64,000 bases of DNA from Microthrixaceae bacterium (GTDB lineage: Bacteria; Actinomycetota; Acidimicrobiia; Acidimicrobiales; Acidimicrobilacustridaceae), in NCBI GenBank assembly GCA_947446975.1, contig CANFHM010000005.1:1-64000 (forward strand), given 5' to 3'. Position numbers and translations under genes: made by a program. Below, piece after piece: positions 1 through 64,000 of the stretch (the stretch's first letter is position 1; each line of letters starts with the position of its first letter). The notes beneath the pieces were generated by a model, which had not been told where the DNA came from, did no database searches, and was given only the letters and a program-made list of their open reading frames with translations.

Positions 1-857
1 CCATCATGGGCCGGTACACGGCGTCGTTCCCGCAGCACGGTGGTGCCATCTTCGGCGGCGAGCATGGCCTCGATCTCGAGGATGTTGCCGTGCAGCGTGG
101 CGTACGCACCGGCGGGGAGGTCGCAGTCGCCACCGAGTTCGGCGAGGAACGAACGCTCGGCGTCCACGGCGATGCGCGAGGCCGGATGTTCGATGAGCGA
201 CAGCAGTTCGACGAGCCCGGGAGCATCACTGCGGCATTCCACGGCCATGGCGCCCTGCGCCACCTGCGGGAGCATGACGGCGGGGTCGAGCAGTTCGATG
301 GCCCGATCGGAGAGATCGATGTCGAGCCGATCGACGGCGGCGGCCGCCATGACGATGGCATCGAAGTCCACTGACTTGGCGAGCCGGGTGGCGATGTTGC
401 CGCGCAGATCGGCGAAGGAGAGATCGGGGCGGGCATGGGCCAGCTGCGCCCGCCGACGGATGGACCCGGTGGCCACCACGGCGCCGGAGGGCAGCTCGTC
501 GAGGGTGGAGCCGATGAGGAGGTCGCGGGCATCGGCCCGCATCGGCACCGCCGCGATGACGAGCCCGTCGGGCGTGATGGCCGGCATGTCCTTGCCGGAA
601 TGCACGGCGAGATCGGCGCGACCGTCGAGAACGGCAGCCTGCACCTCCTTGACGAACACCCCCTTGCCACCCATGGCATGGATCGGGATGTCGAGGCGCT
701 GATCAGCGGTGGTCTCGACGAGCACCTTCTCGACCGTGAGAGCCACACCCGCACGGGCGGCCACCTCGATGAGCGCCTCGGCCACGGCGTCGGTCTGCCA
801 CTGGGCCAGCGCGCTCGCACGGGTGGCGGCGCGGAGATGCAGCGGACCGGTTGTCAT
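1..857 (-). CDS. hemC: Hydroxymethylbilane synthase HemC (3' end cut by window edge)
   Basis: Porphobilinogen deaminase joins four porphobilinogens into the linear tetrapyrrole hydroxymethylbilane in the cytoplasm. Reading leftwards from the ATG at 857, the frame is open to base 1. It shows the family N-terminus (LHLRAATRASALAQWQ), the GGKGVFVKE segment, the HSGKDMP catalytic loop, the ATGSIRRRAQL segment and the LGGDCDLPAGA loop, whose Cys carries the dipyrromethane cofactor. Only the last part of the protein is missing. The ATG lies 9 bases after the hemA stop, so the two are surely one operon behind rex. Family assignment is certain; the C-terminus cannot be judged. Confidence 0.95.
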   Translation of the reverse strand, partial: MTTGPLHLRAATRASALAQWQTDAVAEALIEVAARAGVALTVEKVLVETTADQRLDIPIHAMGGKGVFVKEVQAAVLDGRADLAVHSGKDMPAITPDGLVIAAVPMRADARDLLIGSTLDELPSGAVVATGSIRRRAQLAHARPDLSFADLRGNIATRLAKSVDFDAIVMAAAAVDRLDIDLSDRAIELLDPAVMLPQVAQGAMAVECRSDAPGLVELLSLIEHPASRIAVDAERSFLAELGGDCDLPAGAYATLHGNILEIEAMLAAEDGTTVLRERRRVPAHD

Positions 858-866
858 GGGGCCGGA

Positions 867-2126
867 CTACAGCTCGAAGAGATCGCGGAGGGCGTCGGCC
901 AGACGCTCGCCCTTGGGCGTGCCGGCGGCGTCCTTCAGGGCGATGGTGGGCTCATGCAGCAGCTTGGCCACGATGCCCTTGGTGAGCGCCTCGACAGCCT
1001 CGATCTGACGGGCATCGAGATCGCCGAGCCGGGCGCGGAGACGATCGAGTTCGGCCGACCGGACGGCCTCGCCGTGGGCATGCAGGGCCGACACCAGCGG
1101 GGCGACCTCGCGGGCGGTGCTCACTGCACTGAACCGCTCGACCTCCTCGTCGATGATGGCGTGCACGGAGGCGACCTCACGACGACGCTCGGCCAGACCG
1201 GCCTCGGCGAAGCGGCGGAGATCGTCCATGTCGAGCAGGGTGACCCCGGGGAGCTCGGCGGCGGCGGGATCGACATCGCGGGGCACGGCGACATCGACGA
1301 CGAGGATCGGACGACCGTCGCGGGCGGCCATGACCCGGGCGAGGTCGGCATGTTCGAGGATCATCGACTGGGCGCCGGTGCCGGTCATGAGGAGATCGAC
1401 CTCGGTGAGCGAGGCGTCGAGGTCGGCGAGACGCACGGCCCGGCCGCCGAGTCGCTCGGCCACCTCGGCGGCGTTGTCGAACGTGCGGTTGGCGATGCGG
1501 ATGTCGGTGACGCCATTGGTGGCGAGGGCGCGGACCATGCCCTCGCCCATCTCGCCGGCACCCATGACCAGGATGCTGCGTCCCTCGAGCTCGCCGAGTT
1601 CCTGGGCGGCCATGGCCACCGCTGCGGTGGAGACCGACGCGATGTGCCGACCGATCTCGGTGTCGGTGCGCACGCGCTTGCCGACCTCGAGGGCATGACG
1701 GAACAGCAGGTTGATCTGCGAACCGGTGGCCGATTCGGCCTGGGCCTGCTCCCACGCATGGCGGACCTGTCCGAGGATCTCGGCCTCACCGACGACGGCG
1801 GAATCGACACCGGAGGCCACCCGGAACAGATGCTCGATGGCCTCGGCGCCGTCGTGCACGTAGAGGTGATCGGCGATCTCCTCGGGCGGGGCGAAGGCCA
1901 GATCGGCGAAGAAGGAACGGAGATCGGCGTAGGCCGGGTGGAACTTCTCGGCCACCACATAGACCTCGGTGCGGTTGCAGGTGGAGAGGACGACCGCCTC
2001 GCTCACATGCTCATGCGAGATCACATCGTGCAGGGCCTTCGGGAGACGGGCGTCGTCGATGGTGACGCGCTCGAGCAGCGACAGGGGCACTGTTCTGTGG
2101 TTCAACCCGAGAACGACTACCGACAC
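867..2126 (-). CDS. hemA: Glutamyl-tRNA reductase HemA
   Basis: Reduces glutamyl-tRNA to glutamate-1-semialdehyde, the first step of C5-pathway tetrapyrrole synthesis. From the chosen GTG start the protein has 419 residues, normal for the family. The N-terminal catalytic domain carries GLNHRT and the nucleophile Cys50 in STCNRTEVY. The NADPH-binding Rossmann domain carries VMGAGEMGEGM, followed by the helical dimerisation domain. The frame stays open about 30 codons further upstream, but GTG at 2126 begins the conserved VLGLNHRT segment and has an AAGGAG about 11 bases upstream. It sits between rex and hemC on the same strand. Confidence 0.96.
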   Translation of the reverse strand: MSVVVLGLNHRTVPLSLLERVTIDDARLPKALHDVISHEHVSEAVVLSTCNRTEVYVVAEKFHPAYADLRSFFADLAFAPPEEIADHLYVHDGAEAIEHLFRVASGVDSAVVGEAEILGQVRHAWEQAQAESATGSQINLLFRHALEVGKRVRTDTEIGRHIASVSTAAVAMAAQELGELEGRSILVMGAGEMGEGMVRALATNGVTDIRIANRTFDNAAEVAERLGGRAVRLADLDASLTEVDLLMTGTGAQSMILEHADLARVMAARDGRPILVVDVAVPRDVDPAAAELPGVTLLDMDDLRRFAEAGLAERRREVASVHAIIDEEVERFSAVSTAREVAPLVSALHAHGEAVRSAELDRLRARLGDLDARQIEAVEALTKGIVAKLLHEPTIALKDAAGTPKGERLADALRDLFEL

Positions 2127-2277
2127 GTCTGGGTGGTCTCCTTCGATCCGGCGAGGGGCGACTCGCACACGTTGCCAAGCTTCCCCGAAACCACGCCATC
2201 CTGCCAGTTCAGCCACCGTTCACCTGAGAATCGGCTGTGACCTTCGACCATGGGCATCGGGATCGGGTGCGATGACC

Positions 2278-3084
2278 TCATGCGGGGACCGACCCGGCGA
2301 CGGTTCCGGGGGTGGTGCCGGGGGCATCTCCAGGGGTGGTTCCGGGCGCGCTCCCCGGGGCCGGTGCGGCGACGACCCGGGGGATCTCCGGCGGTTCGAG
2401 GGCGTCGAGACCCTCGATCCCCTCCCCGGCGGTCTCGCGCTGGCGGTAGAAGCTCAGGATCTGCAGTTCGAGCGAGAGATCGACCTTGCGCAGCGATGCC
2501 TCGGGCGGCACCGACACCACCGCCGGGGCGAAGTTGAGGATGCTGGTGACCCCGGCGGCGATCAACCTGTCGGCCACCTCCTGCGCGGTGTCGGCCGGCG
2601 TGGCGATCACGCCGATGGCCACCCCGAGCTCGGCCACGAGGTCCGGGAGGTCATCGAGATGACGCACGGTGTGACCACTGATGACACGACCCACCTTCGA
2701 GGGATCGGCATCGACCAGCGCCGCCACCGGATAGCCACGATCGCCGAACCCCCCGTAGTTCGAGAGCGCAGCACCGAGGTTGCCGATGCCCACGATCACC
2801 ACCGGCCAGTCCTTGGTGAGCCCGAGCTCACGGCTCATCTGGAACAGCAGGTACTCGACGTCGTAGCCGACACCGCGGGTGCCGTAGGAACCGAGGAATG
2901 AGAGGTCCTTGCGGACCTTGGCGGCGTTGACCCCGGCCAGTTCGGCCAGACGCTCCGAGGAGATGTTGCTGATGCGCTCGGCCTGCAGGTCCAGCAGGGT
3001 GCGCAGATACACCGGCAGTCGGGCCACAGTGGCCTCAGGAATGCGACGGCGGGGGCGATCCACTGCCGGGACGCTATCGGGCAT
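2278..3084 (-). CDS. rex: Redox-sensing transcriptional repressor Rex
   Basis: Rex senses the NADH/NAD+ ratio and represses respiratory and haem genes when NADH is high. The 268-residue protein has a winged helix at about 1-80 (IPEATVARLPVYLRTLL, then AAKVRKDLSFLGSYGTRGVGYDV) and a Rossmann domain with GIGNLG at 99-104. A domain-swap helix near 210-225 follows (LSLELQILSFYRQRE). It is longer than the usual 210-230 residues because of a Pro/Gly/Thr-rich tail with PGTTPG repeats. A longer in-frame start exists, but ATG 3084 begins the conserved part. The order rex-hemA-hemC matches the Streptomyces rex-hemACD operon, which Rex itself controls. Confidence 0.95.
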   Translation of the reverse strand: MPDSVPAVDRPRRRIPEATVARLPVYLRTLLDLQAERISNISSERLAELAGVNAAKVRKDLSFLGSYGTRGVGYDVEYLLFQMSRELGLTKDWPVVIVGIGNLGAALSNYGGFGDRGYPVAALVDADPSKVGRVISGHTVRHLDDLPDLVAELGVAIGVIATPADTAQEVADRLIAAGVTSILNFAPAVVSVPPEASLRKVDLSLELQILSFYRQRETAGEGIEGLDALEPPEIPRVVAAPAPGSAPGTTPGDAPGTTPGTVAGSVPA

Positions 3085-3099
3085 GTTCTCGTTTTCACA
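3084..3099 (-). promoter_or_regulatory. Weak candidate Rex operator at the rex start
   Basis: On the minus strand this 16-base stretch reads TGTGAAAACGAGAACA. The left half matches the Rex operator (TGTGAAC...GTTCACA in Streptomyces) well, the right half poorly. It lies directly at the rex start codon in the 65-bp gap to the divergent gene at 3150. Autoregulation is known for actinobacterial rex; this site is only a guess. Confidence 0.28.
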
Positions 3100-3137
3100 A
3101 TGTCGCGAGCGAGATGCCCGTCCCCACGATGCAGCCC

Positions 3138-3143
3138 TACGCT
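3138..3143 (+). promoter_or_regulatory. -10 box TACGCT, leaderless start at 3150
   Basis: TACGCT is followed by six bases and then ATG at 3150. This spacing puts the transcript start on or next to the A of ATG. It decides the start of the membrane protein against an upstream ATG at 3114. Confidence 0.6.
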
Positions 3144-3149
3144 GCCGCC

Positions 3150-3923
3150 ATGTCCCTGCACGCCGCGCTGGCCGCCGCCGCCACATTGCTGTCGCTGGCC
3201 TTCGCCCTGTCGACCTTCGAACGGTGGCTCTCCGGGCACCGTCGCCATGAGGCGGCCTGGACCATCTCGCTGGCGATGTTCGCCGCCGGTTCGGCCTCAC
3301 TGTGGGTCGGCGCCGCCATCGGATGGGGGGAATGGTCCTTCAAGTCCTTCTACCTGTTCGGGGCCATCCTGAACGTGCCGTTCCTCGCGCTCGGCACCAT
3401 CGAACTGCTGGCCGGGCCGGTCCACGGACGCCGGTGGAAGGCGATCATCTCGCTGCTGGGCGCCTTCTGCGCCGGGCTCCTCATCTCGGCCCCGCTGCTC
3501 GGCAGCATCGACCCCGACGTGCTCCCCCAGGGTCGGGAGATCTTCGGACCGGGCCCGCGGATCGCCGCCGCCGTGGGTTCCGGCGTGGCGGCACTGGTGA
3601 TCATCGGCGGTGCGCTGTGGAGCGCCTGGCGTCTCCTGCGGCTGCGTCGCTCGGGAGCTGCCGGGGCCAGCCCCTCCGAGCTCACACCGGGACGTCTGGC
3701 GCTGGCCAACCTCCTCATCGCCGCCGGCACGCTCATCCTGAGCGCGGGCGGGGTGCTCAACTCCGTCGTCGACGAGATGAACGGCTTCGCGCTGTCGCTC
3801 GTGGCGGGCATCGCCGTGATCTTCGCCGGGTTCCTGCTGACCAACACCGATGATCGCCGCACACTGCGATCACTGCCCGAGCCCGCACCCTGGCATGCCG
3901 ACACCGCCGAGCGGGCCGCCTGA
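3150..3923 (+). CDS. Polytopic membrane protein of unknown function
   Basis: About 257 residues with some seven hydrophobic segments separated by short polar loops, the first right at the N-terminus (AALAAAATLLSLAFALSTF). A conserved-looking loop GWGEWSFKSFYLFGAILNVPFLALG lies between helices 2 and 3. The C-terminus is short and polar. No catalytic or transport motif is recognisable, so no function is given. It stands divergent from rex and is probably a single-gene transcript. Start taken at ATG 3150 because of the -10 box six bases upstream. Confidence 0.7.
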   Translation: MSLHAALAAAATLLSLAFALSTFERWLSGHRRHEAAWTISLAMFAAGSASLWVGAAIGWGEWSFKSFYLFGAILNVPFLALGTIELLAGPVHGRRWKAIISLLGAFCAGLLISAPLLGSIDPDVLPQGREIFGPGPRIAAAVGSGVAALVIIGGALWSAWRLLRLRRSGAAGASPSELTPGRLALANLLIAAGTLILSAGGVLNSVVDEMNGFALSLVAGIAVIFAGFLLTNTDDRRTLRSLPEPAPWHADTAERAA

Positions 3924-3943
3924 GGCGGAACCGAGGTCGCCGG

Positions 3944-3975
3944 GGCCCCGGGTCGATCGGGCCCCGGGTCGATCG
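3944..3975. repeat. Tandem 16-bp repeat, two copies
   Basis: GGCCCCGGGTCGATCG occurs twice head to tail directly after the stop of the membrane protein. Each copy contains the palindromes GGCCCCGG/CGATCG, so the transcript can fold strongly. It may act as a terminator between the convergent genes at 3923 and 4002. Confidence 0.6.
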
Positions 3976-4001
3976 GGAGCTGGGTCGTTCAGGAGTTGGA
4001 G

Positions 4002-4091
4002 CTACTTGGCCAGCACGAACAACTGCATCACGGCGGCGCCGAGGATGACGAGCAGCAGCACACCGATCGAGAGGACGGTTCCTGGACGCAT
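4002..4091 (-). CDS. 29-residue single-helix membrane peptide
   Basis: A complete short frame runs from ATG 4091 to TAG at 4004-4002. It encodes a Met-Arg-Pro start followed by one continuous hydrophobic helix (VLSIGVLLLVILGAAVMQLF) and a Lys at the end. It starts 15 bases after the stop of the SAM hydrolase gene on the same strand, so co-transcription is likely. The clean single-helix composition in an otherwise unoccupied gap supports a real microprotein. Function unknown; a partner role for a larger membrane protein would be typical but is inference. Confidence 0.55.
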   Translation of the reverse strand: MRPGTVLSIGVLLLVILGAAVMQLFVLAK

Positions 4092-4106
4092 GGGGACTCC
4101 GGTGGT

Positions 4107-4970
4107 TCAGACGGGGCGGGGGCTGATGGACACGGGCGTGACGATGCCGGGCTGACGCTGCTCGTCGAGCGCCTCGATGGTGACGGCGCTGCCGGCCCGA
4201 AGATCGAACTCGGCGGCGGCCGAGGCACGATCCAGCACGACGGCGAAGAGGCCGTAGGAGTCGACGATGAGTCCGACCTCACCGGGTTCCACCGCGGCGA
4301 ACGCCCGCACGATCCGGGCCGAGCGGGAGGTGCTGTCGAACACGAGCCGCACACGATCCTCGAACCCGGCGAGGTCGTCCTCATCGATGTTGAGCTGTGC
4401 GTTGCCGTAGCGATCCACCCACAGCACCTCACCGTGGACTCGCCCCTCCTCCTCACGGGGGAGCGGCACCATGGCCGGGAACAGCGTGACCGGATCGATG
4501 AGCGGCCCGAGATCGGTGAGCTCGACACCCATGCACAGATGGGCGGCGGCCGGGGCGAAGATGTCGCGCCCGTCGAAGGTGGTGGCCTCCGCCGGGGTGC
4601 GATAGAGCTCGTTGGTGATCTCGACGGCACGGGAGGCACCGCCGTACAGACCCACCACCGGTGCGAGCAGACCGTTGTCCGGACCGACGAGCACCGCCGC
4701 ACCATCACCGATCTCGACGGCGATGGGACGTCGGGAGGTGCCGACGGCGGGGTCGACGACGGCCAGCACCACCCCGGGGCACAGGTAGGGGGCGCTGCGG
4801 GCGAGCGTGAGACCGCCGGCCCGCACGTCGTAGGGCTCGATGCCGTGTGAGAGGTCGATGACCCCGACCTCGGGGGCGATGGACCGGATGACCGAATGCA
4901 CCACCCCGACGAAGCCGTCGGTGAGCCCGTAGTCGGACAGGAACGTGATGGTGTCGTAACGCAGAGCCAT
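4107..4970 (-). CDS. S-adenosyl-L-methionine hydroxide adenosyltransferase (DUF62/SAM hydrolase)
   Basis: Family of enzymes that split SAM into adenosine and methionine using activated water; related to fluorinase/chlorinase. 287 residues. The N-terminal part shows TFLSDYGLTDGFVGVVH and IDLSHGI, then VVDPAVGT and VGPDNGLL, which bind SAM. The C-terminal beta-barrel includes WVDRYGNAQLNI, with the conserved D-x-x-GN. Nothing suggests a halogenase variant. A TAGCCT lies nine bases upstream of the ATG at 4980-4985. Physiological role of these hydrolases is unsettled; control of SAM level is the usual suggestion. Confidence 0.9.
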   Translation of the reverse strand: MALRYDTITFLSDYGLTDGFVGVVHSVIRSIAPEVGVIDLSHGIEPYDVRAGGLTLARSAPYLCPGVVLAVVDPAVGTSRRPIAVEIGDGAAVLVGPDNGLLAPVVGLYGGASRAVEITNELYRTPAEATTFDGRDIFAPAAAHLCMGVELTDLGPLIDPVTLFPAMVPLPREEEGRVHGEVLWVDRYGNAQLNIDEDDLAGFEDRVRLVFDSTSRSARIVRAFAAVEPGEVGLIVDSYGLFAVVLDRASAAAEFDLRAGSAVTIEALDEQRQPGIVTPVSISPRPV

Positions 4971-5001
4971 GAGGTCCGAAGGCTACCGGTGCGGGGGAGG
5001 C

Positions 5002-5793
5002 TCAGGACCTGCCGAGCTCGCGGGAACGTTCGGCGGCGGCGAGGACGGCGTCGACGATGGCGGCGGGCATGCCGGCCTCACCGAGCACCCGGAGCCCGGC
5101 GGCGGTGGTGCCACCGGGAGAGGTGACGGCCTCACGGAGCGCAGCGGCGTCATCCTCGCTGGAGTGCAGCAGGGTGGCGGCACCGAGCAGGGTCTGGGTG
5201 GCCAGCAGTTCGGCCATCTCGCGGGTGAGACCACCGGCCACCCCGGCGAGGATGAGGTTCTCGACCATGAGGAACACATAGGCCGGACCCGAACCGGACA
5301 GCCCGGTGACGATGTCGAGATCGCTCTCCTCGACGCGCACGACGATGCCGACCTCCTCGAGGATCGAGGCGGCCCAGTCGAGATCGGCCGATGACGCCGA
5401 TGCCCCGGCGGCGATGGCGGACGCGCCCATGCGGACCAGCGACGGGGTGTTCGGCATGGCGCGCACCACTGCGATGCCCTCGCCGAGCGCCTCGGTGAGC
5501 GCGGCGATGGTGACCCCGGCGGCGATCGACAGCACCCGCTCCACACCGGAACCGGCGAGGGTGCGACAGGTGTCGGCGACATCGTTGGGCTTCACGGCGA
5601 TGACCACACCCTCTGCGGGGGCTGGCTCGTCCAGCACCGCGACACCGGGGAAGAGTTCGGCGAGCTGTGCACGTCGTTCGGCGAGCCGTTCCACGACGGC
5701 GAGCTCTCCGGGCTCGGCCCAACCCGCAGCGAGGAGCCCGCCGAGCAGTGCCTCACCCATGCGTCCGCCACCGACGATCTCGAGTCGAATCAT
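5002..5793 (-). CDS. proC: Pyrroline-5-carboxylate reductase ProC
   Basis: Last step of proline synthesis: NAD(P)H reduction of pyrroline-5-carboxylate. 263 residues, normal length. The N-terminal nucleotide-binding motif GGGRMGEALLGGLL is followed by VIAVKPNDV and RAMPNTPSLVRMGAS. The C-terminal signature includes TGLSGSGPAYVFLMVENL and a LREAVTSPGGTTAAGLRVL segment. It is transcribed by itself from a leaderless promoter (TAGCGT six bases upstream of ATG). Confidence 0.96.
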   Translation of the reverse strand: MIRLEIVGGGRMGEALLGGLLAAGWAEPGELAVVERLAERRAQLAELFPGVAVLDEPAPAEGVVIAVKPNDVADTCRTLAGSGVERVLSIAAGVTIAALTEALGEGIAVVRAMPNTPSLVRMGASAIAAGASASSADLDWAASILEEVGIVVRVEESDLDIVTGLSGSGPAYVFLMVENLILAGVAGGLTREMAELLATQTLLGAATLLHSSEDDAAALREAVTSPGGTTAAGLRVLGEAGMPAAIVDAVLAAAERSRELGRS

Positions 5794-5799
5794 GCTGCG

Positions 5800-5805
5800 A
5801 CGCTA
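5800..5805 (-). promoter_or_regulatory. -10 box TAGCGT, leaderless start of proC
   Basis: On the minus strand TAGCGT is followed by CGCAGC and the proC ATG. The six-base spacing predicts transcription starting at the start codon. Confidence 0.6.
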
Positions 5806-5974
5806 GCGAACCCCGGACGGACCGGGCGCAGTGATCGGGGAGCCGGGGTGTCGGAGCGACGGGCCCACTTCCCCGATGGGTTCCCGACCGCTGCCGAGCA
5901 CCCCGGCCCGGGCAACCTAGGGAGTGGGGGACGCACCGCCAACGTCCAACGCGAGGAAGAGCCGAACGGCAGGG

Positions 5975-6436
5975 TCAGGCGAAACGGGAGGCGAAACCGA
6001 TGCGCAGCGCCGGCACGAAGCACTGCTCGATGTAGGCGTAGAACGAGCCGAGCACGCGATCGAGCTCGCCCTCATCGATGGCGTGCAACGGCAGCGCACC
6101 GGCCAGGAACACGGCATCCTCGCTGCCGATGCAGAAGGTCATGCCGTGGAGCTTGCGATTGCGTCGCAGCAGGTGCTCGTAGAACGCGGCGTGGTTCTCC
6201 TCGGGGGCGGGCATGACGTAGGTCTCGAAGTGCAGCGACCGCTGCCGCAGCGTGAACCAGATCGAGTAGACGTCCTTGGTCTCACCCTTGATGCGCACGA
6301 ACCAGCGGATGTCGTCCTCGTCGATGCGCTCGACGGCCGCGACCACCGGATTGTCGCGGAGCTGCTCGGCGAGCCAGATGGCGATGATCTGCTCGAGTTC
6401 GGCGAGTCTCTTCGGATCGGCGACGACGTCAGCCAT
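5975..6436 (-). CDS. YbjN domain protein
   Basis: 153-residue cytoplasmic protein of the YbjN family, a chaperone-like fold related to type III secretion chaperones. It contains the typical WFVRIKGETKDVYSIWFTLRQRSLHFETYVMPAPEEN and YEHLLRRNRKLHGMTFCIG stretches. It lies 12 bases after the mshA stop on the same strand. mshA-ybjN adjacency is a known actinobacterial pairing, so a link to mycothiol or redox stress is suggested by context only. No enzyme motif is seen. Confidence 0.85.
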   Translation of the reverse strand: MADVVADPKRLAELEQIIAIWLAEQLRDNPVVAAVERIDEDDIRWFVRIKGETKDVYSIWFTLRQRSLHFETYVMPAPEENHAAFYEHLLRRNRKLHGMTFCIGSEDAVFLAGALPLHAIDEGELDRVLGSFYAYIEQCFVPALRIGFASRFA

Positions 6437-6448
6437 GACACTCCTCGT

Positions 6449-7666
6449 TCAGCTGCACGAGACCAGTGCCCGTGACGTGAGGTCAGCGTAGATGCGACGG
6501 AGTCGGGCAGCCGTGGTCGACCAGGTGAAATGCCGGGACTTCGCGGCAGCGGTGATCGACATGCGTTCCGCCAGCATCGGGTCGTCGAGCAGCTCGGCGA
6601 TGGCGGTGGCGAAGTGCGCGGGATCCCGTGAGTCGATGAGGAATCCGGTGTGACCGTGATCGACGAGGGTGCGGAGTCCGCCGACCGCAGCAGCCACCAC
6701 CGGCGTGCCACAGGCGGCGGCCTCGAGTGCCACCAGCCCGAAGGATTCGGATCGACTGGGCACCACGCAGACATCGGCGGCCCGGTAGTAGGTGGAGAGC
6801 ATGTGATGGGCCTGCGGCGGCACGAACCGCACCCGGTCCTGCAGGCCGCAGGCGTCGATGAGCGAACGGGCCGTGCGCAGCTCCTGCTCACCGTCGAGTC
6901 CGCTGGGACCGCCGACCACGACCATGACGGCGTCGGGATGGGTGAGGGCCAGCTCGGCGAACGCGGCGACCGCCACGGTGAGACCCTTCAGCGGTTGGAT
7001 CCGGCCGGCGAACAACAGCACCGGATGGTCGCCCAGACCGAGCGCGAGTCGGGCACCGGCGCGATTGCCGGGCGAGAAGAATGCGTGATCGACACCGGGC
7101 GGCACGATCTCCACCCGTGAGGGATCGGCGCCGTAGAGCTCGACGAGTTGCGTGACCTCATCGGCGCAGTTGGCGAGGATGGCATCGGAGCAGCCGATCA
7201 CGGAGGTCTCGGCGGCGATGCGGGCATCGGGTTCGTCGTCGCCGGTCTCGGCCTTCACCCGGGCGAGGGTGTGGAACGTGGACACGAGCGGCAGGGAGAG
7301 TTCGTGCTTGAGACGATGCCCGGCGACTCCGGACAGCCAGTAGTTGGCGTGGATGGCATCGGTGTCGTTGTGACGCCGAAGATGCGCACCGACACGATCG
7401 GCGAACTCGTCGACGATGGAGGGGAGCTGCTCCTTGGCGAGATCCACGGGCCCGGCGTCGATGTGCACGACCCGGAAGCCGGGTTCGACGTCGACGATGT
7501 CGGGGAGATCCTCGGCCCATCGGCGCACGAACACCTCGGTGCGGACACCCGCCTGTGCGAGCGCGCCGACGAGTTCGCGCACATAGACGTTCATGCCACC
7601 GGAGTCACCGGTGCCGGGCTGGGCGAGGGGGGAGGTGTGCAACGAGAGCACAGCGAGCGATCTCAT
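6449..7666 (-). CDS. mshA: D-inositol-3-phosphate glycosyltransferase MshA
   Basis: First committed step of mycothiol synthesis: transfers GlcNAc from UDP-GlcNAc to 1L-inositol-1-phosphate. The 405-residue GT-B glycosyltransferase begins with SLHTSPLAQPGTGDSGGMNVYVRELV, the MshA-type N-terminus. It has the acceptor segment IHANYWLSG and the C-terminal donor site FAGRIQPLKG and PSRSESFGLVALEAAACGTPVVA with the E-x7-E type motif. Mycothiol is the low-molecular-weight thiol of actinobacteria, so this gene is a strong taxonomic marker. TAGCGT lies nine bases upstream of ATG. Confidence 0.94.
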   Translation of the reverse strand: MRSLAVLSLHTSPLAQPGTGDSGGMNVYVRELVGALAQAGVRTEVFVRRWAEDLPDIVDVEPGFRVVHIDAGPVDLAKEQLPSIVDEFADRVGAHLRRHNDTDAIHANYWLSGVAGHRLKHELSLPLVSTFHTLARVKAETGDDEPDARIAAETSVIGCSDAILANCADEVTQLVELYGADPSRVEIVPPGVDHAFFSPGNRAGARLALGLGDHPVLLFAGRIQPLKGLTVAVAAFAELALTHPDAVMVVVGGPSGLDGEQELRTARSLIDACGLQDRVRFVPPQAHHMLSTYYRAADVCVVPSRSESFGLVALEAAACGTPVVAAAVGGLRTLVDHGHTGFLIDSRDPAHFATAIAELLDDPMLAERMSITAAAKSRHFTWSTTAARLRRIYADLTSRALVSCS

Positions 7667-7675
7667 GACCCCACC

Positions 7676-7681
7676 ACGCTA
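7676..7681 (-). promoter_or_regulatory. -10 box TAGCGT upstream of mshA
   Basis: TAGCGT stands nine bases before the mshA ATG on the minus strand. The resulting leader would be only about 0-3 bases. Confidence 0.5.
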
Positions 7682-7716
7682 CGGCGATGCGACGATTTCC
7701 GGCGGATCCTCACGCG

Positions 7717-8511
7717 TCAGTGGGTGCGTCCGAGCAGGTTCCACAGCACCCAGCACCATGCGGGGGCGACCACCAGCCAGGCGTCGAGACGACGGAGGGC
7801 GGCGCCGACATCCCTGGCGCTCGGCACCATCGCAGCGGCGAGCGGAGCGCCGAGCGGAGCGGTGACGGCCACCAGTCCACCGAGGATCCAGGCCGAATGC
7901 GAGGAGAACGGGCCGAACTGGAACGTGGCCTCGGTGAAGGTGAGCACCACCACGGCGGTGATGCCGGCGATCGGTCCCTCGAAGATGGAGCCGGCGTCGG
8001 TGCCGATGAGATGGTTACCCGCCTCGAAGGCGCTCACCAGCACCAGCAGCACGAGCAGACCGCCCATCGAGGTGCGGGCCATCGAGACGACCGCCACCGC
8101 GGCGATGGTGGGCAGCAGCATGCAGCGGACGGTGACACCGGCCCGGGCGATGACCCCGACCCGTCGGCGGGGAGCGGCGAGGGCCATCACCACGGCGGCC
8201 ACGACACCGAACAGCAGCACGAATCCGGCGAGGCCGACCCCGACGAGCGCGGCAGCGGCTGCGGCGGCCGGGATGACCGCCGCCACCTGTCGATCGACCT
8301 CGGCCCGGGCCTGCTTCCAGGACGCCACGGTCTGCAGCGCGGCGACCGAGCCGAGACCACCGATGAGCACGGCGATGGCGATCGGGCCGACGAACGCGCA
8401 CGCGATGAACCCGACGAACCACACGATGCCGAGGCGGACCTCACGTCCGCCGCTCTCGGGCATGCGCACGAACCGCTGGACGGGACTCGGGCGGGTGGCG
8501 GCGGGGCTCAT
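7717..8511 (-). CDS. Polytopic membrane protein, function unknown
   Basis: 264 residues with about eight hydrophobic segments after a short basic N-terminus. The arrangement of paired helices and a loop with FEAGNHLIGTDAGSIFEGPIAGI recalls CDP-diacylglycerol synthase-like membrane proteins. The CdsA signature (K-D...HGG..DR) is absent, so that enzyme is not called. The ATG overlaps the stop of the MoaD-like gene (ATGA), so translation of the two is coupled. An RBS GGGAGGT for this gene lies inside the MoaD coding sequence. Confidence 0.65.
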   Translation of the reverse strand: MSPAATRPSPVQRFVRMPESGGREVRLGIVWFVGFIACAFVGPIAIAVLIGGLGSVAALQTVASWKQARAEVDRQVAAVIPAAAAAAALVGVGLAGFVLLFGVVAAVVMALAAPRRRVGVIARAGVTVRCMLLPTIAAVAVVSMARTSMGGLLVLLVLVSAFEAGNHLIGTDAGSIFEGPIAGITAVVVLTFTEATFQFGPFSSHSAWILGGLVAVTAPLGAPLAAAMVPSARDVGAALRRLDAWLVVAPAWCWVLWNLLGRTH

Positions 8512-8750
8512 GCCGCACCTCCCGACACCGGAGGCAGCACGGCGACCTCATCGGTGTCGACCACAGGGTCGGAACGTTCGGCGGGTTCGCCGTTGCACCA
8601 GACCCGACTCGACGCCAGCACGGCGGCGAAGGCGGCGCCGAACTGGTCGACGGCGGCATCGAGCACCTCGCCGACCGTGGCCCCACCGACGACCCCGCGG
8701 CTGGTGCCGGCAGCCTCGCGGGCGGCGGCGAAGAGTCGGAGCGTGGCCAC
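8508..8750 (-). CDS. MoaD/ThiS-family sulfur carrier protein
   Basis: 80-residue ubiquitin-like protein (ATLRLFAAAREAAGTS..., VLDAAVDQFGAAF, EVAVLPPVSGGAA). MoaD and ThiS carry a C-terminal Gly-Gly thiocarboxylate that donates sulfur to molybdopterin, thiamine or cysteine. Here Gly-Gly is followed by two alanines, so the protein would need trimming before activation, unless the tail is a side effect of the overlapping downstream gene. Starts at GTG with TAATCT six bases upstream. Which cofactor it serves cannot be told; no other molybdopterin genes are in the window. Confidence 0.82.
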   Translation of the reverse strand: MATLRLFAAAREAAGTSRGVVGGATVGEVLDAAVDQFGAAFAAVLASSRVWCNGEPAERSDPVVDTDEVAVLPPVSGGAA

Positions 8751-8756
8751 CCGCAG

Positions 8757-8762
8757 AGATTA
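8757..8762 (-). promoter_or_regulatory. -10 box TAATCT, leaderless start of MoaD-like gene
   Basis: TAATCT, six bases, then GTG at 8750 on the minus strand. Divergent from the promoter at 8803. Confidence 0.6.
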
Positions 8763-8802
8763 GGGGTTGATCGACCCGCCGCCACCGCTGCATGCGGCGC
8801 GG

Positions 8803-8808
8803 TACCGT
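8803..8808 (+). promoter_or_regulatory. -10 box TACCGT, leaderless start at 8816
   Basis: TACCGT, seven bases, then GTG 8816. It favours the GTG over the ATG three codons downstream and the ATG upstream. Confidence 0.55.
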
Positions 8809-8815
8809 CACCGCC

Positions 8816-9406
8816 GTGACTCACATGCTCCTGGTCCGGCACGGACAGTCCGAATGGAACGCCACCGGCCGCTGGCAGGGCGGGGCCGATCCCGACCTCA
8901 CCGAACTCGGTCGCCTGCAGGCCCTCCACGCCGCCGCCCGCATCGGCGCCGTCGATGTCATCGTGGCCTCACCACTCATCAGGGCCCTCGAGACCGCCCA
9001 GATCATCAGTGCCCAGATCGGCATCGGCCCGGTGGTCATCGAACCCGACCTCGCCGAACGCGATGCCGGCGAATGGGAGGGGCTCACCCGGGCCGAGATC
9101 GAGCAGCAGTGGCCCGGCCACCTCGGCCACGACCGCTGGCCCCCCGGTTACGAGGGTCACGACGCCCTCATCACACGTGCCAACGGCGCTCTCGCCCGCA
9201 TCGAGGCCGAATACCGCGGGGCGCAGCTGCTCGTGCTCACCCATGGCGGGGTCATCGGCGCCCTCGAACGCGAGGCGGGCCTCCCGTGGGAACGCATGCC
9301 GAACCTCGGCGCCCGGGTGCTGGTGCATCACGGGGATCGTGTCGAGCTCGGCGAACGACTCGTGCTCGTCGACGATGACGAGCTCACCATCCCCACCCAG
9401 ATCTGA
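8816..9406 (+). CDS. Histidine phosphatase (phosphoglycerate mutase-like)
   Basis: 196-residue member of the histidine phosphatase superfamily. It has the phospho-acceptor motif LVRHGQSEWN near the N-terminus (RHG), SPLIRALETAQII, the acid ERDAGEWEG and the second catalytic His in VLTHGGVIGAL. Substrate is not determinable from sequence. Nearness to the mycothiol genes and MoaD is typical of actinobacterial gpm-like genes, where 3-phosphoglycerate mutase activity is often only presumed. Probably co-transcribed with the protease gene 14 bases downstream. Confidence 0.88.
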   Translation: MTHMLLVRHGQSEWNATGRWQGGADPDLTELGRLQALHAAARIGAVDVIVASPLIRALETAQIISAQIGIGPVVIEPDLAERDAGEWEGLTRAEIEQQWPGHLGHDRWPPGYEGHDALITRANGALARIEAEYRGAQLLVLTHGGVIGALEREAGLPWERMPNLGARVLVHHGDRVELGERLVLVDDDELTIPTQI

Positions 9407-9420
9407 TCGGCACTCCCCCG

Positions 9421-9942
9421 ATGCCCGAACCGCACAGCTCGCTGCCGATCGAGATCATCCGCAGCACCCGGCGGCGTCGCACGGTGCAGGCCAGCATCGT
9501 CGACGGCGTGATCCAGGTGCGGGCCCCGGCCAGCATCTCGAAGGCCGAGCTCGACGCCACGGTGGCCACCCTGGTGGCGCGCCTCGAACGTCGGCATCGC
9601 AGTGAGTCCGTGGACCTCGACGGCCGCGCCCGTCGGCTCGCCCGGCGGTTCGATCTCCCGCAGCCCACCTCGGTGGTCTGGGCCGAGCAGCGGTCCCGCT
9701 GGGGTTCGTGCACCCCGAGCACCGGCGAACTGCGACTCTCGAACCGTCTCGCCGCCTGGCCGCCGTGGGTGCTCGACTACGTGATCGTGCATGAGCTCGC
9801 CCACCTCGTCGAGTTCGACCACTCCCCCGCGTTCCACGCCATCGTCGATCGCTATCCGCTCGCCGAACGGGCACGGGGATTCCTCATCGCCAAGTCCCAG
9901 GGCGAGCAGGACACCGCGGATGACTCAGGGAGCCTCGACTGA
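9421..9942 (+). CDS. YgjP/SprT-like zinc metalloprotease domain protein (DUF45)
   Basis: 173 residues. The first half is the basic DUF45 N-terminus (IEIIRSTRRRRTVQASI...). The second half has the metal site YVIVHELAHLVEFDHSPAFHAIV, with HELAH plus a third ligand His in the H-S-P-x-F-H segment, and SRWGSCTPSTGELRLS before it. Substrates are unknown for this family. It is 14 bases after the phosphatase gene, and its 3' end overlaps the convergent methyltransferase by 18 bases. Confidence 0.88.
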   Translation: MPEPHSSLPIEIIRSTRRRRTVQASIVDGVIQVRAPASISKAELDATVATLVARLERRHRSESVDLDGRARRLARRFDLPQPTSVVWAEQRSRWGSCTPSTGELRLSNRLAAWPPWVLDYVIVHELAHLVEFDHSPAFHAIVDRYPLAERARGFLIAKSQGEQDTADDSGSLD

Positions 9943-10623
9943 CCGCATCGGTCGGGTGCCCAGCACCACGCAGTGCGGATGCACATAGCCGTGATCGATC
10001 CGCTTGGCCATGGTGGACATGCCGAGATCGATGAGGGTGGCGACGAGTTCATCGGAGGAGGCGAACTCGAGGACGTGGCCGTCGGTGATGCGCAGCACCC
10101 TGGTGGAGATCAGCTCCTGCAGCTGTGCGATCCGGGCCTTCACCCTCGGTGTGGTGTCGACCTCCTTGATGACGAGGAGACCGCCGGGGGCCAGTGCGTC
10201 GACACAGGCGGCGAGCAGTGCGTCGCGGCGCTCGCGCCCGAGCAGGTAGAGCACGTCGGCGATCACGATCGAGCGCCAGCCGCCGTCGATGGTGGGGACC
10301 ACTCCGGCGGGCTGCACCTCGAAACGCAGATCGGCCTCATCCGGTCGGAGCCCGCCGATGGCCTCACGGGCGAGGGTGATCTTGGCGGCGTCGATGTCGA
10401 TCCCGAGCACGCGACGGGCCCGGGAGGTGATGGCGAGGTACGTGGCGAGCACCCCATGGCCGCAGCCCACCTCGAGGATGTCGCCGGCGAGCGGGACCTC
10501 GAGCTCGAGTTCGGCGAAGGGCGCCGACCACCAGCGGGCCGTGGTGTGGAACCGGCCACCGCGATCGGCATCGGCCCACAGCTGCATGACGCGCCGGGCG
10601 GCCGGGGTGCGGGGAGGTCGCAT
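9925..10623 (-). CDS. Class I SAM-dependent methyltransferase
   Basis: 232 residues with the Rossmann motif I in ILEVGCGHGVLATYLA, motif II VLGIDIDAAKITLAREAI and a third strand SIVIADVLYLLGRERRDALL, followed by PGGLLVIKEVDT. The acceptor is unknown. It is 18 bases downstream of a glycosyltransferase gene and on the same strand as the mannosyltransferase, so a role in cell-envelope glycolipid modification is possible. The frame ends within the convergent protease gene. Confidence 0.85.
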   Translation of the reverse strand: MRPPRTPAARRVMQLWADADRGGRFHTTARWWSAPFAELELEVPLAGDILEVGCGHGVLATYLAITSRARRVLGIDIDAAKITLAREAIGGLRPDEADLRFEVQPAGVVPTIDGGWRSIVIADVLYLLGRERRDALLAACVDALAPGGLLVIKEVDTTPRVKARIAQLQELISTRVLRITDGHVLEFASSDELVATLIDLGMSTMAKRIDHGYVHPHCVVLGTRPMRSVEAP

Positions 10624-10641
10624 GGTCGACGCCGGACCCGC

Positions 10642-11433
10642 TCAGGACGCGGAGTCGGAGCCGAACTCCCAGGGACGGAGCACCTCGGCCGGGAGCGGGG
10701 TGAGCGACGTGAGCTCGGAGCGCAGATCGGACATCTCCCGGAGCATCTTCATGATCACCGAGTTGGACGACAACGTGGAGATGCCCCGGGTGCGCGGGAA
10801 GTAGTCGACACCGAACTGCACGATGCTGAACCCGAGCTTCTGCGCACGGGCGAGCAGCTCGACATCGATGAACGAACCCTCGCTCTTCAGCTCGATGTGC
10901 TCGAGGACTGATCGACGCACGAGCTTGAACGCGAAGTTCATGTCACGCAGACGGAGACCGAACACGGTCTGGATGAGGTGGTTGTAGACGTAGCTGTAGA
11001 TGAGTCGACGCGCACCCTCACCGGTGCGATCGAAGCGATACGCACTGACGATGTCGGCCTGGTAGATGCGCAGCAGGCGCACCGCCTTGATGGTCTCGGC
11101 CATGTCGAACGGGAGATCGGCGTCGGTGTAGAGGATGAGCTCGCCGGTGGCGTTGGCGAAGCCGGTCTTGAGCGAGCCGCCGAGCTTGCGGTTGGTGGGA
11201 TGGTGCACGACCGACACGCGGGGATCAGCAGCGGCGAGCGCATCGGCGAGCTCGGGCGTGCGATCGGTGGAGGCGTCGTCGACGATGAGCACGTCGTAGC
11301 GGGAGATCTCACCCTCGGCGATGAGCGCGTCGCCGGCCTCAAAGGCCGCCCGGACGGCGCGTTCGATGGTGTCCTCCTCGTTCCACATCGGGTAGAAGAT
11401 CGTCAGGCTCTCGAAGTTCGACATGTCAGTCAT
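10642..11433 (-). CDS. Family 2 glycosyltransferase (polyprenol-phosphate sugar transferase type)
   Basis: 263 residues from ATG 11433, whose A-T-G-A overlaps the stop of the upstream mannosyltransferase. GT-A fold with FYPMWNEEDTIERAV, VDDASTDRTPELAD and the metal-binding DADLPFD. The pattern NRKLGGSLKTGF resembles dolichyl/polyprenyl-phosphate mannose or glucose synthases. No C-terminal membrane helices, so a soluble DPM1-like enzyme. With the neighbouring PIG-V-like protein it probably forms a pair: one makes the lipid-linked sugar, the other transfers it outside the membrane. Confidence 0.88.
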   Translation of the reverse strand: MTDMSNFESLTIFYPMWNEEDTIERAVRAAFEAGDALIAEGEISRYDVLIVDDASTDRTPELADALAAADPRVSVVHHPTNRKLGGSLKTGFANATGELILYTDADLPFDMAETIKAVRLLRIYQADIVSAYRFDRTGEGARRLIYSYVYNHLIQTVFGLRLRDMNFAFKLVRRSVLEHIELKSEGSFIDVELLARAQKLGFSIVQFGVDYFPRTRGISTLSSNSVIMKMLREMSDLRSELTSLTPLPAEVLRPWEFGSDSAS

Positions 11434-12692
11434 GCAAGGTAGTAGCCACGGCCGAAGGCGAACGCCCAGAGCAGCAGGACACCGGCACTGACCCCCCACC
11501 AGAGCCACTTCACCACCGGCCTCGGCGACAGCACCATCGCCAGCACCAGGAAGCACGGGAAGGCCGCCATGAGGTACCGGCCGGCACCCTGGAAATCCTT
11601 CGTGCCCACCAACGGGATGGCGAGAAGGGCGAACGAGTACAGGCCGTACCCCCAGCCCAACCGGCGCCAGACGAGGCCGGCGAGGACGAGGAACCCGATG
11701 ATGAGCAGACCCTGCAGGATCACGGTGGAGCCGTACTGCACCTTCTGGAAGGTGGCGTCGTCGCCGTGACGCAGCCAGTCGAGGGTCCAGTGCGGCAGGT
11801 TCTTCATCTGCTGGAACCAGGTGATCTTCAACCAGGTGCGGGGGCCGCCGCCCTGATCCCAGCCCGGGGCCCGCTGCACCTCCTCGAAGGCGAGCGGGGC
11901 GTGGAACCGGACACCGAGGTAGGTCATGTACCCGAGGAGCCCGCCCACCGAGAGCAGCACGCCGAGATCACCCCGACGGAGGTTGCGCCACGCGATCACC
12001 GTGCGACCGGCGGTCCGGGAGATGACCTCGCGCTTCCAGAGCACCACGGCGATGAGCCCGATGACGACGGCGATGCCGGTGGGGCGGGTGGCGGTGGCCA
12101 GTGCACCGAGCAGGCCCGCCCAGATCGGATGGTCGCGTTCGAGCAGCAGGAACGCACCGATCACGGCGATGGCGAACAGCGCATCGGCGTAGACCGCGCC
12201 CATGAAGTAGTAGGCGTAGGGGTAGACGAGCAGGGTGATGAGCGCGGCCCGTGCCGTGGTGTCATCGATGCGATCGCGGCACCAGCGCAGGAACGCCACA
12301 CTCATGCCCGCCCCACAGGCGATGGTGACCAACGAGCCGAGGAGTCGGACCGACAGGCCCGTGCCTGCGTGCAGCACCCGCAGCAGCATCGGATATGCGG
12401 GGAAGTACGCGACCGGGGACTGCACGTCGGGGCCGGCCCAGTGGTAGCCGTTCGTGGCGATGATGTCGTACCAGCGACCGTCGAAACGGAACCAGGACCC
12501 GAAGATCGCCGACCCGGTGTAGGGCGTGCTGTCGATGCTGGCGATGGACGAGAGATGACCGCTCCCGCCGAGGTTCACCGCGATCGAGACGCACACGGTG
12601 ATGACGGCGAAGATCCCCAGTGCGTCGAGCCAGGGTCGACCGGAGGACCAGTCGGATCGACGATCAGCAGCGGGCGATCGGGTCGGCGGCAC
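11430..12692 (-). CDS. PIG-V-type mannosyltransferase family membrane protein
   Basis: 420 residues with around nine to ten membrane helices. The first extracytoplasmic loop has WFRFDGRWYDIIATNGYHW with an R-x-D-x-x-W arrangement, typical for the GT-C PIG-V-like group, and the SPVAYFPAYPMLLRV segment. Mid-protein it has ARAALITLLVYPYAYYFMGAVYADALF. Such enzymes use polyprenol-phosphate sugars to modify glycolipids or proteins on the outer side of the membrane. Starts at GTG 12692 with TAGCGT six bases upstream; first gene of a three-gene operon. Confidence 0.85.
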   Translation of the reverse strand: MPPTRSPAADRRSDWSSGRPWLDALGIFAVITVCVSIAVNLGGSGHLSSIASIDSTPYTGSAIFGSWFRFDGRWYDIIATNGYHWAGPDVQSPVAYFPAYPMLLRVLHAGTGLSVRLLGSLVTIACGAGMSVAFLRWCRDRIDDTTARAALITLLVYPYAYYFMGAVYADALFAIAVIGAFLLLERDHPIWAGLLGALATATRPTGIAVVIGLIAVVLWKREVISRTAGRTVIAWRNLRRGDLGVLLSVGGLLGYMTYLGVRFHAPLAFEEVQRAPGWDQGGGPRTWLKITWFQQMKNLPHWTLDWLRHGDDATFQKVQYGSTVILQGLLIIGFLVLAGLVWRRLGWGYGLYSFALLAIPLVGTKDFQGAGRYLMAAFPCFLVLAMVLSPRPVVKWLWWGVSAGVLLLWAFAFGRGYYLA

Positions 12693-12698
12693 GGGCCG

Positions 12699-12704
12699 AC
12701 GCTA
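12699..12704 (-). promoter_or_regulatory. -10 box TAGCGT, leaderless start at 12692
   Basis: TAGCGT, six bases, then GTG on the minus strand; drives mannosyltransferase, GT2 and methyltransferase. Confidence 0.6.
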
Positions 12705-12733
12705 CCCGCAGTGACTCCGCCGACCCCGCCGAC

Positions 12734-13498
12734 TCAGAGTGTGGTGTACCCGCCGTCGACGGACATCGCCGTGCCGACGACGAACGATGCGGCATCTGAG
12801 GCCAACCACACGGCCGCTTCGGCGATCTCCTCGGGACCGGCGATCCGACCGATGGGATGGAGGGCGGCGACGCTCGCCTCCGCCTCGGCGGATCCCTGCA
12901 TCCACTCCTCCACCATCTGGCTGCGGGCGGTGCCCGGGCAGATGGCGTTGATGCGGATGCCCTGGGTGATGTACTCGAGGGCCGCCGCCTTCGTGAGTCC
13001 GATCACGCCGTGCTTGGCGGCCACGTAGTTGGAGAACCGGGCCACGCCGATGAGACCGGCACCCGATGAGGTGTTGATGATCGCCCCACCGCCGACCTTC
13101 AGCATCTCGGGGATCTCATGCTTCATGCAGAAGAACACGCCGTCGAGCATGATGCTGATCCCGGCGTGCCAGACCTCCTCGGGCATGTCGACGATGGTCT
13201 CGTCGGCGCCCTTGATCCCGGCGTTGTTGTGGGCGATGTCGAGACGGCCGTAGGTGGCGATGGTGGCCGCGACCATCTCCTTCACCGACACCGCTGAGGC
13301 GACGTCCACCCGGACGGCGGTGGCGGCGCCACCTCCGGCGGTGATGATGTCGACCGTGTCCTGCGCTCCGGCGAGGTTGATGTCGGCCACGATGACCGAG
13401 GCCCCGCGCTCGGCGAAGAGACGAGCCGATTCGCGTCCGATGCCCCCCGCAGCACCCGTGACGATCGCGACCCTGCCCGTGAACTCTTCGTTGTGCAT
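12734..13498 (-). CDS. Short-chain dehydrogenase/reductase
   Basis: 254-residue classical SDR: VTGAAGGIGRESA (cofactor motif), HNNAGIKG, INTSSGAG with catalytic Ser, YVAAKHGVIGLTK with Tyr and Lys, and a C-terminal VDGGYTTL. An Asp after strand 2 (VIVADINL) indicates NAD(H). It has a proper RBS (AAGGGGA before ATG) and stands divergent from the cyclase gene. Substrate unknown; the neighbouring catabolic genes suggest an alcohol/ketone intermediate. Confidence 0.9.
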   Translation of the reverse strand: MHNEEFTGRVAIVTGAAGGIGRESARLFAERGASVIVADINLAGAQDTVDIITAGGGAATAVRVDVASAVSVKEMVAATIATYGRLDIAHNNAGIKGADETIVDMPEEVWHAGISIMLDGVFFCMKHEIPEMLKVGGGAIINTSSGAGLIGVARFSNYVAAKHGVIGLTKAAALEYITQGIRINAICPGTARSQMVEEWMQGSAEAEASVAALHPIGRIAGPEEIAEAAVWLASDAASFVVGTAMSVDGGYTTL

Positions 13499-13595
13499 TG
13501 TTCCCCTTCGATGGTGGTGATGACGCGGTGCTGCGCAGCGAATGATGCACCATCGCCGGTTTAGGCTGCACCCTCACTCGAAAGGGGCTCGCTGC

Positions 13596-14552
13596 GTGAG
13601 CGAAGCAACGGCATCGACACCACCCACACCGGAGCGGCTCGAGCAGCTCCACGCCGGATGTTCGAACTGGGGACGCTGGGGCGCCGATGATCAGGCCGGT
13701 GCCCTCAACCTGCTCACGGCGCAGTGCCGGGTGGACGCCGCCCGGCTCGTGCGCACCGGCCGCACGGTCAGCCTCGCCCACGACATCTCGACGATGCCCT
13801 CGGTGGAATGTCCCTTCCCGGCCCACCATCACATGCTCGCCAGCGGTGATGCGCTCGGATCGAACGGGATCCCCGGTTATGAGGCCACCCGTGACTACAT
13901 CGGCACCGATGTGCACGGGCTCGGCCTCACCCATATCGATGCGCTCTGCCACATGTTCGTGCGCGGGCGCTCCTACAACGGCCGCACGGCGGAATCGGTC
14001 GCCAGCACCGGCGCCACCGCCAACACGATCATGGAGGCCGCCGGCGGCATCGTGGGCCGGGGCGTGCTGCTCGACGTGCCCCGGGCGCTCGGTCTCACAG
14101 AACTCCCGGGGAACACCGCCATCACCCCCGACCAGCTCGATCTCACCTGCGCCACCCAGGGCGTCGAGGTCCGCAGCGGTGATCTGCTGCTCGTGAGCAC
14201 GGGTCGCGATCTGCGGCGCGAACAGAAGCGCGGGCGGCTCGATCCCATCGCTGACGGGCTCGCCGGTCTGCACGCCGAATGCCTCCCCTGGTTGCAGGCC
14301 CATGACATCGCCGTGCTGGGCAGCGACGGCATCAGCGATCCGATGCCCGGGCTCGGCATCGCCGAGTGGCCGTTCCCGATCCACCAGATCGGCATCACCG
14401 GACTCGGCCTCATGCTCATCGACAATCTGGCGCTCGGTGAACTCTCCGGGGCCTGCGTCGAACTGGGCACCTGGGAGTTCCTGCTCACCATGGCGCCGCT
14501 GCGCATCCCCGGCGGCACCGGCTCTCCCATCAACCCGGTGGCGGTCCTGTGA
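13596..14552 (+). CDS. Cyclase family protein (kynurenine formamidase-like metal hydrolase)
   Basis: 318 residues from GTG 13596, chosen for the AAAGGGG 9 bases upstream. The cyclase family (PF04199) hydrolyses amides or lactones using a metal site. The equivalent of the HxGTHxDxxxH motif is seen as DVHGLGLTHIDALCHMF. The N-terminus (NWGRWGADDQAGALNLLT) is typical of the large bacterial subgroup found in aromatic and steroid-like degradation clusters. Its stop overlaps the GTG of the next gene (GTGA), so it heads a translationally coupled operon. Confidence 0.87.
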   Translation: MSEATASTPPTPERLEQLHAGCSNWGRWGADDQAGALNLLTAQCRVDAARLVRTGRTVSLAHDISTMPSVECPFPAHHHMLASGDALGSNGIPGYEATRDYIGTDVHGLGLTHIDALCHMFVRGRSYNGRTAESVASTGATANTIMEAAGGIVGRGVLLDVPRALGLTELPGNTAITPDQLDLTCATQGVEVRSGDLLLVSTGRDLRREQKRGRLDPIADGLAGLHAECLPWLQAHDIAVLGSDGISDPMPGLGIAEWPFPIHQIGITGLGLMLIDNLALGELSGACVELGTWEFLLTMAPLRIPGGTGSPINPVAVL

Positions 14553-15328
14553 GCGCCCCGGTGGATCGGACCCGTCTCGACGGCGTCGTCGCTCTCATCT
14601 CGGGCGCCGCACGCGGACAGGGTGAATGCGAGGCCCGGTTGCTGGTGGCCCGGGGCGCCCGGGTCCTGCTCACCGATGTGCTCGACGAGCCCGGCGAGCA
14701 GGTGGCGGCCTCCCTCGGTGATGCCGCCCGCTACGTCACGCTCGACGTCGGCGACGCCGCACACTGGGACCGGGCGGTGGCCTGCGCCCTCGACACGTTC
14801 GGGAGCCTCGACGTGCTCGTGAACAACGCCGGGATCGTGAAGGCCGGTGCACTCGAGGCCGTCACCACCGAGGACTACATGGAGGCCGTGCGGGTCAACC
14901 AGCTCGGCTGCTTCCTCGGGATGCAGGCGGTGATCCCGACGATGAAGGCGCAGCAGCGCGGCTCCATCATCAACGTGTCGTCGATCGCCGGCCTCCAGGG
15001 TGTGGCCGGCGCAGTGCCCTATGTGGCCACGAAATGGGCGATCCGCGGCATGACCAAGACCGCCGCCATCGAACTCGGCCACGACGGCATCCGGGTGAAC
15101 TCCGTGCACCCCGGCGTCATCGACACGCCGATGACCTTCAACCCGCAGTTCAGCGCCGTCGATCGACAGAAGGTGTTCGACGCCTTCCCCATCCCGCGGA
15201 TCGGCACGCCCGAGGAGGTCGCCGAGATGGTCGCCTTCCTGGCCTCCGATGCCAGCTCGTACTGCACCGGGGCCGAGTTCATCGTCGACGGCGGTGCCGT
15301 GGCCGGTCGGCCCCCGGCCATCCGCTGA
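14549..15328 (+). CDS. Short-chain dehydrogenase/reductase
   Basis: 259-residue classical SDR with ISGAARGQGECEARLL as the glycine-rich cofactor loop, LVNNAGIVKAG, INVSSIAGLQGV, YVATKWAIRGMTKTA (Tyr, Lys) and HPGVIDTPM. Asp after strand 2 (LLTDVLD) favours NAD(H). Resembles 3-alpha/20-beta-hydroxysteroid dehydrogenase-type SDRs, a broad group, so no substrate is assigned. Overlaps the cyclase gene by four bases. Confidence 0.9.
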   Translation: MSAPVDRTRLDGVVALISGAARGQGECEARLLVARGARVLLTDVLDEPGEQVAASLGDAARYVTLDVGDAAHWDRAVACALDTFGSLDVLVNNAGIVKAGALEAVTTEDYMEAVRVNQLGCFLGMQAVIPTMKAQQRGSIINVSSIAGLQGVAGAVPYVATKWAIRGMTKTAAIELGHDGIRVNSVHPGVIDTPMTFNPQFSAVDRQKVFDAFPIPRIGTPEEVAEMVAFLASDASSYCTGAEFIVDGGAVAGRPPAIR

Positions 15329-15339
15329 CCGCTGGCCGC

Positions 15340-17070
15340 ATGTTCGACATCATCATCCGCAACGGGCTCGTCATCGACGGCACCGGTGCGCCGGGCGTGG
15401 TCACCGACATCGCGGTCCTCGAGGGACGCATCGCCGCCATCGGCGATCTCGCGTCGGAGGCGGCGACGCGAAGCATCGACGCCACCGGGCTGGTCGTGGC
15501 TCCAGGGGTGGTCGATGCCCACACCCACTACGACCCGCAGCTCACCTGGGACCCGCTGTGCGACACCGCCGCACTCCACGGGGTGACCACGGTGGCCGCC
15601 GGCAACTGCGGCTTCTCCATCGCTCCATGCCGCAGCGATGATCACGACTACGTGGCGCAGATGTTCGCCCGGGTCGAGGGCATGGACCTCATCTCGCTGG
15701 CCCATGTCGACTGGGGGTTCGAGACCTTCGAGGAGTTCCTCCGGACCCGCAGCGGTCGCCTCGGCGTGAACCTCGGCATGTACGTGGGGCACTCGGCACT
15801 GCGCCGCTGGGTCATGGGTGACGCTGCGTTCGAACGCCCGGCCACCGAGGAGGAACTCGCATCCATCGTCGGGCTCTTCGAATCGGCGATGGACGCCGGT
15901 GCGCTCGGGCTCTCGTCCTCGCATGCCCCGACCCATCTCGATCTCGCCGACCGGCCCGTGCCGAGTCGACTCGCATCACTCGACGAACTCCGTGCACTGG
16001 CCGACGCCCAGGGACGCTCGGGTGGATCAGGTGGCTCGGGACGCGGGACGTTCGCCTACGCACCACAGAGCGCCGTCGAGGGCATCGATGCCGATGATCG
16101 TGACCTGCTCATCGAACTGGCGTCGCGAGCCGGAGCACCGGTCATCACCCAGGGTCTCGGCGGTCGTTCGAAGGTCGATGCCCCGACCGCCACCTGGCTG
16201 CAGTCGCGCGACTTCCTCGAACGATCGGTGCTCGTCGGCGGCCCCGTGTACTCGCTGCTCATGACCCGGCCCCTGAACGGTCCGTTCACGCTCCGCGAGG
16301 GCACGACCCGCTACGAGGGTGTCCCGCTGTGGAACCAGCTGATGCTGGCCCCGATGCAGGAGAAGCTCGCTCTCGTGACCGATCCCGCACATCGCTCGCT
16401 GCTGCGGGCGGCGATCGATGAGCCGAACCGCGACCCGGCACAGGGCTCGACCCTTCCCCCACCCCTGTGGGAGAGCATGCGCGTCTCGAGGACCTTCGAT
16501 GACGCCAACGCCCGCTTCGTGGGCCGGACGATCACCGACATCGCCGATGAGCTCGGTCTGCACCCGGCCGATGTCATGTTCGACATCGCCCTCGCCGATG
16601 GACTCGACACGGTGTTCCACTGGTCGAACGAGACGCCGGCCTGGCGCGAACTGCTGAAGGACGTGCAGCGGCACGGGCAGATGATCGTCGGGGTCTCCGA
16701 CGGCGGGGCACACCTCGATCGTGACGACGGACAGGAATGGCCCTCGCACTTCCTCGCCACCTGGTGGCGGACGGAGGGGGTCTGGACCCTCGAGGAGGCC
16801 ATCGCCCAGATCACCTCCGTGCCTGCAGGGATCCTCGGGCTCGATGACCGTGGGCGACTCGCCACCGGACTCCCCGCCGACATCCACATCTTCGATCCGG
16901 AACGGATCGGCACCGGCACCTGCCGACAGGAGACCGATGCCGTCACCGGCGCCGCTCGGTTCCGTGCCGTGCCCACCGGCTCGGTGGCCACGATCGTCAA
17001 CGGGGTCATCGTCGTGGACGACGGCGTCCCGACCGGTGCGCTCCCCGGTGTGGTGGTCCGACCCTCATGA
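15340..17070 (+). CDS. N-acyl-D-amino-acid deacylase-like amidohydrolase
   Basis: 576-residue metal-dependent amidohydrolase of the D-aminoacylase type. The beta-sandwich start MFDIIIRNGLVIDGTGAPG is followed by the metal site VVDAHTHYDPQLTWDP, AGNCGFSIAPC, and later VGVSDGGAHLDRDDGQEWP with the catalytic Asp. Chosen ATG 15340 begins the conserved domain 11 bases after the SDR stop. Many actinobacterial homologues lie in degradation clusters and their substrates are unknown. It overlaps the next gene by four bases. Confidence 0.88.
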   Translation: MFDIIIRNGLVIDGTGAPGVVTDIAVLEGRIAAIGDLASEAATRSIDATGLVVAPGVVDAHTHYDPQLTWDPLCDTAALHGVTTVAAGNCGFSIAPCRSDDHDYVAQMFARVEGMDLISLAHVDWGFETFEEFLRTRSGRLGVNLGMYVGHSALRRWVMGDAAFERPATEEELASIVGLFESAMDAGALGLSSSHAPTHLDLADRPVPSRLASLDELRALADAQGRSGGSGGSGRGTFAYAPQSAVEGIDADDRDLLIELASRAGAPVITQGLGGRSKVDAPTATWLQSRDFLERSVLVGGPVYSLLMTRPLNGPFTLREGTTRYEGVPLWNQLMLAPMQEKLALVTDPAHRSLLRAAIDEPNRDPAQGSTLPPPLWESMRVSRTFDDANARFVGRTITDIADELGLHPADVMFDIALADGLDTVFHWSNETPAWRELLKDVQRHGQMIVGVSDGGAHLDRDDGQEWPSHFLATWWRTEGVWTLEEAIAQITSVPAGILGLDDRGRLATGLPADIHIFDPERIGTGTCRQETDAVTGAARFRAVPTGSVATIVNGVIVVDDGVPTGALPGVVVRPS

Positions 17071-17771
17071 CCCCGGCCGGCCCGATGGAGGGAACGATGC
17101 ATATGACCGGGCCGAAGGCCGGGCCGTTGACCGGGCCGCTCGTGATCGGGCTCGATGAGGCCGGGGTCCGGTCCATCGCCGCCGGCATCGGCGGACACCT
17201 GCTGGTCCAGCCCGCGGTCAACGGACATTCGACGGACTGGCGCTGGGCCGACGCGCTCGAGACCTGGCGGGACGACGCGATCGACGGACCATCAGCCGCC
17301 GCGATCGTCGTGGCGCTCATGCCCGGGGTCGTGGATCCGACCCCGCACGACCAGATCGACATCGACAGCTGGGTCGCGCGTTGTGAGCTCATCCTCGCCC
17401 GATGGATCGCCGCGCTGGGTGTGGCCCAGCGACGATGCGTCGACGGTGGGGTCATCGTCGCCGTCGTCGATCGGGCGGCGCCCCTCGACTGTGCCGGCCG
17501 ATCGACCGAGACCGCGGTGTCCGACGCCGTCGAGGCGCTCATCCGATCACTCGCCCGGTCCGAGGGGCCTCGCGGGGTCCGGGTGAACCTGGTGACCACA
17601 CCGTCACGGGTCACCACCGGGCCGGTCGTCGATCCCCGGCCCCCGTTGGCCGGGTTCCCTGGCTCGATCGACGGGGATGTGATCCCGACCTGTCGGATGC
17701 TGCTGTCGCCGGATGCGACCGCGCTCACCGGTTCGATCCTGCATGTCGACGCCGGGAGGTCCTGGCGATGA
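17067..17771 (+). CDS. Degenerate SDR-like protein
   Basis: 234 residues. The C-terminal half is like an SDR: EALIRSLARSEGPRGVRVNLVTTPSR..., then CRMLLSPDATALTGSILHVDAGRSW. However the glycine-rich TGxxxGxG motif is replaced by GLDEAGVRSIAAGIG, and no Ser or Tyr-x3-Lys active site is present (AVSDAVEALIR at the expected place). It is therefore likely a non-catalytic partner, perhaps forming an oligomer with the full SDR encoded directly after it with a four-base overlap. Start could also be a later ATG (17097 or 17103). Confidence 0.7.
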   Translation: MTPAGPMEGTMHMTGPKAGPLTGPLVIGLDEAGVRSIAAGIGGHLLVQPAVNGHSTDWRWADALETWRDDAIDGPSAAAIVVALMPGVVDPTPHDQIDIDSWVARCELILARWIAALGVAQRRCVDGGVIVAVVDRAAPLDCAGRSTETAVSDAVEALIRSLARSEGPRGVRVNLVTTPSRVTTGPVVDPRPPLAGFPGSIDGDVIPTCRMLLSPDATALTGSILHVDAGRSWR

Positions 17772-18532
17772 GCACCGAGCAGCGTCGGGTCGTGCTGATC
17801 AGCGGCGCCAGCGGCGGGGTCGGCGCCGGGGTGGCCCTCAGCTGCGCGAGCGCCGGCTGGAGCGTGTGGATCATGGCGAGGCGCGCCGCTGAGGCGCAGC
17901 TCGTGGCCGACCGGGCCACCGCACTCGGTGGCTCGGCGCAGGTGTTCGTCGGCGATGTCGGCGACCCGGCGTCGGTGCGCGATGCGACCGCCACGATCAT
18001 CGAGCGAGAGGGCCGACTCGACGGGATCGTGCACAACGCCACGAGTGGACGCTCGCCGATCCCGGCCCCACTCGCCGAGGTGCCCTTCGCCGATGTGGCC
18101 GACCATGTGCGCGTGTCGCTGCGCGGCACCCATCTCCTCGCCGCCGAGGGACACCGCCACCTGGTCGCCACCCACGGCTCCTTCGTGGTGCTCACCTCGG
18201 AGGCCGGCTTCGAGGGGAAGGCGCGCCTGCCGGTGTACGCAGCAGTGAAGGCGGCGCAGCGCGGTGTGGTGAGGGCCCTCGCCCGGGAATGGGGACCGAC
18301 CGGAGCGCGGGCCAACTGCGTCGCTCCACTCGCGTCGACACCGGCCATGACCACGGCGTTCGAGAACGACCCCGAGATGGCCGCCCGGGTGCTCGCCCGC
18401 AATCCGCTGGCGCGTCTGGGCGATGCCGAGACCGATATCGGACCGGTCGTGCGGTTCCTGCTGAGCGACGAGAGCCGCTACGTCACCGGCATGACACTCA
18501 TGGCCGATGGCGGAAGTTGCCCCATCACCTAG
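17768..18532 (+). CDS. Short-chain dehydrogenase/reductase
   Basis: 254-residue SDR with ISGASGGVGAGVAL, a cofactor-specificity segment MARRAAEAQ (Arg suggests NADP), VHNATSGRSP, VVLTSEAGFEG with Ser, YAAVKAAQRGVVRALA (Tyr and Lys) and TGMTLMADGG at the end. The NNAG motif is altered to HNAT. Last gene of the five-gene coupled run that begins at 13596; tRNA-Lys follows after 22 bases. Confidence 0.88.
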   Translation: MSTEQRRVVLISGASGGVGAGVALSCASAGWSVWIMARRAAEAQLVADRATALGGSAQVFVGDVGDPASVRDATATIIEREGRLDGIVHNATSGRSPIPAPLAEVPFADVADHVRVSLRGTHLLAAEGHRHLVATHGSFVVLTSEAGFEGKARLPVYAAVKAAQRGVVRALAREWGPTGARANCVAPLASTPAMTTAFENDPEMAARVLARNPLARLGDAETDIGPVVRFLLSDESRYVTGMTLMADGGSCPIT

Positions 18533-18554
18533 CCCGATTAGTGTCCGGGACCCA

Positions 18555-18629
18555 GCCTCTGTGGCCAAGTGGTAAGGCAGCGGACTTTTAATCCGACGAG
18601 CGTGGGTTCGACCCCCACCGGAGGCACCA
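18555..18629 (+). tRNA. tRNA-Lys (anticodon TTT)
   Basis: Cloverleaf with acceptor GCCTCTG pairing CGGAGGC (one G-U), D arm, a seven-base anticodon loop CTTTTAA giving TTT, T loop TTCGACC and an encoded CCA end. The anticodon stem has four good pairs and one mismatch at its base. Confidence 0.93.
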
Positions 18630-18703
18630 GCGGTTCCCCACACCCATCGAGCAGCAGGTTCCGGCGCGTCGTCCCCGATCGCCGACAGCGAGATGCACGC
18701 CGC

Positions 18704-21001
18704 TCAGAGATCCCCGAGTCGGTCGAAGATGGCGTCGGCGCGGCGATGCGTGGTGCGCACATGGGCCATGGAATAGGTGCCCTCCGACTGGACGATGGCG
18801 CCATCACGGAGCAGCAGTGCGAGCGCCGAGGAGATCTCGGCCGGGGCGAGCTCGTCGAAGCGCTCGACGAGCTGATCCTCGGAGGCCGGGCCATCACGGA
18901 GGATGGAGGTCATGATGCGGCGTTCGGTGGGGGTCCGGTCGAGCAGTCCGGCGACACCGGCGGAGATGGCTTCACGGCTCAGGGTTCGCACCACACAATC
19001 ATCGAGGGCCCGGGCGGTCTCGGCCCGCCGATCGCCGGCCATGAGTCGCAGATCACCGCAGTAGTTCCCGGGACCGAGGACAGCCACCCGTCGTGACTGA
19101 CCCTGCCGATCGCTGGCGAGGATCTCGATGCGACCCGAGATCGTGAAGACGATCCGGTCGGCGTCGTCGCCCTCGCAGTAGATGTCCTCGCCGGCCCGGT
19201 AGCGCTCGGTGACGAGATGGGTGTGCAGCTCGGCATGGGCGTCCTCGGCGATCCCGAGGACGGAGAGATCGACAGCGGCGAGCGAGAGACGCTGCTTCCA
19301 GAGATGCGAGTACGACGGGACGTTCTCGAGCAGATCGTGATGGGTGCCGAAGTAGACCGAATCACCATCGAGGAACAGGACGTCGTCGACGGCTTCGGCG
19401 ATGTCGGAGGTGCGGGCGCCGACCATCACCGTGTCGATGGAGGTGGCCCGGAGGTGCTCGATGATCGGGAGGGCCGCATCTGGGTCGGCGAACACGTCGA
19501 GCGGTCCCACCAGCAGGATCTTCGGCCTCGACGCGAGTGCCACGGCGAGCGCCAGTCGCTGGCGTTCGGAGATCGAGAGCAGCGTGGCCCCGTAGCCGAG
19601 CGACTCGATGAGCATGCGTCGGTCGCGGGCGATGCGGTGGAGACCGACGGCCTCGAGGACCGAGACCGCGGTGTCGGGGGTGAGATCGGGGTCCACCGCG
19701 AGCAGTTGGTCGATGGGCGGATCCGAGAATCCCGCACCGGTGGCCGGCACATACGCCACCGATCGGCTCACGCTCGGCATGCGGGCATCGAACCCATCGA
19801 TGAGGACCCGGCCCGACTGCGGGTTGTCGTCCCCGGCGAGCAGCGCCAGGAAATCGTCGGGATGGGTGCCCACCGGGGTGACGACGCCGATCAGCCGTCC
19901 GGCGGGGATGACGAGCGAGATCGCCTCGAGCCGTTGACCGGATTCGAAATGGGCGCTCAGATCATCGAGTTCGATCCCGCGTGGTCGCCCGAGCACCGGT
20001 GCCGGATCCACCGCGTCGACCCGGTCGGGGAGCTGGAGGATCCCGTCGATCCGCACCTGACTGGTGACACCGAACTGCACCGAGCGCAACCACGGAGGCA
20101 GCGCCTCCAGACCGGCGACCACTCCTTCGACGAACAGGATCGCCGCCGCCACATGGGCGAGCCCGCTCCCGCCGACGAGGAGAGCGAAGACCACCACCAC
20201 CAGGAGCCCGAAGAGTCCGGTCGCGTGACCCCCGAGCTCCAGCCGGGTGACGTTGTTCTCCTGGACCTCAGTGGTCTCCTGAAGCTCAAACGTGACACGG
20301 GCGAACCGGTTCCGGAGCCAGTGCTGCAGATGGAGACCGGTGACGGTGCGCGAGGCGACGAGTGCCTCGTCGACGTTGGCGCGCAGATCGCTGCTGGTGG
20401 CGAGCCGGGCATGATCGGCGGCGAACAAGGTCCGCCCGACAGCACTTCGGTAGACGACGAACAGGAGCGTCGTGATGGTCATGGCGAGGCCGGCCCGCCA
20501 TTCGACGACGGTGAGCAGCACGAGACTCTGGATGACGCGCACCACACCGGGCAGGCCGCTGGCGAGAGTGAGCTGGAACGCTCCGGCCACCTGATCGACG
20601 TCGGTGGAGAGCCGGGTGACGATCGATGCCCGACGCAGCGCGTGCTGATGGAACGCCTCGGTCTCGAGGGTGCGATCGAAGATCTCGAGCCGGAGCTTCG
20701 TGGCCGACAGGCTCGTGAGGTAGTGCGCACCGATGCTCACGCCGTAGCGGAACACCAGCTGCCCGGCGATGAGCAGCACGAGGGCGATGATCATGCGCCA
20801 TTCCCACTCGCCGTTGTGCAGCAGTTCCTCGACGAGCAGTGGGGTGAGCGCCTGACAGGCCAGCACCACGACCGACATCGCGGCACCGACCACGAACGCC
20901 ACCCGATGACCGCGGACGTACGGGGAGTACCACCGCATGAACCGCGCGATGCTGCCGCTGCCACTCGGTGGGACGGCGCGTTCCCGGTCGCGGGTCTCCA
21001 C
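18704..21001 (-). CDS. ABC-exporter-like pseudo-ATPase fused to a cyclic-nucleotide-binding domain and winged helix
   Basis: 765 residues. About 1-330 is an exporter-type membrane domain with six helices (REHRVAFVVGAAM-like start, LSATKLRLEIFDRTLE, IVTRLSTDVDQVAGAF). About 345-570 is a nucleotide-binding domain in which all ATPase motifs are lost. Walker A is GVVTPVGTHPDD with no Lys, the signature is LSISERQR, and Walker B is ILLVGPLDVFADPDA without the Asp-Glu pair. About 590-700 is a CRP-like domain (YRAGEDIYCEGDDADRIVFTISG, RRAETARALDDC). The last 65 residues look like a winged helix (IMTSILRDGPASEDQLVERF). It probably senses a ligand at the membrane rather than pumping. Co-transcribed with tetR, four bases apart. 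Confidence 0.85.
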   Translation of the reverse strand: METRDRERAVPPSGSGSIARFMRWYSPYVRGHRVAFVVGAAMSVVVLACQALTPLLVEELLHNGEWEWRMIIALVLLIAGQLVFRYGVSIGAHYLTSLSATKLRLEIFDRTLETEAFHQHALRRASIVTRLSTDVDQVAGAFQLTLASGLPGVVRVIQSLVLLTVVEWRAGLAMTITTLLFVVYRSAVGRTLFAADHARLATSSDLRANVDEALVASRTVTGLHLQHWLRNRFARVTFELQETTEVQENNVTRLELGGHATGLFGLLVVVVFALLVGGSGLAHVAAAILFVEGVVAGLEALPPWLRSVQFGVTSQVRIDGILQLPDRVDAVDPAPVLGRPRGIELDDLSAHFESGQRLEAISLVIPAGRLIGVVTPVGTHPDDFLALLAGDDNPQSGRVLIDGFDARMPSVSRSVAYVPATGAGFSDPPIDQLLAVDPDLTPDTAVSVLEAVGLHRIARDRRMLIESLGYGATLLSISERQRLALAVALASRPKILLVGPLDVFADPDAALPIIEHLRATSIDTVMVGARTSDIAEAVDDVLFLDGDSVYFGTHHDLLENVPSYSHLWKQRLSLAAVDLSVLGIAEDAHAELHTHLVTERYRAGEDIYCEGDDADRIVFTISGRIEILASDRQGQSRRVAVLGPGNYCGDLRLMAGDRRAETARALDDCVVRTLSREAISAGVAGLLDRTPTERRIMTSILRDGPASEDQLVERFDELAPAEISSALALLLRDGAIVQSEGTYSMAHVRTTHRRADAIFDRLGDL

Positions 21002-21005
21002 TGCG

Positions 21006-21659
21006 CTACGCCCCGACCATTGAGATGATCATCTGCCGGACGCGGGCTCTCGCGATCTCGACCTGATCGGGCACGTTCAGCATCCGTGTCGGGATATGAC
21101 GGCCGGACAACCAGACCGACAGCCCGAGTGTGAGCCAACCGACCATCGCACCGTCGAGGGCGGCAGTGGCCGCATCGACCGATCCGCCACGCGACTCCCG
21201 GACGGCACCGACGAGGAACCTCAGGTTCTCGAAGTTGCGCAGGCCGGTGTGCTCGAGGCGAGCAGCAGCATCAGGCTGCATGTCGCCGACGATGCTCGAC
21301 GCCTCCCGCTGGAAGTTGAGCGCCGCTGCGAGCCCCGGATTGGCGATGGTCCAGTCGATCTGACGATCCACCCAGGCCAGGAGGCGGTCGAGAGGATCCG
21401 GCCCCGCGGCCCCGGCTACCCGCTCGAGTTCCTCGACATAGCGCTCGTAGCCGAGTGCCATCGCCTCGGCGACGAGCCCGTCGCGTCCATCGAAGTGGAA
21501 GTTCACCAGTGACCGGGAGATCCCGAGCTCGATGCAGAGCTCCTTCGGATGCATCGCCGCCGCACCCTCGGTGGAGATGACCGACAGCGCCGCCTCGACG
21601 AGCGCCGCACGGGCCTCGTTGTGGCCCAGCTCCTTCGCCGATCCTGCGGTCTGTGCCAA
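21006..21659 (-). CDS. TetR-family transcriptional regulator
   Basis: 217 residues from TTG 21659, selected because GGAG stands six bases upstream and no ATG/GTG fits. The N-terminal HTH reads ARAALVEAALSVISTEGAAAMHPKELCIELGISRSLVNFHFDGRDGLVAEAM. The ligand domain is all-helical (ERYVEELERVAGAAGPDPLDRLLAWVDRQ...). Effector unknown. It lies between the pseudo-ABC gene and a divergent four-gene arm; a 17-bp palindrome in the gap is the probable operator. Confidence 0.87.
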   Translation of the reverse strand: MAQTAGSAKELGHNEARAALVEAALSVISTEGAAAMHPKELCIELGISRSLVNFHFDGRDGLVAEAMALGYERYVEELERVAGAAGPDPLDRLLAWVDRQIDWTIANPGLAAALNFQREASSIVGDMQPDAAARLEHTGLRNFENLRFLVGAVRESRGGSVDAATAALDGAMVGWLTLGLSVWLSGRHIPTRMLNVPDQVEIARARVRQMIISMVGA

Positions 21660-21739
21660 CTGATGCTCCGAGTGGTGGGGTCCGGTGGTGGAATCCTGTG
21701 GTGGGACGGGCTGCAGACCCACCGAGGAGGTCCTCCGGC

Positions 21740-21756
21740 GCTGAACCCGGTTCAGC
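21740..21756. promoter_or_regulatory. Candidate TetR operator (17-bp palindrome)
   Basis: GCTGAACCCGGTTCAGC has seven-base arms and a three-base centre. It covers the expected -35 position of the promoter whose -10 is at 21765, so a bound repressor would block that promoter. A second smaller palindrome GGAGGTCCTCC lies at 21727-21737. Confidence 0.6.
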
Positions 21757-21764
21757 TGTTCGGG

Positions 21765-21770
21765 TACCCT
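21765..21770 (+). promoter_or_regulatory. -10 box TACCCT, leaderless start of lipoprotein gene
   Basis: TACCCT, six bases, then ATG 21777. It selects this start among several in the open frame. Confidence 0.6.
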
Positions 21771-21776
21771 AGGGCC

Positions 21777-22436
21777 ATGGGTCAGCGCTCGCACAGTCTC
21801 GCACCGCGCCCGGGCCCGGGGCGCGCCATCGTGACATCGATGGTTCTCGTCATCGCCCTGCTCGGTGGCTGCAGCACCGGACACTCCTCGTCCACTGGTC
21901 CCGGCCCGACCACCACCGACTCGGCCGCAGACACCGGCCCGACCACCACTGCGACCGACCCCGGAACAGCGGTTCCGGCGGGCGACGGCCGCCTGATCGA
22001 GTTCTCGGTGATGGCCCATGGGGTCGACACCGACCAGACCTTCCGCACGACCGGACCGGGTGCACGGCTGCGCTACGGCAACGGCCGACTGACCGGCCTC
22101 ACCACCATCGACGGGGCTCCCGCCGGTGCCGAACTGCTCGCCCAGGTCGGCTACGACGACGGGTCGGGTCCGTTCACCGGCTTCTGGACGTTCACCTTCA
22201 CCGATGGGTCGGATCTCGTGCTGCGATACGCAGGTCGGGCCAGCAGATCCGACGAGGACACCACGATCATCGGCGACCTCACCGTCTTCGGCGGCACCGG
22301 AGGCTACGCATCGGTCACCGGAGGGGGCACCGTGCACGGCGAACGGACCGTCGCCCTCGGCGGCGATGTCGATTACCGGTTCACCCTCACGCTCTCCGGT
22401 CTGCCCGCCGAGCCCCCGTCACCGGTCGACAGGTAG
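21777..22436 (+). CDS. Secreted lipoprotein with AOC-barrel-like domain
   Basis: 219 residues. A basic N-terminus and hydrophobic stretch VTSMVLVIALLGGC end in a lipobox with Cys near residue 32, followed by a Ser/Thr/Pro-rich linker. The mature domain repeats beta-strand patterns, with GDLTVFGGTGGYASVTGGGTVHGE near the end. This Gly-rich segment is like allene-oxide-cyclase-like barrels and DUF3224-type proteins. It would be anchored on the outer face of the membrane, near the sensor encoded next. First gene of the arm that faces tetR. Confidence 0.75.
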   Translation: MGQRSHSLAPRPGPGRAIVTSMVLVIALLGGCSTGHSSSTGPGPTTTDSAADTGPTTTATDPGTAVPAGDGRLIEFSVMAHGVDTDQTFRTTGPGARLRYGNGRLTGLTTIDGAPAGAELLAQVGYDDGSGPFTGFWTFTFTDGSDLVLRYAGRASRSDEDTTIIGDLTVFGGTGGYASVTGGGTVHGERTVALGGDVDYRFTLTLSGLPAEPPSPVDR

Positions 22437-22439
22437 CGT
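22434..22439 (+). promoter_or_regulatory. -10 box TAGCGT built on the lipoprotein stop codon
   Basis: The TAG stop of the lipoprotein gene is the first half of TAGCGT, six bases before ATG 22446. It offers a second, leaderless transcript for the sensor-MinD-GNAT genes independent of the lipoprotein promoter. Confidence 0.5.
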
Positions 22440-22445
22440 CATCCG

Positions 22446-23711
22446 ATGGCCGTTCGCACCGATGCTCCGTCGGTTCCGCTCACACCTGGCTCCGGCGCCA
22501 CCGCGAACGAACCTCCCGTTCCACCGCGAGCGAGCCGTCGACGCTGGCACCTCGGCATGCGCTGGAAACTCCTGATCGCGTTCGGACTCGGCGTCTCACT
22601 CGTGTTCGTGGTCGTGGCCACCTGGATCGTGCGCTTCTCCACCGACACCGCGAGGAACCGCCTCACCGAGAACCTCCGCAGTCTCAGCATCGGTGGCGCC
22701 CAGACCATCGACGCCGAGGAGTTCCGATCACTCACCCGCACCGAGCGTGCAGTCGTGCCCGGAGACCCATACCCGGCGAACGCGGCCACGCTGGCCGGAA
22801 CCGCCGCAGCCGCCGACAGCGCGTATCCCACCACCGCCGCCTACTGGGATCACGTGAACCAGATCGCCAACATCCGTCGCACCAATCCCGAGGCATCGCC
22901 CTACACGTACTACCGGGGTGATGACGGCAACCTGGAGTTCATCGGCTCATGGAGCGCACTCGGGTATCCGACCATGAACGTCGATCCGCCGATCGGGACC
23001 CTGTTCCATCAGCCGGTCTCGACCCTCGTCGACGACACCACTGCGACCTACTTCGAACGCGGTCTCACCGGGACCACCGCGCAGCCCGCCTACACGGACC
23101 GCTTCGGCCACTGGATCTCGGTGTACACCCCGATCGTGGCGGCCGACGGCACCACGGTGGGCGCCATCGGCGTCGACTACCCGCTGGCCTATGTGGATCA
23201 GGTGCAGAGCAGGGTCCGCAGCGTGCTGTTCCCGGTGTTCGGGATCGCGTACGTGATCCTCATCCTGCTCGTGCTGTACCTGTCGCATTGGATGACCCGT
23301 CGACTCGGTCGCCTCTCGAGCGCCACGAGACGCGTGTCGGGTGGCGATTACGACGTGGACCTCAGCGGTGCCGCCAAGGCGGTGTTCCCGGATGAGATGA
23401 CCGATCTCGCCCAGAGCTTCGGCGTCATGACCGAGAAGATCCGCGCCCGTGAACGGAGCCTGGTCCGGCAGGTGCAGGTGCTGAAGGTCGAGATCGATGA
23501 GGCGAAGCGGCAGCAGAGCGTGGCCGAGATCACCGAATCGGACTTCTTCACCTCGCTCACCGCCAAGGCCACGGCGCTGCGAGCCCGAGTGCGCGAACTC
23601 GACGCCGCCGAATCCGAGACCGAACCCGATACCCGGACCGATTCCCGGACCGATTCCCGGACCGATTCCCGGACCGATTCCCAGACCGACACCCAGGAGA
23701 CCGATCGATGA
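22446..23711 (+). CDS. Cache/HAMP-type membrane sensor without output kinase
   Basis: 421 residues. A short cytoplasmic tail is followed by helix 1 (WKLLIAFGLGVSLVFVVVATWIV, about 40-62). A roughly 200-residue extracytoplasmic sensor domain of Cache type has FGHWISVYTPIVAADGTTVGAIGVDYPL. Helix 2 (about 257-278) leads to a HAMP-like segment (RRLGRLSSATRRVSGGDYDVDL...DEMTDLAQSFGVM) and a coiled coil. No kinase, cyclase or methyl-accepting domain follows; the end is an Arg-Thr-Asp-Ser repeat tail. It must signal through partners, most likely the MinD-like ATPase or GNAT fusion whose genes are coupled to it (four-base overlap). Confidence 0.82.
   Translation: MAVRTDAPSVPLTPGSGATANEPPVPPRASRRRWHLGMRWKLLIAFGLGVSLVFVVVATWIVRFSTDTARNRLTENLRSLSIGGAQTIDAEEFRSLTRTERAVVPGDPYPANAATLAGTAAAADSAYPTTAAYWDHVNQIANIRRTNPEASPYTYYRGDDGNLEFIGSWSALGYPTMNVDPPIGTLFHQPVSTLVDDTTATYFERGLTGTTAQPAYTDRFGHWISVYTPIVAADGTTVGAIGVDYPLAYVDQVQSRVRSVLFPVFGIAYVILILLVLYLSHWMTRRLGRLSSATRRVSGGDYDVDLSGAAKAVFPDEMTDLAQSFGVMTEKIRARERSLVRQVQVLKVEIDEAKRQQSVAEITESDFFTSLTAKATALRARVRELDAAESETEPDTRTDSRTDSRTDSRTDSQTDTQETDR
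23634..23681 (+). repeat. 12-bp tandem repeat CGGACCGATTCC, four perfect copies
   Basis: Four perfect head-to-tail copies with worn copies on each side (to about 23693), all in frame near the 3' end of the sensor gene. They encode Arg-Thr-Asp-Ser units. The number of units may vary between strains by slippage. Confidence 0.9.
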
Positions 23712-24478
23712 CCAGGATCATCTCCGTGCATTCCTTCCGGGGCGGCACGGGCAAGAGCAACTCCAGCGCCAACATCGCAGCACGGCTCGCCGCATCAGGT
23801 CGTCGTGTGGCGGTGGTCGACACCGACGTGCAGTCCCCGGGGATCCACGTGCTGTTCGGGTTCGACGAGCACATCCCGGGCCCCACGCTCAACGACTACC
23901 TCTACGGCACATGCCCGATCGTCGACACCGCCCACGATGTCACCGAGCGCATCACGCTGAGCGGCGCCGGTGTGGCACCGGGAGGCGCGCTCTACCTGGT
24001 GCCGTCCAGCATGAAGGCGGGCGACATCGCCCGTGTGCTGCGCCAGGGCTACGACGTCGAGATCCTCAACGACGGTTTCCGTGAACTCGTCAAGGGCCTG
24101 CAGCTCGACCATCTCATCATCGACACCCATCCGGGACTGAACGAGGAGACCCTGCTGTCGATCACGATCAGCGATGCACTGCTGCTGATCATGCGTCCCG
24201 ACAAGCAGGACTACCAGGGCACGGCGGTCACCGTCGACATCGCTCGTCGTCTCGAGGTCCCCGAACTCCTGCTGATGGTCAACAAGGTGCCGTCCCACGC
24301 CGATCGTGAGGCGATGGCCGCCGACGTCGCCGAGATCTACGGCGTGGATGTGGCCGGTGTGCTCCCGCTCTCCGAGGACATCGTGTCCAACGCATCGGGC
24401 GGCCTGTTCTCCCTCACCGATCCCGACCACGAGTGGTCGGTCGCCATCGCTGCGGTGGTCGATCGACTCGCCGGCTGA
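23708..24478 (+). CDS. MinD/ParA-like P-loop ATPase
   Basis: 256 residues. Deviant Walker A RGGTGKSNSSANIAA at 11-18, then VVDTDVQSPGIHVLFG (A' segment), DHLIIDTHPGLNEETLLS (Walker B) and LLMVNKVPSHAD. No C-terminal amphipathic MinD membrane helix is obvious. ATG overlaps the stop of the sensor gene (ATGA). A MinD-like switch between a HAMP sensor and an RsbW-like protein could localise or gate the complex; this is inference from order. Confidence 0.87.
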   Translation: MTRIISVHSFRGGTGKSNSSANIAARLAASGRRVAVVDTDVQSPGIHVLFGFDEHIPGPTLNDYLYGTCPIVDTAHDVTERITLSGAGVAPGGALYLVPSSMKAGDIARVLRQGYDVEILNDGFRELVKGLQLDHLIIDTHPGLNEETLLSITISDALLLIMRPDKQDYQGTAVTVDIARRLEVPELLLMVNKVPSHADREAMAADVAEIYGVDVAGVLPLSEDIVSNASGGLFSLTDPDHEWSVAIAAVVDRLAG

Positions 24479-24492
24479 TCTCCCGCGCTGCG

Positions 24493-25968
24493 ATGTTCTC
24501 CGTCTCGGTCCCCACCGATCCGCGCGGCGCCGCTGTCCTCTCCGACAGTGCTCGCTCCATCACCCATCAGTTCGGCGGTGCGGCCGAGACCGCCGCACTC
24601 ATCGTCCGACTCCTCGCCGACGACGCCCTCGAGCGATCGACCATCACCGACCCTCCGCCGAGCCTCGATCTCACCGTCGCGACGGAGGGCACCGAGATCA
24701 TCCTGCGACTGCGCGACCGTGGTGAACCGGTCAGCGGCGCACCTGCGGCGGTGCTGTCACTCGTCGATCTGGGGCTGGCCACCACGGCCAACGGTGGAAC
24801 CGACGGCACGGGCAACATCAGCGAGGTCCGCCTCCCCCTCCCGTCGCACGACGCCGTGCTCGACGACTCCGGACTCGAGGTGCTCGCCGAGGACGCACCG
24901 CTGAGCGATGCCGCTGTCACGATCCGGGAACTCACCGCGGCCGACGCGGCGTCGCTCACCCGCTGCATCTACCGCTGCTACGGCTGGACCTATCCCGGCA
25001 CCGACTTCTACTTCCCCGAACGAGTCGCCGCTGCCATCACCAGTGGATCGAGGATCGGTGAGGTCGCCGTCGATGACCACGGTGAGGTCGTGGCGCACTG
25101 GGGCGCCGTCCACGTGGCCGAGGGGGTCGTCGAGACCGGCGGCACGGTCACCGATCCACGATTCCGCCGTCGGGGCCTCGCCGACCAGCTCGGCGAACGT
25201 CTCCTCGCTCGACTCATCGCCGCCGGCGTCACCGGACGACTCCGTGAACCGGTGCTCACCCATCCCGCCACACAGGGGATCGCCCTGCGTGAGGGAGCCA
25301 CCGTCGTCGGGATCCTGCTCGATGCCTCGGAACCGATCCAACAGATCGGCATCACCGACGGGATGCTCAGCCATCGACCATCGCTGTCCCAGATGTACAG
25401 CCCGCTCCTGCCGCTCGATCCGGCCACGATCTGGATCCCCAGCACCTACGAGCCCATCGTGCGGCACATCGTCGAGGGCGCCGAGTGGCCCCGTGAGTTC
25501 GGCCATGTGCGTGGCAACCCCGAGCCCGGGGGCGCCACCGCCATCAGCTCGGCATACGACTCCAACCGTCACTACGCGACGGTCACCGTGAGCAGCATCG
25601 GTGCTGATCTCATCGAATCCCTCGACGACACGCTCGAGCAGCTCCGTCACGCGGGTGCCGCAGTCATCGCCGTGAACCTCCCCGCCAACGACCCCTCGTT
25701 GGCATCCATCGGCGCCGGCCTCGACGCGCTCGCGCTCGGGTTCGCCTCGTTCATCCCCCGATTCGGTTCACTCGGCGATGCGCTCTCGCTGCAGTGGTTG
25801 CGCGATCCGGACGTGGACGACTCCGACTGGGTGTTCGCTGACGACCGTGTGGCGTCGCTCGCCCGGCTCATCGTGGACCAGGCCCGAGAACTCGGCGATC
25901 GGAGCATCGCGGACCGACGACGCAGCGCCAGACGTCAGACCCTCTTCGCCGCGCTCATCGACGACTGA
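24493..25968 (+). CDS. RsbW-like ATPase domain fused to GNAT acetyltransferase
   Basis: 491 residues. The first about 125 look like a worn anti-sigma/RsbW HATPase (VLSDSARSITHQFGGAAETAALIV, then LRLRDRGEPVSG as a G1-like box, GNISEVRLPLP). From about 140 a GNAT domain follows (VTIRELTAADAASLTRCIYRCYGWTYPG, and the acetyl-CoA loop GTVTDPRFRRRGLADQLGERLL). About 330-491 is a third alpha/beta part not recognised. This architecture is known in regulatory operons that also have STAS or SpoIIE proteins; none are present here. ATG 24493 is 14 bases after the MinD-like stop. Confidence 0.75.
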   Translation: MFSVSVPTDPRGAAVLSDSARSITHQFGGAAETAALIVRLLADDALERSTITDPPPSLDLTVATEGTEIILRLRDRGEPVSGAPAAVLSLVDLGLATTANGGTDGTGNISEVRLPLPSHDAVLDDSGLEVLAEDAPLSDAAVTIRELTAADAASLTRCIYRCYGWTYPGTDFYFPERVAAAITSGSRIGEVAVDDHGEVVAHWGAVHVAEGVVETGGTVTDPRFRRRGLADQLGERLLARLIAAGVTGRLREPVLTHPATQGIALREGATVVGILLDASEPIQQIGITDGMLSHRPSLSQMYSPLLPLDPATIWIPSTYEPIVRHIVEGAEWPREFGHVRGNPEPGGATAISSAYDSNRHYATVTVSSIGADLIESLDDTLEQLRHAGAAVIAVNLPANDPSLASIGAGLDALALGFASFIPRFGSLGDALSLQWLRDPDVDDSDWVFADDRVASLARLIVDQARELGDRSIADRRRSARRQTLFAALIDD

Positions 25969-26000
25969 TCATCGGAGTGCGGGCTGCGTCTGTCGAGTGA

Positions 26001-26750
26001 TCAGGCTGCGGGCTGCGAGGTGCCCGACTTCGCCGCTGCGATCAGCGACTCCCACTGGGCTGCGGTGAGCTCGCCGCTGGTGCGCTCGATCACCCGGCCC
26101 TGGGCATCGACCACGATGAAGTACGGGAACCCGGTGACACCGAGCGCCTGGGCACCGTCGCTGGCCCGGTCATCCACCATCGTGGGAACAGTCCACTTCT
26201 CGCGCAGCAGCCATTGGCCGGCGGGATAGTTGGGCTTGCCCGAATCGTTCGAGGTGGCGAGCGCCACGAGCCGCACGCCCTCGGGTGCACCGTTCGTGCG
26301 CAGCCAGGACTCGAGGAACGGCACCTCGCGCTGGCAGTGCGGGCACCAGTGGGCCACCACCATGATGATCGTGGGTTCGCCGCTGGGACCGATGGTCATG
26401 GCCGAACCGTCGAAGGTCTGACCGGTGATCGTGGGGATGACCTGTCCGACCGCCGGGTCGGCACCGCTGGCCGACTGCTCGGGGAGCTTCGTGCCGGTGA
26501 CGGAGATGGTCCCGATCTCGACCTTGCCCGCCGGGACGACGGTGACGCCCGGGGTGCCTCCGCCGTCCGGGGTGGCGCTCCCGCCACCGGAGCCATCGGA
26601 GCGGGTGAACACGAAGGCGAGGGCTCCGACCACGAGCACGATCGCGGCGATGCCGATCCAGACCCATCGTGTGGAGGACGAGGAGTTCTGCCCCGCCGCT
26701 GCCGCCACTCGGCTCTGGGCGGGATCCTTCGAGGATGATTGATTGCTCAT
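26001..26750 (-). CDS. Membrane-anchored thioredoxin-like (TlpA/DsbA-type) protein
   Basis: 249 residues. A short cytoplasmic N-terminus, one membrane helix (WVWIGIAAIVLVVGALAFVF, about 30-49), a Gly/Thr-rich linker and an extracytoplasmic thioredoxin fold with the redox motif WCPHC (VVAHWCPHCQREVPFLESWL) and the cis-Pro in VTGFPYFIVVD. CPHC is the DsbA-type active site, so it may oxidise exported proteins. The ATG overlaps the stop of the DsbB-like gene, so it forms a pair with its likely re-oxidant. Confidence 0.9.
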   Translation of the reverse strand: MSNQSSSKDPAQSRVAAAAGQNSSSSTRWVWIGIAAIVLVVGALAFVFTRSDGSGGGSATPDGGGTPGVTVVPAGKVEIGTISVTGTKLPEQSASGADPAVGQVIPTITGQTFDGSAMTIGPSGEPTIIMVVAHWCPHCQREVPFLESWLRTNGAPEGVRLVALATSNDSGKPNYPAGQWLLREKWTVPTMVDDRASDGAQALGVTGFPYFIVVDAQGRVIERTSGELTAAQWESLIAAAKSGTSQPAA

Positions 26751-27340
26751 GGGGTCTCCACGGTGGGGCCCGACCGGGGAGTGGGTCGGGCGATGAGAAG
26801 AAGCACGATCATGCAACAGCATGCCGAGAGCGCCATAAACGGCAGGGAAACGAATCCGAACTCCCAGACGTAGCGAAGGGTGCACGGCGCATCGGCGGTG
26901 CAGAACGAGGTGCCATCAGCGGGCGGATAGGCCTGCACCCAGGTGTGGTAGGCCGCCACCACCGCACCGATGGCGAGCACCGGCACGGCATAGACGCGCA
27001 CGCCGGCGTCGCGTCGCCACGCCGCGATGCCGAGGATGACGGCGAACGGATAGATGCAGATCCGCTGGTACCAGCACAGCTCGCACGGGATGTAGTGCTG
27101 GATCCGCGAGTAGTAGAGCGATCCGAGCATCGTCACCGCAGCGATGAGCCAGGCGAGCGGGAGCGCCACCCGCCGCACATCGGAGCCGAGCGACTCGAGC
27201 ATCGGAACCGGTCGATCGGCGAGGCGCCGGACCAGTGCACCGACGCCGATGAGGGCAACGGCGGCCCAGCACAGCAGGGCGAGGGATGCGAAGAAGAACG
27301 ACATCGTGGAGACGGTCTGGGTGGCGAGCATCGGCGGCAT
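26747..27340 (-). CDS. DsbB/BdbC-like disulfide bond oxidoreductase
   Basis: 197 residues, about five membrane helices. It has the first redox pair in YIPCELCWYQRICIYPFAV, which matches the DsbB family, and a second Cys pair in an outer loop (FCTADAPC). DsbB proteins pass electrons from DsbA-type thiol oxidases to quinones. Two in-frame ATGs at the start (27340 and 27331); GGAAGG lies in good position for the second. Coupled to the TlpA/DsbA-like gene by a four-base overlap. Confidence 0.9.
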   Translation of the reverse strand: MPPMLATQTVSTMSFFFASLALLCWAAVALIGVGALVRRLADRPVPMLESLGSDVRRVALPLAWLIAAVTMLGSLYYSRIQHYIPCELCWYQRICIYPFAVILGIAAWRRDAGVRVYAVPVLAIGAVVAAYHTWVQAYPPADGTSFCTADAPCTLRYVWEFGFVSLPFMALSACCCMIVLLLIARPTPRSGPTVETP

Positions 27341-27378
27341 CCTTCCACGCGGCGGCCCGTCCCGGAGGTCGCTGCGCC

Positions 27379-27384
27379 TACTAT
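27379..27384 (+). promoter_or_regulatory. -10-like TACTAT upstream of universal stress gene
   Basis: TACTAT in the 113-bp gap between the divergent dsbB-like and stress protein genes; the predicted leader is about 63 bases. No good -35 is visible. Confidence 0.4.
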
Positions 27385-27453
27385 CTCCCCGTCGGCGACA
27401 GACGCCGGCGGGAGCCGGCTGCTCCCGGCCCGAGCGACCAACGAGGTCCCAGC

Positions 27454-27879
27454 ATGAACAAGATCGTGGTCGGCGTCGACGGCTCCCCCGGTTCCATCGC
27501 GGCGCTGAAGTGGGCCCATGCGGAGGCGGTGCTGCGCCACGCCACGCTCGAGGCGGTGTCGGTCTGGCAGTACCCGATGATGACCACCATCCCCGCCTTC
27601 GGAGCCCTGCCCGACATGGCCGACCTCTCGGCGACCACCGAGCAGTCGCTGCTGGCCATCCTCGACGCCGCCGGCGTGGAGTCCACCCCGGAGGTCCCCG
27701 TCACCGTCTGTGTGGCCGAGGGGACCGCCGCCTCGGCGCTCACCGCGGCCGCCGCCGATGCCGAGCTGCTGGTCGTGGGATCTCGCGGCCATGGAGGATT
27801 CGCAGGGCTGCTGCTCGGCTCGGTCAGCCATCAGTGCACGATGCACGCACCCTGCCCGGTCGTCGTCGTCCACCCCTGA
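27454..27879 (+). CDS. Universal stress protein UspA family
   Basis: 141 residues, single UspA domain. It has VVGVDGSPGSIAALKWA at the start and the ATP-binding pattern LLVVGSRGHGGFAGLLLGSVSHQCTMHAPCPVVVVHP (G-2x-G-9x-G-S/T). ATP-binding type. Nineteen bases before a P-type ATPase gene, probably co-transcribed. The frame is open further upstream, but ATG 27454 starts the domain. Confidence 0.93.
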   Translation: MNKIVVGVDGSPGSIAALKWAHAEAVLRHATLEAVSVWQYPMMTTIPAFGALPDMADLSATTEQSLLAILDAAGVESTPEVPVTVCVAEGTAASALTAAAADAELLVVGSRGHGGFAGLLLGSVSHQCTMHAPCPVVVVHP

Positions 27880-27897
27880 TCGGGTACTGACCCACCC

Positions 27898-30396
27898 ATG
27901 GAACATCCCGGCCTGACCAGCGCGGAGGTCGACGTCCGGCTGCAGGACGGACGCTCGAACGACGTCCCCGATCCCACGAGCCGCACGATCTCCCAGATCG
28001 TGCGCTCCAACATCTTCACCCCGTTCAACGCGCTGCTCGGTGTGCTGCTCGTGATCATCCTCTCGGTGGGTGAGGCCGCCGACGGTCTCTTCGGCTTCGT
28101 GCTCGTGGCCAACGCACTCATCGGGATCGTGCAGGAGGTCCGGGCGAAGCGCTCGCTCGACCGACTCGCCGTGCTCAACGCTCCCCGCTCGAAGGTCCGT
28201 CGGGATGGCGTGGAGCAGACCATCGCCTCCAAGGACCTCGTGCTCGACGAAGTCATCGTCCTCACCCTCGGCGATCAGATCGCCGTCGATGCGGAACTGC
28301 TCGAGGCGGCCGGCCTCGAGGTCGACGAATCGCTGCTCACCGGCGAGGCCGACCCGGTCGAGAAGGCCCCCGGGGAGTCAGTCCTCTCCGGCAGTTTCGT
28401 GGTGGCCGGCAGCGCCACCGTGCGGGCCACCGCCGTCGGCGAGGATTCGTACGCGTTCCGACTCTCGAGCGAGGCCCGCCGCTTCTCGCTCGTGAAGAGC
28501 GAACTGCGCACCGGCATCGACCGCGTCATCAAGCTCGTCAGCTGGCTGATGATCCCGACGGCCGTGCTGCTGGTGTCCTCGCAGCTGGCCGCCCACGACG
28601 GCGTGATCAGCGCCATCCAGGCCTCCACCGCCGGACTGGTCGCCATGGTGCCCGAGGGTCTGGTGCTGCTCACCTCGATCGCATTCGCCGTGGGCGCCAC
28701 CCGCCTGGCGTCGAAGAAGGTGCTCACCCAGGAGCTCGCCGCCATCGAGGGACTGGCCCGTGTCGACATCATCTGTGTGGACAAGACCGGCACGCTCACC
28801 GAGGGTTCACTGGCCCTCGGCATGATCGAACATCTCGAACCGGCCGCACCGGACACAGCCCCGAACACAGCCCCGACCACCGCAGCGGCCATCGATGCTG
28901 CGTCGGTGCTCGGCGCCATGGGCGGTGCCGACGCCCATCCGAACCCCAGCCTCGCTGCCATCGCCGCAGCGTTCAGCGCCCCGGCCGGCTGGACGCTCAC
29001 CGATGCTGTGCCGTTCTCCTCGGCCCGCAAATGGAGCGCCGCCACCTTCGCCGATCGCGGGTCGTTCGTGCTCGGGGCGCCCGACATCCTGCTCGACCAC
29101 GCCGCGCCGGCGGACATCGCGACCACCGTGGGTCCGGGCGCCGCTGCTGATCCTGTCGCTGCTGATCCTGTCGCCGGGGCCCGGGCTCGCGTCGAGCATC
29201 ATGCCGCCGCCGGTCGCCGGGTGCTCATCCTCATGCGCTCCCCCGACGGCCTGCACGGCGAGGAACTCTCCGACGCACTCGAACCGGTGGCGCTCGTGGT
29301 GCTCGACGAGGCCGTGCGCGACGCGGCCCCGGCCACCATCGCCTACTTCGCCCGCCAGGGGGTGGCGGTCAAGGTCATCTCAGGCGACAGCCCCGTCACC
29401 GTCGGTGCGGTCGCCACCCGGGTCGGCGTGCCCGGAGCCGACTCCCCCATCGATGCCCGCACCCTCCCCGAGGAGCAGGAGGCGCTGGCCGACATCCTCG
29501 AGTCGCACTCGGTGTTCGGTCGGGTCACACCCCAGCAGAAGCGGGCGATGGTGCATGCCCTGCAATCACGGGGTCATGTGGTCGCCATGACCGGCGATGG
29601 CGTGAACGACACGCTCGCCCTCAAGGACGCCGATGTGGGCGTGGCCATGGGCTCCGGATCAGCAGCCGCCCGGGCGGTGGCGCGCTTCGTCCTGCTCGAC
29701 AACGACTTCGGCGTGTTCCCGTCGGTGATCGCCGAGGGTCGCAAGGTGATCGCCAATGTCGAACGGGTGGCCAACCTCTTCCTCACCAAGACCTTCTACG
29801 CGATGGCCCTCGCCCTGGCCATCGGTGTGGCCCGCATCCCGTTCCCGTTCATCCCCCGCCACTTCACCATCATCTCGTCACTGACGATCGGCATCCCCGG
29901 GTTCTTCCTCGCCCTCGCCCCCAACAACCGTCGGGCCCGCACCGGGTTCCTCACCCGGGTGCTGCGCTTCGCCATCCCCGCCGGACTCGTCAGCGCCGTG
30001 GCCGTGCTGGTGTCGTTCGGGATCGCCCGCAACGACGGCGACCTCGGGCTCGAACAGGCCCGGACGGTCGCCGTCATCACCCTGTTCGTGGTCACCCTGT
30101 GGGTGCTGGAGATCCTGTCGCGGCCCATCAACCTCTGGCGCGGGGCGCTCGTCGGGGCCATGGGTGCAGCGTTCGTGGGTGCGCTGTCCATCCCCTGGTT
30201 CCGCACCTACTTCGCCCTGCCCCTCCCGGGGGCGGCACTCGCGCTGAGCGCGGTGGGCATCGGCGCAATCGGCGCCATCCTCATCGAGGTGGGCTGGCAC
30301 ATCTCGGGCTGGAACCTGCCCGCCGACGACGGCGATCCACCGGTCGGATCGGGATCAGCGACCAGTGTGCCCGAACCCGCCGAGGCCGCGGGCTGA
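27898..30396 (+). CDS. CtpE-like P-type cation-transporting ATPase
   Basis: 832 residues, HAD-type P-type ATPase. It has four N-terminal helices, an actuator domain with DESLLTGEADPVEK, a phosphorylation site DKTGTLTE at Asp295, a nucleotide domain, the hinge AMTGDGVNDTLALKDADVGVAMGSG, and a C-terminal helix bundle. The short N-terminus without heavy-metal domains and the overall pattern match the mycobacterial CtpE group (linked to calcium uptake). The ion is inferred. A small Ala-Asp-Pro-Val repeat lies near residue 420. Its 3' end overlaps the convergent dUTPase gene by 42 bases. Confidence 0.9.
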   Translation: MEHPGLTSAEVDVRLQDGRSNDVPDPTSRTISQIVRSNIFTPFNALLGVLLVIILSVGEAADGLFGFVLVANALIGIVQEVRAKRSLDRLAVLNAPRSKVRRDGVEQTIASKDLVLDEVIVLTLGDQIAVDAELLEAAGLEVDESLLTGEADPVEKAPGESVLSGSFVVAGSATVRATAVGEDSYAFRLSSEARRFSLVKSELRTGIDRVIKLVSWLMIPTAVLLVSSQLAAHDGVISAIQASTAGLVAMVPEGLVLLTSIAFAVGATRLASKKVLTQELAAIEGLARVDIICVDKTGTLTEGSLALGMIEHLEPAAPDTAPNTAPTTAAAIDAASVLGAMGGADAHPNPSLAAIAAAFSAPAGWTLTDAVPFSSARKWSAATFADRGSFVLGAPDILLDHAAPADIATTVGPGAAADPVAADPVAGARARVEHHAAAGRRVLILMRSPDGLHGEELSDALEPVALVVLDEAVRDAAPATIAYFARQGVAVKVISGDSPVTVGAVATRVGVPGADSPIDARTLPEEQEALADILESHSVFGRVTPQQKRAMVHALQSRGHVVAMTGDGVNDTLALKDADVGVAMGSGSAAARAVARFVLLDNDFGVFPSVIAEGRKVIANVERVANLFLTKTFYAMALALAIGVARIPFPFIPRHFTIISSLTIGIPGFFLALAPNNRRARTGFLTRVLRFAIPAGLVSAVAVLVSFGIARNDGDLGLEQARTVAVITLFVVTLWVLEILSRPINLWRGALVGAMGAAFVGALSIPWFRTYFALPLPGAALALSAVGIGAIGAILIEVGWHISGWNLPADDGDPPVGSGSATSVPEPAEAAG

Positions 30397-30801
30397 ACCA
30401 CCGAGGTGCTCGAAGTCCTCGACCACCTCGAGCACCACATGCTCCACCCGTTGCACCACGAGCTGGGCGATGCGTTCCCCCCGACGCACCTCGAAGTCCT
30501 CGGTCGGATCGGTGTTGACCAGCAGCACCTTGAGCTCTCCGCGATACCCGCTGTCGATCAGACCGGGGGTGTTCAGACAGGTCACCCCATGCTTCAGCGC
30601 CAGACCGCTGCGCGGCTGGATGAACCCTGCGTGTCCCTCGGGGATGGCCACGGCGAACCCGGTGGCGACCAGTGCCCGCCCACCGCCGGCGGTGAGCACG
30701 GCGTCATGCGCCGCAGAGAGATCGAGCCCGGCGTCACCGATGCGGGCATAGGTGGGCAGGGGCAGTTCGGGGTCGAGGCGCATCACCGGGATCTCAAGCA
30801 C
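30355..30801 (-). CDS. dut: dUTP diphosphatase Dut
   Basis: Hydrolyses dUTP to dUMP, keeping uracil out of DNA and feeding thymidylate synthesis. 148 residues; trimeric dUTPase motifs in order: DAGLDLSAAHD, IQPRSGLALKHGV, NTPGLIDSGYRGEL, RRGERIAQLVV and the C-terminal RGLGGFGHTG, where the usual Ser is His. Start taken at GTG 30801, because TACGAT lies six bases upstream; ATG 30783 is an alternative. Divergent from orn. Confidence 0.94.
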   Translation of the reverse strand: MLEIPVMRLDPELPLPTYARIGDAGLDLSAAHDAVLTAGGGRALVATGFAVAIPEGHAGFIQPRSGLALKHGVTCLNTPGLIDSGYRGELKVLLVNTDPTEDFEVRRGERIAQLVVQRVEHVVLEVVEDFEHLGGSARGLGGFGHTGR

Positions 30802-30807
30802 CGCGGG

Positions 30808-30828
30808 ATCGTAGAGCGCACCTAGGAT
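30808..30828. promoter_or_regulatory. Divergent leaderless promoters of dut and orn
   Basis: Minus-strand TACGAT (30813-30808) sits six bases before GTG 30801 of dut. Plus-strand TAGGAT (30823-30828) sits six bases before GTG 30835 of orn. Only nine bases separate the two -10 boxes. Confidence 0.6.
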
Positions 30829-30834
30829 CGCTGC

Positions 30835-31380
30835 GTGCTCGCCTGGATGGATCTCGAGATGACCGGACTGGACCCCGGACGTCATGTCATCGTCGAGATC
30901 GCCACGCTGCTCACCGACGACAACCTCGAGCTCATCGCCGAGGGACCCGATCTCGTCATCCATCAGGGGCCGGAGGCGCTGGCCGAGATGGACGACTTCG
31001 TCACCTCGATGCACACCCGCAACGGTCTGCTCGAGCAGATCCACGCCTCGACCATCACCCTCGAGGCCGCCGGCGCCGCCACCCTGGCCTTCCTGCAGGA
31101 ACACATCGGCGAGGCCCGGTCGGTCCCGCTGTGCGGCAACTCGATCGGCACCGACCGCCGCTTCCTCGCCCAGTACCTGCCCGAGATCGAGAACTTCCTC
31201 CACTACCGCAGCGTCGACGTGTCCACCATCAAGGAACTCATGAAGCGCTGGAACCCCACCCTCCTCGGCGACGCCCCCCGCAAGGGAGAGGGTCATCGGG
31301 CCATGGACGACATCCGTGAGAGCGTCCAGGAACTGCGGTACTACCGCGATGTCTTCTGCCGAACGGAATCCGATGAGTGA
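30835..31380 (+). CDS. orn: Oligoribonuclease Orn
   Basis: 3'-5' exoribonuclease that degrades very short RNAs and pGpG. 181 residues with the DEDDh motifs: WMDLEMTGLDP (Asp, Glu), NSIGTDRRFL (Asp) and HRAMDDIRESVQELRYY (His, Asp). Length and motifs are standard. GTG start set by the -10 box six bases upstream. It overlaps the next gene by eight bases. Confidence 0.96.
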   Translation: MLAWMDLEMTGLDPGRHVIVEIATLLTDDNLELIAEGPDLVIHQGPEALAEMDDFVTSMHTRNGLLEQIHASTITLEAAGAATLAFLQEHIGEARSVPLCGNSIGTDRRFLAQYLPEIENFLHYRSVDVSTIKELMKRWNPTLLGDAPRKGEGHRAMDDIRESVQELRYYRDVFCRTESDE

Positions 31381-32482
31381 CCATCACGATCACGCCGCGC
31401 CTCCCCCGGTGCGGGTCCCCCGCCAGGAGCAGGAGGACGCCTCCGAGGAGATCATCGAGGTCGCCCGCGGCATCCTGCGACTGCAACTCCCCACGGACTT
31501 CACCGGCCTCGGTCATGTCAACACCTACGCGATCGAGGACTCCCGTGGCTTCACCCTCGTCGATCCCGGCCTGCCCAGCGACGCCTCCTGGGAGGCGTTG
31601 CAGGCCCGGCTGAAGTCCGCCGGCATCCCCCTTGCCCGGGTGCACACCACGTTCATCACCCATTCGCATCCCGACCATTTCGGTGGCGCCCATCGTCTCG
31701 TCGAGGAGGCTCATTCCGAGGTCCTCACCTCGACGATGTTCCGCAAGTGGACCGATCTCCTCGACCTCGACGAGCGTCCGCTCGAACCGCTCGACCCGGC
31801 CGATGCCAGTGAGGTCGGCACCCTGCTCGATGCGGTGGCCGGCACCGACGAGCAGGAGATGGAACTCCAGTTCCCCGGCTTCAAGGCCTTCCGCGATCGC
31901 CTGCGCGCCGCCATCGACGACGGCCGCATCGAGGAGCTCTCCTGGATGCGGGCCCCCCGTCCCACCATCGTGGTCGACGACGCCGACATCGTCCGTCTCG
32001 GCGATCGCGACTGGGTGGCCGTGTTCACCCCGGGTCATACCCACGACCATCTCTGCATGTGGTCACCCGAGGACGGCGTGCTCCTCTCCGGGGATCATGT
32101 GCTGCCCACGATCACCCCGCATATCGCCGGGTTCATGGGTGGCGATCCCCTCGCCAACTATCTGCGCACGCTCGACAAGGTGGCCGGCATCGAGGGTGTC
32201 ACCACCGTGCTCCCCGCCCACGGCCATCCCTTCGGCGATCTCGCCGGGCGATGCGACGCCATCAAGGAGCATCACGCCGATCGACTGCAGCAGCTCGTCG
32301 ACGCCGCCCCGGTGGTCGAGTGGGCGCCGATCACCCGCTGGTCGGAGTTCCTGTTCTCCGAGCGCAGCCGCGGCCCGATGGCCGACAGCGAGACCTACGC
32401 CCATCTCGAGCACCTGCGGTTGGCCGAGCGGGCCGAACGGCGCCAGACCGACGACGGTCTCGAGTACCGCGTCGCCCACTGA
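31373..32482 (+). CDS. Metallo-beta-lactamase fold hydrolase
   Basis: 369 residues. The metal motif THSHPDHFGG is followed by other ligands in VFTPGHTHDHLCMW, LLSGDHVLP and VLPAHGHPF. The C-terminus has a helical region typical of the GloB/RNase Z-like MBL proteins with an added winged-helix part. Start ATG 31373 overlaps orn. Substrate unknown; thioesters or lactones are common for such proteins. Confidence 0.87.
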   Translation: MSDHHDHAAPPPVRVPRQEQEDASEEIIEVARGILRLQLPTDFTGLGHVNTYAIEDSRGFTLVDPGLPSDASWEALQARLKSAGIPLARVHTTFITHSHPDHFGGAHRLVEEAHSEVLTSTMFRKWTDLLDLDERPLEPLDPADASEVGTLLDAVAGTDEQEMELQFPGFKAFRDRLRAAIDDGRIEELSWMRAPRPTIVVDDADIVRLGDRDWVAVFTPGHTHDHLCMWSPEDGVLLSGDHVLPTITPHIAGFMGGDPLANYLRTLDKVAGIEGVTTVLPAHGHPFGDLAGRCDAIKEHHADRLQQLVDAAPVVEWAPITRWSEFLFSERSRGPMADSETYAHLEHLRLAERAERRQTDDGLEYRVAH

Positions 32483-32487
32483 TCCCG

Positions 32488-33939
32488 GTGGCCGACGAAC
32501 CGATCCCCACCGCCGCGCAGCTGCTGCGCTCGCGAGGGGTTGCGCCCCTGCTCATGGCCTCCACCATGGCCAGCATGGCGGCGATCATCCAGGTCACGGC
32601 GCTCGGCATCCTGCTCTACGACCTGTCCCATCGCGATCTCGATCTCGGGCTGCTGGGCCTCGCCGAGTTCCTCCCGGCCATGCTCCTCATGACCGTCACC
32701 GGTTCGTTCGCCGATCGCTTCGACCGCCGCCGCATCGTCTCGATCGGACTCATCGGCGAGATGCTGTGCTGCTCGGCCCTGGCCTGGTACGCCGGCTCGG
32801 GTCACCGGCTCACCTGGCCCATCTTCGCGATCGTGCTGGCGTTCGGCACCGCCCGGGCCTTCGTCAATCCGGCGATCCGCTCGATGCCAGCCGACTTCGC
32901 ACCACCGGGTGGTCTCCCCCGACTCACGGCGTTCAACATCGCCGGCTGGCAGACCTCGGTCATCATCGGGCCGGTGCTGGCCGGCTTCCTCTACGTGGCA
33001 TCGCCCACCTGGCCGTTCATCGCCTGCATGACTCTCACCGCGGCCGGCGCCGTCGTGATCCGCTTCGCCCCCCGCATGGCACCAGCGCATCGCGATGGCT
33101 CCATCAACGGCCCCGCTGCGGCGGCGCTGGTCGATCTCGCCGACGAGGCCCGCCCGGCTGAGCTGCTCGATGCCACGGGTGAGGCGTTCGCCCGCACCCT
33201 CGAGCACGGCGCTGATGGCTCTGCATCTGCACCCGATGCCACTGCCCCCGACGCCCCGCCACCCGATGTGTCGACGGACGGAACCGAGGACACGAACTCG
33301 ACCGACCAGCCCCGCAGTCGCTGGCACGACGCCTCCGAGGGGTTCCGCGTGATCCGCAGGAATCCGATCCTGCTCGGCGCCATCTCACTCGATCTCTTCG
33401 CCGTGCTGTTCGGCGGAGCGGTGGCCCTGCTGCCCGCCATCGCCTCCAAGCAGCTGCATGTGAACGCGGTCGGGCTCGGCTGGCTGCGGGCCGCCGGGGG
33501 CATCGGTGCCGCCTCGGTCACGTTCTGGCTGAGCGCCCGTCCGCTGCGGCGCCGCATCGGTCCGATCCTGTTCGTCGTGGTGGCCCTGTTCGGCATGTTC
33601 ACCATCGTGCTCGGGGTCACCCACAACTTCACCGTGGCGTTCCTGGCCATGCTGCTGCTCAGCGCCGTGGATTCGGTGAGCGTGTTCATCCGCGGCACCC
33701 TCGTCCCACTCGTCACGCCGAGCGCCGCACGAGGACGCGTCATGGCCGTGGAGGGCGTCTTCCTCGGCGCCTCGAACGAACTCGGCGCCTTCGAGTCGGG
33801 CGTGGCGGGTCAGCTGCTGGGGACCGGTCCGGCGGTCGTCCTCGGAGGCATCGCCACCCTCGGCGTCGTGGCGGTGTGGGCCATGCTGTTCCCGAGCCTC
33901 GCCCGGGTGGATCGGTTCCCGGAACGTCCGCCGGAGTGA
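32488..33939 (+). CDS. MFS transporter (EntS/enterobactin-exporter-like group)
   Basis: 483 residues from GTG 32488, 12 membrane helices with a long central loop (about 200-280) rich in Ala, Pro and Asp. MFS motif A-like GSFADRFDRRRIVSIGL between helices 2 and 3. N-terminal part (LLRSRGVAPLLMASTMASMAAIIQVTALG) and C-terminal part (LGWLRAAGGIGAASVTFWLS) resemble the enterobactin exporter-like MFS_3 group. Cargo not determinable. Five bases after the MBL gene, so same transcript as orn. Confidence 0.85.
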   Translation: MADEPIPTAAQLLRSRGVAPLLMASTMASMAAIIQVTALGILLYDLSHRDLDLGLLGLAEFLPAMLLMTVTGSFADRFDRRRIVSIGLIGEMLCCSALAWYAGSGHRLTWPIFAIVLAFGTARAFVNPAIRSMPADFAPPGGLPRLTAFNIAGWQTSVIIGPVLAGFLYVASPTWPFIACMTLTAAGAVVIRFAPRMAPAHRDGSINGPAAAALVDLADEARPAELLDATGEAFARTLEHGADGSASAPDATAPDAPPPDVSTDGTEDTNSTDQPRSRWHDASEGFRVIRRNPILLGAISLDLFAVLFGGAVALLPAIASKQLHVNAVGLGWLRAAGGIGAASVTFWLSARPLRRRIGPILFVVVALFGMFTIVLGVTHNFTVAFLAMLLLSAVDSVSVFIRGTLVPLVTPSAARGRVMAVEGVFLGASNELGAFESGVAGQLLGTGPAVVLGGIATLGVVAVWAMLFPSLARVDRFPERPPE

Positions 33940-33957
33940 TCCTGCCCGGCCGATCGA

Positions 33958-34827
33958 TCAGCGGACGATCACCCATTCCCCGGTGAGCGTGCGGCCCCGC
34001 ACCCGATCCTCCGCCGCCAGTTTGAGCAGATGGGCGTGCACGGATCGCCGCGCCATCGGCACCAGTTCGGGCACGAGCCCGATGTAGAGCTCGTCCACGA
34101 TCATCCTGATCCGCGTGCGCTTCTCACGGGCCACGATGGCGAGCACCTGGGCCTCACGTTCGAGTCGATGCTCGATGTACCAGTCGATCAGCCGGTTCGG
34201 ATCCTCGATGAGATGACCGTGTCCGGGAGCGATGGACCGCAGGCGCAGCGACCGCACATGGGCGAGTGAGTCGAGATAGGCCGCCATGTCGCCATCGGGG
34301 GGTCGGATCACGACCGTGGACCCCTCCATCACGTGATCGCCGGAGAAGAGCATGCGCTCCTCCTCCAGCAGGAAGCACAGATGGTTCGAGGCGTGTCCCG
34401 GGGTGTGGTGGGCGGTGAGCCGGAACTCGGTGGCCTCGATCTGGTCGCCGTGGGCGAGACGGCGGTCGACCCGCAGGCCGTTGCGGTTGCCGAAGGCCAG
34501 CACCGGTGCACCACTGGCGGCCCGGAGAGCGGCAGCGCCGGGCGAATGATCGGGGTGGGTGTGGGTGCACACGATCCACCGGATGCGATCGCCGCCGGCA
34601 CCCATGATCGCCTCGAGATGGTCCGGATCCTCGGGGCCGGGATCGACGACCACGATCTCGTCCACGCCGATGAGATAGGTGTTGGTGCCCGGTCCGGTCA
34701 TGCGTCCCGGGTTCGGGGCCAGCACCCGACGGACCAGCGGCGAGAGCGCCCGTGGCACACCGGCGAGCAGTGCAGGACGCGTGTCGACGGGATCGGGGAT
34801 CGCCGCGGCGCCGTCGGGTTCAGTCAT
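33958..34827 (-). CDS. Metallo-beta-lactamase fold protein, LACTB2-like
   Basis: 289 residues from ATG 34827. Conserved N-terminal region VLAPNPGRMTGPGTNTYLIG, metal motif THTHPDHSPGA, HTPGHASNHLCFLLEEERMLFSGDHVM, and GHGHLI, followed by a C-terminal winged-helix tail (REKRTRIRMIVDELYIG). This is the LACTB2/Rv2677-type architecture; human LACTB2 is an endoribonuclease but the bacterial role is not known. ATG overlaps the end of the fxsA gene by eight bases. Confidence 0.88.
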   Translation of the reverse strand: MTEPDGAAAIPDPVDTRPALLAGVPRALSPLVRRVLAPNPGRMTGPGTNTYLIGVDEIVVVDPGPEDPDHLEAIMGAGGDRIRWIVCTHTHPDHSPGAAALRAASGAPVLAFGNRNGLRVDRRLAHGDQIEATEFRLTAHHTPGHASNHLCFLLEEERMLFSGDHVMEGSTVVIRPPDGDMAAYLDSLAHVRSLRLRSIAPGHGHLIEDPNRLIDWYIEHRLEREAQVLAIVAREKRTRIRMIVDELYIGLVPELVPMARRSVHAHLLKLAAEDRVRGRTLTGEWVIVR

Positions 34828-35311
34828 CGTCGATGACCGGGCCGAGTTCGGCGATGGGATGGGTCGAGGGTGGCCTGTTCCGGGTGACATCACCGAGGTA
34901 CTCGACCTCGATCACCGAACCGTCGGCGGTGCGGCGGGTGACGCGGGTCGTGCCCTTCAGGCTCCATCGAGCGATGAGTCGGTTGCGCACGAGCGCTCGC
35001 ACCGGCGGGACGAGCAGCAGGAGCCCGATGCCGTCGCTGATGAACCCGGGCACGATGCACAGGGCCCCGGCGACCACGATGAGCCCACCGTCGACCAGCG
35101 ACCTCGTGGGCATCTCACCCCGGGCGAGTGATTCGCGCAGGCGACGCAGCACGGCGACACCCTCACGCTTGACCAGCCACGCCCCGAAGAAGCTGAGCAC
35201 CACGAGCAGTGCCAGCGCCGGGAACAGACCCATGAGGTGGGCCATCTGCACGAGGACGTAGAGCTCCACCAGGGGAGCCACCACGAACAGCAGGAACAGC
35301 ACGACGAACAT
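34820..35311 (-). CDS. fxsA: FxsA family membrane protein
   Basis: 163 residues. N-terminal two membrane helices (LFLLFVVAPLVELYVLVQMAHLMGLFPALALLVVLSFFGAWLVKREG), a cytoplasmic loop, a third hydrophobic region (LIVVAGALCIVPGFISDGIGLLLLV) and a charged tail, the standard FxsA layout. In E. coli FxsA lessens F-factor exclusion of phage T7; the general role is unclear. Leaderless start with TAGCAT six bases upstream. Confidence 0.9.
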   Translation of the reverse strand: MFVVLFLLFVVAPLVELYVLVQMAHLMGLFPALALLVVLSFFGAWLVKREGVAVLRRLRESLARGEMPTRSLVDGGLIVVAGALCIVPGFISDGIGLLLLVPPVRALVRNRLIARWSLKGTTRVTRRTADGSVIEVEYLGDVTRNRPPSTHPIAELGPVIDDD

Positions 35312-35317
35312 CTGGCG

Positions 35318-35323
35318 ATGCTA
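35318..35323 (-). promoter_or_regulatory. -10 box TAGCAT, leaderless start of fxsA
   Basis: TAGCAT, six bases, ATG 35311 on the minus strand. Confidence 0.6.
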
Positions 35324-35388
35324 CCGGCGCTCCCCGGCCACCCATCGGCGCCCGAGTCGATCCGGGGCTCGCTCCGATGGCGGCCACC

Positions 35389-35394
35389 TACGAT
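35389..35394 (+). promoter_or_regulatory. -10 box TACGAT, leaderless start at 35401
   Basis: TACGAT, six bases, GTG 35401. It argues against the ATG at 35377, which would lie upstream of the transcript. Confidence 0.6.
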
Positions 35395-35400
35395 GGTCGG

Positions 35401-36117
35401 GTGCCAAGAGCGATCGTCCATATCGGTACCCACAAGACCGGGACCACGACGTTCCAGCGCTGGGCCCACGCCAATCGCGGCGAGATGCAGGCGGCCACCG
35501 GTGTCCGGTTCTACCGGAGCATGTTCGCCACGGGTCTGGCCACCCGATCACATTTCGAACTCGCCCTCGTGGCGATGCGCCCGGAGCGATGGTTCGTGGG
35601 GCGGAACATCATCCCGGAGTGGGAGACGCCCGACTTCGGGGCGCGCCTCGAGGCCCATCTGCGCGCCGAACTGGACGGTGAGGATCTGATCATCTCCTCG
35701 GAGGATCTCTCGCTGCTGCGCCATCCCGACGAGGTGGCCACCCTGCGGGAGCTGCTCGCCGGCTACGACCTCGAGTTCATCGCCGTGCGCCGCGATCCCG
35801 TCGAGTTCCTGCGGTCCTACCGCGCCTGGATGTCGTACAACGCGCTCGAGCCGAGCGACGACCCGACCTCGGTGCTGCATGCCACCCCCGACTCCTGGAT
35901 CCTCGACTTCGAGGCGCTCGATCCGCTTTACCCGGGTCTGCAGTGGATCGGGTACGAGGACGCGATGGACCGTCATGGTTCGATCATCCCCGCCCTGATC
36001 GAGGGCATGGGACTCGAGACCGCAGGGCTGCCCGACTGGCGCGTCCCACCGCTCAACGTGTCCAACGGCAAGCTGCGCAGGAGCATCAACCGACTGCGCT
36101 GGCGGCTGCGGCGCTGA
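35401..36117 (+). CDS. Sulfotransferase-like P-loop protein
   Basis: 238 residues. The N-terminus has a PAPS-type phosphate-binding loop, VHIGTHKTGTTTFQRW (residues about 5-18). ISSEDLSLL and the segment FIAVRRDPVEFLRSYRAWM, equivalent to the 3'-phosphate loop with Arg and Ser, follow. The shape fits small bacterial sulfotransferase/GT-like proteins that modify surface glycans. Acceptor unknown. Single-gene transcript that ends before a hairpin shared with whiB. Confidence 0.78.
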   Translation: MPRAIVHIGTHKTGTTTFQRWAHANRGEMQAATGVRFYRSMFATGLATRSHFELALVAMRPERWFVGRNIIPEWETPDFGARLEAHLRAELDGEDLIISSEDLSLLRHPDEVATLRELLAGYDLEFIAVRRDPVEFLRSYRAWMSYNALEPSDDPTSVLHATPDSWILDFEALDPLYPGLQWIGYEDAMDRHGSIIPALIEGMGLETAGLPDWRVPPLNVSNGKLRRSINRLRWRLRR

Positions 36118-36133
36118 CCGGGCCGAGAAATGC

Positions 36134-36171
36134 CCCGGCGCTGGGTCGGACGGACCGTCCCCAGCGCCGGG
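36134..36171. terminator. Bidirectional hairpin terminator
   Basis: CCCGGCGCTGGG and CCCAGCGCCGGG form a 12-bp stem around a 14-base loop, between the convergent sulfotransferase-like and whiB genes. No clear T-run. Confidence 0.6.
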
Positions 36172-36225
36172 TATGCAGCGATCGCCCGTCCCCCCGAACA
36201 GGCGTCGCAGTCCTTGTGGCGGGCC

Positions 36226-36501
36226 TCAGCCCAGCTGGGCCGCCAGGATCTGGCGGCGCTCCGCCTCGTTGAGTCCGCCCCAGATGCCGTGCGGCTCACG
36301 GATCTCGATGGCGTAGTCGAGGCAGGCCCGCTTCACACTGCAGTCCACGCAGATCTCCTTGGCCCGGGCCTCGCGACGGAGCTTGTCCTCCTTGCGCTCG
36401 AACTGCGGCGGCGGGAAGAAGACCGTGGCATGCGGGCCACGGCATGCTGCCTTCAGCTGCCAGTTCTCGTCGACCTGTGTTGCGATCTGCTGTGCACTCA
36501 C
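36226..36501 (-). CDS. WhiB-family iron-sulfur regulator
   Basis: 91 residues from GTG 36501. Four Cys expected for a 4Fe-4S cluster: AACRG, then ICVDC and RACLDYAIE. The GIWGGLNEAERR turn follows, then a short basic end. Wbl proteins occur only in actinobacteria and act with the primary sigma factor. Location beside two ArsA-like ATPases resembles mycobacterial whiB4 beside Rv3679-Rv3680, so a WhiB4-like redox role is possible. A longer start at ATG 36558 lies upstream of the mapped promoter and is rejected. Confidence 0.93.
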   Translation of the reverse strand: MSAQQIATQVDENWQLKAACRGPHATVFFPPPQFERKEDKLRREARAKEICVDCSVKRACLDYAIEIREPHGIWGGLNEAERRQILAAQLG

Positions 36502-36510
36502 GGTGGTACA

Positions 36511-36529
36511 GCCCCCTCTCCGAGGGGGC
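36511..36529. promoter_or_regulatory. Perfect 8-bp inverted repeat at whiB transcription start
   Basis: GCCCCCTC and GAGGGGGC flank a three-base TCC centre. Given the -10 at 36530-36535, this element spans the likely +1 region and whiB leader. It could be an operator or a hairpin at the RNA 5' end. Confidence 0.6.
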
Positions 36530-36558
36530 AACGTAGTGTGTCCGATGACACACCGCAA
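36530..36558 (-). promoter_or_regulatory. whiB promoter, -35 TTGCGG / -10 TACGTT
   Basis: On the minus strand TTGCGG (36558-36553), 17 bases, TACGTT (36535-36530). A good primary-sigma-type promoter; leader about 20 bases. Confidence 0.6.
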
Positions 36559-36594
36559 GAGGAAAATGTGACGAATGTCTCGTCATATTTAGCG

Positions 36595-37986
36595 CTAATC
36601 AGCGCTCGCCGAGGCCCCTCCGGATCGATCGCGGTAGTCCTTCGCCCCGCCCGATTCCGGTTCGACCTCGAGCACGAGTCCGTCGATCGACACGACCCTG
36701 ATGGCCTCGAGCTCCTCGATCGGCGTGGCCCGGTTGGTGGAGGCGCGCCAGAGGGCGTCGCGGATCTGCACGACACCGTCGGGATCCACCGCGCTCACGG
36801 CGCGGCCCACCTCACCGATCATCCATTCGCGTCCGATGGTGGGCGTGGAGAATCGGGTGCGCACCATCGAGGGCATACCGGCGACGAACACCAGCACCAC
36901 GGCGATGATCGCGAACCCGAGCGTGATCCACGACAGCGAGACGCCGTCGTAGAGGGCGAAGGAACCGACCACGAACATGACGACACCGGCGCCGGTCCAG
37001 AACCTCGGGACCCCCGTCTGCACGTCGACGGCGAAGGCCAGCATCGACAGACCGATCAGCGCCAGTCCCCACCAGCGGATGGGCAGGACGCCGAGGCCGT
37101 AGCCGGCGAGGATGAACGATCCGGCACCGACCACGCCTGCGACACCGACACCAGCGGTGAAGAGCTCGAAGATGATGAGTGCGAGACCGACCGTGAGCAG
37201 CAGATAGGCCACCGCGGGACTGGCCACGGTGTGCATCAGCTGTGAGAACAGCGAGAGCTGACCGAACCGCACCTGGGTGATCGGCTCGCGACGGGTCTCG
37301 CCGTTGTCGGCGGGCACCTCGCGGGTGCGCACACCGGGGAGGTTCACGACGAAGTCGCCGATGGTGGGTGCCGCTGCCGTGGTGATCCCCAGATCAGCGG
37401 CCTCCTGGCTGCCGACTGTGCGATCACGGATGGGATCGAGGCGACGCATGTCGAGGCCGTCGATGACGGGTGCACCGGCATCACCGAGGCGGGTGCCCGG
37501 GGCCATGCCCACCTGATCGGCGGCGCCGACGAGCTGCGCCGCCGCACTGGTGAGGCTGGATCCCGAGGGGCCGACCCATACGGCGATCGGCACGGTGGAG
37601 CTGAGCATCCGACCGAGCAGCGCACCGAGCGCCGAGGTGTCGACGACGACGCCGTCGGAGTTCATCTGGAACACGAGGGCGGTGGCGCCCTCGGTCTCGG
37701 CATCGGTGATCGATTGACGAAGGAAATCCATCAGCACCGGATCGAGCAGGCCCCCGGCCTCGACGACGGCGACGAACCCGGGATCACCATTGGCGACATC
37801 GGCGAAAGCGGTGATGCTCGTGGTGGCGCCGTCCGCACCGGACACGACCGATGCCGGAGACTGGAGATCGTCGGTCGGAGCGGCACCGGCGGCGGGAGCG
37901 AGCGCACCGAGGACCACCAGCAGCAGGGCGGCGAACAGAAGACCCGGACCCGTTCGGCGCCGGGCAGTGAGGATGCCCGGGGTCAT
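36595..37986 (-). CDS. NfeD-family membrane serine protease-like protein
   Basis: 463 residues. Signal peptide (LLFAALLLVVLGALAPAAGA), a ClpP-like extracytoplasmic domain with VWVGPSGSSLTSAAAQLVGAADQVGMAPGT that holds the candidate catalytic Ser, four or so membrane helices (LGLALIIFELFTAGVGVAGVVG...), and a C-terminal OB-fold NfeD domain (IGEVGRAVSAVDPDGVVQIRDALWRA). Long-type NfeD proteins cleave stomatin-like partners; none is next to it here. Divergent from the ArsA pair. Confidence 0.88.
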   Translation of the reverse strand: MTPGILTARRRTGPGLLFAALLLVVLGALAPAAGAAPTDDLQSPASVVSGADGATTSITAFADVANGDPGFVAVVEAGGLLDPVLMDFLRQSITDAETEGATALVFQMNSDGVVVDTSALGALLGRMLSSTVPIAVWVGPSGSSLTSAAAQLVGAADQVGMAPGTRLGDAGAPVIDGLDMRRLDPIRDRTVGSQEAADLGITTAAAPTIGDFVVNLPGVRTREVPADNGETRREPITQVRFGQLSLFSQLMHTVASPAVAYLLLTVGLALIIFELFTAGVGVAGVVGAGSFILAGYGLGVLPIRWWGLALIGLSMLAFAVDVQTGVPRFWTGAGVVMFVVGSFALYDGVSLSWITLGFAIIAVVLVFVAGMPSMVRTRFSTPTIGREWMIGEVGRAVSAVDPDGVVQIRDALWRASTNRATPIEELEAIRVVSIDGLVLEVEPESGGAKDYRDRSGGASASAD

Positions 37987-38021
37987 GGGTAGTGTGCGCA
38001 CGTCGAGCCTCCGAGGGGAAC

Positions 38022-38999
38022 ATGGACCCTGCGCATTTCTTCGCAGCATCACGGGTGCTCATCGTCGCCGGGAAGGGCGGCGTGGGCAAGACCACTGTAT
38101 GCGCGACCCTCGCCGGAGCCGCCTCCGAGGCCGGTCTCTCGGTCATGGTCGTCAGGCTCACTCCCGGTGGCGCGCTGCACCGCCTCTTCGACGCTGCACC
38201 CATCACCTCGAGCGGCTCGATCCTGCGGGCCGGCGGGGCCGGGCGGGGTCCCATCACCGGTCGGCTGGTCACCTCCGACGAGGCGCTGCTCGAGTACCTC
38301 GAGGACCACGGGCTGCAGCGCATCACCAAGCGACTGGTCACCTCCGGAGCGCTCGACGTGGTCATCACCGCCGCCCCCGGCATCCGCGACCTCCTCGTGC
38401 TCGGTCGGGTGAAGCAGCTCGAATCGGCCCGGGCCGCCGATCTCATCATCGTGGACGCTCCGGCCGCCGGACATGCGGTGTCGTTCCTGCGAGCGCCCGC
38501 CGGGCTCCGCGACGCCGTCACCGCAGGGCCGATCGCCACCCAGGCCACCGAGGTCCTCACCATGCTCGGCGATCCCGCCCGCTGTCGGGTGCTGCTGGTC
38601 ACCCTGCCCGAGGAGACCCCGGTCAACGAGCTGATCGAGACGGCGTACGCGCTCGAGGATGACGTCGGCGTGCAGCTCGGACCGGTGATCATCAACGGTG
38701 TGGCCCCGCGTCTCGACGGTCTCGACACCGATCCCCGGGCCACCCTCGACGCTCTCGAACCCACCGGAGCCACCGTCCTCGACGAGGATCTGCTCGATGC
38801 ACTTGCGGCGGCTGGCAGGTTCCGCACCGCATGGGAGTCCCGTCAGCGCGAGCAGCTCGACCGACTCGCCGAGCAGCTGCCGCTGCCACGGATCGCCCTG
38901 CCCCTCCAGTTCACCACCGACCTCGGGCCCACCCAGCTCGATGCGCTCGTGGCGGCGTTCTCCACCGGTCTGCACGAACTCGGCGGGGAGGTCCGGTGA
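38022..38999 (+). CDS. ArsA/Get3-like ATPase (first of a pair)
   Basis: 325 residues. Walker A VAGKGGVGKTTVCATLAG, an A'-type segment where the usual Asp-x-Asp-Pro-A is altered (VVRLTPGGALHRLF), LIIVDAPAAGHAVSFL, and a C-terminal region without membrane helices. The missing second Asp suggests the catalytic role lies with the partner. RBS GAGGGGAA; a TAGTGT -10 lies at 37988. Stop and ATG of the second ArsA-like gene overlap (TGATGA). Actinobacteria keep such pairs (mycobacterial Rv3679-Rv3680) and arsenite transport is not expected. Confidence 0.88.
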   Translation: MDPAHFFAASRVLIVAGKGGVGKTTVCATLAGAASEAGLSVMVVRLTPGGALHRLFDAAPITSSGSILRAGGAGRGPITGRLVTSDEALLEYLEDHGLQRITKRLVTSGALDVVITAAPGIRDLLVLGRVKQLESARAADLIIVDAPAAGHAVSFLRAPAGLRDAVTAGPIATQATEVLTMLGDPARCRVLLVTLPEETPVNELIETAYALEDDVGVQLGPVIINGVAPRLDGLDTDPRATLDALEPTGATVLDEDLLDALAAAGRFRTAWESRQREQLDRLAEQLPLPRIALPLQFTTDLGPTQLDALVAAFSTGLHELGGEVR

Positions 39000-40117
39000 T
39001 GACCACCGAGCCCACCATTGCGGCGAACCGCGATCCCCTCGGGCAGCTGCTCGACACCCATTCGGTGGTGGTGTGCACCGGGGCCGGTGGGGTCGGCAAG
39101 ACCACGAGCGCCGCCACCATCGCCCTCGAGGCCGCCCGTCGCGGACGACGGGTCTGCGTGGTCACCATCGATCCCGCCCGCCGGCTGGCCGACGCCATGG
39201 GTCTCGATGCTGAGACCGCCCGGGGTTCGGAGGCCATGCGGGTGGCCGGGCCGTGGGCCGGTGAGCTGTGGGCGGTGATGCTCGACACCAGGGCCACCTT
39301 CGCCGAACTCATCCGCACCTACGCCCCCACCCCGCAGCAGGCCCGGACCATCCTCGACAACACGTTCTTCCGCAACATCTCCGATGCGCTCTCCGGGACC
39401 CACGAGTACATGGCGATGGAGAAGCTGTACGAGCTGCACAACGACACGCGGTTCGACCTCGTCGTCGTCGACACCCCGCCCACCACGAACGCGCTCGAGT
39501 TCCTCGACGCACCAAACCGCATCACCCGATTCCTCGACCATCGTCTCTACAAGATGCTGGTCACCCCCTCGAAGGGTCTGGCCCGGGCGGTCAACCTCGC
39601 CGCCCAGACCTTCCTGCGCAGCATCTCGCGGGTCGTGGGGGCCGCCGTCGTCGACGATGTCATCGAGTTCTTCGCCAACTTCGAGGGCATGGAGGACGGC
39701 TTCCGGGCCCGGGCGGTGGCGGTGCGAGAACTGCTCGCCGCCGACACCACCACGTTCGTGCTGGTCACCGTGCCCCGCCGTGACATCGCCGAGGAGGCCA
39801 CCTCGTTCGTCACCGAACTCGGGGCCGCCGGGATCTCCGTGGATGCGCTCATCGTCAACCGGGTGCATCCCCGCTTCACGGGACGCAGCACCGACGAACT
39901 CCACGCCGACCTGGACCGGTTCATCGGCACACCGCTCGAACCGCTGGTCTCCTCACTGCTCGATGCGGTCACCATCGCCACCACCGAACTCGACCATCTC
40001 GCCTCGCTCACCGAGGCGCTGCCCGACGCCCCCGTGGTGCGGGTGCCGTTCCTCGACGCCGATGTGCACGATCTCGACGGACTCGAACGACTCACCGGTC
40101 ACCTCTTCGCCGACTGA
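38999..40117 (+). CDS. ArsA/Get3-like ATPase (second of a pair)
   Basis: 372 residues. Walker A TGAGGVGKTTSAATIAL, VVTIDPARRLADAMG (intact A' motif), DNTFFRNISDALSGTHEYMAMEKLYEL, DLVVVDTPPTTNALEFLDAP (Walker B) and VNRVHPRF. This is the complete member of the pair, and it probably forms a heterodimer with the preceding protein. Known work on the mycobacterial pair points to metabolic and redox stress functions; in this genome WhiB, NfeD and a receiver gene are neighbours. Confidence 0.88.
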   Translation: MTTEPTIAANRDPLGQLLDTHSVVVCTGAGGVGKTTSAATIALEAARRGRRVCVVTIDPARRLADAMGLDAETARGSEAMRVAGPWAGELWAVMLDTRATFAELIRTYAPTPQQARTILDNTFFRNISDALSGTHEYMAMEKLYELHNDTRFDLVVVDTPPTTNALEFLDAPNRITRFLDHRLYKMLVTPSKGLARAVNLAAQTFLRSISRVVGAAVVDDVIEFFANFEGMEDGFRARAVAVRELLAADTTTFVLVTVPRRDIAEEATSFVTELGAAGISVDALIVNRVHPRFTGRSTDELHADLDRFIGTPLEPLVSSLLDAVTIATTELDHLASLTEALPDAPVVRVPFLDADVHDLDGLERLTGHLFAD

Positions 40118-40162
40118 GCTCCACCACCCGTGCGATGGTTGGGCGGCTCGGGGCCGAACCGA

Positions 40163-40168
40163 TAGCCT
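40163..40168 (+). promoter_or_regulatory. -10 box TAGCCT, leaderless start at 40176
   Basis: TAGCCT, seven bases, GTG 40176; sets the start of the receiver gene. Confidence 0.55.
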
Positions 40169-40175
40169 CGGCGCC

Positions 40176-40607
40176 GTGCCGACCATCCTCCTTGCCACCG
40201 ACGCCGACTGGATCCTCGACGAGGTCGATGCCGCCCTCTCCGACGACGCCACCACCGTGTTCCGTGTCCGCCAGGGCATCGACGTGCTGCAGGCGATCGA
40301 CCAGCTCGCACCGGATCTCGTGATCCTCGACGAGCAGATCGGCAACATGGGCGGGATCGCCACCTGCCTCGCCATCCGCAACGCCGAGAGCGTCGACCGC
40401 ATCCCCATCACCGCCGTGCTGCTGCTGCTCGACCGCGTGCACGATCTCTTCCAGGCCCAGCGCTGCGACGCCGACGGGTTCATCGTCAAGCCCTTCGACT
40501 CGCTGACCCTGCGCCGGGCGGCCACCGCACTGCTCGCCGGTGAGGGATTCGAGGACGCCATCTCGCTCATCACCGGCGAGGCCAGCGATCGCTCCGTCCG
40601 GGCCTGA
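40176..40607 (+). CDS. Stand-alone response-regulator receiver protein
   Basis: 143 residues, a single receiver domain and no output domain. Phosphorylation site in LVILDEQIGNMGG, with Asp near residue 49. The conserved Thr position is Ala-Val-Leu (ITAVLLLLD) and the Lys is in FIVKPFDSLTLR. The acidic pair at the N-terminus is present as ATDADW. Without a kinase nearby its input is unknown; it may act on the ArsA pair or a distant target. Confidence 0.83.
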   Translation: MPTILLATDADWILDEVDAALSDDATTVFRVRQGIDVLQAIDQLAPDLVILDEQIGNMGGIATCLAIRNAESVDRIPITAVLLLLDRVHDLFQAQRCDADGFIVKPFDSLTLRRAATALLAGEGFEDAISLITGEASDRSVRA

Positions 40608-40655
40608 ACCTGCCATTCGTGACGCTGCCCGAGGTCGGGTAGAGTCGCACTTTCA

Positions 40656-40729
<74 letters not shown>

Positions 40730-40735
40730 CCCGAC

Positions 40736-40766
40736 AGGATCCCTGCACCTCGGTGCGGGGATCCTT
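40736..40766 (+). terminator. Hairpin after tRNA-Pro
   Basis: AGGATCCCTGCACC pairs with GGTGCGGGGATCCT (one G-U) around a two-base loop, six bases after the tRNA. Likely terminator, though the T-run is short. Confidence 0.75.
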
Positions 40767-40814
40767 CGCGTTCGGGACCGGCCCCCGGCAGCCTGTGCCG
40801 CCGCCGGGATGCCG

Positions 40815-41852
<1,038 letters not shown>

Positions 41853-41921
41853 CTACCGGCAGGCCCCCATCGCGATGCCAACCGATATCGCCGGGATGCC
41901 CCCTGAGCTGGGGTTTCTCGC

Positions 41922-43397
41922 TCAGGCGCCGGGGATGCGCAGCCGCAGGCCCCGTGACGCAGCCTCGGTCGAGTCGAGCAGTGCGTGGGTCTGCGCCATC
42001 AGGGCATCGGTCGTCGGCGGGTCGGTCCAGTCCATCGCAGCGGTCCAACGCCACGGGACGGCCATGGTGCGGAGGAACAGTTCGACGCGCTGTGAGCGGG
42101 AGAGTTCCCGGACCGCGGTGAGGTACTCGTTCCGCCACACGATCGGGATGACGATCCGGCCCTGACCGGCTGCGGTGAGCTCCGCGTTCATGACTGCACG
42201 GGCGACCCGACCGTTGCCGTCGCTGAACGGATGCACCTCGGACACGAGGAAGAACATGAACGCAGCGCGGGCGAAGGGGTTCGCCAACCGATCCCGGAAC
42301 GCGTATCCCTCGACGAGCGTGCCCTCGACGAGCCCCGGATCGACGAATCGGTACCCGGATGCCTGGTTGGCGATGGTCTTCCACTCCCCCGGGTGCATCT
42401 CGGGACGGCCGACGAGGATCTCGGCGTTGAACTGCCGCAGGAGTGTGAGGAACTGCTCGGCCTCCTCGGCGACTCTGCTCCGTTGGTCCGGATCGCTCAC
42501 GACACGGTAGGTGCCGAGGACGTCATGGCCGTCAGCAGGTCGACTCGTCGGCGGGACACCGGTGCGCACGATCCGCTGCGCCTCGTCCACCTCGAAGACC
42601 GTGCCCTCGATGTAGTTGGAGAAGTACGCCTCCCAGAACCCGAGCGAGGAGACCTCGGGGTGCTCATCGATCAGTGACCCGGGGACCTCGTCATCGAAGT
42701 CGAACCCGGAGAGAAGGCCGGACACCTGCTCGAACATCCCCACCCGCGCCTGGTCGAAGCCCGAACCCCCGGCGAGAGCGACGAGGGCACGGGACCGGCG
42801 GCGAGTCGCCTCGACCGAGCGGCTGCCGAGCACCGCCGAGATGAGCCGATCGACGCCGGCGATCCGATCCTCGACACCGAGCTCCGCAGCGATCGCCCGA
42901 GCATCATCCCTGATCCGGTTGAGTCGTTGCGGCCCGTGGATCATCGCCTGGCGGGCCACCCAGTCCCCGAGCTCCACCGAGTCCAGCGTGCGAGCACGCC
43001 GGCCACGACCGCGGCTGATCGCGAGGTTGTCGACGAGCGTCCGCGCCGGGGACGCGATCCAGAGCCCCGCGGACCAGGGAAGGTCGGACCCGAGGTGAGG
43101 GCCCCGCCTGACCGCGACAGTCAGCCCCGGAAGGACGAGATCGGTGGAGCGGGCCATCGACGCGATGTGGATCACGCCCTCGGACGGAGCTCCGCCCACT
43201 GCGGCGGACCGGTCCACGATGACACCGTCGGGGATGAAGTGTCCGATGATCTCCCACCGATGGGTCGCGACCACGTCGCCGATCGGCGAGGTCAGATCGT
43301 CGGTGTACACGCCCTGCACGACACGGCGAAGCGTCCCCCGGCTGACCGCATGGCTGAGTGATGAACGCGTCGCCGGACTCGTGAACCTGATGGCCAT
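41922..43397 (-). CDS. Fic-domain protein with AbiEi-like N-terminal domain
   Basis: 491 residues. About 1-150 resembles AbiEi/type IV antitoxin-type regulators (LSHAVSRGTLRRVVQGVY, then SEGVIHIAS, GLTVAVRRGP, SPARTLVDNLAI). A helical part follows, and the class II Fic self-inhibition motif S-N-Y-I-E-G at 260-265. The Fic core has HPFSDGNGRVAR at 389-400, the intact HxFxxGNGRxxR AMPylation motif. Enzyme, own inhibitor and probably own DNA-binding domain are thus in one chain. ATG 43397 begins the HTH; the frame upstream is not conserved in kind. Inserted between lysC and asd. Confidence 0.85.
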   Translation of the reverse strand: MAIRFTSPATRSSLSHAVSRGTLRRVVQGVYTDDLTSPIGDVVATHRWEIIGHFIPDGVIVDRSAAVGGAPSEGVIHIASMARSTDLVLPGLTVAVRRGPHLGSDLPWSAGLWIASPARTLVDNLAISRGRGRRARTLDSVELGDWVARQAMIHGPQRLNRIRDDARAIAAELGVEDRIAGVDRLISAVLGSRSVEATRRRSRALVALAGGSGFDQARVGMFEQVSGLLSGFDFDDEVPGSLIDEHPEVSSLGFWEAYFSNYIEGTVFEVDEAQRIVRTGVPPTSRPADGHDVLGTYRVVSDPDQRSRVAEEAEQFLTLLRQFNAEILVGRPEMHPGEWKTIANQASGYRFVDPGLVEGTLVEGYAFRDRLANPFARAAFMFFLVSEVHPFSDGNGRVARAVMNAELTAAGQGRIVIPIVWRNEYLTAVRELSRSQRVELFLRTMAVPWRWTAAMDWTDPPTTDALMAQTHALLDSTEAASRGLRLRIPGA

Positions 43398-43461
43398 CGG
43401 ACGTGATCCTCCTCGGCTGCCGCCAGCGCGACACCGGCGACTGGCGACTGGCACACATCGT

Positions 43462-43541
43462 CTCTCGAGAGCAGGCGATGATGCAACAAAATCTATCGAG
43501 AGATCACCGATTCACAACATCTGCTGATGAGAGACGGCGAT
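43462..43541. repeat. Three operator-like repeats with exact 31-bp spacing upstream of fic
   Basis: GAGAG followed after four or five bases by CGAT begins at 43467, 43498 and 43529. The left half of each is part of a palindrome. CTCTCGAGAG is perfect at 43462-43471, TCTATCGAGAGA at 43492-43503 has one mismatch, and the third copy is the weakest. They flank and occupy the fic promoter, so they are probable self-regulation sites. Confidence 0.7.
43490..43517 (-). promoter_or_regulatory. fic promoter, -35 TTGTGA / -10 TAGATT
   Basis: On the minus strand TTGTGA (43517-43512), 16 bases, TAGATT (43495-43490). The middle operator-like repeat fills the spacer, and the first lies at about +15. Leader of about 86 bases. 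Confidence 0.6.
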
Positions 43542-43551
43542 TGCTGGGTTC

Positions 43552-44784
43552 TCAGTCGACGTAGACGGGGCCGGCGGCGAGACCGAAGGAATCATGCAGG
43601 GCCACCACGGCCCGCTCGATGTCGGCCTCGGCCACGACGCAGCTGACCCGGATGGCCGAGGTGGCGATCATCTCGATGTTGATGTCGTTGGCGGCGAGGG
43701 TCTCGAACACGGTGGCGGCCACGCCGGGATGCGACTTCATGCCGGCACCCACCACGCTCACGCGGGCGATGGCGGGTTCGGCGCTCACCCGGGTGAACCC
43801 GACCTCGGCACCGGCGACCTCGCAGATCGACACCGCCGTGTCGAGCTCGCCGTGGGGCACCGTGAAGGAGATGTCGGTGACACCCTGCTCGGAGGTGTTC
43901 TGCACGATGAGGTCGACGTTGATGTCGGCATCGGCCAGCGCCCGGAACACATGGGCGGCGACGCCGGGTCGGTCGGCGACGCCGCCGATGGTGACCTTGG
44001 CCTCATCGGCGTCATGCACGACTGCGGAGACGATTGCCTGTTCCATGGTGGTGGACTCCTTGGTGACGACGGTTCCCGACTCCCAGGTGAACGCCGAGCG
44101 CACATGGAGCTCGACGCCATGGGTGCGGGCGTATTCGACGGAACGCATCGCCGGCTTCGGACAACCGTTGGCGGTCATCTCGAGGAGCTCGTCGAAGGTG
44201 ATGTGCTCCATCTTGCGGGCGTTGGTGACGATCCGGGGATCGCTGGTGAACACACCGGGGACATCGGTGTAGAGCTCGCAGGAATCGGCGCCGAGCGCAT
44301 GGGCGAGCGCCACCGCCGTGGTGTCAGAGCCCCCGCGGCCGAGGAACGTGACGTTGCGCTCAGCGGACTGCCCCTGGGCACCACCGACGACGGCGACCCT
44401 CCCGGCGGCCAGTGACGCCCGGATGCGATCGGGGCGGACCTCGACGATCTTGGCGTTGGTGTGCGTGGCGTCGGTGAGGAACCCGGCCTGCGAGCCGGTG
44501 AACGACTCGGCCTCGACACCGAGATCGGCGATGGCCATGCACAGCAGGGCGGTGGCCTTGCGCTCGCCGGCGGTGACGAGCATGTCCATCTCGCGTCCGG
44601 GCCGGGTGTTGGAGACCTCCCGGGCGATGCGGAGGAGATCATCGGTCTCCTTGCCCATGGCGGAGATCACGACGACGACCTGATCGCCCCGACGCACCGT
44701 GCGGGCCACGTGATCGGCCACGGCACGCATGCGATCGGGCGTGCCGACCGAGGTACCACCGAACTTCTGAACGAGGAGTGCCAC
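43552..44784 (-). CDS. lysC: Aspartate kinase LysC
   Basis: First step of the aspartate pathway. 410 residues: VQKFGGTSVG at the start, VISAMGKETDDLL, FLGRGGSDTTAVALA, and two ACT domains in the C-terminal third (VTIGGVADRPGVAAHVF and ISVVGAGMKSHPGVAATVF-like segment). An internal start for a beta subunit (alpha2-beta2 type, as in mycobacteria) is possible near 44040. GTG start with TAGCGT eight bases upstream. Confidence 0.96.
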   Translation of the reverse strand: MALLVQKFGGTSVGTPDRMRAVADHVARTVRRGDQVVVVISAMGKETDDLLRIAREVSNTRPGREMDMLVTAGERKATALLCMAIADLGVEAESFTGSQAGFLTDATHTNAKIVEVRPDRIRASLAAGRVAVVGGAQGQSAERNVTFLGRGGSDTTAVALAHALGADSCELYTDVPGVFTSDPRIVTNARKMEHITFDELLEMTANGCPKPAMRSVEYARTHGVELHVRSAFTWESGTVVTKESTTMEQAIVSAVVHDADEAKVTIGGVADRPGVAAHVFRALADADINVDLIVQNTSEQGVTDISFTVPHGELDTAVSICEVAGAEVGFTRVSAEPAIARVSVVGAGMKSHPGVAATVFETLAANDINIEMIATSAIRVSCVVAEADIERAVVALHDSFGLAAGPVYVD

Positions 44785-44830
44785 GGGAGGCCACGCTACC
44801 GGCCACCCACCACCGACACGGAATCAGCTT

Positions 44831-44836
44831 TAGGAT
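44831..44836 (+). promoter_or_regulatory. -10 box TAGGAT upstream of 44846
   Basis: TAGGAT, nine bases, ATG 44846; very short or no leader. Confidence 0.5.
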
Positions 44837-44845
44837 CCTCGCTCC

Positions 44846-45700
44846 ATGGCTGACCAGCGCAACCGCCGACAACGCGAACTCCAACGACGACAGGCCCGCA
44901 CCGCTGCCGCCGCCGACGCCCGCGACCGAGCCCGACGCCGTCAGCGCCTGGCCGGGGCCATCGTCGCCGTGGTCGTGATCCTGTCGATCCTCGGCGCCTA
45001 CCTGGGCACGTCGAGCTCATCGAGCTCTCCCAGCACCACTGCGACCACCATGCCGAGCGGGCCGACCACCTCTGCGGTCCCGAGCTCCGGCATCACCCCG
45101 CCGCCCGCGGCTCCCGGCGCCGCGCTCACCGGCCCCACCCCATGTCCCGCCGAGGACGGCTCCTCGCCCCGCACCACCTCGTTCGCCCAGGCCCCGGCCA
45201 GCTGCATCGACGCCACGCACTTCTACCGGGCGGTCATCTCCACCACGAAGGGCGACCTCAGCATCCAGCTCAATCCGGAGCGCACCCCGAACACGGTCAA
45301 CGATTTCGTGGTGCTGGCCCGCTACCACTTCTACGACGGCCAGCCCGTCACCTCGATCATCCCCCGGAAGTCGTTCACGGTCGGCATGTCCTTCAGCTCC
45401 CCCACCACCATGTTCGACATCCCCAACGAGATCGCACCGGCCGGTCAGATCTTCGGGCCGGGGGCGATCGCCATGGTCGGAACCTCGGGAGTGCGAAGCG
45501 CCAGCAAGGGCCAGTTCCTCATCGCCACCTTCGAACTGGCCGCCGACATCGACGACAGCGCCACGGCGTTCGGCACCCTGCTCGACGGCTTCGACACCCT
45601 GCTGGCCATCAACGCCCTCAGCTCCCGCAACGGCCAACCCACCGCAGTGGTCACCATCACCGGCATCACGGTCACGAAGAGCGGCGAGATCCCCCGCTGA
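44846..45700 (+). CDS. Membrane-anchored cyclophilin-like protein with altered active site
   Basis: 284 residues. A basic tail (RNRRQRELQRRQARTAAAA), one membrane helix (LAGAIVAVVVILSILGAYLG, about 34-53), a Ser/Thr/Pro linker and an extracytoplasmic cyclophilin fold (FYRAVISTTKGDLSIQLNPERTPNTVNDFVVLARYHFYDG). In active cyclophilins FHRVIPGFMIQGGD follows; here it is VTSIIPRKSFTVGM, so the catalytic Arg, Phe and Gln are lost. Probably a binding rather than an isomerase protein. Followed after 27 bases by an FKBP-type gene. Confidence 0.85.
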   Translation: MADQRNRRQRELQRRQARTAAAADARDRARRRQRLAGAIVAVVVILSILGAYLGTSSSSSSPSTTATTMPSGPTTSAVPSSGITPPPAAPGAALTGPTPCPAEDGSSPRTTSFAQAPASCIDATHFYRAVISTTKGDLSIQLNPERTPNTVNDFVVLARYHFYDGQPVTSIIPRKSFTVGMSFSSPTTMFDIPNEIAPAGQIFGPGAIAMVGTSGVRSASKGQFLIATFELAADIDDSATAFGTLLDGFDTLLAINALSSRNGQPTAVVTITGITVTKSGEIPR

Positions 45701-45727
45701 TCGGCAGTTGCTAGCGTCTCGCCCCAT

Positions 45728-46396
45728 ATGGGTACCGACAAGCGTGAACGAAAGAAGGCCGGCCACCGTGCCCGCCTGTCCGCCGAACGGGCCGCACAGG
45801 CTCGCTACGAGCGTCGCCGACGTCTGATCATCAGCATCGCCACCCCGCTCACCGTGCTGGTGATCATCGGGGTGTTCATGCTCCTCAGCAAGGGAACGAG
45901 CTCCTCGAGCTCCGCGGTCTCGACCTCCACCACCGCCAGTACGGCCACCACCACCCCGACCAGCACCACTGCGAAGCCGGCGTCCGCCGCCGGCAAGCCC
46001 TGTGTGGCGCTGAGCGAGCTGCCGCCGCCGAACGCCCCCACCGTCGACATCCCGATCGGTGCGCCGCCCACCTCGCTGCAGATCACCGACGTGAAGACCG
46101 GCACCGGCCCGGCGGTCACCGCCAAGGACAAGGTCACGGTCAACTACATCGGCGTGTCCTGCTCCACCGGCGCCATCTTCGACGAGTCCTACACGCGTGG
46201 CCAGCCCGCCACCTTCGGACTCGACCAGGTCATCCCCGGCTGGACCGAGGGCCTGCAGGGCATGAAGGCCGGTGGCGTGCGCGAGCTCGTGATCCCGCCC
46301 GCCATGGGCTACGGCTCCACCGGTCAGGGCATCAAGATCGCCCCGGACGAGACCCTCATCTTCGTGGTCGAGCTGAAGTCGATCAGCGCAGCCTGA
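45728..46396 (+). CDS. Membrane-anchored FKBP-type peptidyl-prolyl isomerase
   Basis: 222 residues. A basic N-terminus, one membrane helix (RLIISIATPLTVLVIIGVFMLLS, about 36-58), a Thr-rich linker, then an FKBP domain: TGTGPAVTAKDKVTVNYIGVSCSTGAIFDESYTRGQPATFGLDQVIPGWTEGLQGMKAGGVRELVIPPAMGYGSTGQGIKIAPDETLIFVVEL. Active-site residues (Tyr, Phe-Asp, Ile-Pro, Trp, Tyr) are present. It should help folding of exported proteins. TAGCGT at 45712-45717 suggests its own transcript. Confidence 0.93.
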   Translation: MGTDKRERKKAGHRARLSAERAAQARYERRRRLIISIATPLTVLVIIGVFMLLSKGTSSSSSAVSTSTTASTATTTPTSTTAKPASAAGKPCVALSELPPPNAPTVDIPIGAPPTSLQITDVKTGTGPAVTAKDKVTVNYIGVSCSTGAIFDESYTRGQPATFGLDQVIPGWTEGLQGMKAGGVRELVIPPAMGYGSTGQGIKIAPDETLIFVVELKSISAA

Positions 46397-46402
46397 TCAG
46401 CG

Positions 46403-47077
46403 TCAGAACACCGGCTCCGGGATGTCGGCGAGCGAGCCGATGCCCGATCCGGTGTGCACGATGACCTCACCCACACCGCTGGAGCGCCAGCTGCCGGCGC
46501 CGTCGAGCACGATGGCCGTGCGCTCTGGCAGTTCGACGACGACGACATCTGCCGGGGCCAGCGACACGGTGCGATGCACCTTCTCCTTGGACCAGGTGTT
46601 CGACCGGGGGATGACCGCCACGCCCGGCACGAGTCCGAGTCCGACCGTGTAGGCCCCGCCGCGCTGATCCACCATGGGATCGCACAGGACGTCGGCACCG
46701 GCACCCGAGCCCACCAGCGCTGCGCCGGCCCGCCAGGCCGCATGGATCGCCTCGAACAGCGGCGTGTCCTTGAACACCGAGCGCATATGCATCGGTGAGG
46801 CACCGGCGAGGTAGATCATGCGGGCCGAGGCCACCGCCTCGAGGTTGGCGGAATCGAAGGTGTCGGGACGGGTGTGGACGGGAAGGGCCCGCAGCGACAC
46901 GCCGAGGCTGGTGAACCACTCCGTGGCGGCGTCGACGAGCCGGCCCGGGTTCTCGTAGGCCGAACCGGTGGGCAGCAGCAGCACCTCGGTGGCGCCGACC
47001 TCGGCGATGAGTTCGGCGTCGAACGCACAGCCCCAGGTGAACTCATCCCCGCCGACCAGTGCGATCGGTCCGTTCAT
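46403..47077 (-). CDS. Peptidase S51/cyanophycinase-fold protein lacking nucleophile
   Basis: 224 residues from ATG 47077. Class I glutamine amidotransferase-like fold of the dipeptidase E/cyanophycinase group: GPIALVGGDEF, VLLLPTGSAYENPG, and an elbow ALVGSGAGADVLCDPMVD. In active members the elbow is G-x-S-A-G-A; here the third residue is Gly (GSGAGA), so the nucleophile is lost. Later parts (VGLGLVPGVAVIPRSNTWS, VVELPERTAIVLDG) fit the family. Likely a non-catalytic or altered protein. Transcribed towards the FKBP gene, ending seven bases from it. Confidence 0.8.
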   Translation of the reverse strand: MNGPIALVGGDEFTWGCAFDAELIAEVGATEVLLLPTGSAYENPGRLVDAATEWFTSLGVSLRALPVHTRPDTFDSANLEAVASARMIYLAGASPMHMRSVFKDTPLFEAIHAAWRAGAALVGSGAGADVLCDPMVDQRGGAYTVGLGLVPGVAVIPRSNTWSKEKVHRTVSLAPADVVVVELPERTAIVLDGAGSWRSSGVGEVIVHTGSGIGSLADIPEPVF

Positions 47078-47222
47078 GGTGTCTCCTCCGACGGGGTCGA
47101 TCCTCGAAGGCGACCGGTTCGCCACCACGATGCCGACCTCAGGAACCGCACGCTAGCGAACCAGTGGTGGGACCTGATCCGCCCTGACCCGATCGCTGTG
47201 GAACCCCGAACCTACCGAGCGG

Positions 47223-47228
47223 TAACCT
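47223..47228 (+). promoter_or_regulatory. -10 box TAACCT upstream of 3-hydroxybutyryl-CoA dehydrogenase gene
   Basis: TAACCT in the 203-bp gap, giving a leader of about 45 bases with the RBS GAGGAA. The rest of the gap shows no other gene or repeat. Confidence 0.45.
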
Positions 47229-47280
47229 GTCGCACTCCTGTCCGGACCACCTCGGCCGGCGACCACGAAGAGGAACCATC

Positions 47281-48135
47281 ATGGCAATCGCACGTATCGG
47301 CATCGTCGGCTCCGGCATCATGGGCTCGGGCATCGCCGAGGTCGCCGCCACCACCGGGCACGAGGTCGTGCTGCGTTCCCGCTCGCTCGAGAGCGCCCAG
47401 GCCATGGTCGCCGGGCTGGCCAAGTCGCTCGCCCGCCAGGTCGAGAAGGGCCGTCGTGAGCAGGCCGACGCCGACGCTGCCCTCGCCCGGGTCACCGCCA
47501 CCGCCGATCTCGCCGATCTGGCCGACTGCGATCTCGTGATCGAATCGGTCGTCGAGGACCTGGAGGTCAAGAAGGCCCTGTTCCGCGAGCTCGACACCAT
47601 CTGCGGTGCCGGCACGATCATCGCCACCAACACCTCGACCCTCCCGGTCGTCGAGATGGCCATGGTCACCGGCCGCCCCGAGCAGGTCTGCGGTGTTCAC
47701 TTCTTCAACCCCGCTCCCGCCATGTCGCTGGTCGAGATCGTGCGTCCCATGACCGCCAGCGACGCCACCATCGACTCGGTGAAGGCCTTCGCCGAGGCCT
47801 GCGGCAAGAACGCCGTCGAGGTCGCCGATCGAGCCGGGTTCATCGTCAACGCCCTGCTCTTCCCGTACCTCAACAACGCCGTGCGCATGCTCGAGAACGG
47901 CGTGGCCAGCCGCGACGACATCGACACCGCCATGAAGGGCGGCTGCAACTTCCCGATGGGTCCGCTCGCCCTTCTCGATCTCGTGGGCCTCGACACCTCG
48001 GTCGCCATCCTCGACGCCCTCTACGACGAGTTCAGCGATCCGAACTACGCCCCGGTCCCCCGCCTGCGCCGCATGGTCACCGCCGGTCACCTCGGCCGCA
48101 AGTCCGGCCAGGGCTTCTTCGACTACCGCAAGTAA
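47281..48135 (+). CDS. 3-hydroxybutyryl-CoA dehydrogenase
   Basis: 284 residues. NAD-binding IGIVGSGIMGSGIAEVAATTGHEV, then LVIESVVEDLEVKKALFREL, TNTSTLPVVEMA, GVHFFNPAPAMSLVEIV (catalytic His) and the C-terminal helical domain GFIVNALLFPYLNNAVRMLENGVAS. Converts 3-hydroxybutyryl-CoA and acetoacetyl-CoA. First gene of an operon with aat and ethylmalonyl-CoA mutase. In the ethylmalonyl-CoA pathway it supplies the crotonyl-CoA precursor. Confidence 0.93.
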   Translation: MAIARIGIVGSGIMGSGIAEVAATTGHEVVLRSRSLESAQAMVAGLAKSLARQVEKGRREQADADAALARVTATADLADLADCDLVIESVVEDLEVKKALFRELDTICGAGTIIATNTSTLPVVEMAMVTGRPEQVCGVHFFNPAPAMSLVEIVRPMTASDATIDSVKAFAEACGKNAVEVADRAGFIVNALLFPYLNNAVRMLENGVASRDDIDTAMKGGCNFPMGPLALLDLVGLDTSVAILDALYDEFSDPNYAPVPRLRRMVTAGHLGRKSGQGFFDYRK

Positions 48136-48152
48136 CCGGTCGATCCCCACGC

Positions 48153-48863
48153 GTGCCCGTCGAGCCAGCACCGACACAATGGGAACTTCCATCGGCTCAC
48201 AGCGCCGGCGATGACGATCTCGTCGGCATCGGCGCCGATCTCGAACCGGGCACCGTGCTCGCCGCGTACCGCGGTGGCATGTTCCCGATGCACCTCTCGG
48301 GCCAGCGGCTCGTGGGCTGGTGGTCGCCGGCCCGCCGCGGGATCCTCCCGCTCGACGGGCTCATCATCGGGCGGTCGCTGCGTCGATCCTGTCGGCGCTT
48401 CGACGTGCGGCTCGACACCGCATTCGATGCAGTGCTCATGGCCTGCGCCGATCCCTCGCGGGACGGCGCCTGGATCAACGACGAGATCCGGGTCGCCTAC
48501 AACCGGCTCCATGAACTCGGCTGGGCCCACTCGGTCGAGTGCTGGGATCCCGACACCGGCGAGCTCGTCGGCGGTCTCTACGGCGTGCATGTCGGAGGGC
48601 TCTTCGCCGGCGAGTCCATGTTCCATCGCGCCACCGATGCGTCCAAGGTGGCGCTCGTGGCACTCGTCGATCACCTCCGCGGGATCGGTGCGGTGCTGCT
48701 CGATGTGCAGTGGCTCACCGACCATCTGGCATCGCTCGGGGCCATCGAGATCAGCCGCGCCGAGTACCTCCGACGGCTCGACCTCGCCCTGCACACCACC
48801 ACTGCACCCTTCGATGCCCCGGCATCTCCGACCGACGACCACGACACCGACGACCGGTCCTGA
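48153..48863 (+). CDS. aat: Leucyl/phenylalanyl-tRNA-protein transferase Aat
   Basis: Adds Leu or Phe to proteins with N-terminal Arg or Lys, marking them for ClpS/ClpAP. 236 residues, GTG start: LVGIGADLEPGTVLAAYRGGMFPM, LVGWWSPARRGILPLDGL, DGAWINDEIRVAYNRLHELGWAHSVECW, GGLYGVHVGGLFAGESMFHRATDASKVAL and VLLDVQWLTDHLASLGA (in place of the usual Asp-x-Gln). 17 bases after the dehydrogenase gene. Presence in a metabolic operon looks accidental. Confidence 0.94.
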   Translation: MPVEPAPTQWELPSAHSAGDDDLVGIGADLEPGTVLAAYRGGMFPMHLSGQRLVGWWSPARRGILPLDGLIIGRSLRRSCRRFDVRLDTAFDAVLMACADPSRDGAWINDEIRVAYNRLHELGWAHSVECWDPDTGELVGGLYGVHVGGLFAGESMFHRATDASKVALVALVDHLRGIGAVLLDVQWLTDHLASLGAIEISRAEYLRRLDLALHTTTAPFDAPASPTDDHDTDDRS

Positions 48864-48920
48864 CGCCGGCACCCACGGCTGCTCGTGACAGCCGACCCAA
48901 CCACGGGAGAACATGGAACC

Positions 48921-50897
48921 ATGACCGACACCGCCGATCGCAGCGCCACCCGTGAACCGGACCGCCCGTGGATGATGCGCACCTACTCGGGGCACTCCAC
49001 GGCGAGGGCCTCGAACGAGCTGTATCGCACCAATCTCTCCAAGGGTCAGACCGGGCTGTCCATCGCCTTCGATCTGCCCACCCAGACCGGCTACGACCCC
49101 GATGATCCCCGCGCCCGGGGGGAGGTCGGCAAGGTCGGCGTGCCTGTCGCCAACATCGGCCATATGCGTCAGCTGCTCGACGGCATCCCGGTCGGGGCGA
49201 TGAACACCTCGATGACCATCAACGCCCCTGCGGCCTGGATGCTGGCGCTCTACGTGGCCCATGCCGAGGAGCAGGGGGTGCCCAGCGCCGAGCTGCGCGG
49301 CACCACCCAGAACGACATCGTGAAGGAGTACCTGTCGCGGGGCACCTACATCTTCCCGCCCGAGCCGTCGCGTCGACTCATCGTCGACATGATCGCCCAC
49401 TGCGCGAACCACGTGCCCCTGTGGAACCCGATGAACGTGTGCAGCTACCACCTCCAGGAGGCCGGGGCCACGCCGGTGCAGGAGATCGCGTTCTCGCTCG
49501 CCACCGCCATCGACGTGCTCGACGCCGTGCGCGACTCCGGTCAGGTCGCACCCGAGGAGATGACCGCAGTGGTCGCCTCCATCTCGTTCTTCGTCAACGC
49601 CGGCATCCGGTTCGTCGAGGAGGTGTGCAAGATGCGCGCCTTCACCCAGCTCTGGGACGAGATCACCCTCGAGCGCTACGGCATCACCGACCCGAAGGCC
49701 CGCCGGTTCCGCTACGGCGTGCAGGTCAACTCGCTCGGACTCACCGAGGCGCAGCCCGAGAACAACGTGCAGCGCATCGTGCTCGAGATGCTCGGCGTCA
49801 CCCTCTCGAAGAATGCCCGGGCCCGGTCGCTGCAGCTCCCCGCCTGGAACGAGGCACTCGGTCTCCCCCGTCCGTGGGATCAGCAGTGGTCGCTGCGCAT
49901 GCAGCAGGTGCTGGCCTTCGAGACCGACCTGCTGGAGTACGGCGACATCCTCGACGGCTCCCACGTCATCGAGGGGCTCACCGCTGAACTGGTGGCCGAT
50001 GCCCGCGCCGAACTCGACGATGTGCTCGCCCACGGCGGCGCCTTCGCCGCCATCGAGGAGCTCAAGGGTCGACTCGTGGCCTCCAACACCGAGCGGGTGC
50101 GCCGGATCGAATCGGGCGAGCAGAAGGTCGTCGGCGTGAACTCGTTCACCGAGACCGCCGAGTCACCGCTCGGCGGCGAGGAGAACATCCTGCGGGTCGA
50201 TCCCGCCGTGGAGGCCCAGACGATCGCCGAGCTCGAGCAGTGGCGGGCCTCCCGTGACAACGCCACCGTCGCCGCCGCCCTCGAGGAACTCCGGCGGGTT
50301 GCGCAGTCCGACGAGAACATCATGGCGGCATCCATCGCGCTGGCCCATGCGGGCGGCACCACCGGCGAGTGGGCCAACACGCTGCGCGAGGTGTTCGGCG
50401 AGTACCGCGCCCCCACCGGCGTGGCCGCCGCCATCGGCATCGGTCAGCTGCCCGAGGATCTGCGGGCGGTCGCCGAGATCTCCCGGTCCATGGCCGGTGG
50501 CCCGCCCCGACTGCTCGTCGGCAAGCCCGGTCTCGATGGTCATTCCAACGGTGCCGAACAGATCGCCGTGGCCGCCCGCGATGCCGGCATGGAGGTCATC
50601 TACCAAGGGATCCGTCTCACCCCGGAGCAGATCGCCGCAGTGGCCCGTGACGAGGACGTCGACGTGGTCGGGCTCTCGATCCTCTCGGGCAGCCATCTCG
50701 AACTCGTGCCCGATGTGGTCGAGCGCCTGCGGGCGGAGGGAGTCACGGCACCGGTCATCGTCGGCGGCATCATCCCCGAGGAGGACCGTCCCACCCTGCT
50801 CGCCGCCGGAGTGGCCCGGGTCTACACGCCGAAGGATTTCGAACTCGGTCGCATCATGGCCGATATCGCCGAACTGGCCGCCGCCCATCGCGGCTGA
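48921..50897 (+). CDS. ecm: Ethylmalonyl-CoA mutase (MeaA/Ecm)
   Basis: 658 residues, B12-dependent. The N-terminal TIM barrel has RPWMMRTYSGHSTARASNELYR, GLSIAFDLPTQTGYDPDDPRARGEVGKVGV, and SYHLQEAGATPVQEIAF. The fused C-terminal cobalamin domain has KPGLDGHSNGAEQIA with the D-x-H-x-x-G axial His, and SILSGSHLEL. The single-chain length and wording of the barrel fit MeaA/Ecm rather than the heterodimeric methylmalonyl-CoA mutase. It turns ethylmalonyl-CoA into methylsuccinyl-CoA in acetate and C4 assimilation. No crotonyl-CoA carboxylase is seen in the window. Confidence 0.88.
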   Translation: MTDTADRSATREPDRPWMMRTYSGHSTARASNELYRTNLSKGQTGLSIAFDLPTQTGYDPDDPRARGEVGKVGVPVANIGHMRQLLDGIPVGAMNTSMTINAPAAWMLALYVAHAEEQGVPSAELRGTTQNDIVKEYLSRGTYIFPPEPSRRLIVDMIAHCANHVPLWNPMNVCSYHLQEAGATPVQEIAFSLATAIDVLDAVRDSGQVAPEEMTAVVASISFFVNAGIRFVEEVCKMRAFTQLWDEITLERYGITDPKARRFRYGVQVNSLGLTEAQPENNVQRIVLEMLGVTLSKNARARSLQLPAWNEALGLPRPWDQQWSLRMQQVLAFETDLLEYGDILDGSHVIEGLTAELVADARAELDDVLAHGGAFAAIEELKGRLVASNTERVRRIESGEQKVVGVNSFTETAESPLGGEENILRVDPAVEAQTIAELEQWRASRDNATVAAALEELRRVAQSDENIMAASIALAHAGGTTGEWANTLREVFGEYRAPTGVAAAIGIGQLPEDLRAVAEISRSMAGGPPRLLVGKPGLDGHSNGAEQIAVAARDAGMEVIYQGIRLTPEQIAAVARDEDVDVVGLSILSGSHLELVPDVVERLRAEGVTAPVIVGGIIPEEDRPTLLAAGVARVYTPKDFELGRIMADIAELAAAHRG

Positions 50898-50903
50898 CCA
50901 TCC

Positions 50904-52046
50904 TCAGTCGTCGGCGGCCTCGATCCGCTCGAGCTCGGCGATCACATCCTCACGATCGGCTCCCAGGGGTCGGGCCGCGAACCGCACCCCTCCCGGGGTG
51001 CGTGACAGCCGGGCGATCACGTTCTGCATGCCCACACCATCCACGTCGAGCACGATGCCGCGCTCGACGACATGGGGGTCGGTCACCACATCGGCCATGG
51101 AGTACACCGCAGCGGCAGCGACCTCGGCCTCATCGGCGGCGGCGAGGACCTCGTCGAGCGTGCGCTCGGCGATCCACTCCCCCACCAGCGTGTCGACGAG
51201 CGCCCGGTTGGCGACCCGGTTGTCGAACCCGGCGAAGCGGGGATCATCGGCGAAACCCACCAGCGCCATGAGCCGTTGGGCCACGCTCTCGGCGGTGGTG
51301 GAGATGGCCACCCAACGTCCGTCGCGGCACCGATAGGTGTTGCGCGGCACCGAGTACGGGATGCCGGAACCGAGCCGGGGCTGTTCATAGCCCGAGACCA
51401 CCCGGGCCGAGAGCAGCGGGCCCATGAGATGCAGCATGGACTCCAGCAGGTTCACATCGACGACCTGACCCACCCCGCTGTGCACCGCCACCATCGTGGC
51501 GAAGGCGGCCACGAGCGCCGTGACCTCGTCGGTGAGGGCGATGGGCGGGAGCATGGGGGCGCCGTCGGGCTCGCCGTTCACGTTGGCGAACCCCGACATG
51601 GCCTCGGCGAGGGTGGCGAAACCCGGACGATGCGCGTACGGCCCGGTCTGGCCGAACCCGGTCACCCTCGTGATCACCAGCTTCGGATTGGCAGCGATGA
51701 GCGCATCGGGATCGAGGCCCAGCGCCTCGAGTTTGCCGGGCCGGAAGTTCTCGACCAGCACGTCGGCCGTGGCGATGAGGCGGCGCAGGATGTCGAGCTC
51801 GTCGGGCTGCTTGAGGTCGAGCACGATGCTGCGCTTGCCCCGACCGGCGAGCTTCCAGAACAGCGTGACGTCGTCGGAGGGATCACGCCATCCCATGGCT
51901 CGCACGGTGTCGCCCGAGCCGGGACGCTCGACCTTGATGACATCAGCGCCGAAATCGGCGAGATGACGGGCGCAGCCGGGACCGGCCAGCACCGTGGCCA
52001 TGTCGATGACGCGGAGATCGGCGAGCGGAGCAGCGGCGTCGGACAT
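50904..52046 (-). CDS. CaiB/BaiF-family CoA transferase
   Basis: 380 residues, class III CoA transferase. VIDMATVLAGPGCARHLADFGADVIKVERPGSGD, LDLKQPDELDILRRLIATADVLVENFRPG, and LAEAMSGFANVNGEPDGAPMLPPIALTDEVTALVAAFA. In the last stretch the catalytic Asp sits in the usual place after the NGEPDG loop. GTYRVxR-like PYSVPRNTYRCRDGRW is present. Substrate not known; carnitine-, alpha-methylacyl- or dicarboxylate-type acyl groups are all possible. Leaderless promoter TACCGT at 52053-52058. Confidence 0.9.
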   Translation of the reverse strand: MSDAAAPLADLRVIDMATVLAGPGCARHLADFGADVIKVERPGSGDTVRAMGWRDPSDDVTLFWKLAGRGKRSIVLDLKQPDELDILRRLIATADVLVENFRPGKLEALGLDPDALIAANPKLVITRVTGFGQTGPYAHRPGFATLAEAMSGFANVNGEPDGAPMLPPIALTDEVTALVAAFATMVAVHSGVGQVVDVNLLESMLHLMGPLLSARVVSGYEQPRLGSGIPYSVPRNTYRCRDGRWVAISTTAESVAQRLMALVGFADDPRFAGFDNRVANRALVDTLVGEWIAERTLDEVLAAADEAEVAAAAVYSMADVVTDPHVVERGIVLDVDGVGMQNVIARLSRTPGGVRFAARPLGADREDVIAELERIEAADD

Positions 52047-52052
52047 GGTGGA

Positions 52053-52058
52053 ACGGTA
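52053..52058 (-). promoter_or_regulatory. -10 box TACCGT, leaderless start at 52046
   Basis: TACCGT, six bases, ATG 52046 on the minus strand. Confidence 0.55.
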
Positions 52059-52070
52059 ACGGGTGGGGCG

Positions 52071-52098
52071 CCCCCGCCTGCAGTCCGCAGGGGGCGGG
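52071..52098. terminator. Imperfect GC hairpin between alpha-galactosidase and CoA transferase genes
   Basis: CCTGC and GCAGG close a five-base loop, extended by flanking C5/G5 runs with a mismatch. Lies after the stop of the GH36 gene; possible terminator. Confidence 0.4.
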
Positions 52099-52130
52099 CC
52101 GGGCGCGACCGGGATCGGATCAGGTACCGC

Positions 52131-53897
52131 TCACTCGACCTGTGAACCGCCGGACTCCGGGTCGACGGTGAGCGCCGATGACCGGGTGGACAGCATGCCG
52201 GGCGTCGGGCCGAGCAGCAGCTCGGGGCTGGTGGGGACACCGCCGTCGCGGGCGGCGGCGTCCGATGCCCGACCGAGCGCGATGGCCTCATCGAGCAGCG
52301 CACGACCCTCGGGGCCGACGAGGGCGAGATCGTCGCTCACCAGGGCCATGCCGCCGGACATGCCGACGGCGAGCGCCCAGGTGCGCATCTGCTCCGAGGT
52401 GAGTTCGGTCTCGGCGTTGCGCAGCATGAGGCAGTCCGGATCGTTGAGCCACAACCGTCGATGCATGAAGGATCGGGCGGCGGTGTTGAACCATGCGTTG
52501 CGGGTGGAGGGCTGGCTGCCGCGGTAGCCGGCGAGCGGATCGGTCTTCGCCTCGATGGGCCACGAGGGCGCCACATCCGGACCGATGCGATTGCCATCGA
52601 CGACACCGACCACCGCCGACTGCGGCGATCCACATCCCAGCAGGAACGCCTCACCGGCCCCCCGGCGGATGGCGTCGTAGCCCGCACGCACCCGCTGGGC
52701 GGGCGTCCGGGAAGGGTCGTGCCAGACGCCGTCATAGGAGGGGGAGAACGTGAAGTCGAGCTTGAGGTAGTCGAATCCGACATCGACGAGGGTGCCGGCC
52801 AGGTGCTCGAGATGCTCGAGGACCTCGGGGTGGGTGGTGTCGAGGCCGTACATGAACCCACCCAGACCACCGCCCCATGGGGGGTTGAACATGGTGATGA
52901 GCGGGGAGCCGTCGGGGAACGTGGCCAACCACTCGGGATGCTCGGTGGCGATGCGCGAATCAGGGGCGGCGAGGAACGGAGCGATCCAGATGCCCGGCGT
53001 GCGACCGGCTGCGGCGATGCGATCGGCGATGGCGCCGACCTCGCTCGGGAACTTCTCGTTGGTGATGAGCCAGTCGCCGATGGCCGCCTGATAGCCGTCG
53101 TCGAGCTGGAAGACGTCGAAGGGCCATGGGTCGGCGAGGGCGAGGTTGTGGTCGAGATCGGTCTCGGTGACGTCGTGGAAATAGTGGTACCAGCTGCACC
53201 AGCCGACCTGGTACGGGGCGTGGACCCGGGCCCGTCCCACCCGGCCGGCATGGGTCGCCCAGCCGGCCAGCAGCACATCCGAGGGTGCACCGCCGGCGAT
53301 GAGCAGATCATGCAGGTGACGTTCCTCCCCGGCCGCGAGCAGGGCGTCGCCGAGGAACGCCTCGCACCACAGCTCGGGGCCGTCGACACCGCTGCGGAGA
53401 CGGAAGGTGCCGTCATGGCGATCGCCGCCGTCGAACCCGATGAGCACCGGCGACCCGCTGTCGTCGACGAGCAGGGTCAACCATTCCGAGCGCAGCTCGT
53501 CAGGATCGGACACCACACGTTGGTCGGCCTGATGCACACCACGCACCAGTTCCAGGGACCCCTCGGCGAACGAGGGGTCCCGGTGCAGGCCGAACACCGC
53601 CACATCACACGGACTCCATGACTGGTAGCCATGCCGGAACATGCGCAGGGGGCCACGAGCGTCCACCACCCGCAGCACGATCGACACCGACCGCAGGGTG
53701 CAACCACCGGCGACGTCGGCGGCGATCGACCAGGACCAGGAATGTGCCTGCGCACCGAGGTCGAAGACATGGGCTGCAGCGATCGAGGGTGCGACACCCA
53801 CGACGAACTGATCGACGACGTGCTCCCCATCCGGTGATCCACCGAGAGCAGCGCGATGTCCATCGGCGATTTCGATCCGGTCGAAGATCAGTTGCAT
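52131..53897 (-). CDS. GH36-type alpha-galactosidase
   Basis: 588 residues from ATG 53897. N-terminal beta-sandwich, then a TIM barrel with GWCSWYHYFHDVTETD, FQLDDGYQAAIGDWL and the nucleophile Asp in FDYLKLDFTFS. The likely acid/base Asp is in DGNRIGPDVAPSW, near CGSPQSAVVG. No signal peptide, so cytoplasmic. Acts on alpha-galactosides such as raffinose or melibiose, but no sugar transporter is adjacent. Leaderless start, TATCGT six bases upstream. Confidence 0.9.
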   Translation of the reverse strand: MQLIFDRIEIADGHRAALGGSPDGEHVVDQFVVGVAPSIAAAHVFDLGAQAHSWSWSIAADVAGGCTLRSVSIVLRVVDARGPLRMFRHGYQSWSPCDVAVFGLHRDPSFAEGSLELVRGVHQADQRVVSDPDELRSEWLTLLVDDSGSPVLIGFDGGDRHDGTFRLRSGVDGPELWCEAFLGDALLAAGEERHLHDLLIAGGAPSDVLLAGWATHAGRVGRARVHAPYQVGWCSWYHYFHDVTETDLDHNLALADPWPFDVFQLDDGYQAAIGDWLITNEKFPSEVGAIADRIAAAGRTPGIWIAPFLAAPDSRIATEHPEWLATFPDGSPLITMFNPPWGGGLGGFMYGLDTTHPEVLEHLEHLAGTLVDVGFDYLKLDFTFSPSYDGVWHDPSRTPAQRVRAGYDAIRRGAGEAFLLGCGSPQSAVVGVVDGNRIGPDVAPSWPIEAKTDPLAGYRGSQPSTRNAWFNTAARSFMHRRLWLNDPDCLMLRNAETELTSEQMRTWALAVGMSGGMALVSDDLALVGPEGRALLDEAIALGRASDAAARDGGVPTSPELLLGPTPGMLSTRSSALTVDPESGGSQVE

Positions 53898-53902
53898 CGG
53901 CG

Positions 53903-53909
53903 TACGATA
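53903..53909. promoter_or_regulatory. Overlapping divergent -10 boxes (TACGAT plus, TATCGT minus)
   Basis: Plus strand TACGAT 53903-53908 serves the oxidoreductase gene (24-base leader with AGGAGG). Minus strand TATCGT 53909-53904 is six bases before ATG 53897 of the alpha-galactosidase. The two boxes share five base pairs, so both cannot be bound at once. Confidence 0.6.
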
Positions 53910-53931
53910 CGCACCTCGCTCAGGAGGCACC

Positions 53932-54915
53932 ATGACCCGTCTCGGCTATCAGATCCCGAACTTCACCTATCCCGGGGTCGCCGATATCGACCTCTTCGCC
54001 ACCATCGCGGCACAGGCCGCCGCCGCTGATCGCTCGGGCTTCGACACCGTGCTGGTCATGGACCACTTCTACCAACTCCCGATGCTGGGAGCCCCCAGCG
54101 ACTACATGCTCGAGTGCTACTCGCTGCTGTCGGCTCTCGCCCAGCACACCAGCACCGTGCGACTCGGTGCCCTCGTCACCGGCAACACGTACCGCAACCC
54201 AGCACTGCTGGCCAAGACCATCACCACGCTCGACATCGTGTCGAAGGGACGGGCGCAGCTCGGCATCGGCGCCGGGTGGTTCGAGCTCGAACACGACTCG
54301 TTGGGCTTCGAGTTCGGCACCTTCACCGATCGGTTCGCCAAGCTCGAGGAGGCACTGCAGATCATCGGTCCGATGCTGCGCGACGAGCGTCCCACCTTCC
54401 GGGGCGAGCACTACAGCGTCGACAACGCCATCAACCAGCCGGCCCCGCTCAGTCGCATCCCGATCATGATCGGCGGATCCGGCGAGAAGAAGACCCTGCG
54501 CATGGTCGCCCAGTACGCCGATGAGGGGAACCTCACCTGCGCGCTCGACGAGGTGCCGCGCAAGCTCGACGCCCTCGCCGCGCACTGCGACCGACTCGGC
54601 CGTGATCGCTCCGAGATCGCCATGACCAAGCAGATGCAGTGCGTCATCGCTCCCACCGCCGACGAGGCGCTCGCCGATGCCACGGCCTTCCTGCGCACCC
54701 GGGGCATCGACCTCGACGCCGTCGACGAGGACACCCGGGCGATGTTCCTGGGGCTCGTCAACTGGGGCGGTCCTGATGAACTCGGCGAACAGTTCGAGGC
54801 CGTGAAGGCGATGGGCATCGACGGGATCACCTGTGCGCTGCCGGCCAACGGACACAACCCCGAGCGCGTCGAACTGCTCGGACAGGTGGCCTCGAAGGTG
54901 TTCGCGCCGGCCTAG
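53932..54915 (+). CDS. LLM-class flavin/F420-dependent oxidoreductase
   Basis: 327-residue luciferase-fold enzyme: LGYQIPNFTYPGV, AAAADRSGFDTVLVMDHFYQL, TSTVRLGALVTGNTYRNPALLAKTITTLDIVSKGRAQLGIGAGWFELEHDSLGFEFG and RIPIMIGGSGEKKTLRMVAQYADE. The pattern is that of actinobacterial F420-dependent proteins. Substrate unknown. Strong RBS AGGAGG seven bases before ATG. Confidence 0.88.
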   Translation: MTRLGYQIPNFTYPGVADIDLFATIAAQAAAADRSGFDTVLVMDHFYQLPMLGAPSDYMLECYSLLSALAQHTSTVRLGALVTGNTYRNPALLAKTITTLDIVSKGRAQLGIGAGWFELEHDSLGFEFGTFTDRFAKLEEALQIIGPMLRDERPTFRGEHYSVDNAINQPAPLSRIPIMIGGSGEKKTLRMVAQYADEGNLTCALDEVPRKLDALAAHCDRLGRDRSEIAMTKQMQCVIAPTADEALADATAFLRTRGIDLDAVDEDTRAMFLGLVNWGGPDELGEQFEAVKAMGIDGITCALPANGHNPERVELLGQVASKVFAPA

Positions 54916-54943
54916 CGGCCTGAGCCACGGGCGGAGCCCGGGG

Positions 54944-55132
54944 CTACGGGCGGGGGCGGCGCTGCGGCAGCGGCGTGGACCACCAGCGGCCCGAGAACCG
55001 CCAGCGCGACTCGCGGGCGCGTTGCTCGACCAGCACCACCTGCGGGCGCGTGACCTCGATGGCGGCGGCGATGGCAGCCGCCTCCTCGATGGTGGGCTCG
55101 GGGGAGATGGAGACGCGTGGTGCGTCGCTCAC
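54944..55132 (-). CDS. Acyl-CoA carboxylase epsilon subunit
   Basis: 62 residues beginning with GTG that overlaps the TGA of the beta-subunit gene (GTGA). The N-terminal part PEPTIEEAAAIAAAIEV and the C-terminal SRWRFSGRWW are the AccE signature. In actinobacteria epsilon binds the beta-subunit hexamer and raises activity. A much longer frame exists around it, but it would overlap the beta gene antiparallel in frame and is not real. Confidence 0.85.
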   Translation of the reverse strand: MSDAPRVSISPEPTIEEAAAIAAAIEVTRPQVVLVEQRARESRWRFSGRWWSTPLPQRRPRP

Positions 55133-56685
55133 AGCGGGATGTTCCCGTGCTTGCGATGCGGCAGTTCCTCGCGCTTCGACTTGAGCATCTCGAGGCCGGC
55201 GATGACCTTGATGCGGGTCTCGGCGGGATCGATGACATCGTCGACGAAGCCCCGCTCGGCAGCCACATACGGGTTGGCGAACCGCTCGGTGTAGTCGTCG
55301 ACGAGTTCGGCGCGACGGGCCACGGGATCGGCGGCGTTCTGGAGTTCGCGCTTGTAGAGGATCTCGACCGCACCCTGCGGACCCATCACGGCGAGCTCGG
55401 CCGAGGGCCAGGCGAAGGCGAGATCGGCACCGATGGACTTGGAGTTCATGACGACGTAGGCGCCGCCGTAGGCCTTGCGCGTGATGACCTGGATGCGCGG
55501 CACGGTGGCCTCGCAGAACGCGTAGAGCAGCTTGGCCCCGTGGCGGATGATGCCGCCGTACTCCTGATCGACACCGGGGAGGAAGCCCGGCACGTCCACG
55601 AACGTGACGATCGGGATGTTGAAGGCGTCGCAGGTGCGCACGAAGCGGGCACCCTTCTCGGCGGACTCGATGTCGAGCACACCGGCCAGCATCATGGGCT
55701 GGTTGCCGATGATGCCGACGGTCTGGCCGTCGAGGCGGGAGAAACCGCACACGATCGAGCCGGCCCAGCGCGGGAAGTACTCGAAGAAGTCACCGTCGTC
55801 GACCACCGAGGCGATGACCTTCTTCATGTCGTACGGGATGTTCGGGCTGGCCGGCATGATGTCGACGAGCTCGGGGCACAGCCGCTTGGGGTCGTCGCCG
55901 CTCGGCAGTTCCGGCGGGGTCTCGAGGTTGTTCGAGGGCAGGAACGAGAACAGGTACTTGACGTCGTCGAGGCAGGACTGCTCATCGGGCGACACGAACG
56001 TGGCCACACCGGACTTGGTGGCATGGCTCTTGGCACCGCCGAGCTCCTCGAGCGTGACCTCCTCACCGGTGACGGTCTTCACGACATCGGGGCCGGTGAT
56101 GAACATGTGACTGGTCTCGTCGACCATGAAGATGAAGTCGGTCATGGCCGGGCTGTAGACGGCACCGCCGGCGCATGGGCCGAGGATGACCGAGATCTGC
56201 GGGGTGACACCCGATGCCTGCACGTTGCGGTGGAAGATGCCGCCGTAGCTGGCGAGCGAGACGACGCCCTCCTGGATGCGGGCCCCGGCGCCGTCGTTGA
56301 GGCCGATGAGCGGAGCGCCGACCGACAGGGCGAGGTCCATGACCTTGTGGATCTTCTCGGCGAAGACCTCACCGAGCGCACCGCCGAACACGGTGAAGTC
56401 CTGGGAGAACACGAACACCTTGCGCCCGTCGATGGTGCCCCACCCGGTGATCACACCGTCGGTGTAGGGACGCTCCTCGATGCCGCTCTCATGGGCACGG
56501 TGGCGGGCCAGCATGTCCAGTTCATGGAACGAGCCCTCGTCGAGGAGATAGTCGATGCGCTCGCGGGCGAGCATCTTGCCCTTGGCGTGCTGCCGCTCGA
56601 CCGACCGCTCGGAACCGGCGTGGAGGGCTTCCTGCTTGCGCTCGGCGAGTTCGACGAGACGCTGCGTCATGGGATGTTCGGACAT
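55129..56685 (-). CDS. pccB: Propionyl-/acyl-CoA carboxylase beta subunit
   Basis: 518 residues, carboxyltransferase. The N- and C-half crotonase folds are seen: QDFTVFGGALGEVFAEKIHKVMDLA, IGLNDGAGARIQEGVVSLASYGGIF, SVILGPCAGGAVYSPAMTDFIFM, FVDVPGFLPGVDQEYGGIIRHGAKLLYAF and RKAYGGAYVVMNSKSIGADLAFAWPSAELAVMG. The residue at the chain-length position in the last motif is Ala-Val-Met-Gly, giving no safe call between propionyl- and acetyl-CoA, but actinobacterial PccB is closest. Alpha subunit is elsewhere. Leaderless start, TAGTCT seven bases upstream. Confidence 0.92.
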   Translation of the reverse strand: MSEHPMTQRLVELAERKQEALHAGSERSVERQHAKGKMLARERIDYLLDEGSFHELDMLARHRAHESGIEERPYTDGVITGWGTIDGRKVFVFSQDFTVFGGALGEVFAEKIHKVMDLALSVGAPLIGLNDGAGARIQEGVVSLASYGGIFHRNVQASGVTPQISVILGPCAGGAVYSPAMTDFIFMVDETSHMFITGPDVVKTVTGEEVTLEELGGAKSHATKSGVATFVSPDEQSCLDDVKYLFSFLPSNNLETPPELPSGDDPKRLCPELVDIMPASPNIPYDMKKVIASVVDDGDFFEYFPRWAGSIVCGFSRLDGQTVGIIGNQPMMLAGVLDIESAEKGARFVRTCDAFNIPIVTFVDVPGFLPGVDQEYGGIIRHGAKLLYAFCEATVPRIQVITRKAYGGAYVVMNSKSIGADLAFAWPSAELAVMGPQGAVEILYKRELQNAADPVARRAELVDDYTERFANPYVAAERGFVDDVIDPAETRIKVIAGLEMLKSKREELPHRKHGNIPL

Positions 56686-56692
56686 GGCGGCA

Positions 56693-56698
56693 AGACTA
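56693..56698 (-). promoter_or_regulatory. -10 box TAGTCT, leaderless start of pccB
   Basis: TAGTCT, seven bases, ATG 56685 on the minus strand. Confidence 0.55.
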
Positions 56699-56882
56699 CC
56701 GATGGTGCGGCAGGGGGTTGGAATGCGGGGGCAGCAGCAGTGCCCCGCAGGACGGGGTCATCGGAAAATCTGCACAAAATCGGGGACAGCGGCGGTGACG
56801 CACCTCCGACCATGGCCTAGCCTTCCTCCAACGTTCGAACTGAACTGCTCTCACGCGGCCTCGGGCCCGGGAAGGATTCACC

Positions 56883-57077
56883 ATGGTGCTTGCAGAACTC
56901 ATCGGCTGGGACATCGTCATCGTGCTCGCCATCATCGCCCTGCTCTTCGGTGGAGCGAAGCTCCCCAAGCTGGCCCGCTCGATCGGCTCGGCCAAGGGCG
57001 AGTTCGAGAAGGGTCTCCGCGAGGGCGAGGCCTCCTCCGCCGTCACCAAGGCTGAGGAGACCAAGTCCGACAGCTAG
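56883..57077 (+). CDS. tatA: Sec-independent translocase protein TatA
   Basis: 64 residues. One N-terminal helix (WDIVIVLAIIALLFGGAKL), then the conserved F-G-x-x-x-L-P hinge as FGGAKLPKLARSIGSAKGEF and an amphipathic helix with an acidic tail. Forms the Tat pore for folded proteins. RBS GGAAGGA; a TAGCCT -10 lies at 56818, giving a leader of about 58 bases. tatC is not in the window. Confidence 0.93.
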   Translation: MVLAELIGWDIVIVLAIIALLFGGAKLPKLARSIGSAKGEFEKGLREGEASSAVTKAEETKSDS

Positions 57078-57142
57078 TCGGCACTGCTCATTCGCTGCAG
57101 GGTCCCCCACCGGACCCACCACATCTGCATCACCGCATCTCC

Positions 57143-57171
57143 CTGATGGCCGCTCACCGAGCGGCCATCAG
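57143..57171. terminator. Perfect 13-bp hairpin with stop codon in the loop
   Basis: CTGATGGCCGCTC and GAGCGGCCATCAG pair exactly around ACC. On the minus strand the loop plus closing bases hold the TGA of the exonuclease gene. Lies between the convergent tatA and exonuclease genes, so a two-way terminator is likely. Confidence 0.75.
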
Positions 57172-58029
57172 CCGTTCCAGGCGCGACATCATGCGGGAGG
57201 CGCCGATGCGTTCGGCGAGCACCGGGAACTCGGGCGTCGGGCCCACCCAGCGAAGCTCGTCGACCGATTCCATCGTGGGTGCGTCCAGCGCGATGGTGGC
57301 GATGCGGCGGAACAGCAGGGCGAGCTCGCGCTGCTCGTCGAGTGTGGCGGCCAGCTTGGCGGCACCTCGGACCTGTACATCCCAGTCGGCGACATCGACA
57401 GGGATGTGCTCGATATGGCCGTACCGGGCGAGCACCGCGGCAGCAGACCTGGCCCCCCATCCCGGCAGACCCGGGAAACCGTCGGCGGTGTCGCCCACGA
57501 GGCCGAGGTAATCCGGGATGGACTCCGGGGGCACGCCGAACTTGTCGATCACTCCCTGACGATCGATGAGCACCCCCTTGCGCCGATCGAGCTGCACCAC
57601 CCGGTCGTCCACCACGCACTGTCCGAGATCCTTGTCCGGGGTGCAGATGATGACCTGCTCGACCCGGGGGTCGGCAGCGGCGATGGCCGCCGCAGCCCCC
57701 ATGGCATCGTCGGCCTCATGCTCGGTCATGGCGAACACGGTGAACCCGGCGGAGCGCAGCACGTCCTCGAGGAGATGGAACTGATCCCCCAGCAGAGGAT
57801 CGAGATCCTCACCGGTCTTGTAGCCGTCGTAGAGCGCGTTGCGGAAGGACTCCACCGTGTGATCGGTGGCGACCCCGATATGTGTGGCCCCCTCCTCGAG
57901 CATCCCGATGAGCGAGGACAGCACCCCACGGGTGGCGGCCACCTCGAGCCCGTCTGCGTTCACATGGGATGGGAGGGCGAAGTGATGGCGGAACAGTTCG
58001 TAGGTGCCGTCGACGAGGTGCACGCGCAT
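57154..58029 (-). CDS. 5'-3' exonuclease family protein (PolA N-terminal/FEN-like)
   Basis: 291 residues. FEN fold: HLVDGTYELFRHHFALPS with the first metal Asp, VLSSLIGMLEEGATHIGVATD, EADDAMGAAAAIAA, ICTPDKDLGQCV (metal Asp pair), and the helix-hairpin-helix IPDYLGLVGDTADGFPGLPGWGARSAAAVLARYG. It lacks the DNA polymerase part. Removal of RNA primers or flap processing is the family role. Start ATG 58029 has no TANNNT in the 34 bases upstream, which fits loss of its promoter by the event that cut the heliorhodopsin gene. Confidence 0.88.
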   Translation of the reverse strand: MRVHLVDGTYELFRHHFALPSHVNADGLEVAATRGVLSSLIGMLEEGATHIGVATDHTVESFRNALYDGYKTGEDLDPLLGDQFHLLEDVLRSAGFTVFAMTEHEADDAMGAAAAIAAADPRVEQVIICTPDKDLGQCVVDDRVVQLDRRKGVLIDRQGVIDKFGVPPESIPDYLGLVGDTADGFPGLPGWGARSAAAVLARYGHIEHIPVDVADWDVQVRGAAKLAATLDEQRELALLFRRIATIALDAPTMESVDELRWVGPTPEFPVLAERIGASRMMSRLERLMAAR

Positions 58030-58066
58030 GGGTGGAGCCTCCCACAGCAGTGCGGGCGGGCGATGA

Positions 58067-58738
58067 AGAACCGGCCCCCCGGGGGCGGCCGGATCGCTCA
58101 GCCTCACCAAGCAGTTCTTCGAGTTCGACTTCCCGATCGCCATCGCCATCTTCCTGTTCCTCGCCGCCGGCGACCATCTGTTGATGGCGATCCCGCCGGT
58201 GCGGCGCTGGTACGAGGCCAACCTCCGGTGCGGCATCAACTACGCGCGATGGATCGAGTACTCGATCAGTGCATCGATCATGATCCTGCTGATCGGCCTG
58301 CTCAACGGCATCAACAACCTCTACGCCATGATGGCGATCTTCGGCGTGAACGCCGCCATGATCCTGTTCGGCCTCGTGATGGAGCAGGTGAACCGCGACC
58401 GCACCACCGTGAACTGGTGGCCGTTCATCCTCGGCTGCATCGTCGGCATCGTGCCCTGGATCGCCATCACGTTCGCACTCGTCACCGCCGCCACCGACAG
58501 CACCGTGATCGACGGTGTGGCCGCCAACCCCGACGGCGTCCCCACGTTCGTCTATGCGATCGTCATCTCGCTGTTCCTGCTGTTCAACTGCTTCGCCATC
58601 AACCAGTGGCTGCAGTACCGGGGTCGGGGCCGGTTCGCCGACTACCTCCACGGCGAGAAGGTGTACCTCGTGCTGAGTCTCGTGGCGAAGAGCACCCTCG
58701 CCTGGCAGATCTTCGCCGGCACGCTGGCCACCGGTTAG
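58067..58738 (+). pseudogene. Heliorhodopsin, 5'-truncated (first helix missing)
   Basis: Retinal protein family, distinct from type 1 rhodopsins. The open stretch begins at 58067 with no ATG/GTG; the only usual start, TTG 58181, gives 185 residues. From TM2 on, the sequence is classic HeR: helix FDFPIAIAIFLFLAAGDHLLMA, RWIEYSISASIMILL with the counterion Glu at 58256-58258, MMAIFGVNAAMILFG, ILGCIVGIVPWIAI, FVYAIVISLFLLFNCF and VLSLVAKSTLAWQIF with the retinal Lys at 58688-58690. TM1 and the large first loop, about 65 residues, are absent. ATG 58063 is one frame off, just before a C6G5 run. Confidence 0.85.
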
Positions 58739-59679
58739 AGGCGGGCCCTGACCGCCTCCACGAAACGGACGGGCGAGGCTGGATCCACCATGAGGAAGAG
58801 GCTCGGCTCGAACAGTTCCGCCTCGAGCAGTGCCGGTGTGCCGTCGTCGAGTCGGACGAGGTCATAGCGGGCGTACAGGAGCTTCGAGTCGGGTGGGAGC
58901 CAACCCCGGGCGTGCACGATGCGATCGACCTCGGCGTCGACGACGACGACGAGTTCGCGCTCGTCGGCGGAGAGTTCGGCGGCGGTGATCTCCTCGCAGT
59001 ACTCACCGCCGCGGAGCGCTCCTTCGTCGTCGAGCAGCGGACCCTTGCGGAACGAGTGCGAGATGACACCATCGATGAACACGGTGCCGATCTCACCGAT
59101 CCGGTCCACCGATGCGGCGAAGGGCTGCACCATGACCGTGAACCCTGCGTCGAGGATCCGACGGCCGAGCGCAGGGGCGCCGGGGGACCTGTGGGCGAAC
59201 CGACCGGTGAGGCGCGAGCCGGCGGAGATCGTGGGTTTCACGATGACCTGTCGGGCATCGACCTCGGCGAGTGCCACGGTGAGTTCAGCGACCGTCGTGG
59301 CGTAGGACGTGGGCACGACGGCGACACCGGCGGCAGCCAGTTCGGCGAGGTACAGCTTGTCCATGTTCCATTCGATGAGATCGACCGGGTTGTGCATCGT
59401 GAGGAGGGGACGCCGGGCATGGAGCCACTCCCGGAAGTCGTCGAGGCGATCCACGTAGTTCCACGCGCTGCGCACGACGACGAGATCGAACGCCTCCCAC
59501 TCGATATCGGGGTCCTCCCACGCAGCGTGATCGAGATCGATCCCGGCGGCGGCGAAGGCCTCGACATGGAACGGATGGTCGAAGTCGTCGTGCAGGATCG
59601 CCGTGTCGAGCGTGGTGACGAACGCGACCCTCGGACGGGGCGGGCCGTCGGCGGAGGAGGGCGAGTGATCAGGATCCAC
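58735..59679 (-). CDS. ATP-grasp domain protein
   Basis: 314 residues from GTG 59679. Start RVAFVTTLD..., then DHAAWEDPDIEWEAFDLVVVRSAWNYVDRLDDFREWL, MDKLYLAELAAAGVAVVPT, VIVKPTISAGSRLTGRF (ATP-binding Lys), FVMQPF-like MVQPFAASVDRIGEIGTVFIDG, and LDDGTPALLEAELFEPSLF with metal-binding Glu. It resembles prokaryotic glutathione-synthetase-type ATP-grasp ligases, such as those in cycloserine-like pathways. Substrate unknown. Its start overlaps the SnoaL-like gene by 11 bases; its end overlaps the heliorhodopsin stop by four. Confidence 0.8.
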   Translation of the reverse strand: MDPDHSPSSADGPPRPRVAFVTTLDTAILHDDFDHPFHVEAFAAAGIDLDHAAWEDPDIEWEAFDLVVVRSAWNYVDRLDDFREWLHARRPLLTMHNPVDLIEWNMDKLYLAELAAAGVAVVPTSYATTVAELTVALAEVDARQVIVKPTISAGSRLTGRFAHRSPGAPALGRRILDAGFTVMVQPFAASVDRIGEIGTVFIDGVISHSFRKGPLLDDEGALRGGEYCEEITAAELSADERELVVVVDAEVDRIVHARGWLPPDSKLLYARYDLVRLDDGTPALLEAELFEPSLFLMVDPASPVRFVEAVRARL

Positions 59680-60193
59680 GGGACCAGAAGGCCGACCAGC
59701 TCGGCCAGGACTCTGGAACGGTGCCGCGTCCGTCGTGGTTGGTGGGCCAGTCGGCCGGCGGCTGGTCGAGCGGGCTGCGCTCGGCCTGCTGGCCGTACCA
59801 GAGCTCATGGATCCGACGGACGAACAGCCAGGTGCCGTCGCGGCGTTCGTAGGTGTCGCGGTACAGGATCATCTGATGGATCCAGCGGTCGCCGTCCTGG
59901 ATCTGGCCATGGCAGTACACCGAACCGGTGGCGTGGTCGGCGTCGAGGAGATCGATGGCGTGGGTCCCGACGTTCAGCATGGAGACCCCGATGCCACGCA
60001 GCGAGGCGTCGAACGAGGCTCGCAGCGCCGCACGGCCGTAGGTGTCGCGACCGACCCGCACGTCGTCGATGAACAGCGCCACGAGGGCATCGAGGTCGCG
60101 GGAATCGACGGCGACGGCGTAGTGCGAGGCCAGCTGTCGGATCTGTTCGTACGCGAGCAGCTTCTCGAGCGCGTTCTCGGGCAGGGACACCAT
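59669..60193 (-). CDS. SnoaL-like/NTF2-fold protein
   Basis: 174 residues. NTF2-like cone: KLLAYEQIRQLASHYAVAVDSRDLDALVALFIDDVRVG, GVSMLNVGTHAIDLLDADHATGSVYCHGQ, YRDTYERRDGTWLFVRRIHELWYG. The fold includes dehydratases, isomerases and binding proteins, so the role is open. First gene of a pair with the ATP-grasp protein. Leaderless start with TAGCGT six bases upstream at 60200-60205. Confidence 0.85.
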   Translation of the reverse strand: MVSLPENALEKLLAYEQIRQLASHYAVAVDSRDLDALVALFIDDVRVGRDTYGRAALRASFDASLRGIGVSMLNVGTHAIDLLDADHATGSVYCHGQIQDGDRWIHQMILYRDTYERRDGTWLFVRRIHELWYGQQAERSPLDQPPADWPTNHDGRGTVPESWPSWSAFWSRGS

Positions 60194-60199
60194 GCCCCC

Positions 60200-60205
60200 A
60201 CGCTA
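60200..60205 (-). promoter_or_regulatory. -10 box TAGCGT, leaderless start at 60193
   Basis: TAGCGT, six bases, ATG 60193 on the minus strand. Divergent to the box at 60244. Confidence 0.6.
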
Positions 60206-60243
60206 GGACGCGAGCCCCGCCGCTTCCGCGATCAGTGGCGCCG

Positions 60244-60249
60244 TAATGT
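60244..60249 (+). promoter_or_regulatory. -10 box TAATGT, leaderless start at 60256
   Basis: TAATGT, six bases, ATG 60256. Confidence 0.6.
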
Positions 60250-60255
60250 CGACCC

Positions 60256-61233
60256 ATGTCCACCGCCAGCACCAGGTCCGAACCCGAGGCCGTGTTCGCC
60301 GATGGCTCCATCTCATTGCGGATCTACCCCCACAACGAGCTCGACGCCGTCGAGATCGTCGAGCATCTCTGTGGGCAGGCGGCGTCAGCCGCCGAGGTCG
60401 GCTTCGACGGTGTGATGACCGCCGAGCATCACGGTGGGTTCGCCGGGTACCTGCCCAATCCACTGCAGACCACCGGGTTCCAGCTGGCCGCCATGCGCCG
60501 GGGGTGGGCGGCGCCGTGCCCGCTGCTGCTGCCATTGCGTCCGGTGGCCATGCTCGCCGAGGAGGTGGCGTGGCTCGATGCCCGATTCCCGGGTCGGGTG
60601 GGTGTCGGCGCCGCTCCGGGTTCCCTCGCACTCGACTTCGAGGCGATGGGGATCGACCAGTCCCGGATGATGCCGATGTTCCGTGAGGGACTCCCCCGAC
60701 TGGTGGCGATGCTCGCCGGTCGCGAGCTCGGACCGCTCGAAGGGGACCGGGCCCTGCGTCTGCTCGCCGACCGACCGATCCCGGTGATCAGTGCGGCGAT
60801 GAGTCCGGCGGCGGTGCGACGCGCTGCGGAGGCGGGCGCCGGCGTGCTCTTCGACGGCGGCACGGTGATCCCACGCGTCCGTGAGCTCACCGAGGCGTAC
60901 TGCGGAGCCGGCGGCACCGGTGCCCGCATCCTCATCCGCCGGGTGTGGCTGGGTGCGCCGCCGAAGCAGGCATTCGCCGCGCAGTTCGACGTGTACCGCA
61001 GCTACTCCACCGCCGCTGCCCTCGCCCACTGGCGCGACGACGGATGGATCTGTGATGACGACCCGCAGCGGCTCGCCGACGCCCTCGCCGATGCCGTGAT
61101 CGCCGCCGACGCCACCTGCCTCAACCTGCGCATCCATGCACCCGGCATCGATCCGGCGGCCGCCGGTGCCCAGATCACGGCACTCGGTGAGGAGGTCCTC
61201 CCCCGGCTGCGCGCCCGGCTGGCGACGCGCTGA
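60256..61233 (+). CDS. LLM-class (luciferase-like) oxidoreductase
   Basis: 325 residues. Luciferase fold with SAAEVGFDGVMTAEHHGGFAGYLPNPLQTTGFQLAAM, LLLPLRPVAMLAEEVAWLDARFPGRVGVGAAPGSLALDFEAMG and RPIPVISAAMSPAAVRRAAEAGAGVLFDGG. Differs from the other LLM protein in the window and is nearer to the alkanal monooxygenase-like group. Flavin or F420 use not determinable. Convergent with the ABC transporter gene, 16 bases apart. Confidence 0.83.
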   Translation: MSTASTRSEPEAVFADGSISLRIYPHNELDAVEIVEHLCGQAASAAEVGFDGVMTAEHHGGFAGYLPNPLQTTGFQLAAMRRGWAAPCPLLLPLRPVAMLAEEVAWLDARFPGRVGVGAAPGSLALDFEAMGIDQSRMMPMFREGLPRLVAMLAGRELGPLEGDRALRLLADRPIPVISAAMSPAAVRRAAEAGAGVLFDGGTVIPRVRELTEAYCGAGGTGARILIRRVWLGAPPKQAFAAQFDVYRSYSTAAALAHWRDDGWICDDDPQRLADALADAVIAADATCLNLRIHAPGIDPAAAGAQITALGEEVLPRLRARLATR

Positions 61234-61249
61234 CGTCCGGACCCGCAGC

Positions 61250-63142
61250 TCAGGGGGTGCGGTCGACGCCCTCGAGATCGGCCCGCAACAGGGTGCGGTA
61301 GAGATCCGCGTAGAGACCCTCATCGTGCATGAGATCGTCGTGGCGTCCCTGCTCGACGATGCGTCCACCCTCGAGCACGAGGATCTGATCGGCGTCGGTG
61401 ATGGTGCTGAGCCGGTGGGCGATCACCAGCGCGGTGCGACCGCGCAACGCATGGGCCAGCGCCTGCTGCACGAGTGATTCGTTCTCCGAGTCGAGATGGC
61501 TGGTGGCCTCGTCGAGGATGACGATGGCAGGATCCTTGACGAGCACCCGGGCGATGGCGAGCCGTTGCTTCTCGCCGCCGGAGAGCCGGTGCCCGCGCTC
61601 GCCGACCACGGTGTCGTAGCCATCGGGCAGCGCAGCGATGACATCGTGGATCTGGGCCGCCCGACAGGCCCGGGCGAGATCCTCCCGGGAGGCGTCGGGG
61701 CGGGCGTAGAGCAGATTGGCCGCCACGGTGTCGTGGAAGAGGTGCGGGTCCTGGGAGACGACACCCACGGCCGAGCGCAGCGAGTCGAGGGTGAGATCAC
61801 GCACATCATGACCATCGATGCGCAGCGATCCTTCACTGACGTCGTAGAGGCGCGGCACCAGTGAGCTCAGCGTGGTCTTGCCGGCACCGCTCGGACCGAC
61901 GAGGGCGATGAGCTGGCCCGGTTCGATCGTGGCGCTCACATCGTGGAGGACCTCGGCGCCGGGGCCGTCGTCGACGGAACCGCTCGTGCCGATCTCGAGG
62001 GACCGCAACGAGATGTCGGCGCCCGACGGGTAGCTGAAGGTGACGTGATCGAACTCGATGGCCCCGCGCGGAGCGATGAGATCGACAGCACCCGGTCGAT
62101 CGACGAGCGGGTTGTTCAGGTCGAGCACCTCGAACACCCGGTCGAACGACACAAGGGCAGTCATGATGTCGACCCGCGCGTTGGAGAGCGCGGTGAGCGG
62201 GTCGTAGATGCGGGTGACCAGCGCCGCCATGGCCACGAGCGTGCCCAGCGAGATCGCATCGGAGATCACCAGCTGGCCGCCGAGCCAGTAGACCATCGCC
62301 GTGCCGAGCGCGCCCACCAGCGCGAGCGCGATGAGGAAGGTACGGCTGTACATCGCGCTCCTGATGCCGATGTCGCGCACCCGTGCGGCCCGATCGGAGA
62401 ACTCCTTCGACTCCTGCTGGTGATCGCCGAAGAGCTTCACCAGCAGTGCGCCCGACACGTTGAAGCGTTCCGTCATCTGGGTGTTCATCACGGCGTTGAG
62501 ATCGAACCCCTCACGGGTGATGCTCGACAGACGCCGCCCCACCCGCTTGGCGGGGATGATGAAGATCGGGAGGACGACGAGACCCAGCAGCGTGAGACGC
62601 CATTCGAGGACGACCATGGCGGTGAGGGTGGTGGCCAGCACGATGACGTTCGAGACCACCGAACCGAGGGTGGTGGTGACCGCTCGCTGGGCACCGATGA
62701 CGTCGTTGTTCATGCGGCTCATGAGCGCACCGGTCTGGGTGCGGGTGAAGAACCCGATGGGCATGGCCTGCACGTGATCGAACAGGCGGGACCGCAGATC
62801 GAAGATGAGACCCTCCCCGATCCGTGAGGAGTAGAACCGTTCGACGAACGACAGGCCGGCGTTGCACACCGCGGCTGCCACGACCGCAGCGGCGAGGACA
62901 TGCAGCAGCCCCCGCCGGCTCTGCGGGATGGCCACATCGATGATCTGGCGGAACAGCAGCGCCGGAGCGAGACCGAGCAGGGCCTGCAGCACGATCACGA
63001 TCACGAACAGCGAGATGGCGGTCCGGTAGGGGCGGGCGAACGACAGCACGCGCAGGATGGTGCGCCGTCCGAACTTCTTGCCGGCGATCGCATCGCGGTT
63101 CGCCGACATCATCGACATCATGTGCATGTTCGGGCTCTGCAT
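61250..63142 (-). CDS. ABC exporter, fused membrane and ATPase domains
   Basis: 630 residues. Six-helix exporter domain at about 30-330 (ALLFRQIIDVAIPQSRRGLLHVL, TQTGALMSRMNNDVIGAQRAV). The intact ATPase has Walker A GPSGAGKTTLS, VSQDPHLFHDTVAANLLYARP (Q loop), LSGGEKQRLAIARVL, VILDEATSHLD and VIAHRLSTI. Homodimer expected or heterodimer with a partner elsewhere. Cargo unknown: lipid or drug. In contrast to the pseudo-ABC protein at 18704, all motifs are complete. A TAGGGT lies nine bases upstream. Confidence 0.92.
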   Translation of the reverse strand: MQSPNMHMMSMMSANRDAIAGKKFGRRTILRVLSFARPYRTAISLFVIVIVLQALLGLAPALLFRQIIDVAIPQSRRGLLHVLAAAVVAAAVCNAGLSFVERFYSSRIGEGLIFDLRSRLFDHVQAMPIGFFTRTQTGALMSRMNNDVIGAQRAVTTTLGSVVSNVIVLATTLTAMVVLEWRLTLLGLVVLPIFIIPAKRVGRRLSSITREGFDLNAVMNTQMTERFNVSGALLVKLFGDHQQESKEFSDRAARVRDIGIRSAMYSRTFLIALALVGALGTAMVYWLGGQLVISDAISLGTLVAMAALVTRIYDPLTALSNARVDIMTALVSFDRVFEVLDLNNPLVDRPGAVDLIAPRGAIEFDHVTFSYPSGADISLRSLEIGTSGSVDDGPGAEVLHDVSATIEPGQLIALVGPSGAGKTTLSSLVPRLYDVSEGSLRIDGHDVRDLTLDSLRSAVGVVSQDPHLFHDTVAANLLYARPDASREDLARACRAAQIHDVIAALPDGYDTVVGERGHRLSGGEKQRLAIARVLVKDPAIVILDEATSHLDSENESLVQQALAHALRGRTALVIAHRLSTITDADQILVLEGGRIVEQGRHDDLMHDEGLYADLYRTLLRADLEGVDRTP

Positions 63143-63171
63143 GGAGTGGTCACCCTAGGGCCGGAACGCGA

Positions 63172-63199
63172 GGAACCGGCGCCCGTGGGCGCCGGTTCC
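63172..63199 (-). terminator. Terminator hairpin after tRNA-Ser (CGA)
   Basis: GGAACCGGCGCCC and GGGCGCCGGTTCC, 13 perfect base pairs with a two-base centre, two bases past the tRNA CCA end on the minus strand. Confidence 0.75.
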
Positions 63200-63201
63200 G
63201 G

Positions 63202-63291
63202 TGGCGGAGAGTGAGGGATTTGAACCCTCGGAGACCGTGAAGCCTCAACGGTTTTCGAGACCGTCCCATTCGTCCGCTCTGGCAACTCTCC
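63202..63291 (-). tRNA. tRNA-Ser (anticodon CGA)
   Basis: Class II tRNA, 90 bases, acceptor GGAGAGT/ACTCTCC, anticodon stem ACGGT/ACCGT with loop CTCGAAA giving CGA, long variable arm, T loop TTCAAAT and encoded CCA. Confidence 0.95.
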
Positions 63292-63363
63292 GTCTGCGAC
63301 CTTAGTGGCGGTCCCGAAAGCTCTGCGAATGGGCCGGTGCCACTCATCGGCGGCACCCGTCGG

Positions 63364-63825
63364 TCAGCGGAGTCCGGCGAAGTAGGTCGACAGCAGTTCG
63401 CCGCACTCGCCGGCGCGCACATCAGCGGTGGTGGAGAACTCGTGGTTGAGACGTGGATCGCTCCCGAGGTGGTAGAGCGATCCGCAGGCACCGTTGTCGA
63501 GACTGCGGGCACCGAACACGAGTCGCTCGACCCTGGCGTTGACCATCGTGCCGGCGCACATCGCACACGGCTCGAGGGTGACGATCACCGTGGCCCGTTC
63601 GAGGCGCCACGAACCGACGGCGGCGGCGGCATCACGGATGGCGAGCACCTCGGCATGGGCGGTGGGGTCCTGCAGCCGCTCGCGCTCGTTGTGCCGTCGG
63701 GCCACGACCAGCCCATCGATGACCACGAGTGCGCCGATCGGGACATCGCCGTGCTCGGCGGCGGCCCGGGCCTCCTCGAGGGCGAGACCCATCAGTTCGT
63801 GATCGCGTTCCTGATCCGACGGCAT
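63364..63825 (-). CDS. tadA: tRNA-specific adenosine deaminase TadA
   Basis: Deaminates A34 to inosine in tRNA-Arg(ACG). 153 residues: MGLALEEARAAAEHGDVPIGALVV, zinc site PTAHAEVLAIRDA (His, Glu) and VTLEPCAMCAGTMVNARVERLVFGA (two Cys), then LNHEF near the C-terminus. Leaderless start, TAGGGT six bases upstream. Confidence 0.95.
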   Translation of the reverse strand: MPSDQERDHELMGLALEEARAAAEHGDVPIGALVVIDGLVVARRHNERERLQDPTAHAEVLAIRDAAAAVGSWRLERATVIVTLEPCAMCAGTMVNARVERLVFGARSLDNGACGSLYHLGSDPRLNHEFSTTADVRAGECGELLSTYFAGLR

Positions 63826-63831
63826 CCCCGG

Positions 63832-63837
63832 ACCCTA
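63832..63837 (-). promoter_or_regulatory. -10 box TAGGGT, leaderless start of tadA
   Basis: TAGGGT, six bases, ATG 63825 on the minus strand. Confidence 0.55.
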
Positions 63838-63899
63838 CGTCAGTCGGGCAGATGGTCAGAGCACGAGATGCGCCCGCCCCACCGTGTTCGAGATGCAGA

Positions 63900-63927
63900 C
63901 GGGCCCGGTCGAGTTCGACCGGGCCCG
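63900..63927 (-). terminator. Terminator hairpin after tRNA-Ser (GGA)
   Basis: CGGGCCCGGTCGA and TCGACCGGGCCCG, 13 perfect pairs around GT, three bases past the tRNA end. Same design as the hairpin behind the other tRNA-Ser. Confidence 0.75.
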
Positions 63928-63930
63928 ACA

Positions 63931-64000
63931 TGGCGGAGGGAGTGGGATTCGAACCCACGGAGGGTTGCCCCTCACACGCTTTCCAAGCGTGCCGATTCGG
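63931..64000 (-). tRNA. tRNA-Ser (anticodon GGA), 5' end outside window
   Basis: Minus-strand 3' part: anticodon stem CACGC/GCGTG with loop TTGGAAA giving GGA, long variable arm, T loop TTCGAAT, acceptor 3' strand CTCCCTCC region and encoded CCA. The acceptor 5' strand lies beyond base 64000. Confidence 0.92.

Follow-up and report, generated by a model that had tools for sequence, protein, structure and literature searches.

A heliorhodopsin gene lacking its start and first helix in a Microthrixaceae draft genome, probably a null allele left by a recent microdeletion

A heliorhodopsin gene in a Microthrixaceae bacterium lacked the DNA for its start codon and first transmembrane helix (TM1), and has probably been knocked out by a recent microdeletion that left a null allele. 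The window (the whole stretch of DNA analysed, 64,000 nucleotides) was contig C5 in a draft assembly, which comprised 96 contigs, totalled 2.35 Mb and was 88.6% complete. Its features at this locus, some of them placed by comparison with the intact locus of a close relative (L031), were as follows:

57154 to 58029, minus strand: divergent 5'-3' exonuclease, intact (PF02739 and PF01367 profile matches)
58030 to 58069, plus strand: remnant of the divergent intergenic leader (ungapped against L031 2774-2816)
58067 to 58738, plus strand: beheaded heliorhodopsin open frame, TM2 to TM7 (PF18761 profile match, translation)
58068 to 58095, no strand: GC-rich imperfect palindrome bordering the junction on its right, unremarkable (repeat search, fold test)
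58070 to 58072, plus strand: deletion junction in its best placement, common ACC (comparison with L031; left end certain only to 58050-58072)
58256 to 58258, plus strand: counterion Glu codon in R-W-I-E of TM3, equivalent to 48C12 Glu107 (alignment to 6su3)
58688 to 58690, plus strand: retinal-binding Lys codon in SLVAKS, equivalent to 48C12 Lys241 (alignment to 6su3)
58735 to 59808, minus strand: frame without a Pfam match (profile search)

The codons of the heliorhodopsin frame ran from 58067 to 58735 and were followed by the stop TAG at 58736-58738. Its translation matched the heliorhodopsin family PF18761 with an E value of 1.8e-78 and a score of 263.7 bits (cut-off 26.7), covering profile positions 47-242 of 242 (from 36 in a second search). 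An SxxxK motif carrying the retinal Lys and seven transmembrane helices are both given as defining features of heliorhodopsins in the available part of PMC8612252, and the topology of these proteins is inverted, with the N-terminus inside (available part of PMC6951262). The window frame had the retinal Lys in TM7 within S-L-V-A-K and the counterion Glu in TM3; it lacked a TM1 segment, and so the full seven helices, as well as a start codon from which to be translated. A hydropathy scan of the intact relative (L031) gave seven hydrophobic segments, and the same scan of the window frame gave eight above threshold, two overlapping pairs of which reduced them to six, matching TM2 to TM7 with none for TM1. 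The frame thus had TM2 to TM7 in common with 48C12 (6su3) and TaHeR (6is6), including the equivalents of 48C12 Glu107, His80 and Lys241, whereas the equivalents of 48C12 residues 1-46, comprising TM1, His23 included, and the initial part of extracellular loop 1 (ECL1), were absent (codon positions and 48C12 numbering were counted by hand on the translation and the 6su3 alignment). The original prediction, made from the letters of the window, had described TM2 to TM7 as typical, with counterion Glu, retinal Lys and S-L-x-A-K-S in place, and both the profile match and the structural alignment agreed. It was also right that TM1 is gone, but it overstated the loss of the first loop, of which T-G-P-P-G-A-A-G-S-L-S-L was still present.

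No usable start remained in front of this core. A TGA at 58064-58066 shut the frame on its upstream side, and the first in-frame ATG, GTG or TTG was the TTG at 58181, within TM2, in keeping with the start codon having been predicted as missing. The ATG at 58063 had been read as displaced by one base at a C6G5 run; it was indeed out of frame, but the run held no indel in gap-free alignment with the two closest relatives and so gave no evidence of a frame error.

Comparison with the same locus in a relative, proposed as a check in the original prediction, located the missing DNA. The closest relatives found were G008 (locus L002, identical with L031, on CANFQA010000001.1) and G011 (L003, identical with L032, on WLCQ01000018.1), whose heliorhodopsins were 91% and 89% identical to the window frame over 218 common residues. 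Both encoded an intact heliorhodopsin of 268 aa, TM1 included, at the equivalent locus, with the ATG at position 2851 in both L031 and L032. Gene order was common to all three (carboxylase, tatA, exonuclease, heliorhodopsin, the frame without a Pfam match and a SnoaL-like protein), and the window was collinear with one G008 contig (G008:C1), a few insertions excepted. As in the window, the heliorhodopsin gene of G008 and G011 stood beside the divergent exonuclease; unlike the window, both relatives had the full leader, the ATG, the first 47 codons and an extra downstream frame. Relative to L031 the window lacked 178 bp (2814-2991), of which 37 bp belonged to the leader and 141 bp were coding, namely the ATG and 46 further codons, and it resumed at the Thr codon equivalent to codon 48 of L031. 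The ACC at the join belonged to both flanks, ending AAGAACC of the leader on the left and forming the Thr codon of T-G-P-P-G on the right, and AAGAACC stood 37 bp from the exonuclease start in the window and in L031 alike.

The right end of the deletion was identical in every alignment, and the flank on that side aligned without gaps from the breakpoint onwards; the left end was less certain. Ungapped, the leader at 58030-58072 was identical to L031 2774-2816 at 25 of 43 bases, with few matches at 58050-58065. The blastn match to L031 stopped at 58049 and restarted at 58070, and that to L032 stopped at the exonuclease start. Two automatic alignments, one with L032 alone and one with both relatives, placed the remaining 40 bp of leader next to the TM1 region instead. 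We preferred the left end based on L031 because that alignment has no gap between the exonuclease start and the common 7-mer AAGAACC, where it ends. Nevertheless, the weak similarity at the left end and the alternative alignments of the leader remnant count against a real deletion. The 23-mer spanning the junction had no match among viral contigs, an uninformative result.

We propose that one deletion of about 178 bp in the sequenced lineage or strain joined the exonuclease-heliorhodopsin leader to codon 48, with about 3 bp (ACC) common to the two sides. Such an event would have taken away some of the leader and the start codon, together with TM1, which carries the His23 equivalent, and the beginning of ECL1. 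Because no in-frame ATG, GTG or TTG precedes the middle of TM2, this is very probably a null allele, and the cell would make no heliorhodopsin, or at best a fragment incapable of binding retinal; presumably no functional protein is made. In the available part of PMC6951262, His23 and His80 of 48C12 mark the ends of a tunnel between TM1, 2, 3 and 7, and deletion of ECL1 (residues 38-63) from 48C12 abolished all retinal binding and left the protein aggregated. The case looks like ordinary gene loss and not like a new kind of protein. A split heliorhodopsin, with TM1 encoded elsewhere and supplied in trans, is scarcely conceivable: when the TM1 of a relative was searched for as protein and as DNA in the window's own assembly, the only match at E < 0.1 was the retained stretch, in an assembly that may lack about 11% of the genome, and a relocated TM1 was rejected on that basis.

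The age of the loss was addressed with a branch model over 218 codons of the window, G008 and G011 plus one of two outgroups (L033 or L036). The dN/dS ratio on the window heliorhodopsin branch was 0.027-0.031, as it was elsewhere in the tree (0.027-0.031), and fixing it at 1 worsened the fit by 5.4 (L033) or 8.8 (L036) log units. With L036, the likelihood profile supported a window-branch ratio of about 0.013-0.08, an estimate made unstable by a synonymous distance of about 3 per site on that branch. As the window-branch ratio equals the background, the loss is either recent or not in the organism at all; a recent loss and an artefact look alike in this test. If selection on the gene ceased with the deletion, no more than about 5% of the branch would have elapsed afterwards, by arithmetic from the 0.013-0.08 range. 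Long-standing decay was rejected by the codon model, and the originally predicted decay with a conserved core therefore fits in one form only, that of a recent loss whose remaining codons are still constrained as in relatives. The signature of purifying selection in the rest of the frame would likewise make the deletion recent. Neighbouring genes gave no sign of general relaxation, since window-branch dN/dS was near background in the carboxylase, below it in the SnoaL-like gene, and 0.057-0.059 against a background of 0.034-0.037 in the exonuclease. At 131 columns invariant in 15 other loci of the genus, the window had three private changes (those 15 loci had 0 to 12 each), one of them two residues past the retinal Lys, where AKSA became AKST.

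An open and constrained remainder could also mean that a six-helix heliorhodopsin still works, from a non-standard codon, from TTG 58181/ATG 58184, or from the ATG at 58063 with a +1 slip on CCC-CCC-G into the TM2 frame. Read from the sequence, slipping by +1 on the six C would yield M-K-N-R-P-P-G-A-A-G-S-L-S. Constraint is expected anyway after a recent deletion, three changes fell at columns otherwise invariant in the genus, none of the 78 informative genome_contigs loci lacked TM1 (see below), and 48C12 lost its retinal when ECL1 was removed. We consider a working six-helix protein very unlikely. Most improbable is that selection maintains such a protein in this lineage and that it is really made, whether from a non-standard start or by the slip on C6 that follows ATG 58063.

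The survey of relatives bears on both this question and the standing of the deletion. TM1 was seen in 17 of the other 20 genomes of the genus, and in the remaining three (G012, G017 and G018) the contig stopped at its edge within the gene. In the genome_contigs set, an N-terminus with TM1 was present at 78 of 80 loci and two were at contig edges; these 80 were the best of 163 confirmed loci and overlap with the same-genus genomes. The original prediction had raised the case of a six-helix form conserved in relatives, and such a form was looked for and found in none of the 17 informative same-genus genomes or the 78 informative loci, so that a shared TM1-less form was ruled out among them. Nor did we find a TM1-less heliorhodopsin described in the literature, including the available parts of PMC8612252, PMC7771536, PMC9601134 and PMC6951262.

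Across 396 drawn Actinomycetota genomes, 109 had a heliorhodopsin match, the window's included. Partial matches in G394, G329, G306 and G348 ended at contig edges, and by coordinates the match in G193 was divided over two contig ends. In five of the 108 other genomes with a match (G124, G026, G282, G201 and G427), the gene was interrupted inside the contig as assembled, like that of the window, although the match in G201 was weak, scoring under the cut-off. Interruption of this gene is thus no great rarity in Actinomycetota. In contrast to the clean loss of TM1 in the window, the pieces in these five lay in different frames or carried an in-frame stop or other deletions, and the window was the only case among the sets compared in which TM1 was cleanly lost and the remainder stayed in one open frame. 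The interrupted genes correspond to loci L146-L150, and G282 is a single-contig genome.

The main competitor to a real deletion, which we regard as unlikely, is that the organism has an intact gene and that library preparation, mixed-strain assembly or scaffolding dropped the 178 bp. The genome is a draft in many contigs, the remaining sequence in the window was fully constrained, and a heliorhodopsin match was retained in all 21 genomes of the genus, the window's included. This last count is a point against a real deletion, as it speaks for selection against loss and raises the odds of an artefact or a minority strain variant. In 5 of the 21 genomes (G003, G012, G017, G018 and G020; loci L023, L130, L129, L020 and L017/L131), a contig ended within the heliorhodopsin gene, whereas the exonuclease was cut in none of the 19 in which its orthologue was found, and the locus may therefore be hard to assemble. 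One partial carboxylase (G012) occurred among the 20 found, with an extra short piece in G016. The longest exact words shared between species had medians of 24 for the heliorhodopsin, 20.5 for the exonuclease and 29 for the first part of the carboxylase; those of the heliorhodopsin were not clearly longer than those of its neighbours and thus do not explain the contig breaks.

Against an artefact, both flanks of the junction were continuous, in ancestral order and free of N. The roughly 3 bp common at the join would be too little for an assembler collapse, as an assembler presumably requires far more overlap. Among 61 ORFs of G008 compared with the window, no frame break was confirmed: only o249 and o172 matched in two frames, the former an intact gene preceded by a non-coding extension and the latter antisense, opposite the exonuclease. 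In o64, o193, o162, o223 and o78, 19 to 117 first residues were left uncovered, which may reflect wrong starts. The palindrome at the junction also proved ordinary. Its arms were 13 nt at 85%, the window held 20 clusters of similar near-palindromes, and its fold was no better than that of shuffles (z 0.04). It lay almost wholly inside retained coding sequence; the assembly collapse at a GC palindrome that had been suggested for this site was accordingly rejected as a specific cause, as was collapse at a repeat. We infer that the deletion is present in cells, beyond the assembly alone.

If the deletion is real, it would be an early step of heliorhodopsin loss in a genus where all 20 other genomes keep a match, and lineages with and without heliorhodopsin could be compared. 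In 13 of the 21 genus genomes, the window's draft among them, the search detected no type-1 rhodopsin, so this may be an organism without any working rhodopsin if the deletion is real. For the retinal-making enzyme family PF15461 there was no match in the 21 genomes, and the controls gave none either. Should the gap prove artefactual, a normal heliorhodopsin is present in the species and annotation would overlook it. Neither outcome alters what is known of the heliorhodopsin family.

The divergent exonuclease was 82-83% identical to its orthologues in the two closest relatives. The original prediction had attributed to one deletion, or one assembly collapse, both the headless heliorhodopsin and the lack of a -10 box in front of the exonuclease; the lost start and TM1 are explained in this way, but the promoter argument failed its control, since TANNNT was absent within 150 bp upstream of the exonuclease in 9 of 11 relatives as well. 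A small stand-alone exonuclease stood divergent to the heliorhodopsin, with a spacer of less than 300 bp, in the 11 relatives read; at L038, L043 and L047, about 1.6 kb separated the two genes. Elsewhere, the window had about 1.6 kb extra relative to G008 at 41.9-43.5 kb, and G008 had about 4.1 kb extra near window 18.6-18.7 kb. In L031 and L032, a frame resembling an SDR-like oxidoreductase by eye lay at about 3655-4523, between the heliorhodopsin and the next gene. Heliorhodopsin adjoined the next gene without this frame in the window and in several more distant relatives, and the SDR-like frame looks like an insertion in L031 and L032. In the window, the heliorhodopsin and the next frame ran towards each other, their stop codons overlapping in TTAG (58735-58738).
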